A stretch of 64,000 nucleotides of DNA from Flavobacteriales bacterium (GTDB taxonomy: Bacteria; Bacteroidota; Bacteroidia; Flavobacteriales_D; Crocinitomicaceae), in NCBI GenBank assembly GCA_013373595.1, contig JABXHO010000040.1:1-64000 (forward strand), in the 5' to 3' direction. Position numbers and translations under genes: made by a program. The notes below the pieces were generated by a model. That model did not search any database and was not told where the DNA came from. It saw nothing but the letters and a program-made list of their open reading frames with translations. Shown here one piece after another: positions 1-64,000 of the stretch (the stretch's first letter is position 1; each line of letters opens with the position of its first letter).

Positions 1-308
1 AACACCAGAAGTATGTAATCCAACGAACCCTTTTGCGCCTAGTGTTATTTGCGCATAAACTAAACACAACTTCGTGTCTTGACTGCGTCAAGCCTGTGAC
101 TTAGTGGTAAAAAAAACAACCACAAAGGAACAAAGTTCACCAAGATTCCCATCGTATAAATTATACTGTAACACGAGAAGTAAATAATCCCACCAACACC
201 TTTGCGCCTTAGTGTTATTTACGTATAAACTAAACACAGCTTCGTGTCTTGACTCCGTTAAGCCCGTGTCTTAGTGGTAAAAAAACAACCACAAAGGAAC
301 AAAGTTTA
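1..308. repeat. Two diverged direct copies of a 139-bp intergenic repeat
   Basis: Copy one covers about 1-139 and copy two about 170-307, a period near 169 bp. Both contain the same order of short blocks: TTTGCGCC then TAGTGTTATTT, TAAACTAAACACA, CTTCGTGTCTTGACT, CTTAGTGGTAAAAAAA, and CAACCACAAAGGAACAAAG. They differ by scattered substitutions and small indels, and the linker at 140-169 is unique. No open reading frame of interest lies here. The position downstream of a convergently ending gene is typical of interspersed non-coding repeats in this phylum; I know of no function. Confidence 0.75.
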
Positions 309-326
309 TTGTATCTTAGTAAGTAC

Positions 327-356
327 AAAAAAATCCCTTAGCATTGCTAAGGGATT
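327..356 (-). terminator. Intrinsic terminator of the TonB receptor gene
   Basis: A perfect 11-bp stem (AATCCCTTAGC at 332-342, GCTAAGGGATT at 346-356) with a 3-nt loop is followed, on the minus strand, by a run of seven U encoded by the A-tract at 327-333. It sits 24 bp past the stop codon of the receptor gene. Confidence 0.85.
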
Positions 357-379
357 CATTATCTATTATCAATTCGTTC

Positions 380-2719
380 TTAGAACTTGTAACTCACACC
401 CAAACTCGGCAAGATTGGGAATTGGTAGATCGTTTCTCCCGTTACACGGTTCACGTAGAAGATATTGTTTCTGTCGTACACATTCGTTACTGATCCAATG
501 ATCTCCAAAACAGTCTTGTTTTTGAAAGTAAATGATTTCTTTACCGTAATATCCAATCGGTGATAGTAGGGCAAACGCGAGCTGTTGAAAGCTCCCAAGT
601 TCGTAGAAACATACGTTGGATTCGTAGTAGTGTAATCAGTTGTTACCCCTCCAGCGAAGTTGTTCTCCTCGTAGAACCCTGCAGTTGGTGTAAATGGTAA
701 TCCAGAACCTAAGTTCCAACGGATACTCAATTCCAAATCCTTTTTCTTTCCGAATAAATAAGTTCCAACCAAGTTCACATTATGACGACGGTCGAATACA
801 GGAGCGTACTCAACAAACCCATCCCAACGTGTTGATTTACCCAATGAATAAACTCCCCACAAGAACAAACGTGTGTTAGAGTATTTCAATAGAACATCAA
901 CACCATACGATTCTCCTGTTTCCAAGATGAAGTCTTTCTTGTAGATGTCATCAATTTCTGGGAAACTATCGTCGTTTTCGTAAATCTTGTTTTGGTTGAT
1001 GTTACTCAATTGAGAGAAGTATTTGAAGTAACCTTCAACATTCAATGCCAGTTTTTTCGTCAAATCATATTCGAAGCCGAAAATCGCGTGCCATGCATAT
1101 TGAAGTCCGTTTCTCGGGCTTTTCTCGTTTTGGTATTGCGTTACGAAAGTACTTTGAACATCCGTTGGCGCAGAAAGCAATCCGTTAAACAAATTTACGA
1201 TGTCTTTGTCCGAAGAAGCAGACGTAAAGTTTTGAGAGAAGCGACCTCCAGACATTTTGAAGCGAAGCTTATCCGTTGCGTTGAATTTAATTCCCAATCG
1301 TGGTTCCGGAGAAATCGTACTGAGCGAAGCATACGCTTGGAAACGAATACTAGGCTGAATCACCCAACGCGTCGAAACGTAACGATAGCTCATGAAGGCT
1401 CCAATTTCTGTCGACCAGTTTCGGTTGGTAATTTTCCGGTTGACTTCATTGTATGTTTCAAAATCAACATTAAATCCACTCAAGTTGATTCCGTAGTTCA
1501 TTTCTCCTTCGTTCGCAAGGAAGTAGGTGAAGTCAAATCCAAGATCGAATCCTCCAATTGAACTTGTTCGAAGTGGTGACCCTTGCTCTAAGAATGAAGT
1601 TTCGTAGCTCGAACCATTTACGTGTCCCTTGATTACGATCGGTGAACTCGAAGGAACAAGCAAGAAGTTAATTCCCCCTCCAGATGATCGCCAATCCAAA
1701 TCAGCAATTCCATAGTTTACACTGTCTCGGTTATGGAATCCAAATGCACTAAATTTTGATCCTCCGTCTCCTTTGAAGGTCATTTTTCCATATACATCGG
1801 TAAAGGTGAACGGCATTCCATCACCATCGTTGATGCGTGGGTAAAGGCTTTTTGAGGTATAATCCAACAAGCTATGCTTTGCTGAGAAAATGTAAGATCC
1901 TGCAGGTGCTTTTCCATCTTTTTTAACTTTTCCCATTGGACCTTCCAGAACGGCTTTGGCCATAAATGGGGAAACAGAGACCTTTCCTCCGAATTCTTTT
2001 CTATTTCCATCTCGGTATGTAATGTCCATCACCGAAGAAATTCTTCCCCCGTATTGTGCATCAAATCCACCGGTTAAAATCGTCGCGTTTTGGATCAACT
2101 CTGTTTCAAATACAGAGAAGAAACCGATCGAGTGGAATGGGCTGTAAATAGTCATTCCATCGAGCAAAATTTTGTTTTGGATGGGCGTTCCACCACGAAC
2201 ATACAACTGTCCACCTTGATCTCCCGTTGTCGTTACCCCAGGTGTCACGCTAAATGCCCCAACGATATCGTTTTCAGCTCCCATCGAAGGAATGCGCTCC
2301 AGTCCTTTTTTATCCAATTTGATCTCAGAAATCAGAATCTCACTTCTTTTTCGAGCATCAGCAGCACTCACCACGATGTCTTCGAGGTCAAGTACATCAC
2401 TGCGCTTTTTCATGTAGAAAGTAATCGTTTCAATGCCTTTCGCATTATTTACTTGTACATTCTGCGTTTGTGTTTTATACTCCGCGGATTGAATTTTAAC
2501 GATATACGATCCTTTTTTCAGTTTTGAAAAAGAGTAAAGTCCGTCAAGATTAGTGTCGGCTCCTTCAAGGAACGTACTGTCTTTAGAGAGTAATCGAACC
2601 TTTTCAAAAGGCATGGGTTCACCTTGATCATCGTAAACGAATCCACGGATAGTAACATCCTGAGAAAGAGAAAGAGAGGCGAATACTACGGATGTAAGTA
2701 GTGTCAATAACAGTTTCAT
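380..2719 (-). CDS. TonB-dependent outer-membrane receptor with carboxypeptidase-regulatory N-domain
   Basis: Outer-membrane beta-barrel protein that probably imports or binds a substrate using TonB energy. A signal peptide ends near SLSQ, followed by a carboxypeptidase-D-regulatory-like domain (about residues 22-105; DVTIRGFVYDDQGEPMP), a plug domain with the family block LYVRGGTPIQNKILLDGM, and a barrel of about 550 residues ending in an aromatic-rich strand with terminal Phe. The reading frame extends to a GTG at 2734, but the ATG at 2719 (MKLLLTLLTS) gives a clean signal peptide and is preferred; length is then 779 residues. No SusD partner adjoins it, so a polysaccharide-uptake role is not suggested. 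The substrate cannot be read from the sequence. Confidence 0.88.
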   Translation of the reverse strand: MKLLLTLLTSVVFASLSLSQDVTIRGFVYDDQGEPMPFEKVRLLSKDSTFLEGADTNLDGLYSFSKLKKGSYIVKIQSAEYKTQTQNVQVNNAKGIETITFYMKKRSDVLDLEDIVVSAADARKRSEILISEIKLDKKGLERIPSMGAENDIVGAFSVTPGVTTTGDQGGQLYVRGGTPIQNKILLDGMTIYSPFHSIGFFSVFETELIQNATILTGGFDAQYGGRISSVMDITYRDGNRKEFGGKVSVSPFMAKAVLEGPMGKVKKDGKAPAGSYIFSAKHSLLDYTSKSLYPRINDGDGMPFTFTDVYGKMTFKGDGGSKFSAFGFHNRDSVNYGIADLDWRSSGGGINFLLVPSSSPIVIKGHVNGSSYETSFLEQGSPLRTSSIGGFDLGFDFTYFLANEGEMNYGINLSGFNVDFETYNEVNRKITNRNWSTEIGAFMSYRYVSTRWVIQPSIRFQAYASLSTISPEPRLGIKFNATDKLRFKMSGGRFSQNFTSASSDKDIVNLFNGLLSAPTDVQSTFVTQYQNEKSPRNGLQYAWHAIFGFEYDLTKKLALNVEGYFKYFSQLSNINQNKIYENDDSFPEIDDIYKKDFILETGESYGVDVLLKYSNTRLFLWGVYSLGKSTRWDGFVEYAPVFDRRHNVNLVGTYLFGKKKDLELSIRWNLGSGLPFTPTAGFYEENNFAGGVTTDYTTTNPTYVSTNLGAFNSSRLPYYHRLDITVKKSFTFKNKTVLEIIGSVTNVYDRNNIFYVNRVTGETIYQFPILPSLGVSYKF

Positions 2720-2828
2720 AAGCTTAGATAGCACATTTTTAAGTGTAGCGAAGATACAATAAACAAAGGAATTTAATGTGGAATTTGTCTCAAACCAATT
2801 AAACGGTAGTAAAAATTGAGTATTCGGT

Positions 2829-3608
2829 TTAACTGCGTTGAATCATTTTGGCTTTTTCCCAGTACAAATCCATCGTTTCCAGATCGGTATCACCTACAGA
2901 ATGACCTTCCTTTTTAAGCAGATCTTCCATCATGGTAAAGCGCTCAATAAATTTTTGGTTTGTTCTTGATAAGGCGTCCTCTGGATTGATTTTGATAAAA
3001 CGGGCGTAGTTAATCAGGGAGAACAAAACATCACCGAATTCATCTTCAATTTTTTCCTTCGATTGCTCTTCTGACTCCACTTCTTGATTGAGTTCTTGAA
3101 GTTCTTCTTCTACTTTTTTCCAGACATCTGAACGTTTATTCCATTCAAAACCGACTCCTTTTGCTTTTTCTTGAATACGGTAGGCTTTTACGAGAGCAGG
3201 AAGCGATGTAGGTACGCCCTGCAACACTGATTTCTTTCCTTCCTTCAATTTCAACTTTTCCCAGTTCGATTTTACTTCGTCTTCTGAAGAAACTTCAACA
3301 TCTCCATAGATATGAGGATGTCGATGCACGAGTTTGTCGCAAATTCCATTCAAAACATCGGTTACATCAAACGCATTTTGCTCTGATCCGATTTTGCAAT
3401 AAAACACCATGTGTAGGAATAAATCACCGATTTCTCCTTTCAACTCGTTTAAATCGTTGTTGGTGATAGCGTCCGCTAACTCATATGTTTCCTCAATTGT
3501 AAGGTGACGGAGAGATTCGAGTGTTTGCTTTTTATCCCAAGGACATTTCTCCCGAAGGTCGTCCATAATGTTCAATAATCGTTCGAAGGCAACAAGGCGT
3601 TGATCCAT
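2829..3608 (-). CDS. mazG: Nucleoside triphosphate pyrophosphohydrolase MazG
   Basis: Hydrolyses (d)NTPs to monophosphates and pyrophosphate, cleaning the nucleotide pool. Length (259 residues) fits the two-domain bacterial MazG. The N-terminal MazG domain shows the metal-binding pair EETYELADAI and GEIGDLFLHMVFY; the C-terminal copy shows VEEELQEL and DEFGDVLFSLINYA. The opening DDLREKCPWDKKQT is typical of the family. The gene is transcribed away from the acyloxyacyl hydrolase-like gene at 3683 and shares a 74-bp intergenic region with it. Confidence 0.95.
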   Translation of the reverse strand: MDQRLVAFERLLNIMDDLREKCPWDKKQTLESLRHLTIEETYELADAITNNDLNELKGEIGDLFLHMVFYCKIGSEQNAFDVTDVLNGICDKLVHRHPHIYGDVEVSSEDEVKSNWEKLKLKEGKKSVLQGVPTSLPALVKAYRIQEKAKGVGFEWNKRSDVWKKVEEELQELNQEVESEEQSKEKIEDEFGDVLFSLINYARFIKINPEDALSRTNQKFIERFTMMEDLLKKEGHSVGDTDLETMDLYWEKAKMIQRS

Positions 3609-3669
3609 GATAGTTGTTTGATTTTTTTTGGTAAAATTACAATTAATAAGTGTTCTAACTTGGAATTCG

Positions 3670-3677
3670 TAAATTTG
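3670..3677 (+). promoter_or_regulatory. Bacteroidota -7 element TAAATTTG
   Basis: TAAATTTG matches the phylum consensus TAnnTTTG. It ends only 5 bp before the ATG at 3683, so if used the transcript would be leaderless or almost so. I see no TTG at the usual -33 spacing. Confidence 0.4.
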
Positions 3678-3682
3678 TCGGA

Positions 3683-4762
3683 ATGCGCTACATTATTTTC
3701 ATAACCCTACTGTTTGTGACTGTCTCTGTTGAGGCACAGTCGGTTGGCGCAAATGAAATTTGGGCAGAGGGAAAATTCAAAGCTGGATTTCTTGCGGCAC
3801 ATCGCGGAATGATTGGTCATTTACCCAAAGAGCATGCATTTGCAGGAGAGTTGACGTATCTCATACAGAGTAAAGGGCAGAAGGATTGGCATAATCGTTA
3901 CCGAAAACCTACTTATGGCGCAACGGCATTTTTCGGTTCCGTCGGAAACCGTGAGTTGCTAGGTCATTATATCGGAGCGTATGGTTTTATGAACTTTCCG
4001 CTGATAAAACAAAAGTTCTACACCTTTTCGTTTAAAATGGGAGCAGGACTTGGGTATGGCACAAAGGTGTATGATCCAGAGGATAATGTGCTGAGCGATG
4101 CTGTTTCAACCCATGTGAATGCATTAATTGTACTTGGAGTAGATAGTCGATTTGTATTTGGGAATAACTCAGCTATTCTTGGTCTCGATATGACGCACTT
4201 CTCGAATGGCGCAACGCAAGTCCCTAATCTTGGACTGAATTTACCCTATGTGAGCATTGGATACGGTCGTCGTTTACAAACGAGCAATTTCTGTGATACA
4301 TGCCTTGTAGCTCGATTAGCAAGACAAACCTACTTTTTTGGAGCAACCGCTATTGGATCATTATCAGCCAATTTTCCAACGGGAAGTAAAAAACGTCCGG
4401 TCTATGCTATGAGTATTTTTGCGCGCAAACTGATCGGAAATCGAGGTGGAGTAGAAGTGTCGTTTGATGTTATGTCGAAACAATCGAACATGGATTTGAA
4501 ACCCGATATTCCAAAAACGCAGATGGATCTTATTCAACTAGGAACCTTCGTTGGATTTATCATGCCACTGGATCATTTGCATTTTGTGCTCGGAATGGGA
4601 GCATATGTGCGTGATAAGTACAAGTTTGTTGATCCATTCTATCATCGAATAGGCTTGCGATATGTTTTTGATAATGGAATCAATTTAGGACTCGTATTGA
4701 AGTCTCATTGGGCACGTGCAGACTACGTTGAATATGGAATCGGTTATACTTTCGGACGATGA
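3683..4762 (+). CDS. Acyloxyacyl hydrolase / PagL-like lipid A 3-O-deacylase
   Basis: Predicted outer-membrane beta-barrel that removes an ester-linked acyl chain from lipid A. A signal peptide (MRYIIFITLLFVTVSVEAQS) precedes amphipathic strands. Around residues 171-176 there is THFSNG, matching the PagL active-site His-x-Ser-Asn block, followed by LNLPYVSIGYGRRL as in Bacteroidota homologues annotated acyloxyacyl hydrolase. At 359 residues it is longer than proteobacterial PagL (about 185), with an extra C-terminal half that also looks barrel-like. The next gene overlaps it by 4 bp (ATGA), so the two are probably translated together. The enzyme assignment rests on the motif; the exact substrate is inferred. 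Confidence 0.75.
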   Translation: MRYIIFITLLFVTVSVEAQSVGANEIWAEGKFKAGFLAAHRGMIGHLPKEHAFAGELTYLIQSKGQKDWHNRYRKPTYGATAFFGSVGNRELLGHYIGAYGFMNFPLIKQKFYTFSFKMGAGLGYGTKVYDPEDNVLSDAVSTHVNALIVLGVDSRFVFGNNSAILGLDMTHFSNGATQVPNLGLNLPYVSIGYGRRLQTSNFCDTCLVARLARQTYFFGATAIGSLSANFPTGSKKRPVYAMSIFARKLIGNRGGVEVSFDVMSKQSNMDLKPDIPKTQMDLIQLGTFVGFIMPLDHLHFVLGMGAYVRDKYKFVDPFYHRIGLRYVFDNGINLGLVLKSHWARADYVEYGIGYTFGR

Positions 4763-5499
4763 GACAGTATGCGCTATATATCTTCCTTGGGCTTGTCTTG
4801 GTAAGTTGTAAGAAACCCGAAAATCGTAGTTGTGTAAAATCGGCTGGAGAAGATACAGAACTTGTTCACTACGTCGATCCCTTCAACAAACTTGACATCG
4901 GCCCCAACATGAAAATTGTGCTGGTTCAAGATACAGAGGAGAAAATAATTGTGCGAGGAGGAAAGAACTTGGTGAATTTCGTTCATTTTGATGTGACGGA
5001 TGAAACATTGACGCTAAAGAATGAGAATAAGTGCAATTTTTTGAGATCGTATAAACATGAGATTGAAGTAGAGATACATCTTGTGAACTTGATCAATGTA
5101 CTATTCAAAGGCACGAAGGAATTGACCTGTTCGAATCAACTCAACCTTTCATATTTGACCTTTGTGATTCAAGAAGGAGCGGGGACCTGTCATCTCAATA
5201 TCAACTGTAATTCGCTGTATTTAGGCTCTGGATTTGGTTGGGGGAATTATGTAGTGAAAGGCAACGCCAATTATGTGAAAATTGACTTGAGAGATAATGG
5301 TTTTGGTGATTTTAATGGACTTCAAGTACAGGATTCAGCAACGGTTATTTCTGCAAGTTCAGAAAAGATGGAAGTGAACCTCGATGGTATTCTTGCGAGA
5401 GTTGAAACTTCTTCATACGGAGACATTTGGTATATCGGAACTCCGAGCTTTTTGGAGTACAATCGCTACGGTGAGGGAGAACTTATTGACAAAAATTAG
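4759..5499 (+). CDS. Lipoprotein with DUF2807-like beta-helix domain
   Basis: A lipoprotein signal (LGLVLVSC, lipid-modified Cys near residue 17) is followed by a repetitive beta-rich domain of the DUF2807 (GIN) type, seen in the opening pattern HYVDPFNKLDIGPNMKIVLVQD and in regularly spaced short strands to the C-terminus (246 residues). Proteins of this type are common in Bacteroidota envelopes, with no agreed function. The start codon lies inside the stop of the PagL-like gene (ATGA), which points to an operon and shared envelope context. Confidence 0.7.
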   Translation: MRQYALYIFLGLVLVSCKKPENRSCVKSAGEDTELVHYVDPFNKLDIGPNMKIVLVQDTEEKIIVRGGKNLVNFVHFDVTDETLTLKNENKCNFLRSYKHEIEVEIHLVNLINVLFKGTKELTCSNQLNLSYLTFVIQEGAGTCHLNINCNSLYLGSGFGWGNYVVKGNANYVKIDLRDNGFGDFNGLQVQDSATVISASSEKMEVNLDGILARVETSSYGDIWYIGTPSFLEYNRYGEGELIDKN

Positions 5500-5577
5500 T
5501 CACCTCCATTCACAAAAGAACTTCCAGAAGATTTTAAAATCAAACTTTGCTTTGTACCTTTGTAAAAAGATTAAGTC

Positions 5578-5772
5578 ATGGAAGTTGTATTAATAAGTAT
5601 ACTGTTGTTGGCATTGGCATTCGGAGGAATTGCAATTAAGATCTGGGCGAAGAAAGGTGGAGAGTTTGCAGGTACTTGTGCGAGTAACAATCCATTGCTT
5701 CAAGAAGAAGGAGCATCATGCGGATTGTGTGGAGCTAAGCCACAAGAGCAATGTTTGAATCCTGATAAATAA
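5578..5772 (+). CDS. Small single-pass membrane protein with Cys-rich tail
   Basis: A 64-residue protein: one N-terminal membrane helix (residues 3-24) and a short soluble tail with four cysteines (TCASNN, ASCGLCG, EQCLN). The spacing suggests a small metal site or disulfide pair. Small proteins of this shape are widespread in Bacteroidota genomes under names such as membrane or secreted protein, with no known role. A hairpin with a T-tract follows at 5773. Confidence 0.65.
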   Translation: MEVVLISILLLALAFGGIAIKIWAKKGGEFAGTCASNNPLLQEEGASCGLCGAKPQEQCLNPDK

Positions 5773-5803
5773 AAAGGCATCTCATTTCTGAGACACCTTT
5801 ATT
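5773..5803 (+). terminator. Imperfect terminator hairpin after the small membrane protein gene
   Basis: AAAGG-CA-TCTCA pairs with TGAGA-CA-CCTTT around a short loop, with a 2x2 internal loop, and is followed by a T-rich stretch (TTTATTCGTTTTATTTC). Confidence 0.55.
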
Positions 5804-5845
5804 CGTTTTATTTCTTGTTTGATGTTCGCGAGAACACCGCATAAA

Positions 5846-6508
5846 TCATGTGCTTCTTTTGAGCTGCATCAAAATCTTGAATGCATTGTCAATATTGCTT
5901 GAATTCACAATAACCGTAAATTCGTTGGCCGTAGAAACTACTTGTTCAATGTTGATTCCTTCCCAGGCAAGGTGTTTCAAAATGTAATAATACACCCCAT
6001 AAGTTTCAGTATTCGCTTGAGGGAGTTTTACAGTGATTGAAGACAAGTTTTTCCCATGAGCTTTCAGCTGTGTTGTACCGAAGAAGCTCTGAACATCGTC
6101 TGCATACTTTGAGTTAAGAATATACGTTGTTTCTGTAATTCCTTTACAAAGTGTGAAAAAACAATCTTTATCTCTTTGGAGGAATTGAATGAGGCGTGTT
6201 TGCGCCATTTGCGTCGCTTCAGAATTCTCATAAGTGAAATCTACGAGGTCGCTGCGAACCAAAAAGTCTCCAATACCACCAATAATATTATTGATTTTGA
6301 TATTTACTTTATGGTAAACGCCAGGAGTCATTCGTTTGATAGCCATGACAATAGCTCCTTCTTTGATCTCCTTACCAGCCGTTTTCTCGATTTCTGGTTT
6401 GATCTTTCTTGCTAGTGCGGAAATGTTGATGAGGTTTTCTGTCATTGCTTCGCGCAAGAAGGGACTGCGGTTGACAATGTCTTCTGTAATTTTACTTATT
6501 GAACTCAT
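5846..6508 (-). CDS. ACT-like domain protein, aspartate-kinase C-terminal type
   Basis: A 220-residue cytoplasmic protein with no catalytic motif. The N-terminal part (SPFLREAMTENLINISALAR) resembles a small helical DNA- or protein-binding segment, and the C-terminal part (about residues 135-220; SSITVKLPQANTETYGVYYY ... EGINIEQVVSTANEFTVIV) has the beta-alpha-beta pattern of ACT domains of aspartate kinases. This suggests small-molecule sensing, but no kinase domain is attached. The frame is open to a TTG at 6529; the ATG at 6508 is preferred. It lies downstream of cmk on the same strand. Confidence 0.6.
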   Translation of the reverse strand: MSSISKITEDIVNRSPFLREAMTENLINISALARKIKPEIEKTAGKEIKEGAIVMAIKRMTPGVYHKVNIKINNIIGGIGDFLVRSDLVDFTYENSEATQMAQTRLIQFLQRDKDCFFTLCKGITETTYILNSKYADDVQSFFGTTQLKAHGKNLSSITVKLPQANTETYGVYYYILKHLAWEGINIEQVVSTANEFTVIVNSSNIDNAFKILMQLKRST

Positions 6509-6587
6509 GTTGAAATCGTTAAGCGGCAAAAATAATAAAAAACCGTTATAGATTGATGTTTTTTGTTAATTAACTAACATCTAGTTT

Positions 6588-7286
6588 TCAAACCAAGGTA
6601 GCGATCGCTTTATCGACATATTGGAGCGCCAAATCGAGCTGTTCTGATTTGGATAAATGCGTGTTGTCAATGACAATTGCGTCATCTACTTGAACCAACG
6701 GACTCTCTTTGCGCGTGCTGTCAATATGGTCTCTTCTCAGTAAGTTTTCGCGTACTTCATCTTTAGATGTGGGGGTACCACGAAATTGAAGTTCTTGATA
6801 ACGTCTTTCGACACGTGTTTCAATTTCTGCAGTGATAAATAATTTCAATTCGGCATTTGGGAAAACGACCGAACCGATATCGCGTCCATCCATAACAATT
6901 CCACCTTGATTCCCCATGAATTGTTGTTCTGCAACGAGTTTTTCGCGTACTTCTTTAATGGCAGCAACTTCAGATACAAAAGAGGAGATTTCAGGCGTTC
7001 GAATTTGCTTCTCCACATTTACTCCATTCAAAAGTAGTTCTGGCGATTTTGTTTCAGGATTTAGTACAAACTTCAATTCGATTTGATCCAAAAGCGAAAT
7101 AAGCTTCCCACGGTTCAATTCGTGGCTAGAGATACATGTATTCTGCAGTGCAAAAAGCGTTACACCACGATACATAGCACCAGAGTCAATGAAGACATAA
7201 TGCAATGATTTTGCCAGTTCGCGAGCAAGTGTACTCTTTCCGCAGGAGGAGTAACCATCAATTGCTATTGTTATTTTTTGATTCAT
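6588..7286 (-). CDS. cmk: Cytidylate kinase
   Basis: Phosphorylates CMP and dCMP with ATP. The P-loop is at residues 6-17 (DGYSSCGKST), then DSGAMYRGVTLFA for substrate binding, MDGRDIGSVVFPNAELKLF in the NMP-binding region, and the lid region ERRYQELQFRG. The length of 232 residues is usual. The frame extends to a TTG at 7298; the ATG at 7286 (MNQKITIAIDG) places the first strand correctly. The porQ gene lies two genes upstream on the same strand, an association I recall from other Bacteroidota genomes. Confidence 0.95.
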   Translation of the reverse strand: MNQKITIAIDGYSSCGKSTLARELAKSLHYVFIDSGAMYRGVTLFALQNTCISSHELNRGKLISLLDQIELKFVLNPETKSPELLLNGVNVEKQIRTPEISSFVSEVAAIKEVREKLVAEQQFMGNQGGIVMDGRDIGSVVFPNAELKLFITAEIETRVERRYQELQFRGTPTSKDEVRENLLRRDHIDSTRKESPLVQVDDAIVIDNTHLSKSEQLDLALQYVDKAIATLV

Positions 7287-7336
7287 TTCGTAGGACAAAG
7301 AAACGGAATATTTCGAAGCATAAAAAGTAGTGGTAT

Positions 7337-7366
7337 AAAAAAAGGGCGATCTTTCGATCGCCCCTT
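7337..7366 (-). terminator. Strong intrinsic terminator of the beta-barrel gene
   Basis: GGGCGATC (7344-7351) pairs perfectly with GATCGCCC (7356-7363) across a 4-nt loop; on the minus strand the stem is followed by a U-tract encoded by the A-run at 7337-7343. Confidence 0.85.
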
Positions 7367-7387
7367 ATTAATTTTGATTTCCAAATC

Positions 7388-8257
7388 TTAGAAGTGGAAA
7401 GTAATTCTCAATGAACCAGAAGGTCCGAACATAGCGCTTGAGTTATCAGTTCCAAGTGTGAAGTTAGAACCTCCAGCGATAGTTTCAGTTGTGATTTGCT
7501 CAGTAGTGTTACCAGCTGTTGGCTCAACACGTGTAGTTGTGATAGTTCCTGTTCCTACAGTTGTAAGACCAAGTCCCCATCCGAATTCACCACCGATCGC
7601 TAATTTAGGGATTACGAAGTACTCAGCTCCAATAAATCCTCTCAATCCGAACATGATTCCACCTTTGTTGGTGATGCTGTTTACGTCAACAGATCCGTCA
7701 ACTGCATGTGTTTGTGAAGCAACACCAGTTGTTCCGTTCCAAGTGTAATCGTTTCCGTAAGTGTACTCTGTTTTAGATCCACCACCGAATCCAATTCCGA
7801 GCTCACCTCCGTAGAATCCTTGAAGACGAGTAGAACCTTTACGCCACTCAACACCTCCATTCAACATGATCATGCTTGAAGAAACTTTCATTTCGTCAAC
7901 TACTGGATCAGCTTCTGGGTCAACAGCACCGTTTGCGTCCAATAGTGGAGTGTAAGCTTTCATTGTGTTCGAAGTAAATCCGATGTTGATTCCTCCACGG
8001 TAAGCCATGTCATCAGCAACAAAGTATTTCCCTGTAATTACGTTATTACCGTTCAAGAAAGACCATGATCCAGCAGAAGAACTTCCGTTTGATCCGAAGA
8101 TACCTTGAACATACCCCAAAAGAGGAGTTGCGTCGATAGAAATGGCCCAATCACCAGCTTCTGGCAAATAGTTCTCTCCTTTTTTTGATGTAAGGTCTTG
8201 AGCGAAAGATGCAGATGTTCCAAGAAGAACAGCAACCGCTAAAATTGACTTTTTCAT
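7388..8257 (-). CDS. Outer-membrane beta-barrel protein, OmpW/OmpA-barrel-like
   Basis: A 289-residue exported protein: signal peptide MKKSILAVAVLLGTSASFAQ, then alternating hydrophobic/polar strands and a C-terminal strand ending in ...LRITFHF, the terminal Phe expected of barrel proteins. Gly- and Thr-rich loops (residues about 165-250) are probably extracellular. No peptidoglycan-binding domain is present. A strong terminator follows it, so it is probably the last gene of its transcript. Family membership beyond a small porin-like barrel cannot be decided from the sequence. Confidence 0.7.
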   Translation of the reverse strand: MKKSILAVAVLLGTSASFAQDLTSKKGENYLPEAGDWAISIDATPLLGYVQGIFGSNGSSSAGSWSFLNGNNVITGKYFVADDMAYRGGINIGFTSNTMKAYTPLLDANGAVDPEADPVVDEMKVSSSMIMLNGGVEWRKGSTRLQGFYGGELGIGFGGGSKTEYTYGNDYTWNGTTGVASQTHAVDGSVDVNSITNKGGIMFGLRGFIGAEYFVIPKLAIGGEFGWGLGLTTVGTGTITTTRVEPTAGNTTEQITTETIAGGSNFTLGTDNSSAMFGPSGSLRITFHF

Positions 8258-8377
8258 AAAAATTTAATTTGTTTGGTTTAACCAAATGTACTATTCTTTT
8301 TCGAAAAGGTTTCAAAAAATTAGTCCACAGAAAGCGGTTAATAAGAGCGAAGTCGACTAAATAGCAGAAAAAGAGGA

Positions 8378-9412
8378 CTAACGCCGCCATTTCCCGAGGT
8401 TTGTCGAGAGTGTTAAAATGTTGTTAAACCCAGCTTGAGAATAAATGAGGAATCCGTAATCCAATCGGAACTTACTGAAATGGAGTCCCAAGCCAAAGGA
8501 TAACCCTGCTGCTCCTGGTCGTTGTTCAAGCCCCAATTGTTTTCTTCGGTGGTAGTCGAAGCCCATTCGCGCATGAATGGTTTTTGATAGGTTGATCTCT
8601 AGTTGGTAGGAGAAATGATTTCCCAGTTTCTCCATAAAACCAGCTCTCGGTACGGGAATGGTATCTCCCGAAAGTGGGTCAATTGTGGGTTGAAGCGTTG
8701 GATCATTATAGGTAATGTCCCATTTGTTTAATTGATGCGCCAAAATCGTAATTCGGAATGGGGCATGTGGCAATTTATACGCCGCCGCCAACTGGAAGTC
8801 CACAGGAAGAGGTTTTCGATTGGAAGGTGTATATGACATGAACTGATATCCGAAGTTCTTTACATGTACGGTAGCCAAAAATCCTTTGTCTTCATTGTGA
8901 TAAGTTCCTGCGAAATCTACGCTTGCTCCAAATGATGTATACGATTCGAGTTGGGAGTAGATAATATTGGCTTTGGCTCCAACGGATAGACGTTCGTTCA
9001 ATTCTCGACCGAAACCAGCTCCCGCGATCATTTCAAATGGACTAAACGTTCCTTCACTTACACCATTTACGGCCGTTCGGTCAAATTTCCCGTAGTTGAC
9101 ATATTTAATGTATCCAACCATGGTTCCATAATCTTTCAATCCGAAACCATAATTCACCATTCCATGATTAATTCCACCCGCATGCAAAGCTTGACTAATA
9201 CTCGCTCCTTTCTCCATTTCATCGTTAAGAAGCGAAGGGTTGTTTACCCCCATGCTAATATCGTCACCCGCTCCGGTAATGAAATTGCCACCAAGCCCCG
9301 CATCTTGCGCGCTATAATACAAATCAAGAAAAGGAAATGCATTCTCTCCACCTGTTTGTGCAGAAACAGCCGATGTAGCCAGTAGCAAAAGTGCTAGAAG
9401 TTGAATTTTCAT
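8378..9412 (-). CDS. porQ: Type IX secretion system protein PorQ
   Basis: PorQ is an outer-membrane protein of the type IX secretion system attachment complex, which works with the sortase PorU to anchor cargo. The mature N-terminus shows the family pattern: GGENAFPFLDLYYSAQDAGL followed by GGNFITGAGDDISMGVNNPS. The rest is a FadL-like barrel. From the ATG at 9412 (MKIQLLALLLLATSAVSAQ) the protein is 344 residues with a proper signal peptide; an ATG two codons upstream (9418) is equally possible, but the longer frame to 9556 adds an implausible 46-residue leader. The window also encodes two sorting-domain cargo proteins and a PorE-like protein, so the system is likely functional in this organism. 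Confidence 0.85.
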   Translation of the reverse strand: MKIQLLALLLLATSAVSAQTGGENAFPFLDLYYSAQDAGLGGNFITGAGDDISMGVNNPSLLNDEMEKGASISQALHAGGINHGMVNYGFGLKDYGTMVGYIKYVNYGKFDRTAVNGVSEGTFSPFEMIAGAGFGRELNERLSVGAKANIIYSQLESYTSFGASVDFAGTYHNEDKGFLATVHVKNFGYQFMSYTPSNRKPLPVDFQLAAAYKLPHAPFRITILAHQLNKWDITYNDPTLQPTIDPLSGDTIPVPRAGFMEKLGNHFSYQLEINLSKTIHARMGFDYHRRKQLGLEQRPGAAGLSFGLGLHFSKFRLDYGFLIYSQAGFNNILTLSTNLGKWRR

Positions 9413-9582
9413 ACGCATGTAACGCAAAGAAAAAGCAAAAATTTTAATCGACTTCAACTTTTTGAGAACAAAGTTCATTTCTTTCGAGAAAATGATATTT
9501 GGAAGAATAGCGCGGATATTCGTACCTTCATCCCGATCGAGTTGTTGCGAGCGCACTACACCGTAATACTGATAGACTAACT

Positions 9583-11067
9583 ATGAGCCATCTTCTTATT
9601 CGGATTTTCAGGAATTCTACCACACGAATAATGTTCGTTATTTATTTGTTGATCATTGGTTTATCAACGTTTTTTCTTGTCTTCGGATATTACGACCAAT
9701 TGGCTCTCCAGGAGGAAGGGCAATATCGAAAGCTTCAAGCGGTGGTGAGTTCTGTTGCCATGGAAATGGACGGTGATGAAATTGAAGCGATGATGAAATC
9801 GTATCCTGAAAAAGATGGAATCACCAGTAAAAATGGAAATGGAATTTATCGGAAGTACAGTGAAATCATGAATGGCGTTGTCAAGTACAATAACATGAAC
9901 TCTCCGATGTATACCTTGGTTTACAATCCCGATAAGAACATTTTTGAGTACGGTATTCGTTCTGATGATCAAGTTTATTTCCGACACGAATACGTGAATT
10001 TCCCGGATGTGTTGATCGAAAAAATGAATGAAGGAGGTACAATTCCGCGGTACGATTCGGAAAATGGAACCTGGATTTCGGCTTTCTATCCCATTCGAAA
10101 CAGTGAGGGGGAAGTAGTAGGACTTTTAGAGGCGGATCAAGAATTCACTGCGTTTATCATGGAGGTGCGCGATCGCTTTTTGAAAGGCGCTTTGGTGATG
10201 GCGGTGATTGTTGTGGTGATTGCTTTGGCTGTTCTGTTCTATGCACGACGCATATTGAAAGAGGAGGAGCGACAAAAAGAAACACTTCGTGATCAAAAGC
10301 GAACGATTGAACTGAAAAACTTGAATATCAAAGCATCCATTAATTATGCACTGAAAATTCAATCGTCATTATTGCCTTCTGAGGGACATTTCTCTTCTCT
10401 TTTCGATGATTATTTCATCTTTTATCAGCCCAAAGACATTGTTTCAGGGGATTTCTATTGGATGGAACAAATTGGTGATGAAGTGTATGTGGCTGTTGCT
10501 GATTGTACAGGTCATGGCGTTCCTGGTGCGATGGTAAGCGTAATTTGCTCAAATGCCCTAAATCGTGTGGTGAAGGAGATGGATAAGCGTAACACGGGCG
10601 AAATTTTGGATCATGCAGCCGATGTCGTGACGGATTATTTCTCCAAAGGAGATACACAAATGCGGGACGGAATGGACATCGCGTTTTGTAGAATCAACTT
10701 AAAGACCTTGAAGCTTGAATATTCGGGAGCGAACAATCCGGTTTACATTGTTTCGAAAGATGATTTCCAAACGTTACCAAGCTCGCGCCAGCCAGTTGGT
10801 GAGTTTCCTGATAGAAAAGATTTTGAATCTACTTCCTTGCAGTTGAAAAAAGGCGATCAAGTATACCTGTTCTCAGATGGCTACGCGGATCAGTTTGGAG
10901 GTCCTGCAGGAAAGAAATTCCGAAGTCAAAAGTTTAGAGAGTTAATTCGAACGGTTTCGAACTTACCGATGAAAGAGCAAGGATCTGTTTTGGAGAGACG
11001 CTTCAATGAATGGCGAAACGATCTGGAACAAGTCGATGATGTGTGTGTGCTCGGTATTCGCGTTTAA
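9583..11067 (+). CDS. Membrane-bound SpoIIE-type PP2C serine phosphatase with extracytoplasmic sensor
   Basis: Probable signalling phosphatase. A membrane helix at residues 16-34 and a second at about 203-221 flank an extracytoplasmic sensor region. A coiled segment (about 225-260) leads into a PP2C/SpoIIE domain (about 280-494) with the metal-binding motifs GDFYW, VADCTGHGVPGAMVS, MRDGMDIAFC, LFSDGYADQFGG and QVDDVCVLGI. Proteins of this form control partner-switching through anti-anti-sigma factors, but none is seen nearby. The stop overlaps the convergent phosphoesterase gene by 4 bp (TTTAAA shared), so read-through between the two is not buffered by any spacer. Confidence 0.9.
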   Translation: MSHLLIRIFRNSTTRIMFVIYLLIIGLSTFFLVFGYYDQLALQEEGQYRKLQAVVSSVAMEMDGDEIEAMMKSYPEKDGITSKNGNGIYRKYSEIMNGVVKYNNMNSPMYTLVYNPDKNIFEYGIRSDDQVYFRHEYVNFPDVLIEKMNEGGTIPRYDSENGTWISAFYPIRNSEGEVVGLLEADQEFTAFIMEVRDRFLKGALVMAVIVVVIALAVLFYARRILKEEERQKETLRDQKRTIELKNLNIKASINYALKIQSSLLPSEGHFSSLFDDYFIFYQPKDIVSGDFYWMEQIGDEVYVAVADCTGHGVPGAMVSVICSNALNRVVKEMDKRNTGEILDHAADVVTDYFSKGDTQMRDGMDIAFCRINLKTLKLEYSGANNPVYIVSKDDFQTLPSSRQPVGEFPDRKDFESTSLQLKKGDQVYLFSDGYADQFGGPAGKKFRSQKFRELIRTVSNLPMKEQGSVLERRFNEWRNDLEQVDDVCVLGIRV

Positions 11068-11564
11068 ACACGTTTTCCCAATTCGATTACTTCTAAATCA
11101 TGGATTCTGTCTCCCGTTATGGAAAAACGCATGATGGTTTTTACTTGATGGAATCCTTTGAAGCCGCAAGCGCCAGGATTCATCCACAGCATATTGAATC
11201 GGGGATCATTTTTTACCAAAAGAATATGCGAATGTCCACAAATGAACAACTTCGGTGCGCCATTAGTTTGTAGTTCCTCGAACGCAGGCTTGCTATATTT
11301 CCCAGGTTTTCCAGCGATATGCGTCATCAAAACTTCGACGTCTTCGCACATGAAGCGATTAAATTCGGGGAACTCCATGCGAACATCTGCCGCGTCAATA
11401 TTTCCATACACGCCGCGCACAGGTTTGAAATCACGCAATTGATCAATAACGGAAACATCTCCAACATCTCCAGCATGCCAAATTTCATCGACACCTTTAA
11501 AATGTTCATAGATTTTTGGGTCGATAAACCCGTGAGTATCCGACATCAGTCCAATCCGTTTCAT
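11064..11564 (-). CDS. YfcE/MJ0936-type metallophosphoesterase
   Basis: A 166-residue single-domain phosphodiesterase of the YfcE family. The metal ligands are visible in order: LMSDTHG (D-x-H), WHAGDVGD (GD), YGNIDA (GN-D), MTHIAG (H) and CGHSHI (GH-x-H). Its ATG overlaps the stop of the lycopene cyclase gene (ATGA at 11561-11564), so it is translationally coupled to the carotenoid operon. The physiological substrate in this family is generally unknown; a role in isoprenoid or pigment metabolism is suggested only by position. Confidence 0.88.
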   Translation of the reverse strand: MKRIGLMSDTHGFIDPKIYEHFKGVDEIWHAGDVGDVSVIDQLRDFKPVRGVYGNIDAADVRMEFPEFNRFMCEDVEVLMTHIAGKPGKYSKPAFEELQTNGAPKLFICGHSHILLVKNDPRFNMLWMNPGACGFKGFHQVKTIMRFSITGDRIHDLEVIELGKRV

Positions 11565-12241
11565 GAGGCACGTTTTTCTTCGAAAAATTCACTCAACATA
11601 AACACAGAGGCGACCAATGTGAAGCAATAGAGGATGTCCTCAAGTGGAATGGTCCAAATGCGTGGCGTTACTTTTTGTAATTCGCTGTACCAAACGATTG
11701 GTGTGTCTGTCATTCCTCCTGTAAGAATTCCATTCATCAAAATAAAAGGAATCAAACTAATCAGAAAAGAAATACCGACAAATGAATACCGAGGAACGCG
11801 CAGCCACCAAAACAAAACAATTCCAGAGGACACAACAATGCTGAAGGTATACCAACCTGTAGGTTCGAGTAAGGTGAGAATCATCGCGAAAATAGGAATC
11901 GCAAACTGTAAGATTCGATTGAACGACTTAAAATTGATTTTGCGGAAATAGTACTTACAGCACTCGTAGATAAAGGTACACGCAAATGGAACCACGATGA
12001 AAAACAGTACTTCTTCCAAAGGAAGATTACCAATATACCATCCAATGAGGTAATCGGGATTAAATCCCCAAAAACCATTTTCGGTGAAAATAAAGTCCCA
12101 AATCAAAAAGGGAACGGCAATTATCAATGTAGATAAAAACACGGATCGCCATTTTTGAACATAGCGAACACGACGATCGAAACTCAGAAGAATTGGAAAT
12201 ATAGGAGTTAACAGATCTAAAAGCAAGTAAAGTCCTTTCAT
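11561..12241 (-). CDS. Lycopene beta-cyclase, CrtYc-CrtYd fusion type
   Basis: Integral membrane cyclase that forms beta-ionone rings on lycopene. Two repeats of the lycopene-cyclase domain are visible: the first with LGWYIGN-type loop and NLPLEEVLFFIVVPFACTF (about residues 70-90), the second with IPLEDILYCF near the C-terminus (about 206-215). The PLEE/PLED acidic motifs match the heterodimeric CrtYc/CrtYd family fused in one chain, as in other Bacteroidota. About six membrane helices; 226 residues from the ATG at 12241. That ATG overlaps the crtZ stop (ATGA), and the longer frame to 12283 would intrude into crtZ. The fused-domain form is established for bacterial and archaeal relatives. 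Confidence 0.85.
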   Translation of the reverse strand: MKGLYLLLDLLTPIFPILLSFDRRVRYVQKWRSVFLSTLIIAVPFLIWDFIFTENGFWGFNPDYLIGWYIGNLPLEEVLFFIVVPFACTFIYECCKYYFRKINFKSFNRILQFAIPIFAMILTLLEPTGWYTFSIVVSSGIVLFWWLRVPRYSFVGISFLISLIPFILMNGILTGGMTDTPIVWYSELQKVTPRIWTIPLEDILYCFTLVASVFMLSEFFEEKRAS

Positions 12242-12675
12242 GATTGAAAGTATTTCCTTGGAACAATGAGCATTCCGAAACACTCACCGTCTTCCTTCTC
12301 TTGATTTTTGTGGTGAATCTTATGGGCCTTTCGAATGGCTCTGAAATAGGCATTGTTGGTTTTGTCGAACCATTTAAATCGTCGGTGAATCAGTACGTCG
12401 TGCACTAGGAAATAAACAATTCCATAGAGCGCAATTCCGAATCCAAATCCAATTGAAAAGTTGACTTCATAGATAAAACCAAGCATGATGCACAGCCAAG
12501 ATGGAATGGCGAAAATCAGGAAGAATAGATCATTCTTTTCGAAGAAACGCGGTGTTACTTTGTGATGATCTTCGTGAATTTTCCATAAAAATCCATGCAT
12601 GAGGTATTTGTGAGCCGACCAGGCGGCGAATTCCATCAATCCAAAAGCCAAAATAAGCGCAACAACAAACATCAT
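12238..12675 (-). CDS. crtZ: Beta-carotene hydroxylase CrtZ
   Basis: Diiron membrane hydroxylase that adds 3-OH groups to beta-ionone rings, giving zeaxanthin or hydroxylated monocyclic carotenoids. All four histidine clusters are present: HKYLMHG, HEDHHK, HDVLIHRR and HKIHHK. Length of 145 residues is typical. It overlaps both neighbours by 4 bp (cruF-like upstream, cyclase downstream), so it is an internal gene of the operon. Confidence 0.93.
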   Translation of the reverse strand: MMFVVALILAFGLMEFAAWSAHKYLMHGFLWKIHEDHHKVTPRFFEKNDLFFLIFAIPSWLCIMLGFIYEVNFSIGFGFGIALYGIVYFLVHDVLIHRRFKWFDKTNNAYFRAIRKAHKIHHKNQEKEDGECFGMLIVPRKYFQS

Positions 12676-13307
12676 AATGCTAAGTTAAGAATACCAAAGA
12701 AAATAATCCAGATAAAATAAAGCGATTGAGCCGGTTTGTTTTTCGATTTCCCCAAGGAGAAGTAGACAAATGAAAATAATGAAGAGAAACCGAACCAGCA
12801 AACGTAGTTCCAAATCGGGATGACGCCATTTTCCCAATCCCAAAAGTCGAGCTTCATCGCAACAGGTTCAATGAGCATATCCATGGCTGTACACAGCACA
12901 CCTGCGAGAATCGATTTCACAACAATATTGATTCGAAGGGAGTAGAGGAGAGAGCTACTCGCCAAAACGACACAAAACCAGTTCACGCCAATTACGAGCG
13001 GGATATCACCGAATTTCGGGCCGAGTGCTGCACCGTATCCATAATTTCCGAAGAGCAAACCTGTGTGAACACCGATGTACTCAACAGCGAATCCTCCGAG
13101 AAGAATCAAAATTAATGTTCCTAAAGTTCGAATGTAATGCGTTTCACTGATGAATAGAAGGAATCCAGCAAGCAAGAGATTGAGGTACGAAAGCTTAGCG
13201 CCTTCAGGGTATAGTAACATTATTCCAATCCCAATTACATGGAATAGAAGCAAGATTGCAATAATGATTCTAATACTTTTTGGGCTATGAATCAAAGAGA
13301 CGCGCAT
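12672..13307 (-). CDS. CruF-like carotenoid biosynthesis protein (DUF422)
   Basis: A 211-residue, seven-helix membrane protein with the DUF422/CruF signature: FAVEYIGVHTGLLFGNYGYG, then GDIPLVIGVNWF, DMLIEPVAMKLDFWDW and IPIWNYVCWFG. Characterised members (cyanobacterial CruF, haloarchaeal bisanhydrobacterioruberin hydratase) hydrate the psi-end C1,2 double bond, making 1'-hydroxy carotenoids. With one cyclase and CrtZ, this suggests a monocyclic 1'-hydroxylated product of the saproxanthin/myxol kind in addition to or instead of zeaxanthin; that is inference. It follows idi by 2 bp and overlaps crtZ by 4 bp. Confidence 0.8.
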   Translation of the reverse strand: MRVSLIHSPKSIRIIIAILLLFHVIGIGIMLLYPEGAKLSYLNLLLAGFLLFISETHYIRTLGTLILILLGGFAVEYIGVHTGLLFGNYGYGAALGPKFGDIPLVIGVNWFCVVLASSSLLYSLRINIVVKSILAGVLCTAMDMLIEPVAMKLDFWDWENGVIPIWNYVCWFGFSSLFSFVYFSLGKSKNKPAQSLYFIWIIFFGILNLAL

Positions 13308-13309
13308 AG

Positions 13310-13831
13310 TTATGAAATAGCTTGATGTAAGGTTTCCCGAACGCGGTCAAAGATGATTTTGAACCATTCTGTGTAGACTTCGGGCTGTTCTTTCATGTGG
13401 TCAGACAATTCGTCTAAATTCACATATTTCCAGTCTTCCACTTCATCTGGATTTAGGTTGGGCGCGTCATTGTAACGTCCGATAAGTACATGATCCAACT
13501 CGTGTTCGGTTAAACCTTGATCCAATTCTGCTTTGTAGATGAATGAGAAAACGGGCTCCACGGGAACGGTAAATCCCATTTCTTCCATTAGCCGTCGCTC
13601 TCCAGCTTCAGCAATCGATTCGTTTTTTCTTGGATGACTGCAACAGCTATTCGTCCACAAACCACCTGAATGATACTTCGAGGAGGCACGCTTTTGCAGC
13701 AGCAATTCGTTTTGATCATTGAAAATGAAAACAGAAAAGGCACGATGGAGCAGCCCTTTTTCATGCGCTTTCATTTTTTCCATTTCCCCAATAGGTTCGT
13801 CTTGTTCGTTGACAAGAATAACGTATTCCAT
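13310..13831 (-). CDS. idi: Isopentenyl-diphosphate delta-isomerase, type I
   Basis: Nudix-fold enzyme converting IPP to DMAPP, feeding prenyl chain synthesis. Landmarks: the active-site Cys region TNSCCSHPRKNES, the Nudix-like block EAGERRLMEEMGF, and the C-terminal ELDHVLIGRY with EVEDWKYV. The length of 173 residues is normal for the bacterial enzyme. It starts 1 bp after the crtB stop and is followed 2 bp later by the cruF-like gene, so isomerase supply is built into the carotenoid operon. No GGPP synthase gene is in the window. Confidence 0.95.
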   Translation of the reverse strand: MEYVILVNEQDEPIGEMEKMKAHEKGLLHRAFSVFIFNDQNELLLQKRASSKYHSGGLWTNSCCSHPRKNESIAEAGERRLMEEMGFTVPVEPVFSFIYKAELDQGLTEHELDHVLIGRYNDAPNLNPDEVEDWKYVNLDELSDHMKEQPEVYTEWFKIIFDRVRETLHQAIS

Positions 13832-13832
13832 A

Positions 13833-14669
13833 TTAAAGTAAATTCATGGTGTTTCGAACGTACGATTTAGCAAACAAAAGGACTTTTGTGTTGTTCGGAA
13901 CACGGATTCTGTTTTCGAGCAAGTCTTTGGCTGTTTTCCGCTTGATTTTACGGAGAAGCTTAGTGTAGTACACATAGCTCACGTAAACACCAAATCTCGA
14001 TGACTTCGGAAGTTGTTTGATCCCGATGTATGCGTCGTCGAATTCGATTTGTATTTCTTCTTCAATTCGCTTTTTATCTTCAAGAGAAAGGCCTTCCATG
14101 TCCACACCAGGGAAATACACTCTTCCCAATCCTTGAAAATCATCTTTCATGTCGCGCAAGAAGTTGATTTTTTGGAAAGCCGAGCCTAATTTCATTGCGT
14201 AAGGCTTAAGACGTTGGTATTCTTCCTCATTGCCGTAAACGAAAACCTTCAAGCACATCAATCCTACTACTTCTGCAGACCCGAGAATGTATTCCTCATA
14301 TGTTTCTTGCGTGTACTCAACGGGATTTAAATCCATGTGCATACTGTGCAAGAACTGATCAATCAATGCATGATCGATGTTGTATTTATTGACAACAATT
14401 TGAAATGAATTCAAAATGGGGTTCAGCGAAATTTTACGCTCAATTGCAGTGTACGTAGCGTCGATGAATTCGTTCAATAATTGTTCCTTATCCTGTTCAT
14501 GAAAGGTATCAACGATTTCGTCGGCGAAGCGTACGAACCCGTAGATTCCATGAATGTCGTTTCGGATTTTTTTGTCCAAAAATCGAACTCCAGCGTAAAA
14601 AGAAGTACTGTACGACTTTGTTACGTGCTTGGAAGCTTTAAATGAATAGGTATCGAAGAGTTCTCTCAT
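13833..14669 (-). CDS. crtB: Phytoene synthase
   Basis: Condenses two GGPP to phytoene. Both aspartate-rich motifs of squalene/phytoene synthases are present: RFADEIVDTF (about residue 47) and NFLRDMKDDFQGLGRVYFP (about residues 168-186). The N-terminal SYSTSFYAG is also typical. Length is 278 residues. The start overlaps the crtI stop by 4 bp (ATGA), the usual crtI-crtB coupling. Confidence 0.95.
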   Translation of the reverse strand: MRELFDTYSFKASKHVTKSYSTSFYAGVRFLDKKIRNDIHGIYGFVRFADEIVDTFHEQDKEQLLNEFIDATYTAIERKISLNPILNSFQIVVNKYNIDHALIDQFLHSMHMDLNPVEYTQETYEEYILGSAEVVGLMCLKVFVYGNEEEYQRLKPYAMKLGSAFQKINFLRDMKDDFQGLGRVYFPGVDMEGLSLEDKKRIEEEIQIEFDDAYIGIKQLPKSSRFGVYVSYVYYTKLLRKIKRKTAKDLLENRIRVPNNTKVLLFAKSYVRNTMNLL

Positions 14670-16129
14670 GTGGTTTGTATTAGTCGTTTAGCTGCAATCT
14701 TTCCGGAGATCAAAGCAGGCGGAATTCCTGGACCAGGAACTGTTAGTTGCCCACAGTAAAATACGTTTTTTAATTTAGATTGCATTTTTGGTTTAAGATT
14801 AGCTGTTTGGGCTAGCGTATTTGCTAATCCATAGGCATTTCCTTTAAATGAGTTGTATTCCGATTTGAAGTCTGAAATACAGAAAGACCGTTTGTAGGTA
14901 ATGTGATCGCGGATAGAAGTTCCCGATCTTGCTTCCATTCGATCCATGATCATGTTGAAGTAAATTTCTCGTGTTTCTTCTGAATCCTCTAAATCCGTAG
15001 CGAGTGGCATTAGGATAAATATATTTTCGTGCCCTTCTGGAGCTACGTCTTTATCTGTTTTCGATGGAACACAGGCATAAAAAAGAGGTTTCGATGGCCA
15101 CTTTGGATTGTTATAGATTTCTTTTCCATGATTGTTCAAATCTTCATCAAAGAACAAGTTGTGATGTTCCATATTGGGAACTTCTTCACCCACTCCTAAA
15201 TAGTATATCAATGAACTAGGAGCGAGCTTGCGTTTGTCCCAATACGATTCAGAGTAACGACGGTATTCCTTCGGAATAAGCGTTTGCTCAACATGGTGAT
15301 AATCTGCTCCGCCTACTACCGCATCAAACTCGTGAATATTGTCTCCCACGCGGATTCCATGAGCTAAGCCATCTTTCACTACGATTTCGTCTACGTTTGC
15401 ATTATAGTGGAAAGTAACTCCTTCTTTCACTGCTATTTTCTCAAGAGCAGCGGCTAAAGCATTCATTCCACCTTCTGGATACCACGTTCCCAGTTCGAGA
15501 TCGGCGTAGTTCATCAATGTATACAAGGAGGGGATGCTTCCCGGCATATCTCCAAGAAATAAGACAGGAAAGTTCAAAATGCTTCGTGCTTTCTCCGAAG
15601 TGAAGCGTTTCGCAACATCTTTTTCTACCGACTTAAACACATCCAGTTTGAGTGCGTTTTTGAGTACACTAAATTTTAGGATTTCACCGATTTTCAATCC
15701 AGGGTTCTCGAGAAAAGACTCGGTTGCGATGTCGTATTTTGTCTTCGCATCAGCAAGAAACCTTTCTAGTTTTTGACCGCCATTCGACTCAAATGAATCA
15801 AACATGGAGAACAATGCTTCCTTGTTGGCTGGAATTTTTGTGGTAGTCTGGTCCTTCCACAGGACTTGATAAGAGGGATCTAAGCGTTGAAGCTGGAAGT
15901 AATCACTTCTTTTTTCTCCGAGATCCTCAAACAAGCTGTCAACCAGTTCAGGCATCCAATACCAAGATGGCCCCATATCAAAGACATAGCCATCGACTTC
16001 AAAGTATTGAGAGCGCCCACCCGCCATTTCGTTCTTTTCGAATACATCAACAGTGTATCCATGTTTTGCTAAGAAACATGCGGAGTATAGACTCGAGAGT
16101 CCGGCACCAATTATTCCAACTTTCTTCAT
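14666..16129 (-). CDS. crtI: Phytoene desaturase CrtI
   Basis: FAD-dependent desaturase taking phytoene to lycopene. N-terminal Rossmann motif VGIIGAGLSSLYSACFLA with the acidic end VDVFEKNEMAGGRS, and the C-terminal CrtI signature GNAYGLANTLAQTANLKPK followed by VFYCGQLTVPGPGIPPALIS. Length of 487 residues is normal. It is the first gene of the operon; the 79-bp upstream region holds a -7 element and two inverted repeats also found before the regulator gene. Confidence 0.96.
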   Translation of the reverse strand: MKKVGIIGAGLSSLYSACFLAKHGYTVDVFEKNEMAGGRSQYFEVDGYVFDMGPSWYWMPELVDSLFEDLGEKRSDYFQLQRLDPSYQVLWKDQTTTKIPANKEALFSMFDSFESNGGQKLERFLADAKTKYDIATESFLENPGLKIGEILKFSVLKNALKLDVFKSVEKDVAKRFTSEKARSILNFPVLFLGDMPGSIPSLYTLMNYADLELGTWYPEGGMNALAAALEKIAVKEGVTFHYNANVDEIVVKDGLAHGIRVGDNIHEFDAVVGGADYHHVEQTLIPKEYRRYSESYWDKRKLAPSSLIYYLGVGEEVPNMEHHNLFFDEDLNNHGKEIYNNPKWPSKPLFYACVPSKTDKDVAPEGHENIFILMPLATDLEDSEETREIYFNMIMDRMEARSGTSIRDHITYKRSFCISDFKSEYNSFKGNAYGLANTLAQTANLKPKMQSKLKNVFYCGQLTVPGPGIPPALISGKIAAKRLIQTT

Positions 16130-16149
16130 TGTTTAAATCTGTGTAAACA
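16130..16149. promoter_or_regulatory. Proximal operator-like inverted repeat at the crtI promoter
   Basis: TGTTTA (16130-16135) and TAAACA (16144-16149) form a perfect 6-bp inverted repeat with an 8-bp spacer. On the minus strand the -7 element TATATTTG (16148-16155) runs straight into it, and it ends at the base before the crtI ATG, so a bound protein would block initiation. The same half-sites occur upstream of the MerR gene. Confidence 0.6.
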
Positions 16150-16155
16150 AATATA
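16148..16155 (-). promoter_or_regulatory. -7 element TATATTTG of the crt operon promoter
   Basis: Minus-strand TATATTTG matches TAnnTTTG exactly and lies 19 bp upstream of the crtI ATG. No TTG is seen at the expected -33 distance. Confidence 0.55.
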
Positions 16156-16168
16156 GGATAAAAATCTA

Positions 16169-16205
16169 TTTTGTTTAATTAAAGTTAAAAAAAACTAAAC
16201 AAAAA
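16169..16205. promoter_or_regulatory. Distal operator-like inverted repeat upstream of crtI
   Basis: TTTTGTTTA (16169-16177) and TAAACAAAA (16196-16204) are 9-bp inverted arms; the TGTTTA/TAAACA cores are 18 bp apart, the same core spacing as in the repeat upstream of the regulator gene. It lies directly behind the regulator's stop codon and upstream of the crtI -7 element. Confidence 0.5.
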
Positions 16206-16208
16206 TAA

Positions 16209-17078
16209 TTAAGCTTGGATCAATTCCTTTTCAGAAGAGATGATTTTGATGGCAGAAGGGATGCGATCGGCCACTTCTTGTACAAATGATCCTGAAAGAC
16301 GAATTTCAGAGTCACGGGAGCTTTTCACGAATCGCTTAAAGAACTCATCCACATCTTTTTCGTTGATTTTGCTGATTAAGTTCGTAACAACAATATCTGG
16401 CTTCGTTTGCGCTACTGATTTCTCTAAATCATCCAACGGTACATTTTTACCAAGGTAAATGCATTTGTAGCCCGCATCTTTTAACAGGTATTGGTAATAG
16501 AGAAGACTCAATTCATGATCTTCGTGTTGAGGAAGAAAAAGTAAGGCAGAGCGATCCAATTTCTTTTCAGGTTTGAGATCATTTGTTTTTAGAATGAAGA
16601 AATCACGTAAAATATTCGAGAAGTGATGCTCATGTGCTACAGAAATGGAGTTTGTCATCCATAATTCTCCCATTTTTTGTAATAATGGAACAATCACAGT
16701 ACTATACATTTCACGCAGACCGTATTTCTTATCATTACTCCAAAGCTGTTTTCGGATTTCATCCGCATCCATTGACGTAATCGAGATCAATAAAGCATCA
16801 ATGTCTTCATTTCCTGAAACCGATTTGTCCACGATGATTTCTTTGGCCTTCTCCGTAATTTCCTCCTCCGTTAATTTGGCAATTTTGGAAATTTTCAATC
16901 CATTAAGGTAAAGAAGATTGATATTCAGAATCTTCTTTAAATCTTTGTGGGAGTAATATCGGATATTACTTTCTGTTCGTTTGGGAGATAACAAATTGTA
17001 ACGTTGTTCCCAGATACGAATAGTATGAGCCTTAATCTCAGTGTAATTTTCTAAATCTTTTATTGAGTAACGAACCAT
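16209..17078 (-). CDS. CarH/LitR-like MerR regulator with cobalamin-binding light-sensor domain
   Basis: Probable light-responsive repressor of the carotenoid operon. An N-terminal MerR winged helix (residues 1-70; KAHTIRIWEQRYNLLSPKRT) is followed by a helical cap (about 90-165) and a B12-binding Rossmann domain (about 175-285). The cap has W140 and E150-H151, the Wx9EH signature of the adenosylcobalamin photoreceptor CarH. The lower-ligand histidine is probably H188 in HEDHELS; the usual following Gly is Ser here. In CarH, the dark AdoCbl-bound tetramer represses carotenoid genes and light releases it (established for Thermus and Myxococcus). The gene ends 79 bp before crtI on the same strand and has a matching inverted repeat at its own promoter, suggesting autoregulation. 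Confidence 0.88.
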   Translation of the reverse strand: MVRYSIKDLENYTEIKAHTIRIWEQRYNLLSPKRTESNIRYYSHKDLKKILNINLLYLNGLKISKIAKLTEEEITEKAKEIIVDKSVSGNEDIDALLISITSMDADEIRKQLWSNDKKYGLREMYSTVIVPLLQKMGELWMTNSISVAHEHHFSNILRDFFILKTNDLKPEKKLDRSALLFLPQHEDHELSLLYYQYLLKDAGYKCIYLGKNVPLDDLEKSVAQTKPDIVVTNLISKINEKDVDEFFKRFVKSSRDSEIRLSGSFVQEVADRIPSAIKIISSEKELIQA

Positions 17079-17081
17079 CTG

Positions 17082-17119
17082 TTTGTTTAATGTCTAACAT
17101 TTGTGATTAAACAAAATTA
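17082..17119. promoter_or_regulatory. Promoter and 10-bp inverted-repeat operator of the MerR gene
   Basis: TTTGTTTAAT (17082-17091) and ATTAAACAAA (17106-17115) are perfect 10-bp inverted arms 14 bp apart; the inner TGTTTA/TAAACA cores are 18 bp apart. The minus-strand -7 element TAATTTTG is at 17112-17119 and overlaps the upstream arm. The layout, -7 element running into a TTTGTTTA half-site, is the same as at crtI. Confidence 0.65.
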
Positions 17120-17175
17120 GTGAATATTTCCACAAATCTTTCATTTTCTCGGGTAATTTTTCCCATCTTTCGCTC

Positions 17176-18216
17176 ATGAACGGTCGAAACATAGACGATT
17201 GGATTCGAAAGAAACGCGAGCGGAGGCAAAATTCAACACCAGATGCGCTCTTTTCAGGAATTATTTCGGGAGATAAAACGGCGTTAAGCTCGGGCATCAC
17301 CTTGATTGAGAGTCAACTATCTGAAGATAGAGTCTTGGCGAACGAACTCCTTCAAAAATGCTTACCTAAAAGTGGACAATCCATTCGGATTGGAATAACG
17401 GGCGTTCCCGGAGTAGGTAAGAGCACATTCATTGAACATTTTGGCGGTTTGTTTACCAATGAGGGAGATAAAGTAGCTGTTTTGGCGGTTGATCCATCAA
17501 GTGCAGTGTCGCGCGGGAGTATTTTGGGAGATAAAACACGGATGAATGAGTTGACGAAAAATCCGGATGTATTTATTCGACCTTCTCCAGCAGGTGAAAC
17601 GCTTGGAGGTGTGGCACGGAAAACACGCGAGAGCATCATTTTGTGTGAAGCTGCGGGGTACAACGTGATCCTCGTTGAAACGGTTGGTGTGGGACAGTCG
17701 GAAGTGGTGGTGAAATCCATGGTTGATTTCTTCCTTCTACTAATGCTGTCTGGAGCTGGAGATGAACTTCAAGGGATTAAGAAAGGAATCATGGAAATGG
17801 CAGATGCGCTCATCATTACAAAAGCAGATGGCGATAATGTCAAAAAAGCTGCGATGGCCGCGCGTGAGTACAAAAATGCCATACACTTATTTCCTCCTAA
17901 TTCCAACGAGTGGATTCCAAAAGTGTTTACATGTAGCTCACTGGATGGAACCAATATGGATGAAGCACTAAAAACCATTCGTAGTTTCGAGAATCATGTG
18001 AAAATCAATGGTTCGTTTGAAAGAAATAGAAGAGAACAGGATAAAAAATGGCTTTCGGAGACTTTGAAAGAATTGATTCTGAACGGATTCTTTTCCAATC
18101 GTGAACTCATGAAGAGATTAAAACAAAATGAAGAGCGCGTGGCAAAAGGAGAACTCACTTCTTTTCAGGCCGCAGAAGAATTATTTGAAGCGTACCAACA
18201 TGGAAGAGACATTTAA
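17176..18216 (+). CDS. meaB: MeaB/ArgK family GTPase, methylmalonyl-CoA mutase chaperone
   Basis: G3E-type GTPase that protects and reloads adenosylcobalamin-dependent methylmalonyl-CoA mutase. Walker A at residues 73-84 (GITGVPGVGKST), the MeaB block VLAVDPSSAVSRGSILGDKT, switch motif ETVGVGQSE, and the base-recognition motif ITKADGDN. Length of 346 residues is normal. It is divergent from the B12-binding MerR gene across 97 bp; the mutase genes themselves are not in this window. The following S4-domain gene overlaps its 3' end by 17 bp. Confidence 0.94.
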   Translation: MNGRNIDDWIRKKRERRQNSTPDALFSGIISGDKTALSSGITLIESQLSEDRVLANELLQKCLPKSGQSIRIGITGVPGVGKSTFIEHFGGLFTNEGDKVAVLAVDPSSAVSRGSILGDKTRMNELTKNPDVFIRPSPAGETLGGVARKTRESIILCEAAGYNVILVETVGVGQSEVVVKSMVDFFLLLMLSGAGDELQGIKKGIMEMADALIITKADGDNVKKAAMAAREYKNAIHLFPPNSNEWIPKVFTCSSLDGTNMDEALKTIRSFENHVKINGSFERNRREQDKKWLSETLKELILNGFFSNRELMKRLKQNEERVAKGELTSFQAAEELFEAYQHGRDI

Positions 18217-18409
18217 AATAGAAGGAGAATACATCGAATTGATTCAGCTGTTGAAAGCAGTGGGAATTGCACAGACTGGGGGACATGCGAAATTCATCGT
18301 GGATGAAGGTGAAGTTGTGCGAAACGGTGAAGTTGAAACGCGAAAGCGCGCGAAATTAATTCCTGGAGATCGTATTGAAGTTGATGGAAATGTGATTAAC
18401 CTCACTTAA
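18200..18409 (+). CDS. S4-domain RNA-binding protein, YbcJ/YaaA type
   Basis: A 69-residue protein made almost entirely of one S4 RNA-binding domain: EYIELIQLLKAVGIAQTGGH, then FIVDEGEVVRNGEVETRKRA and the final PGDRIEVDG. This is the free-standing S4 family seen next to recF in Gram-positives and as YbcJ in E. coli; the role is probably ribosome- or RNA-related but not established. The ATG at 18200 lies inside the meaB coding end; the longer frame to 18128 adds residues with no S4 similarity. Confidence 0.85.
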   Translation: MEETFKIEGEYIELIQLLKAVGIAQTGGHAKFIVDEGEVVRNGEVETRKRAKLIPGDRIEVDGNVINLT

Positions 18410-18413
18410 TCCT

Positions 18414-19232
18414 TCAATCTTTCACCTTTTTCATTGCCTCAAACGCATGGTAAACAGCCAAATGTAAGGCGTCACCATGATCTTGCTCTTTCAGGAATTG
18501 GAAGTTCAAAAGTTCGGTTGGATTGTCTGATTTCTTTAGCTTTTTGTACAAGGCTTTGGCATCTCGCTTCATGATTTTTCCTTCTTCACCTACCGCAATA
18601 CAAATGGATTTTTTATCCGTATAGCTTTGGAACTCTAAATCCAATAAGGATTGATGATCCCACCATAAACTCGGACTCACAATGATGTATTTATCGAATA
18701 GATCGGGTTTCTTTGCTAAGATTTCTGTGGCGAGCAGTCCTCCCAACGACTGACCGATAATGGTCTTCTCGTCTTTTACCTTGTACGCCTTTTCAACATA
18801 TGGTTGCAATTCTTTTTCAATGAATTGAATGAATGCTTCCGATCCTCCTGTCGTTGGAAAGTCAATTTTGTCTTGTTCAATCGTTGTTGGATAACAAAAG
18901 TCGCGCTTTCGATCTACATTTTCGATTCCAATTACAATCGATTCCTCTATCATGTTGATCCATGAAAATGAAGCGAATTGAACCAGACCAGCGATGTGGA
19001 TAAAATCTTCGTCCTTTGAACCATCCAAGAGATAAATAACAGGATAGGTCTTGTCGTTATCCATGCTATAGCCATTCGGAAGGTAGATGTTGAGAATGCG
19101 ATCTTCATCCAAAATTACCGAGTGATATTCCAAACGTTCTCCAATCAGAAATCCATGTTTGGTAGCTTCTCTTGGTTGAGAAAAAGCATGAACTGATAGA
19201 AAAATAAAGAGAAAGGAGATGAATGTACGCAT
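18414..19232 (-). CDS. Exported alpha/beta-hydrolase, esterase D / IroE-like
   Basis: Secreted serine esterase of the putative-esterase family. Signal peptide MRTFISFLFIFLSVHAFSQ; oxyanion region YPVIYLLDGSKDEDF; nucleophile elbow TIIGQSLGGLLATE (Ser in GQSLGG, about residue 166); the acid and His are probably in the C-terminal part (KEQDHGDALH). Relatives cleave siderophore or other carboxylic esters; no iron genes adjoin it, so the substrate is open. Length is 272 residues. Confidence 0.82.
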   Translation of the reverse strand: MRTFISFLFIFLSVHAFSQPREATKHGFLIGERLEYHSVILDEDRILNIYLPNGYSMDNDKTYPVIYLLDGSKDEDFIHIAGLVQFASFSWINMIEESIVIGIENVDRKRDFCYPTTIEQDKIDFPTTGGSEAFIQFIEKELQPYVEKAYKVKDEKTIIGQSLGGLLATEILAKKPDLFDKYIIVSPSLWWDHQSLLDLEFQSYTDKKSICIAVGEEGKIMKRDAKALYKKLKKSDNPTELLNFQFLKEQDHGDALHLAVYHAFEAMKKVKD

Positions 19233-19280
19233 TGCTGTAAATTATGGTTTGCCTAAAAGTAGAAAGAAATCACGAGTAAA

Positions 19281-19751
19281 TCATGCTGCTATGGTCTTTC
19301 CAAAGAACATAAAGAAGAGAGTGGCTACCAACATTCCAAACATGAATCCAAATCCGAGATAGTATTCGGCGTGAATGCTGTTAAATGACATTGATTCTTG
19401 AATGCCCGGAAGTTTCGGAATGGATTCTAATTGACTATTGAGGTAGGTGATGCGTAAAAAGACAAACAACCAGCCCATAGACAATGTGAATGCGAGTGTT
19501 GATAGAAATTTCCAGCTTTTTTCGTAGACCACACCAAGGTCTGAAACATACATGAGTATGGGCAAAATGCCTATTGCCGAAGCGAAAACAAGTGTAGGAG
19601 AGAAATCGAATAGTTCAGTGGAAACAACTTGAACATCTTTTAGTTGGTCGATAACAGCTACGAAGAAGTAGTTCGAAAAAAGACCTCCTAAAAAAAGGAG
19701 TAGGGGTGTCAACAGAATTGTGAGAAACTTCTTCGTTCCTTTATGTTTCAT
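19281..19751 (-). CDS. Unknown four-helix membrane protein
   Basis: A 156-residue protein with four predicted membrane helices (starting near residues 8, 44, 76 and 125) and no recognisable catalytic motif. I do not recognise the family. The frame is open to 19763, but the ATG at 19751 overlaps the stop of the upstream lipoprotein gene as ATGA, the same coupling used elsewhere in this window, so I prefer it. Confidence 0.6.
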   Translation of the reverse strand: MKHKGTKKFLTILLTPLLLFLGGLFSNYFFVAVIDQLKDVQVVSTELFDFSPTLVFASAIGILPILMYVSDLGVVYEKSWKFLSTLAFTLSMGWLFVFLRITYLNSQLESIPKLPGIQESMSFNSIHAEYYLGFGFMFGMLVATLFFMFFGKTIAA

Positions 19752-20320
19752 TGTTTTTTCCATGCTGCAATCAATAATTCACGTGTTGCTTCGTCGGCAA
19801 GAATTTCCTGTAGCCAAGCTTGTTCTGAATCAATTGAATTTTTTGGTTTTCTATCTTGGTATGCCATGAACGGATCAAGATCATACCAGTTCTTTAAGTG
19901 AATCTTCGAAAGACAATATACGGCAACTTCGCCAGTTGTTGCAACAAAAAATGGGCAAGTATGAATATGCGTTGCCGAGGTGTCGGGCAATTGGTTGAGT
20001 AAAAAGTCGGTTAACTCTTCTTTCGGGTGATCAAAAAAAGGTGTCCAATCCGCTCTTGTTGCGTTTCTAGTGCTCGTTAATACACATGCTTGATTGCCAA
20101 AACGGCCGTTCACAACGCGCTGTCCACCTGTTAAACATCCCCCTTTTTCGTAGACAAGTTCCTGCCAAAGTGAATCGAGTGAAAGCTCTTTTTGAACTTC
20201 AACGGTATCTTCAACGATGGTTTCCTTTGTGATCGCTACTTGGGGTGTTGATGTTTGTGATTCTGGACCTGAACAGGCAACGAATGTCAGAAGGGGAATG
20301 GAGAGAAGTAAACACTTCAT
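19748..20320 (-). CDS. Unknown lipoprotein
   Basis: A 190-residue protein with a lipoprotein signal (MKCLLLSIPLLTFVAC), a Thr/Glu-rich linker, and a small globular domain containing three more cysteines (GGCLTGG, NQACVLT, HTCPFFV) and a fourth in AVYCLSK. The even cysteine number suggests disulfides in a periplasmic or surface fold. No family is recognised. It is sandwiched between two other unknown genes with 1-4 bp junctions, so the three are one operon. Confidence 0.6.
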   Translation of the reverse strand: MKCLLLSIPLLTFVACSGPESQTSTPQVAITKETIVEDTVEVQKELSLDSLWQELVYEKGGCLTGGQRVVNGRFGNQACVLTSTRNATRADWTPFFDHPKEELTDFLLNQLPDTSATHIHTCPFFVATTGEVAVYCLSKIHLKNWYDLDPFMAYQDRKPKNSIDSEQAWLQEILADEATRELLIAAWKKQ

Positions 20321-20321
20321 C

Positions 20322-20858
20322 CTAGAAAAGCTCCTGCAGTTCTTTCTTTAAGATGGCAACCGTAATTTCGGAGGGTAATTCACCTACTTCCGCCACAATT
20401 TCGAAAATTTTAGCGGATAAATCTGTTGCCATAGACGTTGCATCCATTTGTTTTCCTGCAAGGTTGATGATGCTGATCGTTTCTTCTTTCGATTTTTTCA
20501 CCATGTCCCACGCAGCGCCAGAAACAAACAATTGCTGGGCAATATTGTGCTCGTATTCTTCGCGAATCGTTTCCAATAATTTCACTTGAAATGCCATTGC
20601 AGGCAATCCCGGATTCTGCAGACGCATCACCAAACTATTTGGATGAATCCGTTCTAAAAACAGTACACATCGCTGGTACGCTTCCATACGTGAAGGAAGG
20701 AAAAATTCTTGCCGTTGCTGTTTCAAAGTTTGCGTCAACTCCAACTTAGCATCTTTTACTTTGCTCTCCGATTGCTGACGAAGAAAATATACAGCCGTTA
20801 ACAATACTGCTCCTGCTGGAACAACAATCAAGGCAATCTGAAAAATGATGGTTTCCAT
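20322..20858 (-). CDS. Membrane-anchored hypothetical protein of a Bacteroidota-conserved type
   Basis: One N-terminal membrane helix (residues 6-26) followed by an all-helical cytoplasmic domain (178 residues; SRMEAYQRCVLFLERIHPNS, EYEHNIAQQLFVSGAAWDMV). Proteins like this are common in Flavobacteriales without assigned function. First gene of a three-gene run (20858 to 19281). Confidence 0.6.
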   Translation of the reverse strand: METIIFQIALIVVPAGAVLLTAVYFLRQQSESKVKDAKLELTQTLKQQRQEFFLPSRMEAYQRCVLFLERIHPNSLVMRLQNPGLPAMAFQVKLLETIREEYEHNIAQQLFVSGAAWDMVKKSKEETISIINLAGKQMDATSMATDLSAKIFEIVAEVGELPSEITVAILKKELQELF

Positions 20859-21015
20859 ACTGTTTTATTTGAGAATACAAATATAGAATTCTAAAGTGCA
20901 AAAAAGTAACAGTGCTTCCCCATGAAGTGATGAAAATTGGTGTTTCGGGCTTTTCAATCGCGCTTCGTTCATTTCTCGCATCGAAAACCGTATTTTTACT
21001 CACAAAATTATCGGA

Positions 21016-22560
21016 ATGTCACAAACGCTTATTGTTATTGTTTTGGTCCTGTATTTTGGCGTACTGGTCGGAATTTCCTTGTTGACGTCTCGCAAAGCAA
21101 ACAACGAAAGCTTTTTTCGTGGTGATAAAAAATCTCCGTGGTATTTGGTTTCCTTCGGAATGATTGGAGCCTCATTGAGTGGGGTGACATTTTTGTCGAT
21201 TCCAGGTTGGGTCGGAGATGCGGCCAAGCAATTCAGTTACATGCAAGTGGTGTTCGGGTATTTGGTCGGCTATTTTATCGTAGCGTATGTGCTCTTGCCC
21301 TTGTTTTATCGATCGAATGTAACATCGATCTATGAGTATTTACAAGATCGATTTGGGTTCTGGAGCTATAAAACAGGTGCTTTTTTCTTTTTGATTTCAC
21401 GCATCATTGGGGCGTCTATTCGCTTATTGTTGGTGGCGAATGTACTTCAATCCGTTTTGTTTGAAGATTGGGGAATTCCTTTCGAAGTAACGGTGATTAT
21501 CTCCATTTTGTTGATCTGGATTTACACGAGTCGCGGTGGAATCAAAACAATCGTTTGGACGGATTCACTTCAAACCTTGTTCATGCTTTCGTCCGTTATT
21601 TTAACGGTTTATTTTATTTCAAATGCACTCGATTTGCCTGAAAAAGGGGGGATTATTACAGCTGTGGAGAACAGTGGAAATGCGAAAATGTTCTTTTTTG
21701 ATGATTTCCTAGGAGGGAATTATTTCTGGAAAAGTTTCTTGGGTGGAATGTTCATTACGATTGGAATGACGGGCTTGGATCAAGACATGATGCAGAAGAA
21801 CCTGTCGTGTAAGAACATTGGCGACGCACAAAAAAACATGATTAGCATGGCAGTGGTGTTGGTGGTGGTGAATCTTGTGTTTCTTGCCTTGGGAAGTCTT
21901 CTGTATATGTATGCAGAAGTGAACATGCCTGAAACAATTCAAGCGATTGCGGACAAAAAATTAGGAAGCGATATGCTCTTTTCAACCATTGCGATGAGTG
22001 ATGCCGTTGGACCGTTAGTGGGAATTTTGTTCTTACTTGGACTTGTCGCCGCAGCGTATTCCAGTGCAGATTCCGCTTTAACTTCACTTACCACTTCCTT
22101 TTCGATAGATTTTTTGAACTTGAAACGCAAGCGAAGAGCTGAACAAGAGCGAACGCGTAGAATGGTACACGTTGGTATGTCTGTGGTATTGGTACTTGTG
22201 ATCATTCTACTGAAGTACACCACGAATGATTCAGCCATTGGTTTACTCCTCAAGTTTGCAGGGTTTACGTATGGTCCACTCATCGGAATGTTCTTCTTTG
22301 GAATCATCTTTAAACGTGTTTTAAAAGACGGACTTGTTCCGTTAATTTGCCTTGCGTCTATTTTGCTCACGGTCGCTTTGTGGTATTTCTCCTTCGGAGG
22401 ACCAGGAATTCCCAAAGGTGAACCAGGATTATTTGGGAAGTACGTATTTGGCGTAGAAATCATCATTTTCAATTCCTTTTTCACATTCATCGGTATGTGG
22501 GCGGTTTCGAAAAGAAATGTCAATCAATTAGAAGAACATGAAAGTAGTATTGCACGATAA
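21016..22560 (+). CDS. Sodium:solute symporter (SSS family)
   Basis: A 514-residue inner-membrane transporter with about 13 helices. SSS-family landmarks are SGVTFLSIPGWVGD in helix 1-2, the amphipathic SIYEYLQDRFGFWSYKTGAF, and the Na-site helix AAAYSSADSALTSLTTSFSID. Substrate cannot be told; related proteins carry sugars, sialic acids, proline or pantothenate. The last 23 bp overlap the next gene, indicating co-transcription with the GlmU-like gene. Confidence 0.92.
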   Translation: MSQTLIVIVLVLYFGVLVGISLLTSRKANNESFFRGDKKSPWYLVSFGMIGASLSGVTFLSIPGWVGDAAKQFSYMQVVFGYLVGYFIVAYVLLPLFYRSNVTSIYEYLQDRFGFWSYKTGAFFFLISRIIGASIRLLLVANVLQSVLFEDWGIPFEVTVIISILLIWIYTSRGGIKTIVWTDSLQTLFMLSSVILTVYFISNALDLPEKGGIITAVENSGNAKMFFFDDFLGGNYFWKSFLGGMFITIGMTGLDQDMMQKNLSCKNIGDAQKNMISMAVVLVVVNLVFLALGSLLYMYAEVNMPETIQAIADKKLGSDMLFSTIAMSDAVGPLVGILFLLGLVAAAYSSADSALTSLTTSFSIDFLNLKRKRRAEQERTRRMVHVGMSVVLVLVIILLKYTTNDSAIGLLLKFAGFTYGPLIGMFFFGIIFKRVLKDGLVPLICLASILLTVALWYFSFGGPGIPKGEPGLFGKYVFGVEIIIFNSFFTFIGMWAVSKRNVNQLEEHESSIAR

Positions 22561-23680
22561 TAACAAGTGGCTCAAATTTGCTCCATTAACACTAACGCGA
22601 CCTGTTGGAAATCTCAGAATTGGAATTCTTACAAATGATGAGCGTTGGCGTTTTTTGTTACCTCATGTCGAGGTGGGATTCGTAACGGAAGACTATTTAT
22701 CGGGCAAATTTTCGCCAAATGATGGCATCATTATGAATGCTTGCGTGATTTTGAACCGTGAGATTGCCGATGCGATCACTTTGCTGGAAGACAATTCTGA
22801 ACTGCATGACGGAAACGATTGGATCGCACGACGCGGTGATGGTTCGCAAAAAGTGAATTTCTCGGGAAACAGCATTTCAATTTCAGAAAGATGGCACCTT
22901 TATCAATTGAATGGTGAAGCACTGAAGAGCGATTTTCAGTTGATTACAGAAGGACGAATGTCGGAACCGTTGTCAACCACAAACATCGTAATTGGCGATC
23001 CTGACTTGATTTTTTTAGAGGAAGGAGCGCAAGTGGAAGGAGCGATTTTGAATACCACAAATGGTCCTATTTACGTCGGAACCAATGCTGAAATTATGGA
23101 GGGATCGGTGGTGAGAGGTCCGCTGGCGATGAATCCAAGCAGTGCTCTGAAATTGGGCGCGAAAGTATACGGACCGACGACCTTGGGACCGCACTGTAAA
23201 GTTGGAGGAGAAGTGAATAATTGCATTTTCCAAAGCTTTTCAAACAAAGGTCATGATGGATTTTTGGGGAATTCGCTCATTGGTGAATGGTGTAATTTGG
23301 GAGCCGACACGAATTCATCCAACTTGAAGAATAATTATGGAATGGTGAAAACCTATTCATTCGAATCGAAGCAAATAGAACAGACAGATGTTCAATTTAT
23401 GGGACTTGTAATGGGAGATCACTCCAAATGTGGAATCAATACCATGTTCAACACAGCTACCGTTATTGGAGTTTGCAGTAATTTATTTGGAGCCGAATTT
23501 CCACCTAAATATGTTCCCTCTTTTCAATGGGGCGTAAATGGCGAGAGCTATAGATTCGATCGCGCGTTGGAAAGTGCTGAAAACATGATGGAGCGTCGAG
23601 GAGCGCAATTATCGTTGCATGATATCGACATTTTGCAGTTCATTTCTGACAAATCAAACGGATTTTCTGGCAATAACTAA
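22538..23680 (+). CDS. GlmU-like sugar nucleotidyltransferase homologue with left-handed beta-helix
   Basis: A 380-residue protein typical of Bacteroidota: an N-terminal part resembling a reduced nucleotidyltransferase (LRIGILTNDERW) and a C-terminal hexapeptide-repeat beta-helix (about residues 150-335: GAQVEGAILNTTNGPIYVG, IMEGSVVRGPLAM, LGPHCKVGGEVNN). The ending with NMMERRG is conserved in this group. The nucleotidyltransferase GxGTRM loop of true GlmU is missing, so the uridylyltransferase role is doubtful and acyltransfer or a structural role is possible. Translation overlaps the upstream symporter. Confidence 0.75.
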   Translation: MKVVLHDNNKWLKFAPLTLTRPVGNLRIGILTNDERWRFLLPHVEVGFVTEDYLSGKFSPNDGIIMNACVILNREIADAITLLEDNSELHDGNDWIARRGDGSQKVNFSGNSISISERWHLYQLNGEALKSDFQLITEGRMSEPLSTTNIVIGDPDLIFLEEGAQVEGAILNTTNGPIYVGTNAEIMEGSVVRGPLAMNPSSALKLGAKVYGPTTLGPHCKVGGEVNNCIFQSFSNKGHDGFLGNSLIGEWCNLGADTNSSNLKNNYGMVKTYSFESKQIEQTDVQFMGLVMGDHSKCGINTMFNTATVIGVCSNLFGAEFPPKYVPSFQWGVNGESYRFDRALESAENMMERRGAQLSLHDIDILQFISDKSNGFSGNN

Positions 23681-23808
23681 GACAAAATTGCAGTTCCAAT
23701 CGTGTGGCACACCCTTTGACAACTACCTATTCGTTATCGTGAATGTCTTTTTCGCCAGATTTTGGTTGGCAAACTGACACATTGACGGTTTATAGAGATA
23801 AGATATAT

Positions 23809-26256
23809 ATGACTGATTTTTTTGATAAGAATTTTTTAGAGTTAACTTCCAATATTGAAACGGACGCGGAATTCATACCGCTCATTACCGCTGAAGAAGA
23901 GGAGAGCATGCGTACGCAGAGTTTTCCTGAGGAATTGCCCATTTTGCCGCTGAGAAACAATGTATTATTTCCTGGGGTGGTGATTCCAATTACAGTAGGT
24001 CGCGATAAATCCATTCGCTTGATTCAAGATGCCAACAAGGGATCTAAAATCATTGGAGTTGTGGCACAGAAAAACTTTGATGAGGAAGAACCCGAATTCA
24101 AAGATTTGAATAAAGTTGGAACCGTGGCACAAATCATTCGTTTGTTGAAAATGCCTGATGGAAGTTCTACTGTGATCATTCAAGGGAAAAGACGTTTCGA
24201 ATTGACAGAGCCTACGCAAACGGAACCTTACCTTCGATCCAAAATTTCCTTGCTAGAGGAAACGCGTGTTGATGAAAGCAACCAAGAGATGAAGGTGATG
24301 TTCAAGTCAATCAAAGATTTGGCGTTGCAAATTATTCAGGATAGTCCAAACATTCCTTCGGAAGCTTCATTCGCAATTGGCAACATCGACAGCCCAACGT
24401 TCTTGGTGAATTTTGTGTCGTCGAATATGAATGCGGATGTGTCCAAGAAGCAAGAAATGCTTGAAGAACTTGATATTCGCAAACGCGTGATGATGGTGCT
24501 CGAACACTTGACGCTTGAAGCACAAATGCTCGAAATGCGCAACGAAATTCATACGAAGGTACGCAAGGATATGGATCGCCAGCAACGCGAATACTTCCTC
24601 CAACAACAAATTCGAACGATTCAAGATGAACTTGGAGACAATCCGCAGGAGCAAGATGTAAACGACATGCGTACACGCGCTTCGAAGAAAAAGTGGAATG
24701 AAACCATCGAAAAGTTATTCTACAAGGAACTCGATAAGTTGGGGAGAATGAACCCGCAAGGAGCAGAGTATACCGTTCAGATGAACTACCTCGATCTCAT
24801 GCTGGATTTGCCGTGGAATGAATATTCAGAAGATAATCTCGACTTAAAGCGTGCACGAAGAATTTTGGAACGCGATCACTACGGATTGGAAAAAGTAAAA
24901 GAACGAATCCTTGAGTATTTGGCTGTTTTGAAGTTGAAAGGAAATATGAAATCACCGATTTTGTGTTTCTATGGACCTCCAGGTGTCGGGAAAACATCCT
25001 TGGGGAAATCAATTGCCGAAGCGCTTGGACGAAAGTACATTCGAATGTCACTAGGTGGTTTGCACGACGAATCTGAAATTCGCGGTCACCGTAAAACCTA
25101 TATTGGAGCGATGCCGGGAAGAATCATTCAAAACATCAAAAAAGCGGGAATCAGTAACCCTGTTTTTGTCTTGGATGAGGTTGATAAATTAGGAAGAAGT
25201 AACCATGGAGATCCGTCTTCTGCGTTGTTAGAGGTGCTTGATCCTGAGCAAAACGATGAGTTTTACGATAATTACATTGAAACGGAGTACGATCTTTCAC
25301 GTGTGATGTTTATTGCAACGGCCAATAACTTAGGTGAAATTCAAGGTCCGCTTCGCGACCGAATGGAATTGATCGAAGTGAATGGCTACACGGTAGAAGA
25401 AAAGATCGAAATTGCCAAGCGCCACTTGTTGCCGAAGCAAATTGAGGAGCATGGAATTACGTCGAAAGATATTTCCGTTGATCGAAAAACAATCGAGAAA
25501 GTAATTGAGGAATATACCAACGAATCGGGAGTCCGAGGATTGGATAAAGTAATCGCTAAGTTGGTTCGAAACAGAGCGCGTCAAATAGCGATGGAGGAAA
25601 GCTTCGAACCAAAAATAAAGATCGACGATTTGTTCGATATTCTCGGTGCAGGACGAGCGAAAACAAAGTACAACAATAATGCAGTGGCAGGTGTTGTTAC
25701 AGGGCTTGCTTGGACAAGTGTGGGTGGAGATATTCTTTTCATCGAGTCTTCGCTTACACAAGGAAAAGGGAAGTTAACGCTCACAGGGAATCTTGGTGAT
25801 GTGATGAAAGAATCCGCAGTTATTGCTCTCGAGTATTTAAAGGCGCACAGTGAATTGCTCAATTTGGATCAAGATATTTTCGATAAAACGAATGTCCATA
25901 TTCACGTTCCAGAAGGAGCAACGCCAAAAGACGGACCAAGCGCTGGAATTACCATGCTCACATCTATTGCTTCGGTTTACACGAGTCGTAAGGTGAAGAA
26001 AAACTTGGCAATGACTGGAGAGATTACGCTCCGAGGCGAGGTGCTTCCCGTAGGAGGAATCAAAGAGAAAATCTTAGCAGCGAAACGAGCGGGAATCAAA
26101 GAAATTATCTTGTGCGATAAGAACAAAAAAGATGTTGATGATATCACGCATAGTTATTTGAAAGGTCTCACGTTCCATTATGTGAAGACCATGACGGAGG
26201 TGTTAGAAGTGGCGCTGACCAAACAAAAGGTAAAAAAATCAATTGTAACAATTTGA
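23809..26256 (+). CDS. lon: ATP-dependent Lon protease
   Basis: AAA+ serine protease that degrades misfolded and regulatory proteins. N-terminal substrate domain with [20 protein letters not shown], central coiled region ([20 protein letters not shown]), Walker [16 protein letters not shown], Walker [11 protein letters not shown], and the proteolytic dyad Ser in [10 protein letters not shown] with Lys in [14 protein letters not shown]. From the ATG at 23809 the length is 815 residues, as in other Bacteroidota; the frame runs to 23743 but the extra residues are not Lon-like. A terminator follows at 26285. Confidence 0.97.
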
Positions 26257-26284
26257 TTGATAGATTTTCAAAAATGAAACTTGG

Positions 26285-26315
26285 AAGGTGTTGAAGAAAT
26301 TCAGCACCTTTTTTT
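26285..26315 (+). terminator. Intrinsic terminator of lon
   Basis: AAGGTGTTGAA (26285-26295) pairs with TTCAGCACCTT (26300-26310) with one G-U pair, a GAAA tetraloop and a seven-T tract. Confidence 0.85.
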
Positions 26316-26733
26316 ATAAGCAACTGTAAAACAGTTAGTAAGTTGCATGTTTTTCATGATTATTTAGCTTTTTCAAGCATTTAGATTGAATTATTTCATC
26401 GGGTAAATTGGCTCATTGAACGATACATTTTGATAGTTCGTAGAGTATAATTGAATAATTTGTTGAAAAAAAATGATCTGAAATGAATCGAGATATTGAT
26501 TCTTTTGCTAATTTGGATTCGAACAAAGTAGTTGTGATCAGCAGATTTTTCTGTGTGAACGCAATGTAAAGAACCAGAAGTAAACCTACACTACACATCT
26601 CCCACATAATTGTTTCAATTTGAAACACAACTTTTGATGCTTTACGTGCATACAGATTTTCTGTTGTGTTAGCTGCGCTGTAGACGACAAGGAAACGTTT
26701 TACACTACTTCGAAAACTTATAACAGAGGAACT
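26316..26733. other. Gene-free stretch before the VgrG cassette
   Basis: About 420 bp of AT-rich sequence. The only long frame (minus strand, 26413-26799) runs into the start of vgrG on the other strand, has a Ser/Phe-rich composition and no family features; I take it as chance. A purine-rich ribosome site (AGAGGA) lies 5 bp before the vgrG ATG. No exact TAnnTTTG element was found; TACATTTTG near 26425 has one base too many. Confidence 0.5.
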
Positions 26734-28545
26734 ATGAAAAGACCTAAAACTACTGTTAGTATTGATGGGAGAGAACTCGAATTTTTTGAAAAAATTCAAT
26801 TAACCCAAGCTATTAATGAACACCACGAATTTGAGGTTGTGGTGGATTCGGAACTCATTGAGCCACAAAAAACACACACTATTGGCAATTCGAAAGAATG
26901 GCTAGGGAAATCAATTGTGATTACCTTCGACGATCGAGAGTTTCTCGGTATCATCATCGATGTTCAATTGCTGCATGAAGATGGTTATTGTGGACAAGTA
27001 ATTCTAAGAGGATATTCTAAAACGATCTTGATGGAAGCGGGAGAGCACATGCAGTCATGGCTCGATAAAGACTTGAGCACCATCGTGGGAGATATCACGG
27101 AAGAGGCTGGAGTAGAAGCCGAAATCTCTCCAGAACATCAAACACCATTCGATTATCAAGCACAATACAACGAATCACATTTCCAATTCTTGCAACGACT
27201 GGCAAAGCAACACAACGAGTGGCTTTACTACAACGGTGTGAAGTTAATATTTGGAAAGCCGTCACTTGAAAAAGCGGTGAAAGTAGAATATGGTGCAGAC
27301 CTAAACTCCATTGGAATTTCAATTCAAGCGCTTCCAAATAAACAAAGCCGCTTTACCTATAATTCAATGGAACATGCTCAACACGGAGCGAAAACGAAAG
27401 ACAACGTTAATGGACTGAATGAGCTAGGAAGCTTTGCCTTCAATAAGACAAAAGAAATCTATAAAATCACTCCAAATACTTTCTCAGGAACTCGTGTGAA
27501 AGATAAAGACCAGATTGATAAGGTCATTAGCAATCGCCAAGGAAGTGTGGCATCACAAAGTAATGTGCTGAGAGGAAAATCAACGAGACAAGGACTCACC
27601 GTTGGTTCGGTAATCAAATTGTCTGCTGCAGTTTCAGAATTTGGAGATGTTGAAATTAAAAATCATGGTGAATTCATCATCACAAGTATCAATCACCTAG
27701 CGAGTGGAATGGATTCGTACACAAATGAGTTTGAAGCAATTTCAGCAAATGTAACGCACTTGCCTGAACCGGAGGTTGAAATGCCTACCGCTCAAACCCA
27801 AATTGCAACGGTACTTTCCAATGCCGATCCGAAAGGAAAGGGACGAGTAGAGGTGCGTTTTCAATGGCAAAGTGGAGAAATGAAATCGGCTTGGTTGCGT
27901 GTCATGACGCCCGATGCAGGTTCAAGTGACTTGATCGACCGAAATCGTGGTTATGTCCACATTCCTGAAGTGGGAGATACGGTAATGGTTGGCTTCCGAT
28001 ACAGTGACCCGAACAGACCGTTCGTAATGGGAAGCATGTTTAACGGAACAACTGGAGCCGGTGGTGAAGTAAACAACAACATCAAAACAACCATCACTCG
28101 AACAGGTCACATGATTCGATTCGATGATACTGAAGGAAAGGAAAGCATAACAATTACAGATAAGAATAAGAACATCATCTTCTTCGATACGGCTAACTCA
28201 AGTATCCACATGAGTGCTCCTGAAAACTTTACCATTACAGCGAAGAACATTGATATAACGGCAAAAGAGAACCTCTCTATGTCTGCTGGTAAGAACATGG
28301 GAATCAGTGCTGGTGATGATATGAGTATCAATGCAGGTGATAGTATGAGTCAAGTAGCGAATGAAGATTTTTTAATTTTGGCTAAGAACATTACAGAGCA
28401 GGCAAGCGAAAACTTCGAGTCTTTGGCAATGAGTATTCAGGAACATGCTGAAACGGTTATGAAAACCAGTGCATCGGAAGATATGGAACTCAATAGTTCT
28501 GGTTCGATCAACAACAATTCAGGTAGCAAAGTAAAACTCTTTTAG
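26734..28545 (+). CDS. vgrG: VgrG spike protein of a Bacteroidota type VI secretion system
   Basis: Trimeric needle-tip protein of contractile secretion systems. A gp27-like head (about residues 1-340; the LAKQHNEWLYYNG and YSKTILMEAGEHMQSWL segments are family-typical), a gp5-type OB fold (about 350-440; ADPKGKGRVEVRFQWQ, HIPEVGDTVMVGF, RPFVMGSMFNG) and a C-terminal beta-prism needle (about 455-603) with repeats such as NLSMSAGKNMGISAGDDMSI. The length of 603 residues is normal for the subtype iii system. The gene starts the effector cassette and is followed 2 bp later by a gene whose N-terminus looks like a continuation of the needle repeats. No tss genes are in the window. Confidence 0.93.
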   Translation: MKRPKTTVSIDGRELEFFEKIQLTQAINEHHEFEVVVDSELIEPQKTHTIGNSKEWLGKSIVITFDDREFLGIIIDVQLLHEDGYCGQVILRGYSKTILMEAGEHMQSWLDKDLSTIVGDITEEAGVEAEISPEHQTPFDYQAQYNESHFQFLQRLAKQHNEWLYYNGVKLIFGKPSLEKAVKVEYGADLNSIGISIQALPNKQSRFTYNSMEHAQHGAKTKDNVNGLNELGSFAFNKTKEIYKITPNTFSGTRVKDKDQIDKVISNRQGSVASQSNVLRGKSTRQGLTVGSVIKLSAAVSEFGDVEIKNHGEFIITSINHLASGMDSYTNEFEAISANVTHLPEPEVEMPTAQTQIATVLSNADPKGKGRVEVRFQWQSGEMKSAWLRVMTPDAGSSDLIDRNRGYVHIPEVGDTVMVGFRYSDPNRPFVMGSMFNGTTGAGGEVNNNIKTTITRTGHMIRFDDTEGKESITITDKNKNIIFFDTANSSIHMSAPENFTITAKNIDITAKENLSMSAGKNMGISAGDDMSINAGDSMSQVANEDFLILAKNITEQASENFESLAMSIQEHAETVMKTSASEDMELNSSGSINNNSGSKVKLF

Positions 28546-28547
28546 TC

Positions 28548-29690
28548 ATGGGTGGAGAAATTCTCAAAACAGGAGCCAACATTACTAAACAAGCAGGAAC
28601 GGTTGTCGTAAATGCTACAAATGGAGATATTGATTTGTCTTCAGCGAAGAGTATTGTGCAAAGCTCTGATGCAAAAATTAATCATGGAAGTTACAAACAA
28701 CCTGAGGGACCAGAAACACAAGAACTACTAGTTGCTCAAGTGGAGGGTCCTGAAAAGGTTCAGGCGGGAAAGACGTATACGTATGTAGCGAAGAGTTTTT
28801 CAAGAAAACCGATAGGAGGTGAGCTTCAGGCGGTAAAATGGTCCTATCAAATAGATGACGGTGAAATTCAGGATTTCGACAATCCCGGTAGAATAATCGG
28901 AGGTATTGTAAAGAAAGTCATACGAATGCCAGAGAGTCTTTCCGACAACGAAAAGATTCGTATATACGCTTATTTACAAGGCCCATCTCAAGATGCGAGT
29001 TATGAAAGCGAAATTGGTTTAGTGCTTATTGAAGTCACAACTAAGGCAGATAAATATTTATTCAGTCTGTATCCAACAGATGAGCATCCTGCAGAGAAAC
29101 TAACAGCAAAAGAGCTCTACGATAAAGGGATACAGTGGTTCTGTCCACATGCGGATAACTATTTAAGATTAGCTGAAACCGATCCAAACCTCGCTACATT
29201 TAGTGAACTAAAACATTTTACATGGGAAGCAATTGTTGCCTTCGCTGAAGTCGATCGTTGGAGTATTAGTTTTAGAACCGGAGGTAGTGGAGACTGGAAA
29301 GCGGTTGCGACAGGTGGTGATGGATACCTCTTAATTACCGTTGGAGGATATCCGTATTGGGCTGATGGAATTGGTCAGATTCCATTTAGTGTAGATACTT
29401 ACAGAGAGAATCTGGAGGATGGTATGTCTCACGAAGAAGCCACACGAAGCACCTTGTCGACTGGACAGAGGTTTGGTGATGGCTCTGTAATTGGAGGAGA
29501 ATCCGATGCATCGAATAGTTATGATAACCACATTATCCTACGAACATGCCTCTGGGGAGAAAGCAGGTATTCGGTTACGCATATTCAGAGGAGGTTTTTA
29601 CCAGACACGTATTCCGTGCAAACAACAGGGCACAGTGCCTCAAGTCTGGGGAATCCACTTTCAAAGTCGCAGGTAGATACGTACCTGTAG
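28548..29690 (+). CDS. Putative T6SS effector: needle-like N-terminus, Ig-like domain, unknown C-terminal toxin candidate
   Basis: A 380-residue protein with no signal peptide. Residues 1-50 (AGTVVVNATNGDIDLSSAKS) resemble the VgrG needle repeats and may dock on it. Residues about 60-165 form a beta-sandwich-like domain (VEGPEKVQAGKTYTYVAKS, ELQAVKWSYQIDDGEI) of a kind also seen in the DUF4280 protein downstream. The remaining 210 residues are different in character, with Trp/Gly/Asp-rich blocks: GGYPYWADGIGQIPFSVDTY, GQRFGDGSVIGGESDAS, NSYDNHIILRTCLWGESRYS. I do not recognise this domain; the order of conserved-looking Asp/His/Arg recalls metal-free polymorphic toxins such as toxin-44, but that is weak. 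No obvious immunity gene follows in the next 168 bp. Confidence 0.55.
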   Translation: MGGEILKTGANITKQAGTVVVNATNGDIDLSSAKSIVQSSDAKINHGSYKQPEGPETQELLVAQVEGPEKVQAGKTYTYVAKSFSRKPIGGELQAVKWSYQIDDGEIQDFDNPGRIIGGIVKKVIRMPESLSDNEKIRIYAYLQGPSQDASYESEIGLVLIEVTTKADKYLFSLYPTDEHPAEKLTAKELYDKGIQWFCPHADNYLRLAETDPNLATFSELKHFTWEAIVAFAEVDRWSISFRTGGSGDWKAVATGGDGYLLITVGGYPYWADGIGQIPFSVDTYRENLEDGMSHEEATRSTLSTGQRFGDGSVIGGESDASNSYDNHIILRTCLWGESRYSVTHIQRRFLPDTYSVQTTGHSASSLGNPLSKSQVDTYL

Positions 29691-29858
29691 ATGAATTCAG
29701 GATATGTGAGTATCACAGATTTTTAATGAAATCGAACTTAAAAAGGAACGGAATAACTCTTTAAGTAGAATGAATGTGAACCAGTTTTGTAGGAAATCAT
29801 AAAACAAATGTCAACAGGAATTTGAGAAGCACAAGTTGAATGGATTATCGGGTAAAAA

Positions 29859-30698
29859 ATGAAAACACTTGAACAAATACTTCCTCAGCGTAGAACTCGC
29901 AATGTGATCGAAACCTCGTATGAGATCACTTCGGATATGGATATTCACGACAATCAAATCACATCTAAAAGTTCGTTTAAATACGATTTGGATATTCAGT
30001 ATATCGGAGGTGGAGTATTTACGAATTGGGAGAAAAGTAACTTCTATATCAACGGGAAGAAAAGCTTCAATAAAATGGATGAGATTTATCTGAAAGTCTC
30101 GAAACCAGTGAACAAGCTTCATTTCTATTACAATAAAGGAATCATCTCTGAAGTGAAAAATTACAAGGAGATCTTGAAGGAATGGGAACTTGCCAAAGAA
30201 GTGGTGAATACTGAATTCTACGGAGAAGTGGTATCAGGACTATTGACAGTTACCGAAAAGAACTACAACGATGAAGAGCGACTTCGAGAGTTACTCAGTA
30301 GAGATCTTGTATTGCAACATTTATATACAAGTACTGAACTCAACGACGAACTGATTTACACCAAAAGCGCAAAAAACAAGCGGAGATTTCTGGGAGTTTA
30401 CGATGAAGTACCGCTCACGTATTACGAGGTACGCAGCCTGTCGAATATTGGAGATCAACTGCGTATTAAGGTAAAGGGAAAACAAAGGGTACAGGAAGGT
30501 ATGAATGATTCACTGGAGAAGTATTTTCGATACAAAGTAACCGATTTCAAACCAGAAAACCTGAATTCAACGTTGGAAGCGGACTATATCATCGACCCAG
30601 AATCGCTTTGGATAAATGAAGCGGTTGTTATCCATGATGTTAAGGTGCAAGGCACCAACTACCATAAAAATATTACACTCACGATTAAAAGGAAATAA
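29859..30698 (+). CDS. Unknown cytosolic protein within the VgrG cassette (possible adaptor)
   Basis: A 279-residue soluble protein with no signal peptide, membrane segment or recognised catalytic motif. It is rich in charged residues, with beta-strand-like stretches at both ends and a helical middle (about residues 105-150, VKNYKEILKEWELAKEV). It lies 1 bp before the DUF4280 gene and so is translated with it. Genes in this position often encode loading chaperones or adaptors for spike proteins, which would fit a cytosolic product; it could also be immunity to the toxin candidate just upstream. Neither is shown by the sequence. Confidence 0.55.
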   Translation: MKTLEQILPQRRTRNVIETSYEITSDMDIHDNQITSKSSFKYDLDIQYIGGGVFTNWEKSNFYINGKKSFNKMDEIYLKVSKPVNKLHFYYNKGIISEVKNYKEILKEWELAKEVVNTEFYGEVVSGLLTVTEKNYNDEERLRELLSRDLVLQHLYTSTELNDELIYTKSAKNKRRFLGVYDEVPLTYYEVRSLSNIGDQLRIKVKGKQRVQEGMNDSLEKYFRYKVTDFKPENLNSTLEADYIIDPESLWINEAVVIHDVKVQGTNYHKNITLTIKRK

Positions 30699-30699
30699 G

Positions 30700-32949
30700 A
30701 TGAGCGAAGAAGCAACAATTACAGACTCTGGAAAACCAAGCAGATCGGGAACATACGTAATCTGTGACGGCGCCAAATGTAAATGCGATAAAAGTGTTTC
30801 GGGAGCACAAGCAGATTTTCAAGTGTTGAGTCAAAGTACAACCTATATCAACGATAAGGACGGGTCGAAAAAATTGGTCGGTAACACGATGGATTTGGGG
30901 ATTCCTTTCGTTGTAAAGGCATCTACATTTGGACAATGTAAATTGCAACCTACAGGATCATCTTACTTGCCGTGTATTCCTGCCGTGGTTTCTTGGAGCG
31001 ACGCCTACGAGAGTGTCATGTTGGATAACATGGGGCAAGCGCTGGTGAACGATAGTGTTGGACAATGTGCTATCGGTGGTAAAATCGAGTTTGCTTCGCA
31101 CGGACAGGAACAAGGAGCTTCTCAATCAGATGCTGCAGCTGCGGCAGCGCAACCAGCAATGACGCCCATGATGTCAGAAGAAGAAGTTCGGGCACTGACT
31201 TTGGGTGAATTCATGACAAATGAAGACGAAAGAGGAGCTTCGGTGAAAAGCATTAAAACACTTGATGGGAAGGATAAATATTTCTACAATAAACTGGCTA
31301 TTCCGTTTAGTGTGAATGAGTATTCAGATTCAAATGCTTCTCAAGAGTCAAAAGACGCCGTGAACTGGGCGGTGTTTTTCAAAGAGCCAGGTGCGCCAGA
31401 AAGCAGTTACAAGCAATGTGGTAATTATTCAGATGTAGGAGAAGGTTTTGTGTTTCCTTTTAAAATCGTTGGAGATTACATAATTGAGGCGTACGGAAGC
31501 CCGAATGGTCCTTTTTACCTCAAAGATAAACGTCATTCAGCCTACAAAAAGATTGAACTAAAAGATCAAACAATTGAAGGATTGGCTGTCACGGTGAATG
31601 GAGAAATTCGCGAACGTGTTCGTCCAACTGAGGTCGCAACAATTAAAACAAGTGCGTTATTCCCTGATTCGGAAATGCAAAATATCGCTGGACCAAATAC
31701 GGTAGGGAAAATCATTTGGGATGTGGATGCAAAAAAAGGTTCGAGAGATCTTCCTGTAACGTTTAATGCGAATCCCGCTAATCCAAGTGAACTCGTAGTG
31801 AATCCAATAGGAACAAGCGCGGATGTAACGGTACGTGCAACTTCTGCATTAGGGGTAACTAAGTCAATCACCTACAAAGTAGGAGCGAACTACGTAACTG
31901 CGATTGATGCGAATAAAAAGACGGTTGCCGTGTGGGACGGTGGAGCGGAGAAAGAACGCCACAAGGTTACGCTCACAGTTACTGGATTCATCATCGAGCC
32001 AGCATTACCTGCGGAAAAGGCAGCAGTAAAGTGGACATACTTCAAACCCGGGGAACAGCCAGATAGAACCAACGTGATCGCAACAGAAGAAGAAACGGTG
32101 CGAAAACTAATGAAAGAAGGTCCGATCATGTATGAGGCCTTTATGTTCAGCCCAGAAGGAGGGGAGAAGCCAACAACGAAGCGCGTTGAAGGGGTGATCC
32201 CTCAAATCAAAAAAGCATATTGGGCGGACAGTGAAGGGAATAAAATTTCACGAAGTGGATACGGACATACGGTTTACCTTCATGTGGAAACCTTGGGATT
32301 AACAGGTGAAAAACTCCAATTCAATGTGTGGGAAAGTGATGTGAATACAGCGTCTGATCCAATTAAGAACGCAGGAACGGAAATCGAGATTACATCAAAT
32401 GAAGGAGTAATAAATCAGGAGTTTACATTACCAGAATACTCATACCTAGATGAGCGTGATCAAGAGTTCTATTTCACGATTGAAAAACTCGATTTCGACT
32501 TATTGGGTACCAAACAAGATCCAGATTCAGGTAATGAATTCATTCTTTGGAAGGATCACTCCAGTAAAAAGGTGGACTACCTAAAGGTTACCCCTGACAA
32601 GAAAATTACATCGCTTAAGATTTACGAAACTGGCGGGAAATTACACATGGGAAGAGTGAAGTATGGCGATACTGTTACCATCAAAATTACGAGTAGAAAC
32701 AGAGTAGATGAAGAAATTGAGTTCGAAGTTTGGAAGGATGCCGCAATCAATAATTACAAAGGTGGAGGAAATTCAGACGACGATATTAAGTTTTCCGAAA
32801 CAATAAAGATAAAAGTGGATAAGGAAGGTAAAGGATCAACTGACTTTACAATTCCTTCAGGTTGGGAAGCCTATCAGGGAGAAGCTGAAACACAATTTTT
32901 CTACCTGAAAGAAGGTAGTAATGAGTACCCAAGAGCGAACTTCACCTAG
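30700..32949 (+). CDS. DUF4280 PAAR-like spike protein with repeated beta-sandwich domains
   Basis: Caps the VgrG needle. The first 140 residues form a DUF4280 domain with its conserved cysteines (VICDGAKCKC, FGQCKLQP, YLPCIPAVVSW, GQCAIGGKIEF). After an Ala/Gln-rich linker come Ig-like regions (about 195-480) and two C-terminal repeats of a beta-sandwich module: AYWADSEGNKISRSGYGHTV with LQFNVWESD, then LKIYETGGKLHMGRVKYGDT with IEFEVWKDA. No toxin domain is fused at the C-terminus (749 residues end within the second repeat), so it probably carries a separately encoded effector. The ATG at 30700, not the frame start at 30616, gives the intact DUF4280 N-terminus. Confidence 0.85.
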   Translation: MSEEATITDSGKPSRSGTYVICDGAKCKCDKSVSGAQADFQVLSQSTTYINDKDGSKKLVGNTMDLGIPFVVKASTFGQCKLQPTGSSYLPCIPAVVSWSDAYESVMLDNMGQALVNDSVGQCAIGGKIEFASHGQEQGASQSDAAAAAAQPAMTPMMSEEEVRALTLGEFMTNEDERGASVKSIKTLDGKDKYFYNKLAIPFSVNEYSDSNASQESKDAVNWAVFFKEPGAPESSYKQCGNYSDVGEGFVFPFKIVGDYIIEAYGSPNGPFYLKDKRHSAYKKIELKDQTIEGLAVTVNGEIRERVRPTEVATIKTSALFPDSEMQNIAGPNTVGKIIWDVDAKKGSRDLPVTFNANPANPSELVVNPIGTSADVTVRATSALGVTKSITYKVGANYVTAIDANKKTVAVWDGGAEKERHKVTLTVTGFIIEPALPAEKAAVKWTYFKPGEQPDRTNVIATEEETVRKLMKEGPIMYEAFMFSPEGGEKPTTKRVEGVIPQIKKAYWADSEGNKISRSGYGHTVYLHVETLGLTGEKLQFNVWESDVNTASDPIKNAGTEIEITSNEGVINQEFTLPEYSYLDERDQEFYFTIEKLDFDLLGTKQDPDSGNEFILWKDHSSKKVDYLKVTPDKKITSLKIYETGGKLHMGRVKYGDTVTIKITSRNRVDEEIEFEVWKDAAINNYKGGGNSDDDIKFSETIKIKVDKEGKGSTDFTIPSGWEAYQGEAETQFFYLKEGSNEYPRANFT

Positions 32950-32973
32950 TATAAACACTGAAAAAAAGAAATT

Positions 32974-34284
32974 ATGAGCGATTCAAAACGCATGTTATCC
33001 CTAATGTTAAAAGTGGGAGCCACAGCAGGTATAGCGAAAGTAATGATCGATAATAGTGCAGTGATCTTGGGAGATGAACTTGCTAGCCCCGGAGAGGCTG
33101 GAGAGTGTTTTTGTAATAGAGATCTAACACTAGAGGAGTGTACCGAAATTATTGAGAAGTTAAGAGATAGCGAAGGTGATGTTCAGCGGGCAAGTGGGTA
33201 TTCACTTTTTGGTGCAAGTAACTGTAACCTTCCTTCTGGGGATAAAACAATGGCGAAGTTCAATGAGAAATTGAATCAAATCTTTAATGAATATGACATA
33301 AATACATGTATTCGCAAGATTCATTTTATCGCCCAAATCTATCATGAAACTGATCGTCTCAGAACTACTAAGGAATACGCACGTAGTCCACGTTATGCTC
33401 CCTACGTTGGGCGAGGGCTTATGCAGTTGACTTGGGAATCAAATTATAAAATTTATGAATCTTATAGTGGAGTTGGGTGTGTTGATGAGCCAGAGCTGAT
33501 CGCAGAAAATATTGATAATGCCTTCGATTCGGCTGGTTGGTACTGGAAGCAAGGAAAGGTACTGAGCAATAGTTCCAGATGGAGAGGACCAAGAAATCCA
33601 CCGAGCTATGTAGCGATTCACAAGCCTGATTACCCTAAAACGAGTATAACGGAATCATACGGAGGCGAAACTATCAGGTATGGAACAGTTGATCTCAACC
33701 TTGTTGCAGACGATGACAGAGTAGATATTATTAGTTATCTCGTGAATGGAGGGGCTAACGGCATGTCTGAGAGGCGAAATTATGTAACTACGCTTAAACG
33801 AATATTTAAATACCCTCAAACTTGCGTGACAGAGGGGGGGAGCCCAGATGAGGGAGAGCCAGAAACAGATACAGTAACGATTCGATTAAATAGAAGATGG
33901 GAGACAAGTATTTCGACCATTGGTGAATTTACAATTGACGGGAGTGATATTACTGGTTTTATGCTTGAAGAAAAAGGTCCAGATACTACAGTTTCAGGAA
34001 GAGAGCAAAGGGTTCCTGTCGGGACGTATAATTTGGTTTGGCACAACGGAACAAGGTTTAAGAACGTACTTAAATTATATAACAGTGAAGTTTCACAGAG
34101 TAGGGCGATTTTGATCCATGGAGGGAATACAGCTGAAGATACTGAAGGTTGTCTTTTACCTGGTACAACTAGGGGGGTGAATCGAGTAAATACAAGTCAA
34201 GCGAAGCTTCGAGAAATTATTGCCTTCGTCGAAGAAAAAGGGATTGAAGGAGCACGAATAATTATTACAGCAAATTATGAGTAA
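32974..34284 (+). CDS. Peptidoglycan-degrading T6SS effector: GH19 lysozyme/chitinase-like plus DUF5675
   Basis: Probable antibacterial effector delivered to the periplasm of rivals. Residues about 50-285 are a GH19-type glycoside hydrolase: catalytic Glu125 in FIAQIYHETDRL and the family block GRGLMQLTWESNY (residues 147-159), with the usual late YLVNGGANGMSER. Residues about 295-436 match DUF5675, which ends in the motif ILIHGGN ... DTEGCLLPG, resembling the His and Cys of L,D-transpeptidase sites. There is no Sec signal, as expected for a spike-loaded effector. It follows the DUF4280 gene by 24 bp, and an overlapping lipoprotein gene behind it is a likely immunity factor. GH19 in this context usually cuts the glycan strand; the second domain's activity is unknown. 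Confidence 0.85.
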   Translation: MSDSKRMLSLMLKVGATAGIAKVMIDNSAVILGDELASPGEAGECFCNRDLTLEECTEIIEKLRDSEGDVQRASGYSLFGASNCNLPSGDKTMAKFNEKLNQIFNEYDINTCIRKIHFIAQIYHETDRLRTTKEYARSPRYAPYVGRGLMQLTWESNYKIYESYSGVGCVDEPELIAENIDNAFDSAGWYWKQGKVLSNSSRWRGPRNPPSYVAIHKPDYPKTSITESYGGETIRYGTVDLNLVADDDRVDIISYLVNGGANGMSERRNYVTTLKRIFKYPQTCVTEGGSPDEGEPETDTVTIRLNRRWETSISTIGEFTIDGSDITGFMLEEKGPDTTVSGREQRVPVGTYNLVWHNGTRFKNVLKLYNSEVSQSRAILIHGGNTAEDTEGCLLPGTTRGVNRVNTSQAKLREIIAFVEEKGIEGARIIITANYE

Positions 34285-35320
34285 ACTTCTGTTTATTCTG
34301 TGTGTGTTGAGTACAATCGGTTGTAAGGTCACTTCACAGACACAAGTCTCTATTGAAAATCTCAAAGAGAGTTACCTCACGAAAGATGAAAGTGAGTATA
34401 TGCGTCAATTTCCCAAGAGCATGGTTTCATTTAAATCCTATTTTGGATGGGATGAAGAACTTGATAAGCCTCAGGAACTATATGAAGAAAGCTATCAATA
34501 TATTGATTATTGGTTCGAGCTGATTGATGATAAACGGTTCGCTGACCAGGAGTTGTATATTACGGATATTTGTGAGAATGGAAAATGGCAGGCTGATGGA
34601 GTCAATTATTTTCAAGATAAAGCATTGAGTTATATTAAAGAAAAAAACAAGTATTATTTGATCAATGACCTTGATGATTCGAGGGCAAAATCTGTACTGT
34701 TCTTTTTGTTTGATTCTCCCCATCCTTCAATGGATATGACATTCAAAATGCATCTAGATTCTCGCAAACAAGAGATACTAGAAACATTGTTCCTTGAGGA
34801 ATTAGGTGATCATGATCGTGAGTTAGTTGAAGTTGCTTTAGCAGATTATGAAGGCAATAGTTCTTACTTCATTAAGGAAATTGATGTGAATAATGATAAT
34901 CTACTGGATAAAGTTGTTAGTAGTGCTGCCTATCAAGGTGATGAATTATTGGTTTTCCTAAATACTAATCGTTCCTTTAAACTTGAGTTAGTATCTACCA
35001 ATTTCTCTGAAGATGGTGGCTGTCAGATCGTGGATATTCGTCAAAGCACGACTGGTAATGGAATGGTTCTCATTTTGTCCTTCATGGATCGAGGTTTACT
35101 TGAGGAGTATTATCATATTACATTTGACGGAAAAAATTGGGAATTAACGAATACAATTTTCAGAACTCAGTCGAGTAATCAGGTAGATGCAGTCATTTAC
35201 GTGTGTGACGTGAAGCAAGAGTTGAACATGAAAGATCCTGATCTGCTTGATAAATTACGTTATATACCGGACGAAGGTCAGAGAGAAAAAGTTTGTTCAA
35301 CTGAGAAGACGAATGATTGA
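34277..35320 (+). CDS. Lipoprotein, candidate immunity protein to the GH19 effector
   Basis: A 347-residue protein with a lipoprotein signal ending in STIGC (Cys at residue 16), placing it in the periplasm, the compartment where a lysozyme-type effector would act. The middle has two regions rich in acidic residues, and a calcium-loop-like sequence EIDVNNDNLLDKVVSS (about residues 204-219) in a repeat-type strand pattern. The start overlaps the end of the effector gene by 8 bp, the tight coupling expected of effector-immunity pairs. No family is recognised; the immunity role is inferred from location and gene order. Confidence 0.65.
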   Translation: MSKLLFILCVLSTIGCKVTSQTQVSIENLKESYLTKDESEYMRQFPKSMVSFKSYFGWDEELDKPQELYEESYQYIDYWFELIDDKRFADQELYITDICENGKWQADGVNYFQDKALSYIKEKNKYYLINDLDDSRAKSVLFFLFDSPHPSMDMTFKMHLDSRKQEILETLFLEELGDHDRELVEVALADYEGNSSYFIKEIDVNNDNLLDKVVSSAAYQGDELLVFLNTNRSFKLELVSTNFSEDGGCQIVDIRQSTTGNGMVLILSFMDRGLLEEYYHITFDGKNWELTNTIFRTQSSNQVDAVIYVCDVKQELNMKDPDLLDKLRYIPDEGQREKVCSTEKTND

Positions 35321-35341
35321 GAGAAAAAAAGTAGATATGTT

Positions 35342-35381
35342 AAAACGCCCCAGCTGTTATTCCAACTGAGGCGTTTTTATT
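35342..35381. terminator. Bidirectional terminator closing the VgrG cassette
   Basis: AAAACGCCCCAGCTG and CAACTGAGGCGTTTT form a long stem with two C-A mismatches; flanking T- and A-runs allow it to work on both strands, ending the cassette and the convergent beta-propeller gene. Confidence 0.75.
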
Positions 35382-35469
35382 TTTCAGTCTTTCAAGGTTG
35401 ACTCAACTCATTATTGAGCGCGTTGCATTGAGCTGAGCCGAAATGGAGTAGAAATGAACAATTCAACCA

Positions 35470-38400
35470 CTATTCCCCCTTCCAATTCTCATCCTTTCCT
35501 TTGATGTAAGGAATTTTCGCATCTTCTAATTTCTTTTCCAATGCTTTGACACGGACAATAAAGGCGTTAAAGTCAGTACGGAATGCGTTGTATTGCTCCT
35601 CAGCCATTTGTTTGTTCTTCTTGTGTGTTGCAGTAACACCCGTTCGGCTTCCATACAACTGATAACTCACCATTCCAATTCTCGACGAAATACTTGGAGT
35701 GGTTTCGAACTCATGCGAAGAACGAATGCGATCGCCCCAGAAATCAACACTTAAGTCGTGGTACGTATTCTTGAGAGATTCTACTTCAGTCAAAAGCGTC
35801 ATGTCTGTTCCTGGGTAAGTTTTGAGTGCGTGCTCGATGTATTTCAGCTTTTCGCTCATTTCTCCCATCAATCTGCTGGTTCCTTGAACGCTTCGTGACA
35901 ATTCGGCCACTTCCAAACGGAAAGCTTCCAATTCTTTTACGTCGTTCGCTTTGATGGTGCGGTTGTTCAATTCATTCACTTGGAAGTTTGTTTTTGCAGC
36001 GACTGTTTCGAGCACGCCATCTTTGAGTTGAACAACTTCAACAGAATAAGTTCCGGGTGTTACCAAGAATCCATCATCTGGATCTGAATAACGTCCTGGC
36101 TTTTGCGTTTTGAGTGATATAGGCGAAGTTGTTTGAGCACGTAAGTTCCATGAAGTGCGCGAAATGCCTTTCTTCGGAGAGCTTGTCAATCGCTTGATTT
36201 CTTTTCCTTCTGCATTGCGGATAATCCAAATCAATTCGGCTTTATCTTCTAATTTCTCCGCTTTAAGTTCCTCGAATGTTGGGTACTTAACAGCTTGTTT
36301 TTCTTTTTCGGCTTTCTCTTGCTCTTTGATGCGTTTTTTCTCTAATGTTGTCTCGGTTTCTTTCTGATAAAGAGTGAAAACAGCACCAAAGGTTGGATTT
36401 TCAGCATGCCAAAGATCGGCTCCTTGTGATCCTGTTCCGCGCAACCCGAGTGGGGCAGAAGGCACGTACAACAAAGCATCTTTGATTGGGAACAAGTGTG
36501 CTTCTTTATCCAAAACTTCTTTAGAAAGTGAACGAAGTGGTGAGTAGTTGTCCAAAACGTAGAATCCGCGTCCGAATGTAGCAGCAACGAGATCGTTTTC
36601 GCGTTCCTGAATGTCTAAATCGTAGACTGCAATGGTCGGTAAACCTGACAGTTTCGTCCAGTTTTTACCTGCATCATTTGAGAAGTAAGCGCCAAATTCA
36701 GTACCGACAAATAAGAGGTTCGGGTCTTTGTGATCTTGTCGAATCGCAAAGGCTGATCCGCGCTCTGGCAAATTGGATGAAATCGATGTCCATGTCTTTC
36801 CTTTGTCTCTACTGCGCATCACGTAAGGCTTAAAATCTCCCGATCGGTGATTGTTGAAGATGGCAAATACTTCATTTTCGTCATGCTGACTTGCGCAAAT
36901 CATGTTAACGCGTGTATTCGCTGGAATTCCTGGGAAAGAACTCACTTTTGTCCATGATCCTCCGTCATCTGTGGACACTTGGATCAATCCGTCATCGGTT
37001 CCAACATACAACAATCCTTGTTTTATAGGAGATTCATCCAAGGCAACGATATTTCCGTAAATCGTAGTGGATTTGTTCTTCATCACCGCGTCAATGGACC
37101 AAACTTGCCCCATGACAGGAAGTGTGTTGCGATCAATTTGTTGCGAAAGATCGGGTGAGATTGTCTTCCAGTCGTCACCACGATTCGTACTCTTGAATAA
37201 TTTGTTCGCTGCGAAGTAGACCGTCTTCGAATCGTGTTTCGAAATTAGCAATGGTGCATCCCAATTCCATCGGTAAGCAGGCTCTCCAACAGCAGGCATT
37301 GGTTGAATCGGAGTTTTTTCTCCTGATGTTTTGTCGTAGCGAACCAACCATCCATACTGAGCTTGTGCGTACACAATATTTGGGTTGTTCGGATCAATCG
37401 CAGACTCAAATCCATCTCCTCCGTTGGTGATAAACCAGTCGGAATTCAAAATTCCAGCGTTATTGATGGTTGCAGATGGTCCACCCATAGAGTTATTGTC
37501 TTGCGTTCCTCCGTAGATGTTGTAGAAAGGTTCTGCGTTGTCTGTGGCTACTTTGTAAAACTGAATAATCGGCAAGTTGCTGTAGTATTTCCAATCGGTT
37601 GCGTGATTGAACGTTTCGTAAATTCCGCCATCACAACCAACAATCCAGTGGTTAGGATCATTTGGGTTGATCCACATGCAGTGGTTGTCTACGTGCTTTT
37701 TCGATTCTCCTGTTCGTTTGAAGTTTTTACCTCCATCTTCCGTGTGGTGAAGCCATGTGTTCATCGAATAGACTTTGTCCTTATCTGTCAAATCACATAC
37801 AATTTCTTGGTAGTAGTTTCCACTCGTCTTGTAATCCGACATCTTTTTCCAGCTTTCCCCTTTGTTTGTCGAACGGTAGAAGCCACCTTTGTCATCTCTC
37901 GCTTCAATGATGGCGTATACATAATTTGGATCAACTGGAGATACGGCAATGCCAATTCGTCCCATTTTCCCTTCCGGAAGTCCTGTGTTGATTTCCTTCC
38001 ATGTTTCACCACCGTCTGTCGATTTGTATAGTCCTGATTCAGGTCCTCCACCAATGTATGTCCATTCGCGTCTTCTACGTTGATGAGCAGAAGCGTATAA
38101 AATGTTTGGATCGAAGGGATCAATCGCGATTTCTGCAATTCCTGTATGTTCTGAAATGTCGAGTGTTCGTTTCCATGTTTCTCCGCCGTCGGTTGTTTTG
38201 TAAACACCACGTTCTCCACCTTTGCTCCAAACTGGACCGTACGCAGCAACCCAAACCGTATTCTCATCCGTAGGATGCACGATGATTTTTCCAATGTGCT
38301 CCGATGTTTTTAAGCCCATATTTTTGAAGGTCTTTCCACCGTCTAAGGACTTGTAAACACCATCTCCATACGCTACCGAACGTTGATTGTTGTTTTCTCC

Positions 38401-38745
38401 TGATCCAACCCAAACCGTGTTCGGATTGCTCGGAGCAAGTGTAACGCAGCCAATAGAGTAGGAGGCTTGCTTGTCAAAAATGGGGCTAAACGTAGTTCCG
38501 TGGTTGGTTGTTTTCCAAACTCCACCAGAAGCAGCGGCTACATACCAAACGTTTTGATTTCTAGGATCAACCGCAATATCGGCAATGCGACCTGATGTTA
38601 ATGCAGGACCCACTAAACGGAACGATAATCCCGATACCGTGGAGGCCTCAATTCCTGATTTTTCTTCCTTTTTATCCTTCTTACGCTGAGCAAAGAGCAT
38701 AGACGTGGAAAGAAATAAAAGACAAATGACAGAGAGATGTTTCAT
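35470..38745 (-). CDS. Exported Vps10/sortilin-like beta-propeller protein (BNR repeats)
   Basis: A 1091-residue protein starting MKHLSVICLLFLSTSMLFAQ (signal peptide). About 730 residues carry repeated Asp-box motifs: SLDGGKTFKNM, TTDGGETWKRT, STDGGETWKEI, STNKGESWKKM, STDDGGSWTKV, SRDKGKTWTSI, SNDAGKNWTKL, a pattern of sialidase/sortilin propellers. It ends with a helical, Lys/Glu-rich C-terminal region (about 840-1091). Similar proteins are annotated glycosyl hydrolase or Vps10-like in Bacteroidota, without known catalytic activity. It has no type IX sorting domain. The frame extends to 38787 but the ATG at 38745 starts the signal peptide. Confidence 0.85.
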   Translation of the reverse strand: MKHLSVICLLFLSTSMLFAQRKKDKKEEKSGIEASTVSGLSFRLVGPALTSGRIADIAVDPRNQNVWYVAAASGGVWKTTNHGTTFSPIFDKQASYSIGCVTLAPSNPNTVWVGSGENNNQRSVAYGDGVYKSLDGGKTFKNMGLKTSEHIGKIIVHPTDENTVWVAAYGPVWSKGGERGVYKTTDGGETWKRTLDISEHTGIAEIAIDPFDPNILYASAHQRRRREWTYIGGGPESGLYKSTDGGETWKEINTGLPEGKMGRIGIAVSPVDPNYVYAIIEARDDKGGFYRSTNKGESWKKMSDYKTSGNYYQEIVCDLTDKDKVYSMNTWLHHTEDGGKNFKRTGESKKHVDNHCMWINPNDPNHWIVGCDGGIYETFNHATDWKYYSNLPIIQFYKVATDNAEPFYNIYGGTQDNNSMGGPSATINNAGILNSDWFITNGGDGFESAIDPNNPNIVYAQAQYGWLVRYDKTSGEKTPIQPMPAVGEPAYRWNWDAPLLISKHDSKTVYFAANKLFKSTNRGDDWKTISPDLSQQIDRNTLPVMGQVWSIDAVMKNKSTTIYGNIVALDESPIKQGLLYVGTDDGLIQVSTDDGGSWTKVSSFPGIPANTRVNMICASQHDENEVFAIFNNHRSGDFKPYVMRSRDKGKTWTSISSNLPERGSAFAIRQDHKDPNLLFVGTEFGAYFSNDAGKNWTKLSGLPTIAVYDLDIQERENDLVAATFGRGFYVLDNYSPLRSLSKEVLDKEAHLFPIKDALLYVPSAPLGLRGTGSQGADLWHAENPTFGAVFTLYQKETETTLEKKRIKEQEKAEKEKQAVKYPTFEELKAEKLEDKAELIWIIRNAEGKEIKRLTSSPKKGISRTSWNLRAQTTSPISLKTQKPGRYSDPDDGFLVTPGTYSVEVVQLKDGVLETVAAKTNFQVNELNNRTIKANDVKELEAFRLEVAELSRSVQGTSRLMGEMSEKLKYIEHALKTYPGTDMTLLTEVESLKNTYHDLSVDFWGDRIRSSHEFETTPSISSRIGMVSYQLYGSRTGVTATHKKNKQMAEEQYNAFRTDFNAFIVRVKALEKKLEDAKIPYIKGKDENWKGE

Positions 38746-38829
38746 ATTGTAGTTTTTTGAGCTTCCAAAATACGGAATCTGTCTCAATCATTTTGTGATT
38801 TTGTGACGAGCGGAAAATTAATTTACATT

Positions 38830-38851
38830 ACTTTCAATAATTATTGAAAGT
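38830..38851. promoter_or_regulatory. Perfect 22-bp palindrome, probable operator of the GbsR-type regulator
   Basis: Two 11-bp arms, ACTTTCAATAA and TTATTGAAAGT, meet with no spacer. The -7 element TATATTTG follows at 38858-38865, so the palindrome covers the -33 region of the regulator's own promoter. Perfect palindromes of this size suit a MarR-fold dimer. Confidence 0.7.
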
Positions 38852-38857
38852 TTTATA

Positions 38858-38865
38858 TATATTTG
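38858..38865 (+). promoter_or_regulatory. -7 element TATATTTG of the GbsR-type gene
   Basis: Exact TAnnTTTG match 4 bp before the ATG at 38870, implying a leaderless or near-leaderless transcript. Confidence 0.5.
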
Positions 38866-38869
38866 AAGT

Positions 38870-39370
38870 ATGAAATTTACAGAAGCACAACAGGAATTCA
38901 TTCAACTCTGGGGCAATTTTGGTTCTCAGTGGGGAATAAACAAGACAATGGCGCAGATCCATGCCTTGCTTTTAACAAGTGAGCACGCGCTAAGTACAGA
39001 CGACATCATGGAAACATTAGAGATTTCCAGAGGAGGAGTAAACACGAACATTCGCGAGTTGATCGTTTGGAACCTCGTTTACAAAACAGGAAAACCAGGC
39101 GATCGTAAGGAGTTTTTCGTTGCCGAGAAAGATATTTGGGAAGTAGCGAAGCGAATTACACGCGAACGTCAACGTAGGGAAATTGAGCCGTTGATGCATC
39201 ACTTGAACCGATTAAAAAATGTAGACGAAGCAGATCGTCAATCATTAGATTTTGTAAAAACAGTTACGGATATCGAACGATTGGTTGGAAAGATGAACAA
39301 GGCATCAGAAACAATTATGAAGATGGAAGAGAACGCCTTCTTTGGAAGCATCATTCGATTGCTTAAATAG
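38870..39370 (+). CDS. GbsR/MarR-family transcriptional regulator
   Basis: A 166-residue winged-helix regulator of the GbsR subgroup: FIQLWGNFGSQWGINKTMAQ at the N-terminus, recognition region LEISRGGVNTNIRELIVWNL, wing KTGKPGDRKEFFVAEKDIWE. Members in other bacteria respond to small molecules such as choline or control membrane-related genes. It heads a closely packed run of genes up to 42982 and has a palindromic site over its own promoter, so it probably controls itself and that run. Confidence 0.9.
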   Translation: MKFTEAQQEFIQLWGNFGSQWGINKTMAQIHALLLTSEHALSTDDIMETLEISRGGVNTNIRELIVWNLVYKTGKPGDRKEFFVAEKDIWEVAKRITRERQRREIEPLMHHLNRLKNVDEADRQSLDFVKTVTDIERLVGKMNKASETIMKMEENAFFGSIIRLLK

Positions 39371-39404
39371 GAATAAATGGTACTCACAAACAAAAGGACA
39401 AGTT

Positions 39405-40232
39405 ATGGAAGTGAAAGCACAATATCTATTATACGATGAAAATTGTCCGTTGTGTGTTTGGTACACGCGCTTGTTTGTGAAATACGGATTCATTCAAAAC
39501 GAAACACGCATTTCCTATCAAAAGGCAATTGCATCTGAGTCCTTGTCGTTCGATGAAGAGCGCGCAAAGTCGGAAATAGCATTGGTCACCGAAGGTGAAA
39601 GTACTACCTATGGTGTTGATAGCATGTTGAAGGTGATGGCGAATAGATGGTCAATCGTTAGAACAATTGGTCGTTTCTTTCCCATTTACTGGATGCTACA
39701 AGTGCTGTACCGATTCATCAGTTTCAACAGAAAGATTATCGCTCCTACCATTTGCAAGGACAACTGTTCATGCACACCCAAATTTCATCCTTTTTGGAGA
39801 GCGATGTTTATCGTGTTTTGCGGTGTGATGACCTATTGGCTCGTTGGGAATTACTTCAATTCAGCATTGTCTGGTTATTTGAGAAATAATCAGTTTTCAC
39901 ACGAATTCACCTTGTTCGTAGCGCAATTGCTCTTCCAAACAGCTGTATTCAAATTACTGAAGCAGCACGATTTGTACACCTATCTCGGACACATTTCATT
40001 TATCAGTCTACTGGGAGCGCTTGCACTTGGAGGATCTCAGGTTGTTTTGGCGACCATGTCTTCTTTCGGACTGGAAACAGCGTTGCTCGCTCCTGTCATT
40101 TTAGGCGTAGTGGTTTCGTTGATGTTAATTGAGCACATCCGAAGAGTAAAACTACTCGGATTGAGTTCGTGGCTCACAGTGTCATTGCTTGTCTTCAGAA
40201 TCCTTATTTACCCAATCGTTTTTACACTCTAA
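39405..40232 (+). CDS. DCC1-type thiol-disulfide oxidoreductase fused to a membrane domain
   Basis: N-terminal DUF393/DCC1 thioredoxin-like domain (residues 1-110) with the DxxC-x-xC type motif YDENCPLCVWY near the start; then four to five membrane helices (about 125-275). The short segment CKDNCSC at the junction adds a possible metal or redox site. From the ATG at 39405 the protein is 275 residues; the frame start at 39342 lies inside the regulator gene. Redox role is inferred from the CPLC pair; the function of the fused membrane part is unknown. The next gene starts 1 bp after its stop. Confidence 0.78.
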   Translation: MEVKAQYLLYDENCPLCVWYTRLFVKYGFIQNETRISYQKAIASESLSFDEERAKSEIALVTEGESTTYGVDSMLKVMANRWSIVRTIGRFFPIYWMLQVLYRFISFNRKIIAPTICKDNCSCTPKFHPFWRAMFIVFCGVMTYWLVGNYFNSALSGYLRNNQFSHEFTLFVAQLLFQTAVFKLLKQHDLYTYLGHISFISLLGALALGGSQVVLATMSSFGLETALLAPVILGVVVSLMLIEHIRRVKLLGLSSWLTVSLLVFRILIYPIVFTL

Positions 40233-40233
40233 C

Positions 40234-41145
40234 ATGAAAAAAATCGTCATAACCGCCGCCAATGGATTTCTCGGAGCAAGTCTCTGCAATCATTTTTCTA
40301 CAAATTATGAAGTGATCGCGTTAGTGCGAAATCTGTTACCGAACAAGAAGAACATCACCTATGTTAAATGGGATGGAAAAACACTCCGAGAATGGAAAGA
40401 TCATCTAGATGGTGCACACGCCTTGATCAATTTGGCCGGGAAGTCAGTGGATTGCCGTTATCACGACGAAAACAAGCGTTTGATCCTGCAAAGTCGATTA
40501 GACAGTACCCGTATTTTAGGTGAAGCGATCAAATTATGTGTAAATAAACCCAAGGTATGGATCAATTCAGCAAGCGCAACGATTTACGCGCATTCGTTGG
40601 AGAAACCGAATTCAGAATCAAGTCACAAAATCGGGGAGGGTTTCTCTGTGGATGTCTGTCAGCAATGGGAGAAATCCTTCTTCGATTTTAATGATCTTCC
40701 TCTTCGACAAGTGGCATTGCGAACAACGATTGTTCTCGGAAATGAGGGAGGCGCGTTTCCCGTGATGCAAAAGTTAACGCGTTGGTTCTTGGGAGGCAAA
40801 CAGGGGAAAGGCAATCAAATGATCAGTTGGATTCACATAGAAGATTTTAACCGAGCGGTCGAGCACGTGTTGGAACATGAGGAAATCTCAGGCGTAATCA
40901 ATATTGGTTCACCTAATCCCATGCGAAATCGCGATTTCATGAAGAAACTGCAGAAAGCATGTAAACGTCCATTTGGACTGCCAGCAACGAAAGGAATGCT
41001 TGAGTTTGGAGCAAAAATCATTAAAACAGAAACGGAATTGATTCTTAAAAGTCGATTCATCGAACCGGAGAGATTGAAAGAATCGGGATTTACCTACTCC
41101 TTCCCAACGATAGATGACGCTTTCACCGATTTGATCAAAGCTTAA
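40234..41145 (+). CDS. TIGR01777-family NAD(P)-binding epimerase-like protein (copy 1)
   Basis: Extended SDR protein of 303 residues. N-terminal nucleotide-binding motif ITAANGFLGASL, the family blocks ALINLAGKSVDCRY, QVALRTTIVLGNEGGAFPVM and MISWIHIEDFNRAVEHVL. The catalytic Tyr region is NSASATIYAH. Members are called SulA-like cell-division inhibitor homologues or epimerases, but no reaction is established. A clear paralog lies one gene downstream (41574), sharing most of these blocks, so the pair arose by duplication with a small membrane gene between. Confidence 0.88.
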   Translation: MKKIVITAANGFLGASLCNHFSTNYEVIALVRNLLPNKKNITYVKWDGKTLREWKDHLDGAHALINLAGKSVDCRYHDENKRLILQSRLDSTRILGEAIKLCVNKPKVWINSASATIYAHSLEKPNSESSHKIGEGFSVDVCQQWEKSFFDFNDLPLRQVALRTTIVLGNEGGAFPVMQKLTRWFLGGKQGKGNQMISWIHIEDFNRAVEHVLEHEEISGVINIGSPNPMRNRDFMKKLQKACKRPFGLPATKGMLEFGAKIIKTETELILKSRFIEPERLKESGFTYSFPTIDDAFTDLIKA

Positions 41146-41155
41146 AATGGAATAA

Positions 41156-41566
41156 ATGAGTGTTTACATTCTAATAGCGAACATATTGACTTTACTCGCA
41201 TGCGTGGTGCATACATTCATGGGCGATCGCGAATTGAAGATCATTGAGCCGCAACCAGGAGTGGATGGAGAACTGCTCAAACGGGAAAAATGGACAATGG
41301 CTCGAAGTGGTTGGCATTGGATTTCATTTGATTTGCTCTTCGCGACAGTCGGTTTGGCAATGATCAATTTCTCTAATTATTTCGAGAATGAAAAACAATT
41401 ACTCCAGATCATCGCGCTGTACTTTTTAGGCTATGGCTTGGTGTGGCTTATCGGGATTGGAATTTCTAAACGTTTTCCAAAGAACTATTTGAAACTCGGA
41501 CAATGGATATTACTATTTGTTATTAGTGGGTTTATTTATTGGGGACAAGTCTCCATGATAGAATAA
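41156..41566 (+). CDS. Unknown four-helix membrane protein between TIGR01777 paralogs
   Basis: A 136-residue protein with four hydrophobic segments (about residues 3-20, 52-72, 82-102, 112-130) and a charged loop (REKWTMARSGWHW) between the first two. The family is not recognised. Spacing of 10 bp upstream and 7 bp downstream puts it in the same operon as both paralogs. Confidence 0.65.
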   Translation: MSVYILIANILTLLACVVHTFMGDRELKIIEPQPGVDGELLKREKWTMARSGWHWISFDLLFATVGLAMINFSNYFENEKQLLQIIALYFLGYGLVWLIGIGISKRFPKNYLKLGQWILLFVISGFIYWGQVSMIE

Positions 41567-41573
41567 AAAAGAT

Positions 41574-42479
41574 ATGAAGAAAATAATTATAGCAGCAGCA
41601 AACGGATTTATCGGTGAGCATTTATCGAAGTTTTTCGCAGACGATTACGAAGTAATCGGATTGGTGAGAAGAGAGATGGAAGCTCCAAAGAATGTACGAT
41701 ACGTTATCTGGGATGGGAAGAATCTCGGTGAATGGCAGTCGGAACTAGAAGGAGCAGAGGCAGTCATCAATCTCGCAGGAAAGTCTGTGAACTGTCGTCA
41801 TACGGAAGAGAACAAAAAAGCGATACTAAAAAGTAGAGTGGAGAGCACACAAGTCATTGGGCAAGCCGTGGATTTATGTCATGACAAACCCAAATTATGG
41901 ATCAATGCATCTGGAGCTTCCATCTATAAGTTTTTAGGGGATCAACCCAACACGGAGGAAAGTACGGAGTATGCCGATAGTTTCATCGCGAATGTTTCAC
42001 AGGAATGGGAAGATACGTTTTATGCATTCACCTATTCGGATGTGCGTCAGGTGGCTTTGCGAACTACGGTTGTGTTGGGAAAGGATGATGGTGCATTCCC
42101 TGTAATCAATCGTTTGGCGAAGTTTTGGTTAGGAGGAAGACAAGGATCAGGAAAGCAAATGATGAGCTGGATTCATATCGAAGATTTTATTGCAGCAATA
42201 AATCACATCTTGAAATCGAAGCTAGAAGGAAGTGTGAACATGGCATCCCCCAACGCGGTAACAAATGCCGAATTCATGCGGGCTACGCGAAAAGCGAACG
42301 GACGTTCATTCGGATTGCCAACACCTGAATTTGCCTTGAAAATTGGAGCGATCTTCATCGATACCGAACCATCGCTCATTTTGGATGATATGTATGTTGC
42401 TCCAAAGAAACTGATGGATTCAGGATTTGAGTTTTCATTTCCTCAAATAGAAGCAGCAGCAGCGAACCTTGCAAATTAA
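41574..42479 (+). CDS. TIGR01777-family NAD(P)-binding epimerase-like protein (copy 2)
   Basis: A 301-residue paralog of the protein at 40234. Shared blocks include AAANGFIGEHL, AVINLAGKSVNCRHTEENK, QVALRTTVVLGKDDGAFPVI and MMSWIHIEDFIAAINHIL. By eye about half of the residues are the same. It differs around the active-site Tyr (NASGASIYKF instead of NSASATIYAH), so the two copies may have different substrates. Confidence 0.88.
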   Translation: MKKIIIAAANGFIGEHLSKFFADDYEVIGLVRREMEAPKNVRYVIWDGKNLGEWQSELEGAEAVINLAGKSVNCRHTEENKKAILKSRVESTQVIGQAVDLCHDKPKLWINASGASIYKFLGDQPNTEESTEYADSFIANVSQEWEDTFYAFTYSDVRQVALRTTVVLGKDDGAFPVINRLAKFWLGGRQGSGKQMMSWIHIEDFIAAINHILKSKLEGSVNMASPNAVTNAEFMRATRKANGRSFGLPTPEFALKIGAIFIDTEPSLILDDMYVAPKKLMDSGFEFSFPQIEAAAANLAN

Positions 42480-42484
42480 CTGAT

Positions 42485-42982
42485 ATGGAATTTTTTGAAA
42501 ACCTTAACCGAGAAACACGCTACGCATTGCTTTCGTCGATAGCAGCCGGACTTGTTTCATTCTTCTTACTGACTCTGTTTATAGATATGTTCAATTATTT
42601 GTTCATTCTGGCAGTAATGATTGCTGTTTTTACATCGGCATTCTTTGCTTTTCGTCGACAAACTCGTCATGAAAGTAAACTGACAAAAAGAAGAATCCTT
42701 CAACTAGCCTTTGAAGTAGGAACACTCTCGCATTTCTACACCTTTGCACTGTATTTTCCCATGAATTATTTCATTCTCGAATTTGGAGGGATAGATGCTA
42801 GTTTGCTTGGCGCGTACATCATTTCGACCCTTGTTGTGGGCGTTATTTCCATCATCATGTTCATTTGGGTTGCGGTTCCCATGTACATTGGAATAGGACA
42901 TATTTTAAAGTCTACAGAAAAGAAGGACAAATCGACACAACTCCACGGAAATGAAGAGTTGATAGACGATATTCAAATTTAG
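42485..42982 (+). CDS. Unknown membrane protein
   Basis: A 165-residue protein with two N-terminal hydrophobic helices close together (about 15-52), a charged stretch (RRQTRHESKLTKRR), two more helices (about 85-150) and a polar tail. No family recognised. It follows copy 2 by 5 bp and is the last gene of the run; a weak hairpin with T-tract follows. Confidence 0.6.
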   Translation: MEFFENLNRETRYALLSSIAAGLVSFFLLTLFIDMFNYLFILAVMIAVFTSAFFAFRRQTRHESKLTKRRILQLAFEVGTLSHFYTFALYFPMNYFILEFGGIDASLLGAYIISTLVVGVISIIMFIWVAVPMYIGIGHILKSTEKKDKSTQLHGNEELIDDIQI

Positions 42983-42989
42983 GGAGTTT

Positions 42990-43018
42990 TTCCATCACAA
43001 GAAGATGGAATTGTTTTT
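42990..43018 (+). terminator. Weak terminator after the GbsR-headed run
   Basis: TTCCATC (42990-42996) pairs with GATGGAA (43004-43010) across a 7-nt loop, followed by TTGTTTTT. Confidence 0.5.
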
Positions 43019-43129
43019 CCTGAGATTGCTTAGATGAAATGTAACTTTTCGCGCAGTTCTTCGATATACATAGTTAGGTACGGAATTTGTTTTCGTACTG
43101 TCCGTAAGAACCAAAATAGCTAGATCTGG

Positions 43130-45169
43130 ATGAAGATATTCTACATTACGACAGTGTTTCTTGGAGTGGCAACAAGTGTTTTTTCTCAGGAAGAAGCCGA
43201 AGCCTGTATGCCGCCATCAAAGAAAGTAATGAAATTAATTGAAGCTGGAGCGAATGCGCAAAGTCCTCAAGCAGCAGTAGATTATTTCAAAAAGGCCATT
43301 GAAATGGACGAGGAAAACGCCACGGCTTATTATGAGTACGCGATGTATGCCTACACAAGCGGTGTGAGTAATTATGAAACCTATCCAGATCCTTCACGAG
43401 GAGATCGTAGTTTCAAAAAGGCGGAGGAAATGTTCTTGGCAACCTTGGATCTTTGCTCCGATTTTCATGCAAACTGTTCCTATTATTTAGGAGTGATCAA
43501 CTACACGCAGCAAGACATGCCAAGCGCAATGAAGTGGTTCAAAGAATTCAAAAAATACAAGCATTCAGATACAGATCGCTATCCATCGGATTTTACGAAA
43601 AAATTAGCTGATGTAAATGAAGTCCTCGCGAAATATGAGGACGATCAAAAGATTTTAAGTGAAGAGGTTCCTTTCGAGCCAAGAATTGTACAACGCGTGA
43701 GTACGAAAAACAACGAGTATTTTCCAATGATTTCTCCCGATAACGAATTGATGTTCTTTACGCGAAAATTGGATAGAAAGAATCTGGGAGACATTCAGTC
43801 AAACATCGTTGAGGAGTTCACAATCGCAGAGCGCGAAGGAATGTCGGGACCATTTACAGAAGGATTGCCCGTTGCGAATCCGTTTAATGATGGTTCGTTT
43901 GCGAGCTACGGTGCGGCTACAATGTCTGTCGACAACAAGGAAATGATTCTCTGCGCATGTAATCCAATTGATGTAAGTGGACAGAAATACATGAATTGTG
44001 ACTTGTACAGTACAACGTACGAACGCACGGGAAAAGGAGGAAACGATTACCAGTGGACGCCTCTCAAAAATTTAGGAGATAAAATCAATGATCCACACCG
44101 ATGGGATGCACAACCTTCACTGTCGGCAGATGGAAATACTTTGTATTATACAGTGAATGGTCCGTACACGCGCAACAACGATATTTTCATCGTGGAGCGA
44201 AATGAGCATGGAACATGGGGTGAAGCACGCCCTTTTGATGAAATCAATACGGATGGAAAGGATAAAAGTCCCTTCCTGCACCAAGATAGCGAAACTTTGT
44301 ACTTTGTGTCTGAGTGTTCGAAAGATCGAAAAGGAGTGGGGGGATTAGATATTTTCTACACGCGTAAAGAAAACGGTACGTGGACGGAGCCTAAAAATAT
44401 TGGGTACCCAATCAACACGAAGGCTGATGAATTGGGGCTTTTTGTTTCGATCGATGGTCAATTGGCGTACTACTCTTCAACGGTGCGCGGCGATTGGAAT
44501 ATTTACGCATTCGAATTATACGAAGAAGCACGTCCGCAAAAAGTCGCTATCCTGAAGGGAGAGTTGAAAGATGAGAATGGAGAAGGAGTGAAAGACGCGA
44601 CGATTGAAGTACTTTACGAAGGTTCTGATGAAGTAACAAAAGTGAAAGTAAACGGAAACGATGGAAAGTACGCGGCCATTGTAAAGCAAAATACGCCTGG
44701 CGATGTCATGGTAACCGTGAAAAAAGACGGTCATGCCTTTGATGCGAAAGTGATCAAGAAGGAAGAAGTGGCAGAAAATGTAGCGATTCGAGGAAAAGAC
44801 CTAGATGTGCGTGAACTCAAAATGGGTGAAGCGTATACGATTAATGAGATTCTCTACAACACAAGTTCGTCTTTGATGAACAGTAGATCTAAGTTTATCC
44901 TGAAAGGATTTGCCCGATTCCTGAACGAAAATACTTCGATTACGGTTGCCATTCAAGGGCATACGGATGACGTAGGAGATGATGCGCAAAACTTGAAGCT
45001 TTCAGATGACCGTGCGAATGGTGTGCGTGATTATTTGATCTCTCTCGGAGTGGATGCATCTCGTTTGACAGCTCAAGGATATGGAGAAACGATGCCGAAA
45101 GTACCAAATACTTCCGCTGCAAATCGTGCGAAAAACAGACGTACAGACTTCGTGATTGAAGGAATGTAA
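43130..45169 (+). CDS. PorE-like OmpA-family protein (TPR, PD40 propeller, CRD, OmpA)
   Basis: Envelope protein with the four-part plan of the type IX secretion component PorE: signal peptide (MKIFYITTVFLGVATSVFSQ), TPR region (about 30-150; AAVDYFKKAIEMDEENATAY), PD40 beta-propeller (about 190-465; YFPMISPDNELMFFTRKL, HRWDAQPSLSADGNTLYYTV, KSPFLHQDSETLYFVSE), a carboxypeptidase-regulatory domain (about 475-560) and a C-terminal OmpA peptidoglycan-binding domain (IQGHTDDVGDDAQNLKLSDD). PorE anchors the secretion apparatus to peptidoglycan in Flavobacterium and Porphyromonas. Other PD40-OmpA proteins share parts of this plan, so orthology needs a tree. It ends 1 bp from the convergent GH25 gene. 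Confidence 0.75.
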   Translation: MKIFYITTVFLGVATSVFSQEEAEACMPPSKKVMKLIEAGANAQSPQAAVDYFKKAIEMDEENATAYYEYAMYAYTSGVSNYETYPDPSRGDRSFKKAEEMFLATLDLCSDFHANCSYYLGVINYTQQDMPSAMKWFKEFKKYKHSDTDRYPSDFTKKLADVNEVLAKYEDDQKILSEEVPFEPRIVQRVSTKNNEYFPMISPDNELMFFTRKLDRKNLGDIQSNIVEEFTIAEREGMSGPFTEGLPVANPFNDGSFASYGAATMSVDNKEMILCACNPIDVSGQKYMNCDLYSTTYERTGKGGNDYQWTPLKNLGDKINDPHRWDAQPSLSADGNTLYYTVNGPYTRNNDIFIVERNEHGTWGEARPFDEINTDGKDKSPFLHQDSETLYFVSECSKDRKGVGGLDIFYTRKENGTWTEPKNIGYPINTKADELGLFVSIDGQLAYYSSTVRGDWNIYAFELYEEARPQKVAILKGELKDENGEGVKDATIEVLYEGSDEVTKVKVNGNDGKYAAIVKQNTPGDVMVTVKKDGHAFDAKVIKKEEVAENVAIRGKDLDVRELKMGEAYTINEILYNTSSSLMNSRSKFILKGFARFLNENTSITVAIQGHTDDVGDDAQNLKLSDDRANGVRDYLISLGVDASRLTAQGYGETMPKVPNTSAANRAKNRRTDFVIEGM

Positions 45170-45170
45170 T

Positions 45171-45923
45171 TCAGTTCACTCGCTCCAATTGTTCCAATTT
45201 GGGGCGGTAATCTATTTTCGAAAAGTTCAAATCAACGGCTCCACTAATTCCAGGGATTTGTCCACGGTCGCTATATTGCCAATGAATAATGGCGGGATCT
45301 TGAACACGCGATTCATCAGGATTATAGCTGGCAATCCAAAATTGATGATTGGGGAATTTGCCTTTCATTTTATCACGATACAAAGAATACGATGTATAAA
45401 TTATCGGGCGAATACCCAATCGTTGCTCCACAACGTGCAGCCATTCTTTCATGTTAGAAATGAGAATTTCATCGGTTAAAGCTTCTACTTCCGCATCCAA
45501 AACAGGCGGTAAATTCCCTTGAGAAGTATCATAATGCTTCAAAAAGTAGTTTGCTTGTGTTTTTCCGGATAAATCAGGAGAGAGAAAATGATAACCTCCA
45601 TGTTTGATTTTATTGCGTTTCAACGCCGCTTGATTGTTAGTCCAGCGATGGTCTGTGAAGCTGTTTCCCTCTGTTACTTTACAGTAAACAAATGAAATAG
45701 TGGTGTCCATTTTTTCGGTGAATTCGTCCCAATCAATTTCTCCTTGATGATGAGAGATATCAATTCCGTGAGAAAGAAACCCTTCAGGAAGCGGTTGAAT
45801 ATTGACGGGAGAAGTACTAGATCGACCGAAGAAATACCAAATAACAAAGCCGAGACAGATGAATACAGTCGTAATAACGATCAATCGCTTAAACGTAAAA
45901 CTGGCTTGTTTTCTTCTTGGCAT
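45171..45923 (-). CDS. Membrane-anchored GH25 lysozyme
   Basis: Muramidase of glycoside hydrolase family 25. One N-terminal membrane helix (about residues 13-31) with the catalytic domain outside. Family motifs: GIDISHHQGEIDWDEF (first catalytic Asp region), FVYCKVTEGNSFTDH, and PPVLDAEVEAL with the catalytic Asp/Glu. Length of 250 residues is typical for the single-domain form. It is probably a cell-wall remodelling enzyme of the host, since it is anchored, not spike-associated. Confidence 0.92.
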   Translation of the reverse strand: MPRRKQASFTFKRLIVITTVFICLGFVIWYFFGRSSTSPVNIQPLPEGFLSHGIDISHHQGEIDWDEFTEKMDTTISFVYCKVTEGNSFTDHRWTNNQAALKRNKIKHGGYHFLSPDLSGKTQANYFLKHYDTSQGNLPPVLDAEVEALTDEILISNMKEWLHVVEQRLGIRPIIYTSYSLYRDKMKGKFPNHQFWIASYNPDESRVQDPAIIHWQYSDRGQIPGISGAVDLNFSKIDYRPKLEQLERVN

Positions 45924-45934
45924 ATCATAAAACT

Positions 45935-45967
45935 AAAAAAGTCCCGACTGAAAAAACAGTCGGGACT
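45935..45967 (-). terminator. Strong terminator of rplS
   Basis: AGTCCCGACTG (45940-45950) pairs perfectly with CAGTCGGGACT (45957-45967), A6 loop; the minus-strand transcript continues into a U-tract encoded by the A-run at 45935-45940. Confidence 0.88.
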
Positions 45968-45988
45968 TCGAATATGATAACTTTACGA

Positions 45989-46342
45989 CTATGCGTAGTT
46001 CTTTTTCTCTTTGATACGAGCCGCTTTTCCAGTACGATCTCTGAAGTAGAAAATACGTGCACGACGAACGTGACCTCTTTTCGTTACTTTAATTGAGTCG
46101 ATGAATGGAGAAGCCAATGGGAAGATACGCTCAACACCAACGTTCCCAGACATTTTACGGATCGTGAACGTTTCCGTAAGACCGCTTCCTTTGCGTTGTA
46201 AAACAACTCCTTGGAACTGCTGGATACGCTCTTTGTTACCCTCTTTAATCTTATAAGATACAACTACTGTATCTCCACTGTGAAAATCAGGAAGGTTATT
46301 TGCCTCAATGATCTCTTTTTCAAGTTCTTTAATAAAATCCAT
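45989..46342 (-). CDS. rplS: 50S ribosomal protein L19
   Basis: Large-subunit protein at the 30S-50S interface. The core is unmistakable: [79 protein letters not shown]. From the ATG at 46342 it has 117 residues; the frame starts with TTG at 46351, less likely. A strong terminator follows. Confidence 0.97.
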
Positions 46343-46448
46343 GTCGCTCAATTTCTTATTCGTCCGTTCAAAACGGGGTGCAATATTACGGATTAATTCC
46401 GATACAACCAGTCCTCGACTACATTTTTTTTACAAATTTATGGATATT

Positions 46449-47171
46449 TTATTGTTGATAACATTTTGACAGACGCTTTTTGATTCGATATACATTTTTT
46501 ATCTCCGTGGGAAGCTGACTGATTCGACCTTTACTGCGCTCATCGTGAATCCATTTTACAGGAATTTCCTTTATGTCAAAGCCCATCTTTTTTGCCATTG
46601 CTAGAATTTCCAAATCAAACGACCATTCATTAATCGATGAACGTTGAAACAGTGCCTCAGCAGATGTCGCCGTAAATGCTTTGAATCCACAGTGTGGGTC
46701 AACAATTCCTGGGAGCAAAAAGCGTTGAACCATTTTGTTTACCAGTCGACTCCAGATAACACGATAGCGCGGCTGTTTCTTTTGGACGTCTGAATTTTCC
46801 AAATAGCGTGAGCCAATCGCTATGTCAACCTCTCCAGAGCAGATCGGATGAATCACTTTTTCCAACTCTTCGATCGGGGTGGCGCCGTCAGCATCCGAGA
46901 AAAGTCGAATGGAACCTTTTGCCTCAAGCATTCCTTTTCGAACCGCAGCGCCCTTTCCTTGATTTCGCTCAAGAGCTAAAATTCGAATGTTGGGAACGGT
47001 AAGCTGAAGTGCTTGCACAACACGAACTGTTTTGTCGGATGAACCGTCATCTACGACAAGAATCTCATAGTGGTATTCTTGTCTGAGGAGATAATTGCTC
47101 ATGGATACCAAGGTGTCTGTAATGCGTTTTTCCTCGTTGTATGCGGGTATTATGATACTTAAATCGATCAT
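46449..47171 (-). CDS. Family 2 glycosyltransferase, dolichyl/undecaprenyl-phosphate sugar synthase-like
   Basis: A 240-residue GT-A enzyme: SIIIPAYNEEKRITDTL, VVDDGSSDKT, RNQGKGAAVRKGMLEAKG, the DxD motif LFSDADGATPIEELEK, AIGSRYLEN and DPHCGFKAFTA. This form resembles dolichyl-phosphate beta-glucosyltransferases, which load a sugar on a lipid carrier. No C-terminal membrane helices are present. The ATG overlaps the stop of the upstream radical SAM gene by 4 bp. Confidence 0.9.
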   Translation of the reverse strand: MIDLSIIIPAYNEEKRITDTLVSMSNYLLRQEYHYEILVVDDGSSDKTVRVVQALQLTVPNIRILALERNQGKGAAVRKGMLEAKGSIRLFSDADGATPIEELEKVIHPICSGEVDIAIGSRYLENSDVQKKQPRYRVIWSRLVNKMVQRFLLPGIVDPHCGFKAFTATSAEALFQRSSINEWSFDLEILAMAKKMGFDIKEIPVKWIHDERSKGRISQLPTEIKNVYRIKKRLSKCYQQ

Positions 47172-48136
47172 GCTCTATTTTTTTTCTGGTTTCTAAATTT
47201 GTCCAAGCGACTTCCAATGTGTGCATAGGCATGCGGACATCGTGCCGAACAAGACTTTTCGGTGTAAAATTGTTCTTTGATGTCTTCGACGGTATAATCT
47301 TCGAGTCGTTTTGCTGGGTTTCCTGTCCTTGGTTGACACAAATGCACCAATCCTTCGGTGTCTACGTGAAAATAACGGGCGCCAGATCGACACTTCCATT
47401 TCACATCGTTCCCTTTAATGAGGGGAATTTGGAAAGAATCATGCAACATAGCTGGCAATCGACCTTTCAATTTGCGAATTTTCATGTAAGCGTCTTGCGA
47501 ATTTTGATCCAGTTGGATGGCACTTCCTGAAGCATCGCGAACGAGGGAACATTGAAAATCAAAACCATAATTGAGAACTTCTTCGGCCACCTGAACCACT
47601 TCCTCTCCTGGACTCGACCCTAAAACACCATTGATTCGCACTTTGAATTGCGCATGTTCTTTCAACAAGGCCAACTTCGGGCGCAGTCTAATCAGACTTT
47701 TCCGTGTGATTTCATTATCCTCCAGACTGTCACAACTAATTTGTATTCCAAAAAGTCCAGCGTCATTCAACTGTTGAATTTTTTCGGGGGTAAGCAACCA
47801 ACCATTGGAATTCATCATCGGAATCATTCCTTGCTGCGCGATATAGCGAACAAGTTCTGGGGCTTGCGGATGAAGTAACGGTTCACCACCATTAAGCGTC
47901 ACAAATACAACCTTCAATCGTTTTAATTCTCTAATGCGGGCTTTGAGTAAGTCGAAATCGACAGGCTTGGAAACTTTGTCAAATTCATAACAATAGCCAC
48001 AGGATAAATTGCAACGCTGGGTAATTACGATTTGAGCCAAAAGTGGTCGGCTCGGATCTACTGCGGCCTTGAGAACTTTCCAATAAACATGAGGTGATTT
48101 CGGTTTCGATTGGGGAAGAGATTGAGAAACATTCAT
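47168..48136 (-). CDS. Radical SAM protein with SPASM-like C-terminus
   Basis: A 322-residue enzyme binding a 4Fe-4S cluster through the CxxxCxxC motif in QRCNLSCGYCYEFD (about residues 42-49), followed by TLNGGEPLLHP (SAM binding). The C-terminal part has a CRSGARYFHVDTEGLVHLCQ block and a CSARCPH pair, as in SPASM-type auxiliary cluster domains. Members modify peptides, lipids or cofactors; the substrate here is unknown. It is translationally coupled to the glycosyltransferase (4-bp overlap), suggesting a shared pathway in making a lipid- or cell-surface-linked product. Confidence 0.88.
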   Translation of the reverse strand: MNVSQSLPQSKPKSPHVYWKVLKAAVDPSRPLLAQIVITQRCNLSCGYCYEFDKVSKPVDFDLLKARIRELKRLKVVFVTLNGGEPLLHPQAPELVRYIAQQGMIPMMNSNGWLLTPEKIQQLNDAGLFGIQISCDSLEDNEITRKSLIRLRPKLALLKEHAQFKVRINGVLGSSPGEEVVQVAEEVLNYGFDFQCSLVRDASGSAIQLDQNSQDAYMKIRKLKGRLPAMLHDSFQIPLIKGNDVKWKCRSGARYFHVDTEGLVHLCQPRTGNPAKRLEDYTVEDIKEQFYTEKSCSARCPHAYAHIGSRLDKFRNQKKNRA

Positions 48137-48445
48137 ACGATCTTAATTTGTGCGTTATGGATGTCATCTAAATTAGATCGGACTTCTCTTAAAATTTTCC
48201 AACAGATCACAATAAACGTTATTTAATGGTTGTTCGGGAAGGAATCTTGTGTGATCGTCTGAAAATTGTCGGTTTTGAACTTTCAGATTGAAAGAATAAC
48301 GGGGATTGATTTTTTCGTGAGAACTCATTTTGTCAATACAATCCTACTTACTTCACAGTTTATGAATAGCGATTCATCTTATTCTGTACGTACTTCGCCT
48401 AACGGGATTCTTAATCTGTACTCACGTTATTTAACGTCTTTTACG
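48137..48445. other. Gene-free divergent region between the radical SAM gene and panB
   Basis: About 310 bp without a convincing gene. It holds the 11-bp direct repeat ACGTTATTTAA at 48216-48226 and 48424-48434; the second copy is part of a palindrome ACGTTA-TT-TAACGT (48424-48437) just upstream of the panB -7 element. The only frame (48266-48448) has no family features. Confidence 0.5.
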
Positions 48446-48453
48446 TAGTTTTG
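48446..48453 (+). promoter_or_regulatory. -7 element TAGTTTTG of panB
   Basis: Matches TAnnTTTG and lies 17 bp before the panB ATG, just after the palindrome at 48424-48437. Confidence 0.45.
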
Positions 48454-48469
48454 ACGAAAACCAAGATGT

Positions 48470-49285
48470 ATGTCAGTACACAAGAATGTTAAGAAGGTAA
48501 CAACGAAGGTGTTACAAGTGATGAAGAATGAAGGTGAGAAAATTTCAATGCTCACTGCGTATGATTTTTCAATGGCACGTATCGTCGATACAGCAGGAAT
48601 TGACGTGATTCTAGTTGGAGATTCAGCTTCAAACGTAATGGCTGGACACGAAACGACACTTCCGATTACATTGGATCAAATGATTTATCACGCATCATCC
48701 GTTGTGAGAGCAGTGGAGCGTGCATTAGTCGTGGTTGATTTGCCTTTCGGAACCTATCAGGGAAATTCGCGCGAAGCATTGTCAAGTGCAATTCGCATCA
48801 TGAAGGAATCAGGAGGACACGCAGTCAAACTCGAAGGTGGACGCGAAGTAAAAGAATCCATCTCGCGTATTCTTTCCGCAGGAATTCCAGTAATGGGGCA
48901 CTTGGGGCTTACGCCACAATCCATCTACAAATTCGGAACGTACGTTGTTCGAGCAAAAGAGGATGAAGAAGCGCAACAACTCATAGAAGATGCAAAAATG
49001 CTCGAGGAAATTGGGTGTTTTGCTATCGTATTGGAGAAAATCCCAGCAGAATTGGCTGCCGAAGTCGCAAAATCGGTCAGTATTCCAATTATTGGTATTG
49101 GAGCAGGAAATGGAGTAGACGGACAAGTATTAGTTGTTCATGACATGCTCGGAATCAACAATGAATTCAACCCACGTTTCTTACGTAAATACCACAATCT
49201 TTACCAAGAAATGCTCGGATCTTTCCACCGCTACATCGAAGATGTGAAGTCCGGAGATTTCCCGAATGAGGAGGAGAGTTATTGA
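48470..49285 (+). CDS. panB: 3-methyl-2-oxobutanoate hydroxymethyltransferase
   Basis: First committed enzyme of pantothenate synthesis: adds a hydroxymethyl group from methylene-THF to alpha-ketoisovalerate. Signature blocks: [95 protein letters not shown]. Length of 271 residues is normal. No panC or panD adjoins it. Confidence 0.97.
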
Positions 49286-49417
49286 TTACCGATAGTTTGA
49301 TTTTGTGACATGTGAGGATTAGGTGTTATTGAATTCGAATGAGTCAAGTCCTTTGTTTTAGTATTTTTTGAACGGTAATTATTCCTAACTTAAAAGGAAA
49401 ACCTACCAATCATAATT

Positions 49418-49771
49418 ATGCATAATTTTAAACAACTGGATATCTGGAGAAAAAGTCAAGACCTTTGTATACGTATTTATGAAGCAACGCATGATTTTCC
49501 CAAAGAAGAGAAATTTGGATTACAAAGTCAAATTAGAAGATCAGCAGTTTCGATTCCTTCAAATATTGCAGAAGGAACTTCTCGAAACTCCAATAAGGAG
49601 GTTGTTCGTTTTATTGAGATAGCGCTTGGATCTGCTTATGAACTGGAGACACAACTAATGATTGCAAGTCGTCTTAAATATCTTGAAAACAGTATTTTTG
49701 AATCGTTAAGTGAAGAGTTAATCTCAATTATTCAAATGAGCATCAAGTTTCGAAAGAGACTCAAAAGCTAA
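49418..49771 (+). CDS. Four-helix bundle protein, 23S rRNA IVS-type
   Basis: A 117-residue protein of the family first seen in intervening sequences of 23S rRNA genes: KQLDIWRKSQDLCIRIYEAT, KFGLQSQIRRSAVSIPSNIA, EGTSRNSNKEVVRFIEIALG, SAYELETQLMIASRL. In Bacteroidota it is found as a scattered single gene and forms a small helical bundle of unknown role. The repeated AATCGGAAAATC sequence starts 22 bp downstream. Confidence 0.88.
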   Translation: MHNFKQLDIWRKSQDLCIRIYEATHDFPKEEKFGLQSQIRRSAVSIPSNIAEGTSRNSNKEVVRFIEIALGSAYELETQLMIASRLKYLENSIFESLSEELISIIQMSIKFRKRLKS

Positions 49772-49792
49772 TATTTTATCGTGTTGAACCCA

Positions 49793-49899
49793 TCAGAAAA
49801 TCAGAAAATCCGTCCATCGGAAAATCAGAAAATCGGAATATCGGAAAATCGGAAAATCGAAATGTCGGAGAATCAGAAAATCGGAATGCAAGAAAATCG
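49793..49899 (+). repeat. 24-bp tandem repeat, four copies, at the start of a pseudouridine synthase gene
   Basis: Units at 49793-49816, 49817-49840, 49841-49864 and 49865-49888, each near TCGGAAAATCAGAAAATCGG plus four bases, followed by a partial unit. In the frame of the next gene they read SENQKIRP, SENQKIGI, SENRKIEM, SENQKIGM. The ATG codons at 49862 and 49886 are parts of units 3 and 4. Confidence 0.85.
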
Positions 49900-50581
49900 A
49901 ATCCTCCACACCGATAACCACACCATCGTTGTCAATAAACGCTCTGGAGATATCGTACAAGGCGATAAAACGGGCGATGCGCCAATGGCTGATGCGATCA
50001 AACAGTACCTCAAAGAAAAATACAACAAGCCTGGAAATGTTTTCTGTGGGGTCGTACATCGTTTGGATCGTCCAACAACGGGAGCTCTGGTGTTTGCACG
50101 AACAAGTAAAGGACTGTCTCGTTTGAATGAGCAATTTCGAAAGGGAACTCCCGAAAAAGTGTATTGGGCGATTGTAGAACAGATGCCGAAAGAGAAAAGT
50201 GGTCGCTTGGAGCATTTTCTGAAGAAAAACGAGAAGCAGAACAAGTCATATGCGCACTCGAAAGAGGTAAATGGCTCGAAAAAGGCCGTTCTCAACTACA
50301 AATGGATTGCTTCTTCCGATAAATACCATCTCTTAGAAGTGAAACTGGAAACGGGACGACACCATCAGATTCGTTGCCAATTGGGAGAAATCGGTTGCAT
50401 TATTAAAGGAGATCTGAAATATGGAGCAAAGCGATCGAACAAGGACGGATCGATCTGCTTACACGCACGTAGTCTTTCGTTTGAGCATCCAACCACAAAA
50501 GAATGGATTTCAGTAACGGCTCCAGTTCCAAATGATTCACTTTGGCAATTTTTTGAGAGCACAGCAAAAACAACAGAATGA
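49886..50581 (+). CDS. RluA-family 23S rRNA / tRNA pseudouridine synthase
   Basis: Converts uridine to pseudouridine in RNA. Motif II with the catalytic Asp: GVVHRLDRPTTGALVFART; then EKVYWAIVEQMP, and the C-terminal LLEVKLETGRHHQIRCQLGE. The ATG at 49886 (MQENRILHTDNHTIVVNKRSG) starts the family-like sequence, giving 231 residues. A GTG at 49781 and an ATG at 49862 are in frame and would add the repeat-encoded SENQKI octapeptides; which start is used is open. It overlaps the helicase gene by 4 bp (ATGA). Confidence 0.88.
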   Translation: MQENRILHTDNHTIVVNKRSGDIVQGDKTGDAPMADAIKQYLKEKYNKPGNVFCGVVHRLDRPTTGALVFARTSKGLSRLNEQFRKGTPEKVYWAIVEQMPKEKSGRLEHFLKKNEKQNKSYAHSKEVNGSKKAVLNYKWIASSDKYHLLEVKLETGRHHQIRCQLGEIGCIIKGDLKYGAKRSNKDGSICLHARSLSFEHPTTKEWISVTAPVPNDSLWQFFESTAKTTE

Positions 50582-52410
50582 GCGAACTTCATCCCCATCA
50601 AAAATTATTACTCGATTGCATTTCCCTCGACATGAAGGAGCAAGAGGAACGCTATGGTGTAGAAGGAAATGAGGGACTCAAACAACTGAAATCGCTCGGA
50701 GTAGTACTTCATCCTATAACGGTGACGCGAAAATCCTTCGGGTATGCAGATTACCCTGAAATTGCGTTCAAACTTCCGTATGCAACGGACACATCCGCAT
50801 TCAAGGATAGCAGTGCGATTAAGTGTTTTGTAGATGGCGAAGAGGCTGTGAAAGGAATTTTACTTTCGCTCGATGGTCAAAAAGGAATGGCGCGCCTGTA
50901 TGCTCCCGATTTCCCAGACTGGATTGAAGATAGAGGAGTTGGATTGAAATTGGCTCCAGATCACTACACTTCCGAATGCATGAAGTCGGCAGTGAAATCG
51001 ATCAATGAACTTCCAGCAATGAGTCAGTTGTTTGGACAAATTCATGGCGATGCACCTTTTGGTTCCATGGAAGAATCAAGTCGTGCGATCGAATGGCGAA
51101 ACACGAAGTTGAATGAAAGTCAGCAAGGAGCTGTCAAGGGAATCTTGGGAAGCGAAGGAATGACGATTCTTCACGGACCTCCTGGAACGGGGAAAACGAC
51201 AACGATTATTGAAGGTGTGTTGCAACTCATCAACGAAGGAAAGCGTGTTTTGATCACGGCTCCCAGCAATGCAGCAGTGGATAATGTCGCGAAGGGATTG
51301 CTCCACTATCAAACCAAAATTCTCAGATTAGGAAATACAACAAAGGTGGATGATGAGATTTTTCCATTCACTTTGGAAGGTCAACTGAAAGATTCGAAGG
51401 AAAGCAAAAGCATTAAGAAACTCAAAATTCGTGCTGAGGAACTGAGACGCATGTCTTATCAATACAAACGAAACTTCGGAAAGGCGGAACGCGAGCAGCG
51501 AAAAGCGCTTATTCAGGAAGTGAAGCGAATTCGAAAAGAAATTCGTGACATCCAAGATTATGCGGCGCAGATGAGTTTTGAAACAGCAGATGTTGTTCTA
51601 GGAACACCGATTGGAATTCAAAATGCCTTGCAAAAAGAGTCGGAGTTTGATGTGGTCGTAATGGACGAGGCAGGTCAAGCAATTGAACCATTGGCATGGG
51701 TGGTTTTTCCTTTTGCGAAAAAATGGGTGTTGGCTGGTGATCCGTTTCAATTGCCACCGACAGTACTTTCGGACAAAGCGACGCAAATGGGCTTTGCCGT
51801 TTCCATTTTGGAACATGCCTTTAAACAGTGCAAGAACATCCGATTTTTGGATACACAATACCGTATGCGCTCATCTATTGCACAGTTTTCGAACAGCTAT
51901 TTCTATGATGGGAAGTTGCAAACTCCCGAAAATCAGAAGGATTCAGGTGCTCATGTTCTGTTTTACGATACGGCAGGAACAGGTTTCGAGGAAAAAGCAG
52001 GTGAGGATGGACGAAGCTTAACAAACGAAGGCGAGTTGGAGATCATTCAAAAAATGATTGAGGCGAATAACTGGAATCCCAAGGAAATTGGCTTTATTTC
52101 TCCTTATGCTGGACAAGTACAATTAGCAAAGTCGATCTTGTCTAAGGATATAAAAGTAAGTACCATTGACAGTTTTCAAGGGCAAGAAATGTCAATGGTG
52201 ATTGTTTCACTTGTACGTTCCAACCAAGATGGTAACATTGGCTTCTTGAAGGATTATCGACGAATGAATGTGGCGCTCACCCGAGCAAAAGAAAAGCTGA
52301 TTGTAGTAGGAGATAGTGCCACGATTGGAATGGATTCCTTTTATGATCAGTTTTTGAAATACGTGGAAACGGTAGAAGGATACCAGAGTGCATGGGAGTT
52401 TATGGGGTAG
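50578..52410 (+). CDS. SF1 helicase, IGHMBP2/Upf1-like
   Basis: A 610-residue AAA-type superfamily 1B helicase. Walker A ILHGPPGTGKTTTIIEG (about residues 196-212), APSNAAVDNVAKGL, Walker B VVMDEAGQAIEPLAWV, LAGDPFQLPPTVLS, RFLDTQYRM, STIDSFQGQEMSMVIVSLVR and MNVALTRAKEKLIVVGD. Related to the eukaryotic 5'-3' helicase IGHMBP2; bacterial members are little studied, with probable RNA or DNA unwinding. The overlap with the pseudouridine synthase hints at a link to RNA metabolism. Confidence 0.92.
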   Translation: MSELHPHQKLLLDCISLDMKEQEERYGVEGNEGLKQLKSLGVVLHPITVTRKSFGYADYPEIAFKLPYATDTSAFKDSSAIKCFVDGEEAVKGILLSLDGQKGMARLYAPDFPDWIEDRGVGLKLAPDHYTSECMKSAVKSINELPAMSQLFGQIHGDAPFGSMEESSRAIEWRNTKLNESQQGAVKGILGSEGMTILHGPPGTGKTTTIIEGVLQLINEGKRVLITAPSNAAVDNVAKGLLHYQTKILRLGNTTKVDDEIFPFTLEGQLKDSKESKSIKKLKIRAEELRRMSYQYKRNFGKAEREQRKALIQEVKRIRKEIRDIQDYAAQMSFETADVVLGTPIGIQNALQKESEFDVVVMDEAGQAIEPLAWVVFPFAKKWVLAGDPFQLPPTVLSDKATQMGFAVSILEHAFKQCKNIRFLDTQYRMRSSIAQFSNSYFYDGKLQTPENQKDSGAHVLFYDTAGTGFEEKAGEDGRSLTNEGELEIIQKMIEANNWNPKEIGFISPYAGQVQLAKSILSKDIKVSTIDSFQGQEMSMVIVSLVRSNQDGNIGFLKDYRRMNVALTRAKEKLIVVGDSATIGMDSFYDQFLKYVETVEGYQSAWEFMG

Positions 52411-52538
52411 ATTCTCCACTGTTGAGGTGATTATTTCTTCAATTTTTTTCAGAAGTCACAACGTTAGGTGCAACGTTTTTAGGATATCGTTTGTCTATTA
52501 GTAGGGATGCTTTAAACCTCTTTTAAATTAATCCTATT

Positions 52539-54521
52539 ATGAAAACACATCTTAAAGTGCTCTTATTTTCCGCTTTAATGACTTTGTCGGGCAATTTTTA
52601 CGCTCAAGTATGTCAAGCAAGTTGGTTTGTTCAAAGTGGCGCTGTGACTGGTGAGAAATTATTCGTTGACAATTCATACAATGTCAGTTCAATCACGCTT
52701 TTAACACCTGGGGCAACGCCTACTTCTTCAATTTTCTTGCCGGGAGATACTGCTTCAGTCATATTTCCATCTTCTGGAATTCATCCTGTAACTTACATTG
52801 TTTCTAATGCTTCTACAGGTTGTTCTGATACCATTAATACATCAGTAGAAGTTTGTTTAATTGATCCGCCTGTTATTTCATTTTCGTCAAATCCAGGAGA
52901 GTTTACTGTAACAGATCCATCATTGGATGATCCCAGTGAAACAGGAGCCATTTATTTCAATGGTATCAATAGTACAAATTACACAGTTACGGGTAACCAG
53001 TATTTGAATTACTCTTCTAATTCAACCGTTATGGTTACAAATTCCAATGGGCCTCATGCTTTTTGGTATCATACGGACAATGGAGCAGGAAATTGCTATG
53101 ACAGTATTTTGGTTTCTTTTGAGATGAATAGTGTAGTGAATTGTCAGGCAAACCTTTCAGCGTCTTCAATGACATGGCTTTCACCAGGCACGTTTTACTT
53201 ACTGGATCAATCATTAAATAACAGTGTGGGAGTATTTAATTGTCCCGGAGCAACGCCTTCTACGGTCGTTTTTGAGCCATGGAATGGAGTGATTAGCGAT
53301 ACGATTGAATTTCCTGCCAATGGAAGTAGTTATCCATATACCTATGTAACGTACGATTCTATTTCGGGATGCACGGATTCTATCAGTGGAGTAATTACTG
53401 TAGTTGAATATCCATGCACTACTCAAGCTGGATTAATTGTTACTGAAGGAACAAACGTTGGAGAATTCACGATTACTGATAATTCGGCAAACGCCGCGAC
53501 AGGAACATTTTATTCTACCAATTCAGGAGGAACTGTAACGTTGTCTCCAGGAGGAACAAGCGCGATTGACTACGCTTCCAACGGATGGCATTATTACACA
53601 TATATAGTTGAAGATTCAACGGGAGGATGTCAGGATACGATCACGGGTAGCCTTTACGTAAGTGGTGTCAATTGTGGAGCCTTCGCAGGCTTAATAATGA
53701 CTCCAACAGGAACTCCTGGGGAGTATGTTTTAACAGATAACTCAACTGCAGGAAGTACGAGCTATTTCAATCCTGGCAATGGACCTGGAGTACAAGTCCT
53801 TCCAAGTACTTCGGTAACATATAACTACACGACAAACGGAACGTTCAATTACACGTATTATGTGAATGATTCAACAACATTGTGTACAGATTCCGTTCAA
53901 GGAACGGTTGTGGTGTCAGGAGTTATTCCGCCGGCCAACTGCTCTGCAAGTTTCTCTTTAATGCAGGATTCTCTGAATATGAGTCAGTACTATTGTTGGA
54001 ATAATGCTGTGAATAGCACGGGAGGAACGTCTGGCCTGAGCTATTTGTGGGATTTTGGGGATGGAGCAACCAGTACACAGGCATATCCAACACACACATA
54101 CTCAACCTTGGGTACGTTTACTTTGTGTCTGACTATTACTGAAGCGATTAATGGCTGTACGAGTACTTTCTGTGATACTATTGTTGTGACAGTCAAAGCA
54201 TCAGGAACTACGATCAATGTGTTACCTTCGGGAGCTTCAATTGGAATCGATGAAGGAGTGTTGGTTTCAAACCTGTCTTTATTCCCAAATCCGTCTGATG
54301 GAATTTTTAAGTTGCAATTGGAATCCAAAGTTCATACAACGATGGAAGTACAAATTGTGAGTAGTACAGGACAAGTTGTCTATACGTCAATTGAAACAAT
54401 TGATGAAGGTTCAAATGAATTCAAGATGGATCAATCACACATATCTGAAGGTTTGTATTTAGTCAAGTTGAAAGATGTAAGATCAGGAGTATTTGAAACC
54501 ATTCGTTTCGTAAAGAAATAA
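52539..54521 (+). CDS. Secreted repeat protein with PKD domain and type IX sorting signal
   Basis: A 660-residue surface or secreted protein. Signal peptide (MKTHLKVLLFSALMTLSGNFYAQ), then about five degenerate repeats of 85-100 residues, each with a starting Cys, a GEFTITDNS-like strand, a Tyr-rich YTYIVEDSTGG loop and a second Cys. A PKD domain follows (LSYLWDFGDGATSTQAYPTH, about residues 503-555). The C-terminus is a type A sorting domain (LSLFPNPSDGIFKLQLES ... EGLYLVKLKD), recognised by the type IX machinery. Function is probably adhesive or structural. Confidence 0.88.
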   Translation: MKTHLKVLLFSALMTLSGNFYAQVCQASWFVQSGAVTGEKLFVDNSYNVSSITLLTPGATPTSSIFLPGDTASVIFPSSGIHPVTYIVSNASTGCSDTINTSVEVCLIDPPVISFSSNPGEFTVTDPSLDDPSETGAIYFNGINSTNYTVTGNQYLNYSSNSTVMVTNSNGPHAFWYHTDNGAGNCYDSILVSFEMNSVVNCQANLSASSMTWLSPGTFYLLDQSLNNSVGVFNCPGATPSTVVFEPWNGVISDTIEFPANGSSYPYTYVTYDSISGCTDSISGVITVVEYPCTTQAGLIVTEGTNVGEFTITDNSANAATGTFYSTNSGGTVTLSPGGTSAIDYASNGWHYYTYIVEDSTGGCQDTITGSLYVSGVNCGAFAGLIMTPTGTPGEYVLTDNSTAGSTSYFNPGNGPGVQVLPSTSVTYNYTTNGTFNYTYYVNDSTTLCTDSVQGTVVVSGVIPPANCSASFSLMQDSLNMSQYYCWNNAVNSTGGTSGLSYLWDFGDGATSTQAYPTHTYSTLGTFTLCLTITEAINGCTSTFCDTIVVTVKASGTTINVLPSGASIGIDEGVLVSNLSLFPNPSDGIFKLQLESKVHTTMEVQIVSSTGQVVYTSIETIDEGSNEFKMDQSHISEGLYLVKLKDVRSGVFETIRFVKK

Positions 54522-54544
54522 CTAATATTTTACCGAATAAAAAA

Positions 54545-54574
54545 AAAACGCATCAGAAAATCTGATGCGTTTTT
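54545..54574. terminator. Bidirectional terminator between convergent genes
   Basis: Perfect 13-bp stem AAAACGCATCAGA / TCTGATGCGTTTT with a 3-nt loop; A- and T-runs on either side serve both strands. Confidence 0.88.
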
Positions 54575-54594
54575 ACTATATATGAATGTGCTAC

Positions 54595-55143
54595 TTATTC
54601 CATTCCTATAATAATCGTATTTTTACGTTGTTCGAATTTCATCAATTCGCTCATCTTTTCGGCAAATTCTTCTTTCGTTAGTGCTCCAGAAGTCATTTTC
54701 TCTTCCAATTTTTGACGAGCCACTACCATTTTTTCATCAATGGAAGTAATTGTTTCTTTGATTTCCTTCTTGGAAGTCTCAATAATTTCTTTCGCTTCTT
54801 TTTCGGTTTTAACCTCTTGTGCCTTGGCTTTAGCTGCGGCAGCACGACTCTGACCAAATTCACGTCCTGTCATGTCACCTTTATCTTTACCGTAACCATT
54901 TCCGTTATTCGATTGATCCTTTGCCTCTTCTTTCTTCCCGTTCGCTTTATCTTTCTGGATTACGGCCTTTTCTTTCGCTTGAGCAGCCTTGTCCTTGGCT
55001 TCCATTTTTGCTTCTTGGCCTTTGTCTTTTAGTTGCGTTTGCGTCTGCTTGATTTCTCTTTCCGTTTTCAGAGTTTCTGATCTTTCTTGTGCGAAAACAC
55101 CCGACGAGATGACCAGTGCGCTTAGTATAATGATTGATTTCAT
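54595..55143 (-). CDS. Exported, highly charged Lys/Glu-rich coiled protein
   Basis: A 182-residue exported protein (signal MKSIIILSALVISSGVFAQ) composed largely of Lys, Glu, Gln and Ala, with long helical, coiled-coil-like segments (GQEAKMEAKDKAAQAKEKAV; AKEIIETSKKEIKETITSID) around a Gly/Asn-rich hinge (NNGNGYGKDKGD). No family recognised; possibly a periplasmic structural or stress protein. It follows a small lipoprotein gene by 10 bp. The frame extends to 55176, but that start lacks a signal peptide. Confidence 0.6.
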   Translation of the reverse strand: MKSIIILSALVISSGVFAQERSETLKTEREIKQTQTQLKDKGQEAKMEAKDKAAQAKEKAVIQKDKANGKKEEAKDQSNNGNGYGKDKGDMTGREFGQSRAAAAKAKAQEVKTEKEAKEIIETSKKEIKETITSIDEKMVVARQKLEEKMTSGALTKEEFAEKMSELMKFEQRKNTIIIGME

Positions 55144-55153
55144 GTGCTTCAGT

Positions 55154-55375
55154 TTAAAGTGTTTCGATGTATTCACTTAGTTCATTATCAAGTTGCTCTG
55201 CTTCTTCTTGTAGCTCGATTGTTTTGTGGAGTTCTTTAGCCGTTTCTTCAGATACCTCCTCCTCGGCTATTTCCATTTCTTCAGTGCCATCAGTTGACTC
55301 TTCTTCGGCTTCTGAACAAGCAACAAACCCAAAGGTAAGTGCTGCAAAAGCTCCCGTATACACCAGTTTTTTCAT
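55154..55375 (-). CDS. Small acidic lipoprotein
   Basis: A 73-residue lipoprotein: MKKLVYTGAFAALTFGFVAC gives the lipidated Cys, followed by an almost entirely acidic, helical tail (EEESTDGTEEMEIAEEEVSE, QEEAEQLDNELSEYIETL). Its neighbour downstream is basic and exported, so the two could pair by charge. No family recognised. The ATG at 55375 is used; a start five codons earlier is possible. Confidence 0.6.
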   Translation of the reverse strand: MKKLVYTGAFAALTFGFVACSEAEEESTDGTEEMEIAEEEVSEETAKELHKTIELQEEAEQLDNELSEYIETL

Positions 55376-55465
55376 GTTGTTAGTTTTCAACTAAAATAAC
55401 AAAAAAGCAAAAAAGGGACGGTGGTAGCGTATCTGTTTCGATAGGTGGAACGGAAATAAGGTTAA

Positions 55466-58204
55466 TTAAATGCTAAACCAATCATTTTCCTCTTCATTTT
55501 TCACCTTTGTCGTATCCGTTCCAGTGGGAGTTCCCGAATAGCAAGGGTAGATAATTGTAGCCATCCGCTCGCGGAAAACATCCATATCCTTGCGACGTTT
55601 CACTTCTCTAAATTGTTTCTTTTCTGCTTTTATCCAATCCAATTCGGACGTAATTGAGTTTCCTTTAGCGTTTCGTTTTGCATTGAGTTGAAGAATGCTC
55701 GCGTCCAGTTTTTTCTCTGATATTTTGTTGAGTGTGAGAAGTCCTAAGTTTCCTCCGTTGAATGTTTGCTTCTGGAAATAGAAATATCCTTCATCAGAAA
55801 AACCGACGATACAGAGATCATAGACCATGTCATCGTTCAGGGAAGTAGCATAATTGCCATTTTCGCCATCCATTAATTGGTACGATTCCAATTGATGCGG
55901 GAAGAGGTAAGCTACAATTCGATCGAATTTTTGCGATTCTTCTACGCCAAACGAAAATGAATTGTACACTATAGTTCGTTGTCTTCCATTGCTTGTAATA
56001 GAAAAAGTTTCACGCGTTTCCGTTCCGTTTTTTACACTCGCTTCTACTTTTATGCGCTCGACTTTTCGATTTTGAGCAAATTCAACTTGTTGGATCGATC
56101 GAACAGCTGTTTCGTAGCTAATCGTTCTTCGTACAAGTCGATCACAGTTGTAGCCGCCAGTTCTTCTTGCAGTAAACCCAATGGTTCGACCGAATTGAGG
56201 ATAGGTAGCCACGGCCTTCATGTTTCGTTGGTTGTTTAATCCTAATTTCTGAACCGTTCTCCGCTGATTGTAGGCAATTTCTTCTTGTGTATTCTTTGCT
56301 TTATTTTGCTGATTTGCAATGCGATGTTTCAAACGTAATTTCGTTAAATGCTTGTCCCATTGATTTCGCAATTCTTGTTCCCAGTTCTGATCACTTTCAG
56401 CACGTTTCTTCAAAGATGAAACACCCTTTTCGTAGAATGCCTGCAGGTTTTTCATGTGTGGGTTGTTTGGATTGACAACTCCTACTTGCTCTTTCGCAAA
56501 CGAACCGAAGTCAGAATAGCCCATGCTCACTACTACACGGTCTATTTCTGAAATCGGTTTCGAAAGCTGTGATGTATATTGTTTCAATACAGCGTCGTTG
56601 CACGTTTTGTGGATGGCCATCATGCGTCGCTCGAATTCGCGTGTTGCCAAATTAGTATTGTTAAATTTTGGGTTCCAGAACGCCAATACCTTAGAAGGTG
56701 AAATACGAGGATAGTTACAAGGCGTGTCTGAAAAGCTGTCTGCCGCCATTTCTGTTCTGCCTTCTTCTTGGGCTTCAACTTGAGGAAGCGATTCGGCTGG
56801 AGTGAAGGGAGGGATAGGTTTTCGTTTTTTTGGAGCAGGTCCTATCATCAAATTAAAGCCAACTGCTCCCTCTGAATTCGACGGGACATCTGTTAAAGTA
56901 AAGTTGATGGGTAGGCGTACACGCGTACGAACAGCGCGTTTTCTGTTTTGTGCTGGCGTCCATCTTGGCATTGCATTGATAATTCGTAATGCTTCTTTGT
57001 CGAGTAGTTGGTGAACAGATTTCTCTACGCGTTCATTCGAAATGAGGCCGTACTCATCCACCTCAAAACTTACGTAAACACGTCCACTAATGCCTTTTTC
57101 TCTAGCTTCTTCTGGATATCGATACGTTTTGTTGATGAACTCTCCCATTGCCGATATCCCACCAGGAAAAGTGGCTTCAACCTCGGGAAATCGCACAACA
57201 ACTGAGGAGTTAATCGATAGGGTAGAAACTGGGGCAGCTTCGGATTCTGCATTTTCATCCGTTTCTGTAATGGGTTCTCTTGAAGTATTCTGACTTTGAG
57301 TAGAATTACAGTAGTTTTCAAAACTCAAGTATAAACTGTCACGTTGTTTCTTTCGCTGATTCCACTTGAGTTTATCCAATTCATTTTCGTAGCCTTCGGG
57401 GTAGAAATCAAGCTCACTCATATCTACAGGAACAGGAATCTTTGAAAGTCCTCGCGGATTCTGCCAATCGCCTTTTCCGTTTTTCAGCTCAACGTAATCC
57501 CATAATTGCATGCCTTCCTTGTGTTCATCCACAGGAACTTGAACATATACACCTACTTTTGGGTTGATTTCCAATTTTTCTCCTTCCGATGTGAAAGCAT
57601 TAATGAAGAACATCCCTTGAGTCTCCAGTAATTCATCACCTGTTCGGGTATTAAGCCCTGCTTTCACAATTTCATGAGCTTGAAGCGCTTCCTGAAATTG
57701 AACAATGGCTTCTCCCGAATAACGTTTGTCTTTGAGTAAGAATGCGTGTTGCGGAATGGATACCAATACACTTTGATCTGATAGGAACACATCACCTTCT
57801 TTTGGAACTGAAAAATACTGAATGGGCAATGAAGCAAAATTCGATTCTTCACCGAGTTGTTCCATAAGGGAAGTAGCGATTACAGGTGCTTCCGTTTCCG
57901 TATTCATTTGTTTTTTGCTCGATGTAATCCAAAGTGTGGACACAAATGCAACGGCAATGATCCCTAATCCTGCCGCTCCCCATTTAATGATGCGATTGAG
58001 TCGGTATCGGCGTGCTGCTTTTTGTACATCCGTCCGGAATGAAGCGCGAATAGCGGCTTCTTGCACAAGTTGCTGGAGTTGAAGTTCTTTTTGAAGCTTT
58101 TCACTCGTGGATAATTTCTGTTCAAATGCGATTCTGTCTGCCTCCGAAAGCTCTCCAGCTAGATATCGATCGATGATTCGTGTTGTTTCTAATTGTTGTT
58201 GCAT
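55466..58204 (-). CDS. Large anti-sigma-like membrane protein with TonB C-terminal-type domain
   Basis: A 912-residue single-pass protein directly downstream of an ECF sigma gene (3-bp gap). Residues 1-60 form a short anti-sigma-like helical region (IIDRYLAGELSEADRIAFEQ), one membrane helix is at about 74-94, and the rest is periplasmic. Inside it, residues about 340-436 match a TonB C-terminal domain (VEATFPGGISAMGEFINKTY, KGISGRVYVSFEVDEYGLIS, AMPRWTPAQNRK). The flanking regions (about 110-300 and 440-912) are of unknown family. It probably holds the sigma factor at the membrane until a periplasmic signal arrives. A TonB domain in the middle of an anti-sigma is unusual. Confidence 0.75.
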   Translation of the reverse strand: MQQQLETTRIIDRYLAGELSEADRIAFEQKLSTSEKLQKELQLQQLVQEAAIRASFRTDVQKAARRYRLNRIIKWGAAGLGIIAVAFVSTLWITSSKKQMNTETEAPVIATSLMEQLGEESNFASLPIQYFSVPKEGDVFLSDQSVLVSIPQHAFLLKDKRYSGEAIVQFQEALQAHEIVKAGLNTRTGDELLETQGMFFINAFTSEGEKLEINPKVGVYVQVPVDEHKEGMQLWDYVELKNGKGDWQNPRGLSKIPVPVDMSELDFYPEGYENELDKLKWNQRKKQRDSLYLSFENYCNSTQSQNTSREPITETDENAESEAAPVSTLSINSSVVVRFPEVEATFPGGISAMGEFINKTYRYPEEAREKGISGRVYVSFEVDEYGLISNERVEKSVHQLLDKEALRIINAMPRWTPAQNRKRAVRTRVRLPINFTLTDVPSNSEGAVGFNLMIGPAPKKRKPIPPFTPAESLPQVEAQEEGRTEMAADSFSDTPCNYPRISPSKVLAFWNPKFNNTNLATREFERRMMAIHKTCNDAVLKQYTSQLSKPISEIDRVVVSMGYSDFGSFAKEQVGVVNPNNPHMKNLQAFYEKGVSSLKKRAESDQNWEQELRNQWDKHLTKLRLKHRIANQQNKAKNTQEEIAYNQRRTVQKLGLNNQRNMKAVATYPQFGRTIGFTARRTGGYNCDRLVRRTISYETAVRSIQQVEFAQNRKVERIKVEASVKNGTETRETFSITSNGRQRTIVYNSFSFGVEESQKFDRIVAYLFPHQLESYQLMDGENGNYATSLNDDMVYDLCIVGFSDEGYFYFQKQTFNGGNLGLLTLNKISEKKLDASILQLNAKRNAKGNSITSELDWIKAEKKQFREVKRRKDMDVFRERMATIIYPCYSGTPTGTDTTKVKNEEENDWFSI

Positions 58205-58207
58205 GGC

Positions 58208-58759
58208 TTAGGCTTTTGAAGTAAATAATGATTCGGGTTGAAGTTTATTCACTTCTTCCTTCGCTTTGGTGAGGCAGCGGTACTTTTGTGCCTTGGCCAC
58301 CTTGTCGTTTCGAAGCCCGATTTTTTTCGCGATCGCCGTCATCGACCATCCTTTACCATAAAACAGTTGTAAAAGCTGCTGACATTTCTCTCCCAGCCGC
58401 TGCAGCGCCTTTTCAATTAAAAGTAGTTGCTGCTCTTTTTCAAACCATGCATCATCCGATTCGTCCGAAACTGCTTCCGTTAATTCACTCGTTCTGTGCT
58501 TCGATTCTTTTCGACTTTGGTTGTACCAAATAAACTTGCAAGTATTCTTCACGTAGTGAAAAGGATCTACGGTCAAAACGAAATCGGGTTCGGTACGTTT
58601 TCGAGAGAAAATAACCAATGCTTCTTGGAAAATATCTTCTGCATCTGTCGAATTACAACCCAACGATCGTAGGTAGCGCTTAATATCGGGCCACTTCTTA
58701 TACAAGGAATAAAGCTCCGAATTATCTCGCCGAGTTGTCTTATGAGAAATCTGTGTCAT
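58208..58759 (-). CDS. ECF RNA polymerase sigma factor
   Basis: A 183-residue sigma-70 family factor. Region 2 includes CNSTDAEDIFQEALVIFSRK; region 4 is GKGWSMTAIAKKIGLRNDKV, ending RCLTKAKEEV. It is probably regulated by the membrane protein encoded 3 bp downstream. On the minus strand, a TACCTTTC (58792-58799) resembles the -7 consensus except for its last base. Confidence 0.92.
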   Translation of the reverse strand: MTQISHKTTRRDNSELYSLYKKWPDIKRYLRSLGCNSTDAEDIFQEALVIFSRKRTEPDFVLTVDPFHYVKNTCKFIWYNQSRKESKHRTSELTEAVSDESDDAWFEKEQQLLLIEKALQRLGEKCQQLLQLFYGKGWSMTAIAKKIGLRNDKVAKAQKYRCLTKAKEEVNKLQPESLFTSKA

Positions 58760-58862
58760 ACACGAGTTTTTCTACAGATGTGCATTTTTTGGAAAGGTAA
58801 ACAAGAAAATTGAATTTTTTTCGTCTGTAACTTTTGCGACAGATCTAACCAAACAGATGCTA

Positions 58863-58870
58863 TACATTTG
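58863..58870 (+). promoter_or_regulatory. -7 element TACATTTG of the rhodanese gene
   Basis: Exact TAnnTTTG match, 19 bp before the ATG at 58889. Confidence 0.5.
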
Positions 58871-58888
58871 TAAGAAAAAACGAAAAGC

Positions 58889-59140
58889 ATGGAATATACA
58901 ATTGTAGACGTTCGTACCCGAGGAGAATTTGCAGGAGGGAACGTGGCAGGATCAATCAACATTCCGTTGAATGAGATTGCAGATAGAGAAGATGAAATTC
59001 GCGAGTTGAAACAACCAATTTTGTTTTGTTGTTTAAGCGGAGGAAGAAGCGGTCAGGCGACGCAATATTTTAAATCGAAAGGCATTGATTGTGAGAATGG
59101 CGGAGGCTGGATGGAAGTCAATGCTCGAGTAAACGCCTAA
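58889..59140 (+). CDS. Small rhodanese-domain protein
   Basis: An 83-residue single rhodanese domain: YTIVDVRTRGEFAGGNVAGS at the start, then the active-site loop FCCLSGGRSGQA, with the catalytic Cys probably the second one (CLSGGRS, C-x5 loop with Arg). It is at the lower end of size for the family. It likely handles persulfide sulfur transfer in the cytoplasm. A hairpin terminator lies 38 bp downstream. Confidence 0.88.
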   Translation: MEYTIVDVRTRGEFAGGNVAGSINIPLNEIADREDEIRELKQPILFCCLSGGRSGQATQYFKSKGIDCENGGGWMEVNARVNA

Positions 59141-59177
59141 GTTTTCGGTTGTAATAAATCGAGTAATGTCTAACAAG

Positions 59178-59213
59178 TTGGCTGTGCATGTATGTACAGC
59201 CAATTTGTTTTTT
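59178..59213 (+). terminator. Terminator of the rhodanese gene
   Basis: TTGGCTGT (59178-59185) pairs with ACAGCCAA (59196-59203), extendable by three pairs including a G-U; a T-rich tract (TTTGTTTTTT) follows. Confidence 0.75.
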
Positions 59214-59374
59214 ACGGGGTTTTCTTTCTTGCTTATACTCAGATGGATACGGGCTTACTGTTCGTACTACTCTGAAAAGTAGTAGGTTGCGAATCACTTC
59301 ATGTAGTTGAACGGAAAAAGAGAACCATTCATCGAATCGTACGGATTTTGTCAGGTTAGTCTAGGAAATACCCA

Positions 59375-59382
59375 TACATTTG
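59375..59382 (+). promoter_or_regulatory. -7 element TACATTTG upstream of a structured transcript
   Basis: Exact TAnnTTTG match, identical to that of the rhodanese gene. Its position puts a start near 59388, at the 5' arm of a long inverted repeat. Confidence 0.5.
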
Positions 59383-59496
59383 TAATGACAAACATCTTTT
59401 AGCAGAGTTTAGTGAATTGTTTGTCATTAAGCTAGACGTCAAGTTTAGTTTAGATGTGGTAGGAGAGAGCCCTTTGCTTTGCAAAGGGCTTTTTTG
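59383..59496 (+). ncRNA. Candidate structured small RNA with intrinsic terminator
   Basis: In a 520-bp gap without a convincing protein gene, a -7 promoter element (59375-59382) is followed by a perfect 11-bp inverted repeat (TAATGACAAAC at 59383-59393 and GTTTGTCATTA at 59419-59429) and then a perfect 10-bp terminator stem (AGCCCTTTGC 59468-59477, GCAAAGGGCT 59481-59490, TTT loop) with T-tract to 59496. A transcript from about 59388 would be about 110 nt and lose the first few bases of the 5' stem. The frames over it are short, start with TTG and cross the terminator, so I favour RNA over protein. The RNA family is not recognised. Confidence 0.55.
59468..59496 (+). terminator. Perfect intrinsic terminator of the candidate ncRNA
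   Basis: Ten-bp stem with a 3-nt loop and six trailing T; no protein gene on this strand ends nearby, so it needs another transcript to end. Confidence 0.85.
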
Positions 59497-59663
59497 TGCG
59501 CTATTGAAAAGGAGTGTATGCTGCCGTAAGACCTTGAAAAGCATAGAACATCCAACGATAAGTGGGCGTGTTTCGTGCGGAATTCGAAGTACAATCAATT
59601 AAAAAAAGTAACATTTCTACCTACTTGTTTGTTTACCTAGGGAAACAACCTTAAAACAACTGT

Positions 59664-60863
59664 ATGAAAATTTTTACACTATTACTCGGACTACTCCTAT
59701 CTCAAGTTGTGACTGCCCAGTGGAATGAACAGAATTCTGGAATTTCGAACCAATTGACTGATGTGCGCTTTCGAAATGATATGGAAGGCCTTGCCATTGG
59801 AACGTATAAAATTATGAAGACAACAGATGGCGGATCGAATTGGAGTACTTCGTACACGTGTAACTATTTTCTAGAAGCCATTGAATTCACACAGAACAGG
59901 ACGTATGTTATTGGTCACAATGCACAAATAGGTGAGAGTATCATTCTTTTTTCTTCGGATAATGGCACGAGTTGGAGCGAATTGACACTTCCGCAAGCTG
60001 GAATCCTTAATGATATTTGCTTTGTTACCGATTTGATTGGTTATACCATGGGGACAGAAGGAACCTTATTAAAAACAGTAGATGGTGGAATTTCTTGGAA
60101 TGCTCATGGAACGGGAGTGTCGAGCATGATTCAAGCGCTTTATTTTCATGATGCAAACCATGGATTTGCCGCTGGAGGTTTTTCTGGAGGATATCTATTT
60201 GAAACGACAGATGGTGGCTTAACGTGGACGGAAATTTCAGTATCAGCAACATCGTTTCTTCAAAGTATAACCTTTACCAACGTGGATATCGGTTACGCTG
60301 TGGGTTGGGACGGAGATATTTTCAAAACAGTAGATGGCGGGGCAAACTGGTCGCAACAAACGCCTGTTCAAGTGTACGGAAACATGGATGTTCAATTCAC
60401 AGAAAACAACATCGGATACATTGTTGGTGGTAGTTCAAATTCGGCGGAGATTCAAAAAACGATAGACGGAGGTGTAAATTGGTTTTCACAAAGTCCTGCG
60501 GTTAATCAAGGCCTTGTCGCAGTGCATTTTCCGTCTTCAGGTGTTGGTTATGCTGTTGGCGCAGCTGGAACAATCGTAAAAACTTCAAATGCGGGAGGAG
60601 TTAGTCTTTCTGAATTGGATCTGAACTCGAATAAAGTGACCATTTTTCCTAATCCATGTGAGAATAGTTTTGAGCTAAGAATGAGTTCCAATGAGCTATC
60701 AATTGATGACATCGAAATTATTTCAGATGCAGGTGCTGTGGTTTACCGTCAGTCTTTCTCAAAAGGTGAAAAAATAGATGTTTCTGAACTTGAGAGCGGT
60801 GTTTATTTGGTGAAAATCACAATGGGCGGTAAAGTAGCGGTGAAGAAATTATACAAGCGATAA
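59664..60863 (+). CDS. Secreted Ycf48-like beta-propeller protein with type IX sorting domain
   Basis: A 399-residue exported protein. Signal peptide MKIFTLLLGLLLSQVVTAQ; about six propeller repeats of roughly 45 residues with the pattern TTDGGSNWS, TVDGGISWNA, TTDGGLTWTE, TVDGGANWSQ, TIDGGVNWFS, and intervening GYAVG or GFAAG strands, as in Ycf48/YCF48-like and BNR propellers; then a type A sorting domain (VTIFPNPCENSFELRM ... ESGVYLVKITMGGKVAVKKL). It is probably secreted and surface-anchored. It sits 168 bp downstream of the candidate ncRNA. Confidence 0.9.
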   Translation: MKIFTLLLGLLLSQVVTAQWNEQNSGISNQLTDVRFRNDMEGLAIGTYKIMKTTDGGSNWSTSYTCNYFLEAIEFTQNRTYVIGHNAQIGESIILFSSDNGTSWSELTLPQAGILNDICFVTDLIGYTMGTEGTLLKTVDGGISWNAHGTGVSSMIQALYFHDANHGFAAGGFSGGYLFETTDGGLTWTEISVSATSFLQSITFTNVDIGYAVGWDGDIFKTVDGGANWSQQTPVQVYGNMDVQFTENNIGYIVGGSSNSAEIQKTIDGGVNWFSQSPAVNQGLVAVHFPSSGVGYAVGAAGTIVKTSNAGGVSLSELDLNSNKVTIFPNPCENSFELRMSSNELSIDDIEIISDAGAVVYRQSFSKGEKIDVSELESGVYLVKITMGGKVAVKKLYKR

Positions 60864-60947
60864 TTGCTGAAGATTCAAGAATAATTCTTGAGCAAAAAGT
60901 CGACGTTTCAGCTGAAACGGCAAAAGTACGATTGAAAGTTAACCTCT

Positions 60948-61529
60948 ATGTCACCGACAAACAGTATGTATTTGATTCTATTGATCACCGCTATATTGGT
61001 GTTTTTGATCGTCAAATACGTAAAAGAACCACGTGAAGAAGGTTCGCTTTCGGATGAAACTGAAAATGAAGAGCGTTTTGGGAGTGACGAAATGGTTGAG
61101 GAGCGAAAAACTCCAGTTGATTTCAGGGATTTGGATTTTCAAAGTAGCCATCAAGCGCTTAGCGAAGATGAGTATGAAGCATTCATTCAAGAGCATCAAC
61201 TAAACCTTCCCGAGCTGTACAGAGAAATTATGCTGACAGCCAATGGAGGGAAACCGAACAAACCCTTTTTTAGAGGTGGAGAGGTTCATTTTTCGTCGAT
61301 TAAATACGGAGAATACACGTTGGATGCGGCTTTGTGGTTGGCAGGAGAGCATTTTTTGCCAAATGGTATGTTTCCGTTCATTGATAATGGCGAGTATGGT
61401 TATGCTATCAGTATGAATGAAGACACGCTCTTTCACATTTACTTTTGGGATGAAACGGGAGAATTTATTCATGCGTGCAATTCTTTGCAAGAGTTCCTCA
61501 ATGAATTGGATGAATCGGCCGAATACTAA
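60948..61529 (+). CDS. Membrane-anchored SMI1/KNR4 (SUKH) domain protein
   Basis: A 193-residue protein with an N-terminal membrane helix (about residues 7-22), a charged linker (SLSDETENEERFGSDEMVEE) and a C-terminal SUKH domain (about 70-193; LSEDEYEAFIQEHQLNLPEL, REIMLTANGGKPNKPFFRGG, FLPNGMFPFIDNGEYGYAIS). SUKH proteins are often immunity factors against polymorphic toxins, usually cytosolic; anchoring one to the membrane is less usual. An ATG at 60966 (MYLILLITAIL) is an alternative start. No toxin gene adjoins it. Confidence 0.8.
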   Translation: MSPTNSMYLILLITAILVFLIVKYVKEPREEGSLSDETENEERFGSDEMVEERKTPVDFRDLDFQSSHQALSEDEYEAFIQEHQLNLPELYREIMLTANGGKPNKPFFRGGEVHFSSIKYGEYTLDAALWLAGEHFLPNGMFPFIDNGEYGYAISMNEDTLFHIYFWDETGEFIHACNSLQEFLNELDESAEY

Positions 61530-61541
61530 CAGTATTTTGAG

Positions 61542-63623
61542 TTAAATGGGGCGCGAATACGTTTTTCCCGTATAGCGAAGCTGCTTGATGGAAACAGAAT
61601 CTGCATGTAAATTGATTCCCATGGGAATAAACAGCATGTACACTTCGATTTTGTCTTCTGTTAATTCTTCGTTCCGTGATTTCGGTTTGATAATGACAAC
61701 ATTTGAATAATAGCCTGCCAAATCAATTCCTTTATTCAGTCGAAAAATATAGCAATTCTCAGCACCGCTTACCGTAATTTTTCGTTCGCAATGTCCGCTC
61801 ACGGGAAGTTGGTCTCCAATGTATCGATTGCTTTTTGGAGCGAAAATCCGCAAGTGCAAACCAATGTGATTTTGTGAAGATTTCCGTCCGGGGAAGGGAA
61901 AACCTACGTATTCATTAATGAGCTGACTCAACGGGAAAGAATACTTGAACCACCGACCTTGAATGGCTCTGAAGTTGGTCATAATGAAAGTAACGTAGAG
62001 CAAGAAACCAACGGTGAATGTCGTTCCGAAACGAAGCATGATGTTTGCGGGCTGCGCGCCATACTTGATACTCAGGAAAATATATTGCAATAGAATGATC
62101 GCCAAAATGGAAAGACTTAGAAACTCCATGTTTTCGTGCACCTTCAATAATTTCTTATCGAAAAATGATGAATGGTTCGTGGCATTGTTGATCATATAGA
62201 ACCAAATATGAAGTGTGAAAAGAAAGAAGATGGTGGTAACAATCGACATGCCAACCGTTGATGAACTAATCAGCCAAAAGTCGTAGAATCCATGAGAGAA
62301 ACAAGCCAAAGCAAAACCGATAATTGGAGCGATAATTTTCGCTCTGCGCGTTTTGTATTTGTACTTCGCTAAGATGATGCTATACGCGACGAGTGAAGCG
62401 TCAAACATGTGGGAAGTGGTAGACATCAAGAAGCGAATCACAATGTTTTGAGGCGATTCCAAGTAGATGAGGTTTTCGGTAAAAGCGAATCCCAATGCGG
62501 CAACAGAGGCATAAAGGATATAGTCGTATGGTTCGTTTACGCGCTTGGAGAACTTAACAAATAATAACCATGGAATCAGTTTTACGAGTTCTTCGGAAAA
62601 ACCAATAATTCCAATTGAGTAGAAGAAGTCATTCCAAAACGATCCATTCCGAACAATTCCCCAATCATAATGGGCGGTATCGTAATAAAACAGACAGAGA
62701 TTGGTGAAAATCGCACCGCCTATGAAAACAAGTAGGATGTCGATCCATCTTTCTTTGTTGAAAAAGTCCATGTTTCGAAGGAAAATCATCCAAATGATAG
62801 AAATAATCAATCCTGCGATCAAAGCGAAATAGTTAAAATCGAGGAAACTACGGGTGTAAATGGCACGAAAATAGGGCAGGTATTCTCCTAAATGAAAGTA
62901 ATCTATCGATAATTGATTTTGATCCAGATGTTTTGCATTGTCCGAATCAAGGAGAAAGATCTTCCATTTTTCTTGATCATGAGATCGATATAGAGAATAG
63001 AGTTTTTCATAGGTTCTGTCGAACGATGGATTGATTTTTGTCTCGCGTAAAAAGGCGCGTTCGGCTCCAGTAAGGTCCTTATCGGTCAATTTTTGGCTGC
63101 CAATCACAAAGTTATGATAGGCTTGGGTGGTGTCGGGAAAGGCCTTGTGTTCGTCCGTTAACTCAACCTTGTACAAGGAATTGAATGTGGTGTCAGGAAC
63201 AATGGCATCCAAATAGGCAAGGGCAAGTGCTTGCATTTCAGGAAGCGGCGAAAAGATTTGGTCTTGCAGTCCTGCTTTGTCTTCATTGGTATAGGCAAGC
63301 TCGGCAGAACTTTCAACATAATCGAACAAGAATGGGACATTGGTCGGGTTCAACAGACTTCGTTTTTCGCGAAGATTCAATTCCAGGTAACGTTTTTCGT
63401 CATTCTCGGCCTGTTCAATATGTTCATCAAAATTATCGAACTCATCCATGTGCACAGTGGGTCGAAAAATATTGAGCGCAATAATGGTCAAAAACACAAT
63501 CCCACTGGTAACGATCAATTTAAGATGATGTTTCCAAAACGGGACGGAGGGAAGTCGCTTCTTTTGGGATCGCGAAAAGACAACAACCAAGAGAAATAGT
63601 GCAAGAAGTAAGGTGATGATCAT
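61542..63623 (-). CDS. PrsW-family intramembrane glutamic protease with long extensions
   Basis: Polytopic membrane protease of 693 residues. Two N-terminal helices (about 1-18, 35-52) are followed by a soluble region of about 200 residues, a core of seven to eight helices (about 255-520) and a C-terminal soluble domain of about 150. Core motifs of PrsW: GFSEELVKLIPWLLFVK (catalytic Glu pair and Lys), LGFAFTENLIYL and CFSHGFYDFWLI. The family often has 200-300 residues, so this one has large extra domains. In Bacillus PrsW cuts the anti-sigma RsiW, so a role in regulated proteolysis is possible; the anti-sigma at 55466 is a possible but unproven target. Confidence 0.85.
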   Translation of the reverse strand: MIITLLLALFLLVVVFSRSQKKRLPSVPFWKHHLKLIVTSGIVFLTIIALNIFRPTVHMDEFDNFDEHIEQAENDEKRYLELNLREKRSLLNPTNVPFLFDYVESSAELAYTNEDKAGLQDQIFSPLPEMQALALAYLDAIVPDTTFNSLYKVELTDEHKAFPDTTQAYHNFVIGSQKLTDKDLTGAERAFLRETKINPSFDRTYEKLYSLYRSHDQEKWKIFLLDSDNAKHLDQNQLSIDYFHLGEYLPYFRAIYTRSFLDFNYFALIAGLIISIIWMIFLRNMDFFNKERWIDILLVFIGGAIFTNLCLFYYDTAHYDWGIVRNGSFWNDFFYSIGIIGFSEELVKLIPWLLFVKFSKRVNEPYDYILYASVAALGFAFTENLIYLESPQNIVIRFLMSTTSHMFDASLVAYSIILAKYKYKTRRAKIIAPIIGFALACFSHGFYDFWLISSSTVGMSIVTTIFFLFTLHIWFYMINNATNHSSFFDKKLLKVHENMEFLSLSILAIILLQYIFLSIKYGAQPANIMLRFGTTFTVGFLLYVTFIMTNFRAIQGRWFKYSFPLSQLINEYVGFPFPGRKSSQNHIGLHLRIFAPKSNRYIGDQLPVSGHCERKITVSGAENCYIFRLNKGIDLAGYYSNVVIIKPKSRNEELTEDKIEVYMLFIPMGINLHADSVSIKQLRYTGKTYSRPI

Positions 63624-63635
63624 GAACAGTTTTCT

Positions 63636-63986
63636 TTATGGGCAGTTTTCGCAGTACATTGATTTAATTCCTGTGTTACGAAGCACTTGAAAATCCACTT
63701 GATCCACCCATTCACACCAACGGACGTTATTTTGATCAATCATTGTTTGGTGGATATCTTCGAAAAGTGCGTGTTCGCTGTCCCAAAAATACAAGGTTTG
63801 CCCGAGTACAAAAAGGGCGTCCTCATTCAGCGTATTCGATTTGTAGCGCGTCAATAAGAAATCGACGGTCATTTGATAGGAACTCCAATTATTGAAAAAT
63901 AAGGCGAGTTTTAAGTCGTCTTCTTCGCTAATGGCATTCTCTTTAAAATAATCAGCAATAAAATTGAACGACTCCTGAATTCTCAT
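63636..63986 (-). CDS. Unknown protein, possibly truncated by the window edge
   Basis: A 116-residue frame with no recognised domain, helical in appearance with aromatic residues (FFNNWSSYQMTVDFLLTRYK; LFVLGQTLYFWDSE) and a C-terminal CEWV ... CENCP cluster of Cys. The frame stays open from the ATG at 63986 to the end of the window, so the true start may lie beyond 64000. It ends 12 bp before the PrsW-like gene on the same strand, and so may be co-transcribed with it. Confidence 0.5.
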   Translation of the reverse strand: MRIQESFNFIADYFKENAISEEDDLKLALFFNNWSSYQMTVDFLLTRYKSNTLNEDALFVLGQTLYFWDSEHALFEDIHQTMIDQNNVRWCEWVDQVDFQVLRNTGIKSMYCENCP

Positions 63987-64000
63987 TCTGTCATTGATTT

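Follow-up and report, generated by a model that had tools for sequence, protein, structure and literature searches.

A 30-bp inverted repeat as probable operator of a CarH/LitR-type MerR regulator in Crocinitomicaceae and related Bacteroidota

The carotenoid genes of a Crocinitomicaceae bacterium are preceded by copies of the inverted repeat TGTTTA/TAAACA that recur upstream of an adjacent MerR-family gene, which raises the question of whether one regulator acts at both promoters and, if so, which of the repeats it reads and in answer to which signal. In the window (the whole stretch of 64,000 nucleotides that was analysed), the three exact repeats named in the original prediction are all present at the positions it gave: one with an 8-bp spacer between the halves (N8, 16130-16149) and two with an 18-bp spacer (N18, 16172-16201 and 17084-17113). 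Against these three, simulating the window with a first-order Markov model (60 runs) gives an expectation of 0.017 N8 and N18 repeats per 64 kb, and among 20,000 simulated 176-bp stretches with the composition of the two intergenic regions, nine contained one such repeat and none contained two. Our best explanation, to which we give a probability of roughly 0.77, is that the adjacent MerR protein uses the N18 repeats as its operators, that this protein is of the CarH/LitR type, and that it represses light-linked genes until it is released by light.

Genes and promoters at the crtI-merR locus

The regulatory gene (16209..17078, minus strand) encodes a MerR-family protein of 289 aa with a CarH-type cobalamin-binding domain, as assigned by Pfam, structure search and model. 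On the same strand, crtI (phytoene desaturase; 14666..16129, NCBIfam CrtID above cut-off) is the first gene of a crt run, all on the minus strand, that also holds genes for a crtB-type squalene/phytoene synthase (13833..14669, Pfam family search), the isopentenyl-diphosphate isomerase idi (13310..13831, NCBIfam family search), a CruF-like carotenoid biosynthesis protein (12672..13307; over the cut-off in Pfam, under it for NCBIfam CruF) and a lycopene cyclase domain protein (11561..12283, Pfam and NCBIfam family searches). Between the last two is an ORF of 145 aa (12238..12675) with no family match in Pfam or NCBIfam, which from reading alone we take to be beta-carotene hydroxylase-like. Divergent from merR, and 63 bp from its operator, lies meaB (17176..18216, plus strand), encoding the GTPase chaperone of an AdoCbl-dependent mutase. 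Genes for meaB or IcmF-type mutases, which form one BLAST cluster and were checked with Pfam in the window and in locus L118, adjoin merR in the window and in L094, L097, L104 and L124, so that the presumed AdoCbl sensor is often next to AdoCbl enzymes; they also stand beside PTPS operators in L118.

It should be noted that the promoter elements were read from consensus alone and that the -33 region is a presumed one. The merR operator (17084-17113) extends from the -7 element TAATTTTG (17112..17119, minus strand), which runs into TGTTTA and has its TG in common with the outer half-site, and stops 5 bp short of the merR start codon. At crtI, the -7 element TATATTTG (16148..16155, minus strand) also runs into TGTTTA. 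The fusion of a -7 element to a half-site that had been claimed for both promoters is therefore real, but at crtI the abutting half-site is part of the N8 repeat, which lies between the -7 element and the start codon, whereas the crtI N18 operator (16172-16201) is found 16 bp further upstream from that element, where the -33 region is presumed to be. In a classical MerR activator the palindrome would sit between -35 and -10. Here the merR operator runs downstream from -7 and that of crtI lies upstream of -7, a placement that, with promoters read from consensus, fits such an activator poorly; a repressor covering -7/+1 at merR and the presumed -33 region at crtI fits better.

In the mechanism that we propose, two half-sites in facing orientation, set apart by a spacer of constant length (18 bp, rarely 19 bp), form one 30-bp inverted repeat that the regulator would bind directly, the operator probably being taken by the two DNA-binding domains of a single dimer. 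At merR the protein would then sit on the -7/+1 region and repress its own gene, and at crtI on the -33 region; in the dark, RNA polymerase would thus be denied access. By analogy with CarH, light would probably act on bound adenosylcobalamin and release the protein, and release would switch on carotenoid, rhodopsin, photolyase, pterin/folate, SOUL, fasciclin and ECF-sigma genes. An inverted repeat of fixed spacer needs two DNA-binding domains that face each other, unlike the head-to-tail arrangement of TtCarH, and this poses a structural question: if the CarH-fold tetramer reads direct repeats, how would it read an inverted repeat with a rigid spacer? A fuller picture, in which this class of Bacteroidota has a light regulon of pigment, rhodopsin, photolyase and sigma-factor genes run by a branch of CarH with a rearranged dimer that reads two 15-bp halves, cooperation at helical-turn distances and, for want of the His of TtCarH, different light chemistry, is more tentative, and we would put its chances somewhat short of even. 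The proposed system would make the operator of CarH-like regulators recognisable, and their regulon predictable, in a large bacterial group, with the direct prediction that one 30-bp motif marks light-linked genes.

The regulator and its relation to known CarH, CarA and LitR proteins

In Pfam, MerR_1 (4.3e-15) and B12-binding_2 score over their cut-offs and B12-binding scores 26.8 bits, under its cut-off of 32.1, while the NCBIfam CarH equivalog model matches at 2e-22 and 79.8 bits, below its cut-off of 400; the nearest solved relatives by sequence are TtCarH/LitR (3whp/5c8d). The AlphaFold model of the protein has a mean pLDDT of 80 and a pTM of 0.72, with the first 40 residues near 50, and its residues 89-289 match the cobalamin domain of TtCarH (5c8a/5c8e) with a Z of about 18 and 2.2 A over 190-191 residues. 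The model thus predicts an intact, CarH-like cobalamin domain made of a four-helix bundle and a Rossmann fold.

Conservation was followed across 33 MerR loci gathered by genome search (a contig-level locus search gave 3). These loci encode 30 distinct proteins, since one set of three genes appears both as L047-L049 and as L050-L052, and the 33/33 counts, like the 46 N18 repeats given below, include the duplicates. The nearest named relatives of the locus are genome bins of Crocinitomicaceae, Flavobacteriales and Fluviicola. W23 and R26 of the WEQRY segment are invariant, the lower-ligand His is kept in 33/33, and the Wx9EH motif is intact in the window protein and nearly so across the loci (W 33/33, E 33/33, H 32/33). 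Within the D/ExHxxG/P motif, E and H are present in 33/33, and the last position is G or P in 7/33 and Ser in 24/33, among them the window protein; in the rest of the B12 motif, the S of SxT/V is found in 15/33, the second G of GG in 32/33 and the first in 13/33. The residue that follows the Wx9EH Trp is Gln in 30/33 loci and Met in the window protein, unlike TtCarH, in which a His at this position (His132, as counted on the alignment) caps the photolysed B12. Likewise, the Arg176-Asp201 salt bridge of the TtCarH dimer is not kept, a loss that would agree with an altered dimer without demonstrating one. The Ser in place of Gly/Pro and the lack of His after the Trp suggest that the photochemistry may differ from that of TtCarH.

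These same departures (the degenerate B12 motif, the missing His and the lost salt bridge) would also suit a CarA-like protein that owns the N18 operator and works independently of B12 and light, perhaps with a partner protein or through another signal, and there is precedent in CarA of Myxococcus xanthus, which acts without B12, and in class II LitR, which works without part of the B12 domain (PMC9304148, PMC9758184). However, CarA is marked by loss of the Wx9EH Trp and its flanks (PMC9304148), whereas here the motif is nearly intact with its Trp in all 33 loci, the cobalamin-domain fold is predicted to be intact, and meaB/IcmF-type genes adjoin merR in the window and in four relatives. A CarA-like mode of action is thus a serious alternative that we nevertheless consider unlikely.

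On the best reading of the sequences, the regulator is a CarH/LitR-type repressor whose operator is arranged in a new way. Like CarH (Thermus thermophilus, Bacillus megaterium and Myxococcales; class I LitR), it combines a MerR DNA-binding domain with a CarH-type cobalamin domain that retains Wx9EH and the lower-ligand His; the gene lies beside crt genes, the operator lies over promoter elements, and the TAAACA half-site conforms to the CarH core TnnACA (PMC9304148). Unlike the single inverted repeat with an 18-bp spacer found here, the CarH operators described consist of 11-bp direct repeats of the form nnnnTnnACAn, three or four in tandem, with shorter variants in myxobacteria (PMC9304148, PMC8156234). 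For CarA, inverted repeats were once proposed and direct repeats are now suggested, with two dimers binding cooperatively (PMC9304148), a behaviour that may be compared with the helically phased N18 pairs described below; the repeat seen here is strictly inverted. Class II LitR (PplR1 and PmlR2 of Pseudomonas) also has an operator of two separated hexamers, T(G/A)TACA-N12-TGTA(C/T)A, but retains just the 4-helix part of the B12 domain, whereas here TGTTTA-N18-TAAACA goes together with both parts. Its described targets are photolyase, folE, cryptochrome-like and other light-inducible genes (PMC9758184), so the regulon proposed here is of a known kind. Among the titles and abstracts listed from the open-access literature, no report of this operator or of a Bacteroidota LitR regulon was found, and to that extent the architecture appears new; a Chryseobacterium with light-induced pigment is described as having no car or lit genes found in that strain (PMC7064467).

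Form and spacing of the operator

The half-site profile of 160 unique N18 sites, a set that includes orthologous promoters and the N18 sites of the window, reads TTT-TGTTTAAY-N-WWW. Position 7 is A (0.93), position 8 is C (0.49) or T (0.37), G or C makes up 4-5% at positions 10-11 and 9% at position 12, and the centre is free. A minor N19 form was found at 9 unique sites (L085, L092, L093, L054, L059, L060, L042, L045 and L069). Fusion to the -7 element is a recurrent trait, occurring at 54 of the 160 sites, with one other register seen once; counted over half-sites preceded by TT, TA stands at the -7 register in 54/205, the other offsets averaging 0.098. Both N18 repeats of the window match the conserved operator and the N8 repeat does not. 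The half-sites of the crtI N18 operator fall at the 50th and 33rd percentiles of the profile, and its counterpart is an N18 repeat at the same place in L048, L049 and L053 and an N19 repeat in L054 and L059.

Two other architectures were considered and rejected. A third, central half-site in the spacer is contradicted by positions 13-15, which carry almost no information. CarH-type 11-bp direct repeats hidden inside the loci or the operator fared no better: the 33 MerR loci contained no TnnACA triples, and 4 pairs against 9.5 in shuffles, and the TnnACA matches at offset -21 (54/320) are the left half-site re-read when positions 8-9 are CA.

Tandem N18 operators were seen in L001, L013, L081, L116, L118, L124, L135, L136 and others. 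Across 38 pairs of neighbouring operators no more than 70 bp apart, in which one partner was allowed one mismatch (four pairs at 87-129 bp fell outside the phase test), the centres are 30.5-35, 42-45, 49.5-55 or 63-65 bp apart, a period near 10.3-10.5 that corresponds to about 3, 4, 5 or 6 helical turns. As orthologous pairs are included, this phasing is suggestive of neighbouring operators set at whole turns and cooperating along one face.

The original prediction had gone further, suggesting that the same regulator uses both the 8-bp and the 18-bp spacing and contacts the half-sites on one DNA face, as a tetramer might. The N8 repeat is indeed exact and placed between the crtI -7 element and the start codon; measured to the halves of the same orientation in the N18 operator, its TGTTTA is 42 bp away and its TAAACA 52 bp, distances close to whole turns, and the tandem N18 pairs suggest cooperation on one face. 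The spacing spectra point the other way. Among the 54 exact repeats with spacers of 0-40 in the 33 MerR loci, 46 are N18, 4 are N19, and N7, N8, N11 and N26 occur once each, the single N8 being that of the window itself; in 149 genomes, N8 repeats number 87 against 163 in the reversed control. The N8 halves of the window score 4.7 and 3.4 bits, compared with a median of 14.1 for N18, and both are in the bottom 1% of N18 half-sites. Furthermore, no N8-like repeat was found in the crtI promoters of L048, L049, L053, L054, L059 and L060 (that of the closest homologue, L047, lies outside the stretch compared), all six of which have TATATTTG at the same place. In the first five, an N18 or N19 operator lies 15-17 bp before TATATTTG with no N8 after it, and in L060 the operator is degenerate and the N8 absent too. 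On the spacing spectra, the half-site scores and the comparison of crtI promoters, the N8 repeat was rejected as an operator, and with it the case for two spacings, which makes such a tetramer very unlikely. What survives is the notion of same-face contact, to which the whole-turn distances of neighbouring N18 operators lend some support. The N8 repeat is probably not an operator but at most an accessory pair of weak half-sites, and may be a lineage-specific one.

A perfect 20-bp N8 palindrome, TGTTTAGAAATTTCTAAACA, occurs identically at G034:C6:73796, G056:C29:11774 and G084:C11:87793 among the matches listed; these three genomes belong to one other genus.

Distribution of the motif and its candidate target genes

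In the genome from which the window comes, the repeat at any spacer is not enriched (14 against 13 in the control for spacers 8-18; 29 against 35 in the reversed control for 6-base halves and spacers 0-30), but the N18 class stands out with 10 of the 29, so the signal in this genome lies in spacer 18 alone. Eight genomes of the same genus, searched with 7-base halves and spacers 0-30, gave 89 repeats against 18 in the reversed control, and 70 with N16 (equivalent to N18), the 70 being taken from the 149-genome survey and the 89 from the separate spacer search. The survey of the 149 genomes counted 323 copies of the exact 30-bp motif TGTTTAA-N16-TTAAACA, spread over 107 genomes, and 11 of the reversed pattern; such survey totals come from per-genome counts, and the individual motif and MerR matches inspected are among the matches listed. 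In a phylum sample of 247 genomes, the motif was found in 39 of the 58 that share the class but not the order (115 sites, against 9 in the reversed control) and in 6 of the 186 from other classes (6 sites, against 8). Being commoner within the class and at control level beyond it, the N18 motif appears to be a trait of this class of Bacteroidota. One-mismatch sites are as a class mostly background, with 27 N18 sites at ≤1 mismatch in the genome of origin (10 of them exact) against 50 in the reversed control.

The motif also tracks the MerR gene. A strong MerR homologue (best E ≤1.3e-24) is present in 119/149 genomes, a weak one only (5e-8 to 1e-3) in 7, and none in 23, a group to which G094, G100 and G134 were assigned because they are absent from the match lists. 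The N18 motif is found in 102/119, 2/7 and 3/23 of these groups, respectively (strong versus none, Fisher p 1.6e-11, with relatedness of the genomes uncorrected). The exact motif is missing from 17 of the 119, and exceptions of the opposite kind are G033, with 3 sites and no MerR match, and G002 (83% complete), with 8 sites and a weak match only. The genome of origin has one merR copy. At merR's own promoter, an exact N18 or N19 operator is found in 20/30 distinct homologues (22/30 at ≤1 mismatch), and 17 of those 20 run on from a TAnnTT(TG) -7 element; no exact operator was found there in 10/30, one of which has only 31 bp of sequence at that position. The claim that one regulator serves both promoters is supported by this association across genomes and by the recurrence of N18 sites before merR and crtI.

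Because these tests covered co-occurrence and position only, the N18 repeats could also be bound by another regulator that merely co-occurs with the MerR gene, and the TetR-type and ECF sigma genes beside some sites, together with the 3 sites of G033, would agree with this. Against it stand the site at merR's own promoter in two thirds of the homologues, the fit of the half-site to the CarH core, and same-genus genomes such as G007, G013, G019, G024 and G028 that have neither a MerR match nor a site, whereas many neighbours with MerR have up to 11. We judge such a second regulator to be highly improbable. Chance repeats in AT-rich intergenic DNA, which would fit the N8 repeat and most one-mismatch sites, are scarcely credible for the exact N18 motif in view of the 323 to 11 excess and the three repeats of the window.

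To the preferred reading, in which the MerR protein binds the N18 repeats, the neighbouring genes add a candidate regulon. Among 93 unique sites of the genome of origin and 13 relatives, chosen from listings rather than at random and taken in part for 9 of the 13, 87 are no more than 300 bp away from a start codon (median distance of the 93, 41 bp) and 5 lie inside an ORF. Site-adjacent proteins were clustered by BLAST, counted as distinct proteins and named by their representatives: PTPS 9 (with folE behind PTPS in the genome of origin), fasciclin 7, crtI 6, meaB/IcmF-type 6, TetR-type 6, merR 5, SDR 5, TonB-type 4, SOUL 4, rhodopsin 3, ECF sigma 3 and photolyase 2, the last as single proteins. 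By reading, we take a further four to be SRPBCC-like (the representative having no Pfam match), two glutathione-peroxidase-like and one crtB-like; many other clusters are single cases with no known link. The N18 motif thus recurs before merR, crtI, photolyase, PTPS/folE and rhodopsin genes, in keeping with the expectation that a genome scan would find it at carotenoid and light-responsive genes, and from this distribution the regulator seems, in many related bacteria, to control light-linked genes, among them those for carotenoids, rhodopsin and DNA repair.

In the genome of origin, each of the two strong photolyase-family genes has a one-mismatch N18 site upstream, 75 bp before the longest-ORF start on contig C92 and 282 bp before the ATG on C91; as one-mismatch sites are mostly background, these two are supporting evidence rather than proof. 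A third, weak photolyase match (C92:445-795) has no N18 site in its locus. Elsewhere in this genome, N18 sites are found 21 bp ahead of a TonB-receptor gene and about 375 bp ahead of a CIA30 gene; those at C44, C99 and C174 have no clear light gene alongside. The operator at G000:C174:3146-3175 (L014) lies 14 bp before a 140-aa ORF without a Pfam match, and the ORF just upstream of it is, by reading, presumably rpoC-like. A TetR-type gene (L132:2385-3044; TetR_C_23 in the representative) is a recurrent neighbour, with homologues in L089, L100, L106, L113 and L123; the operator lies 2-39 bp from its start, which suggests a second layer of control.
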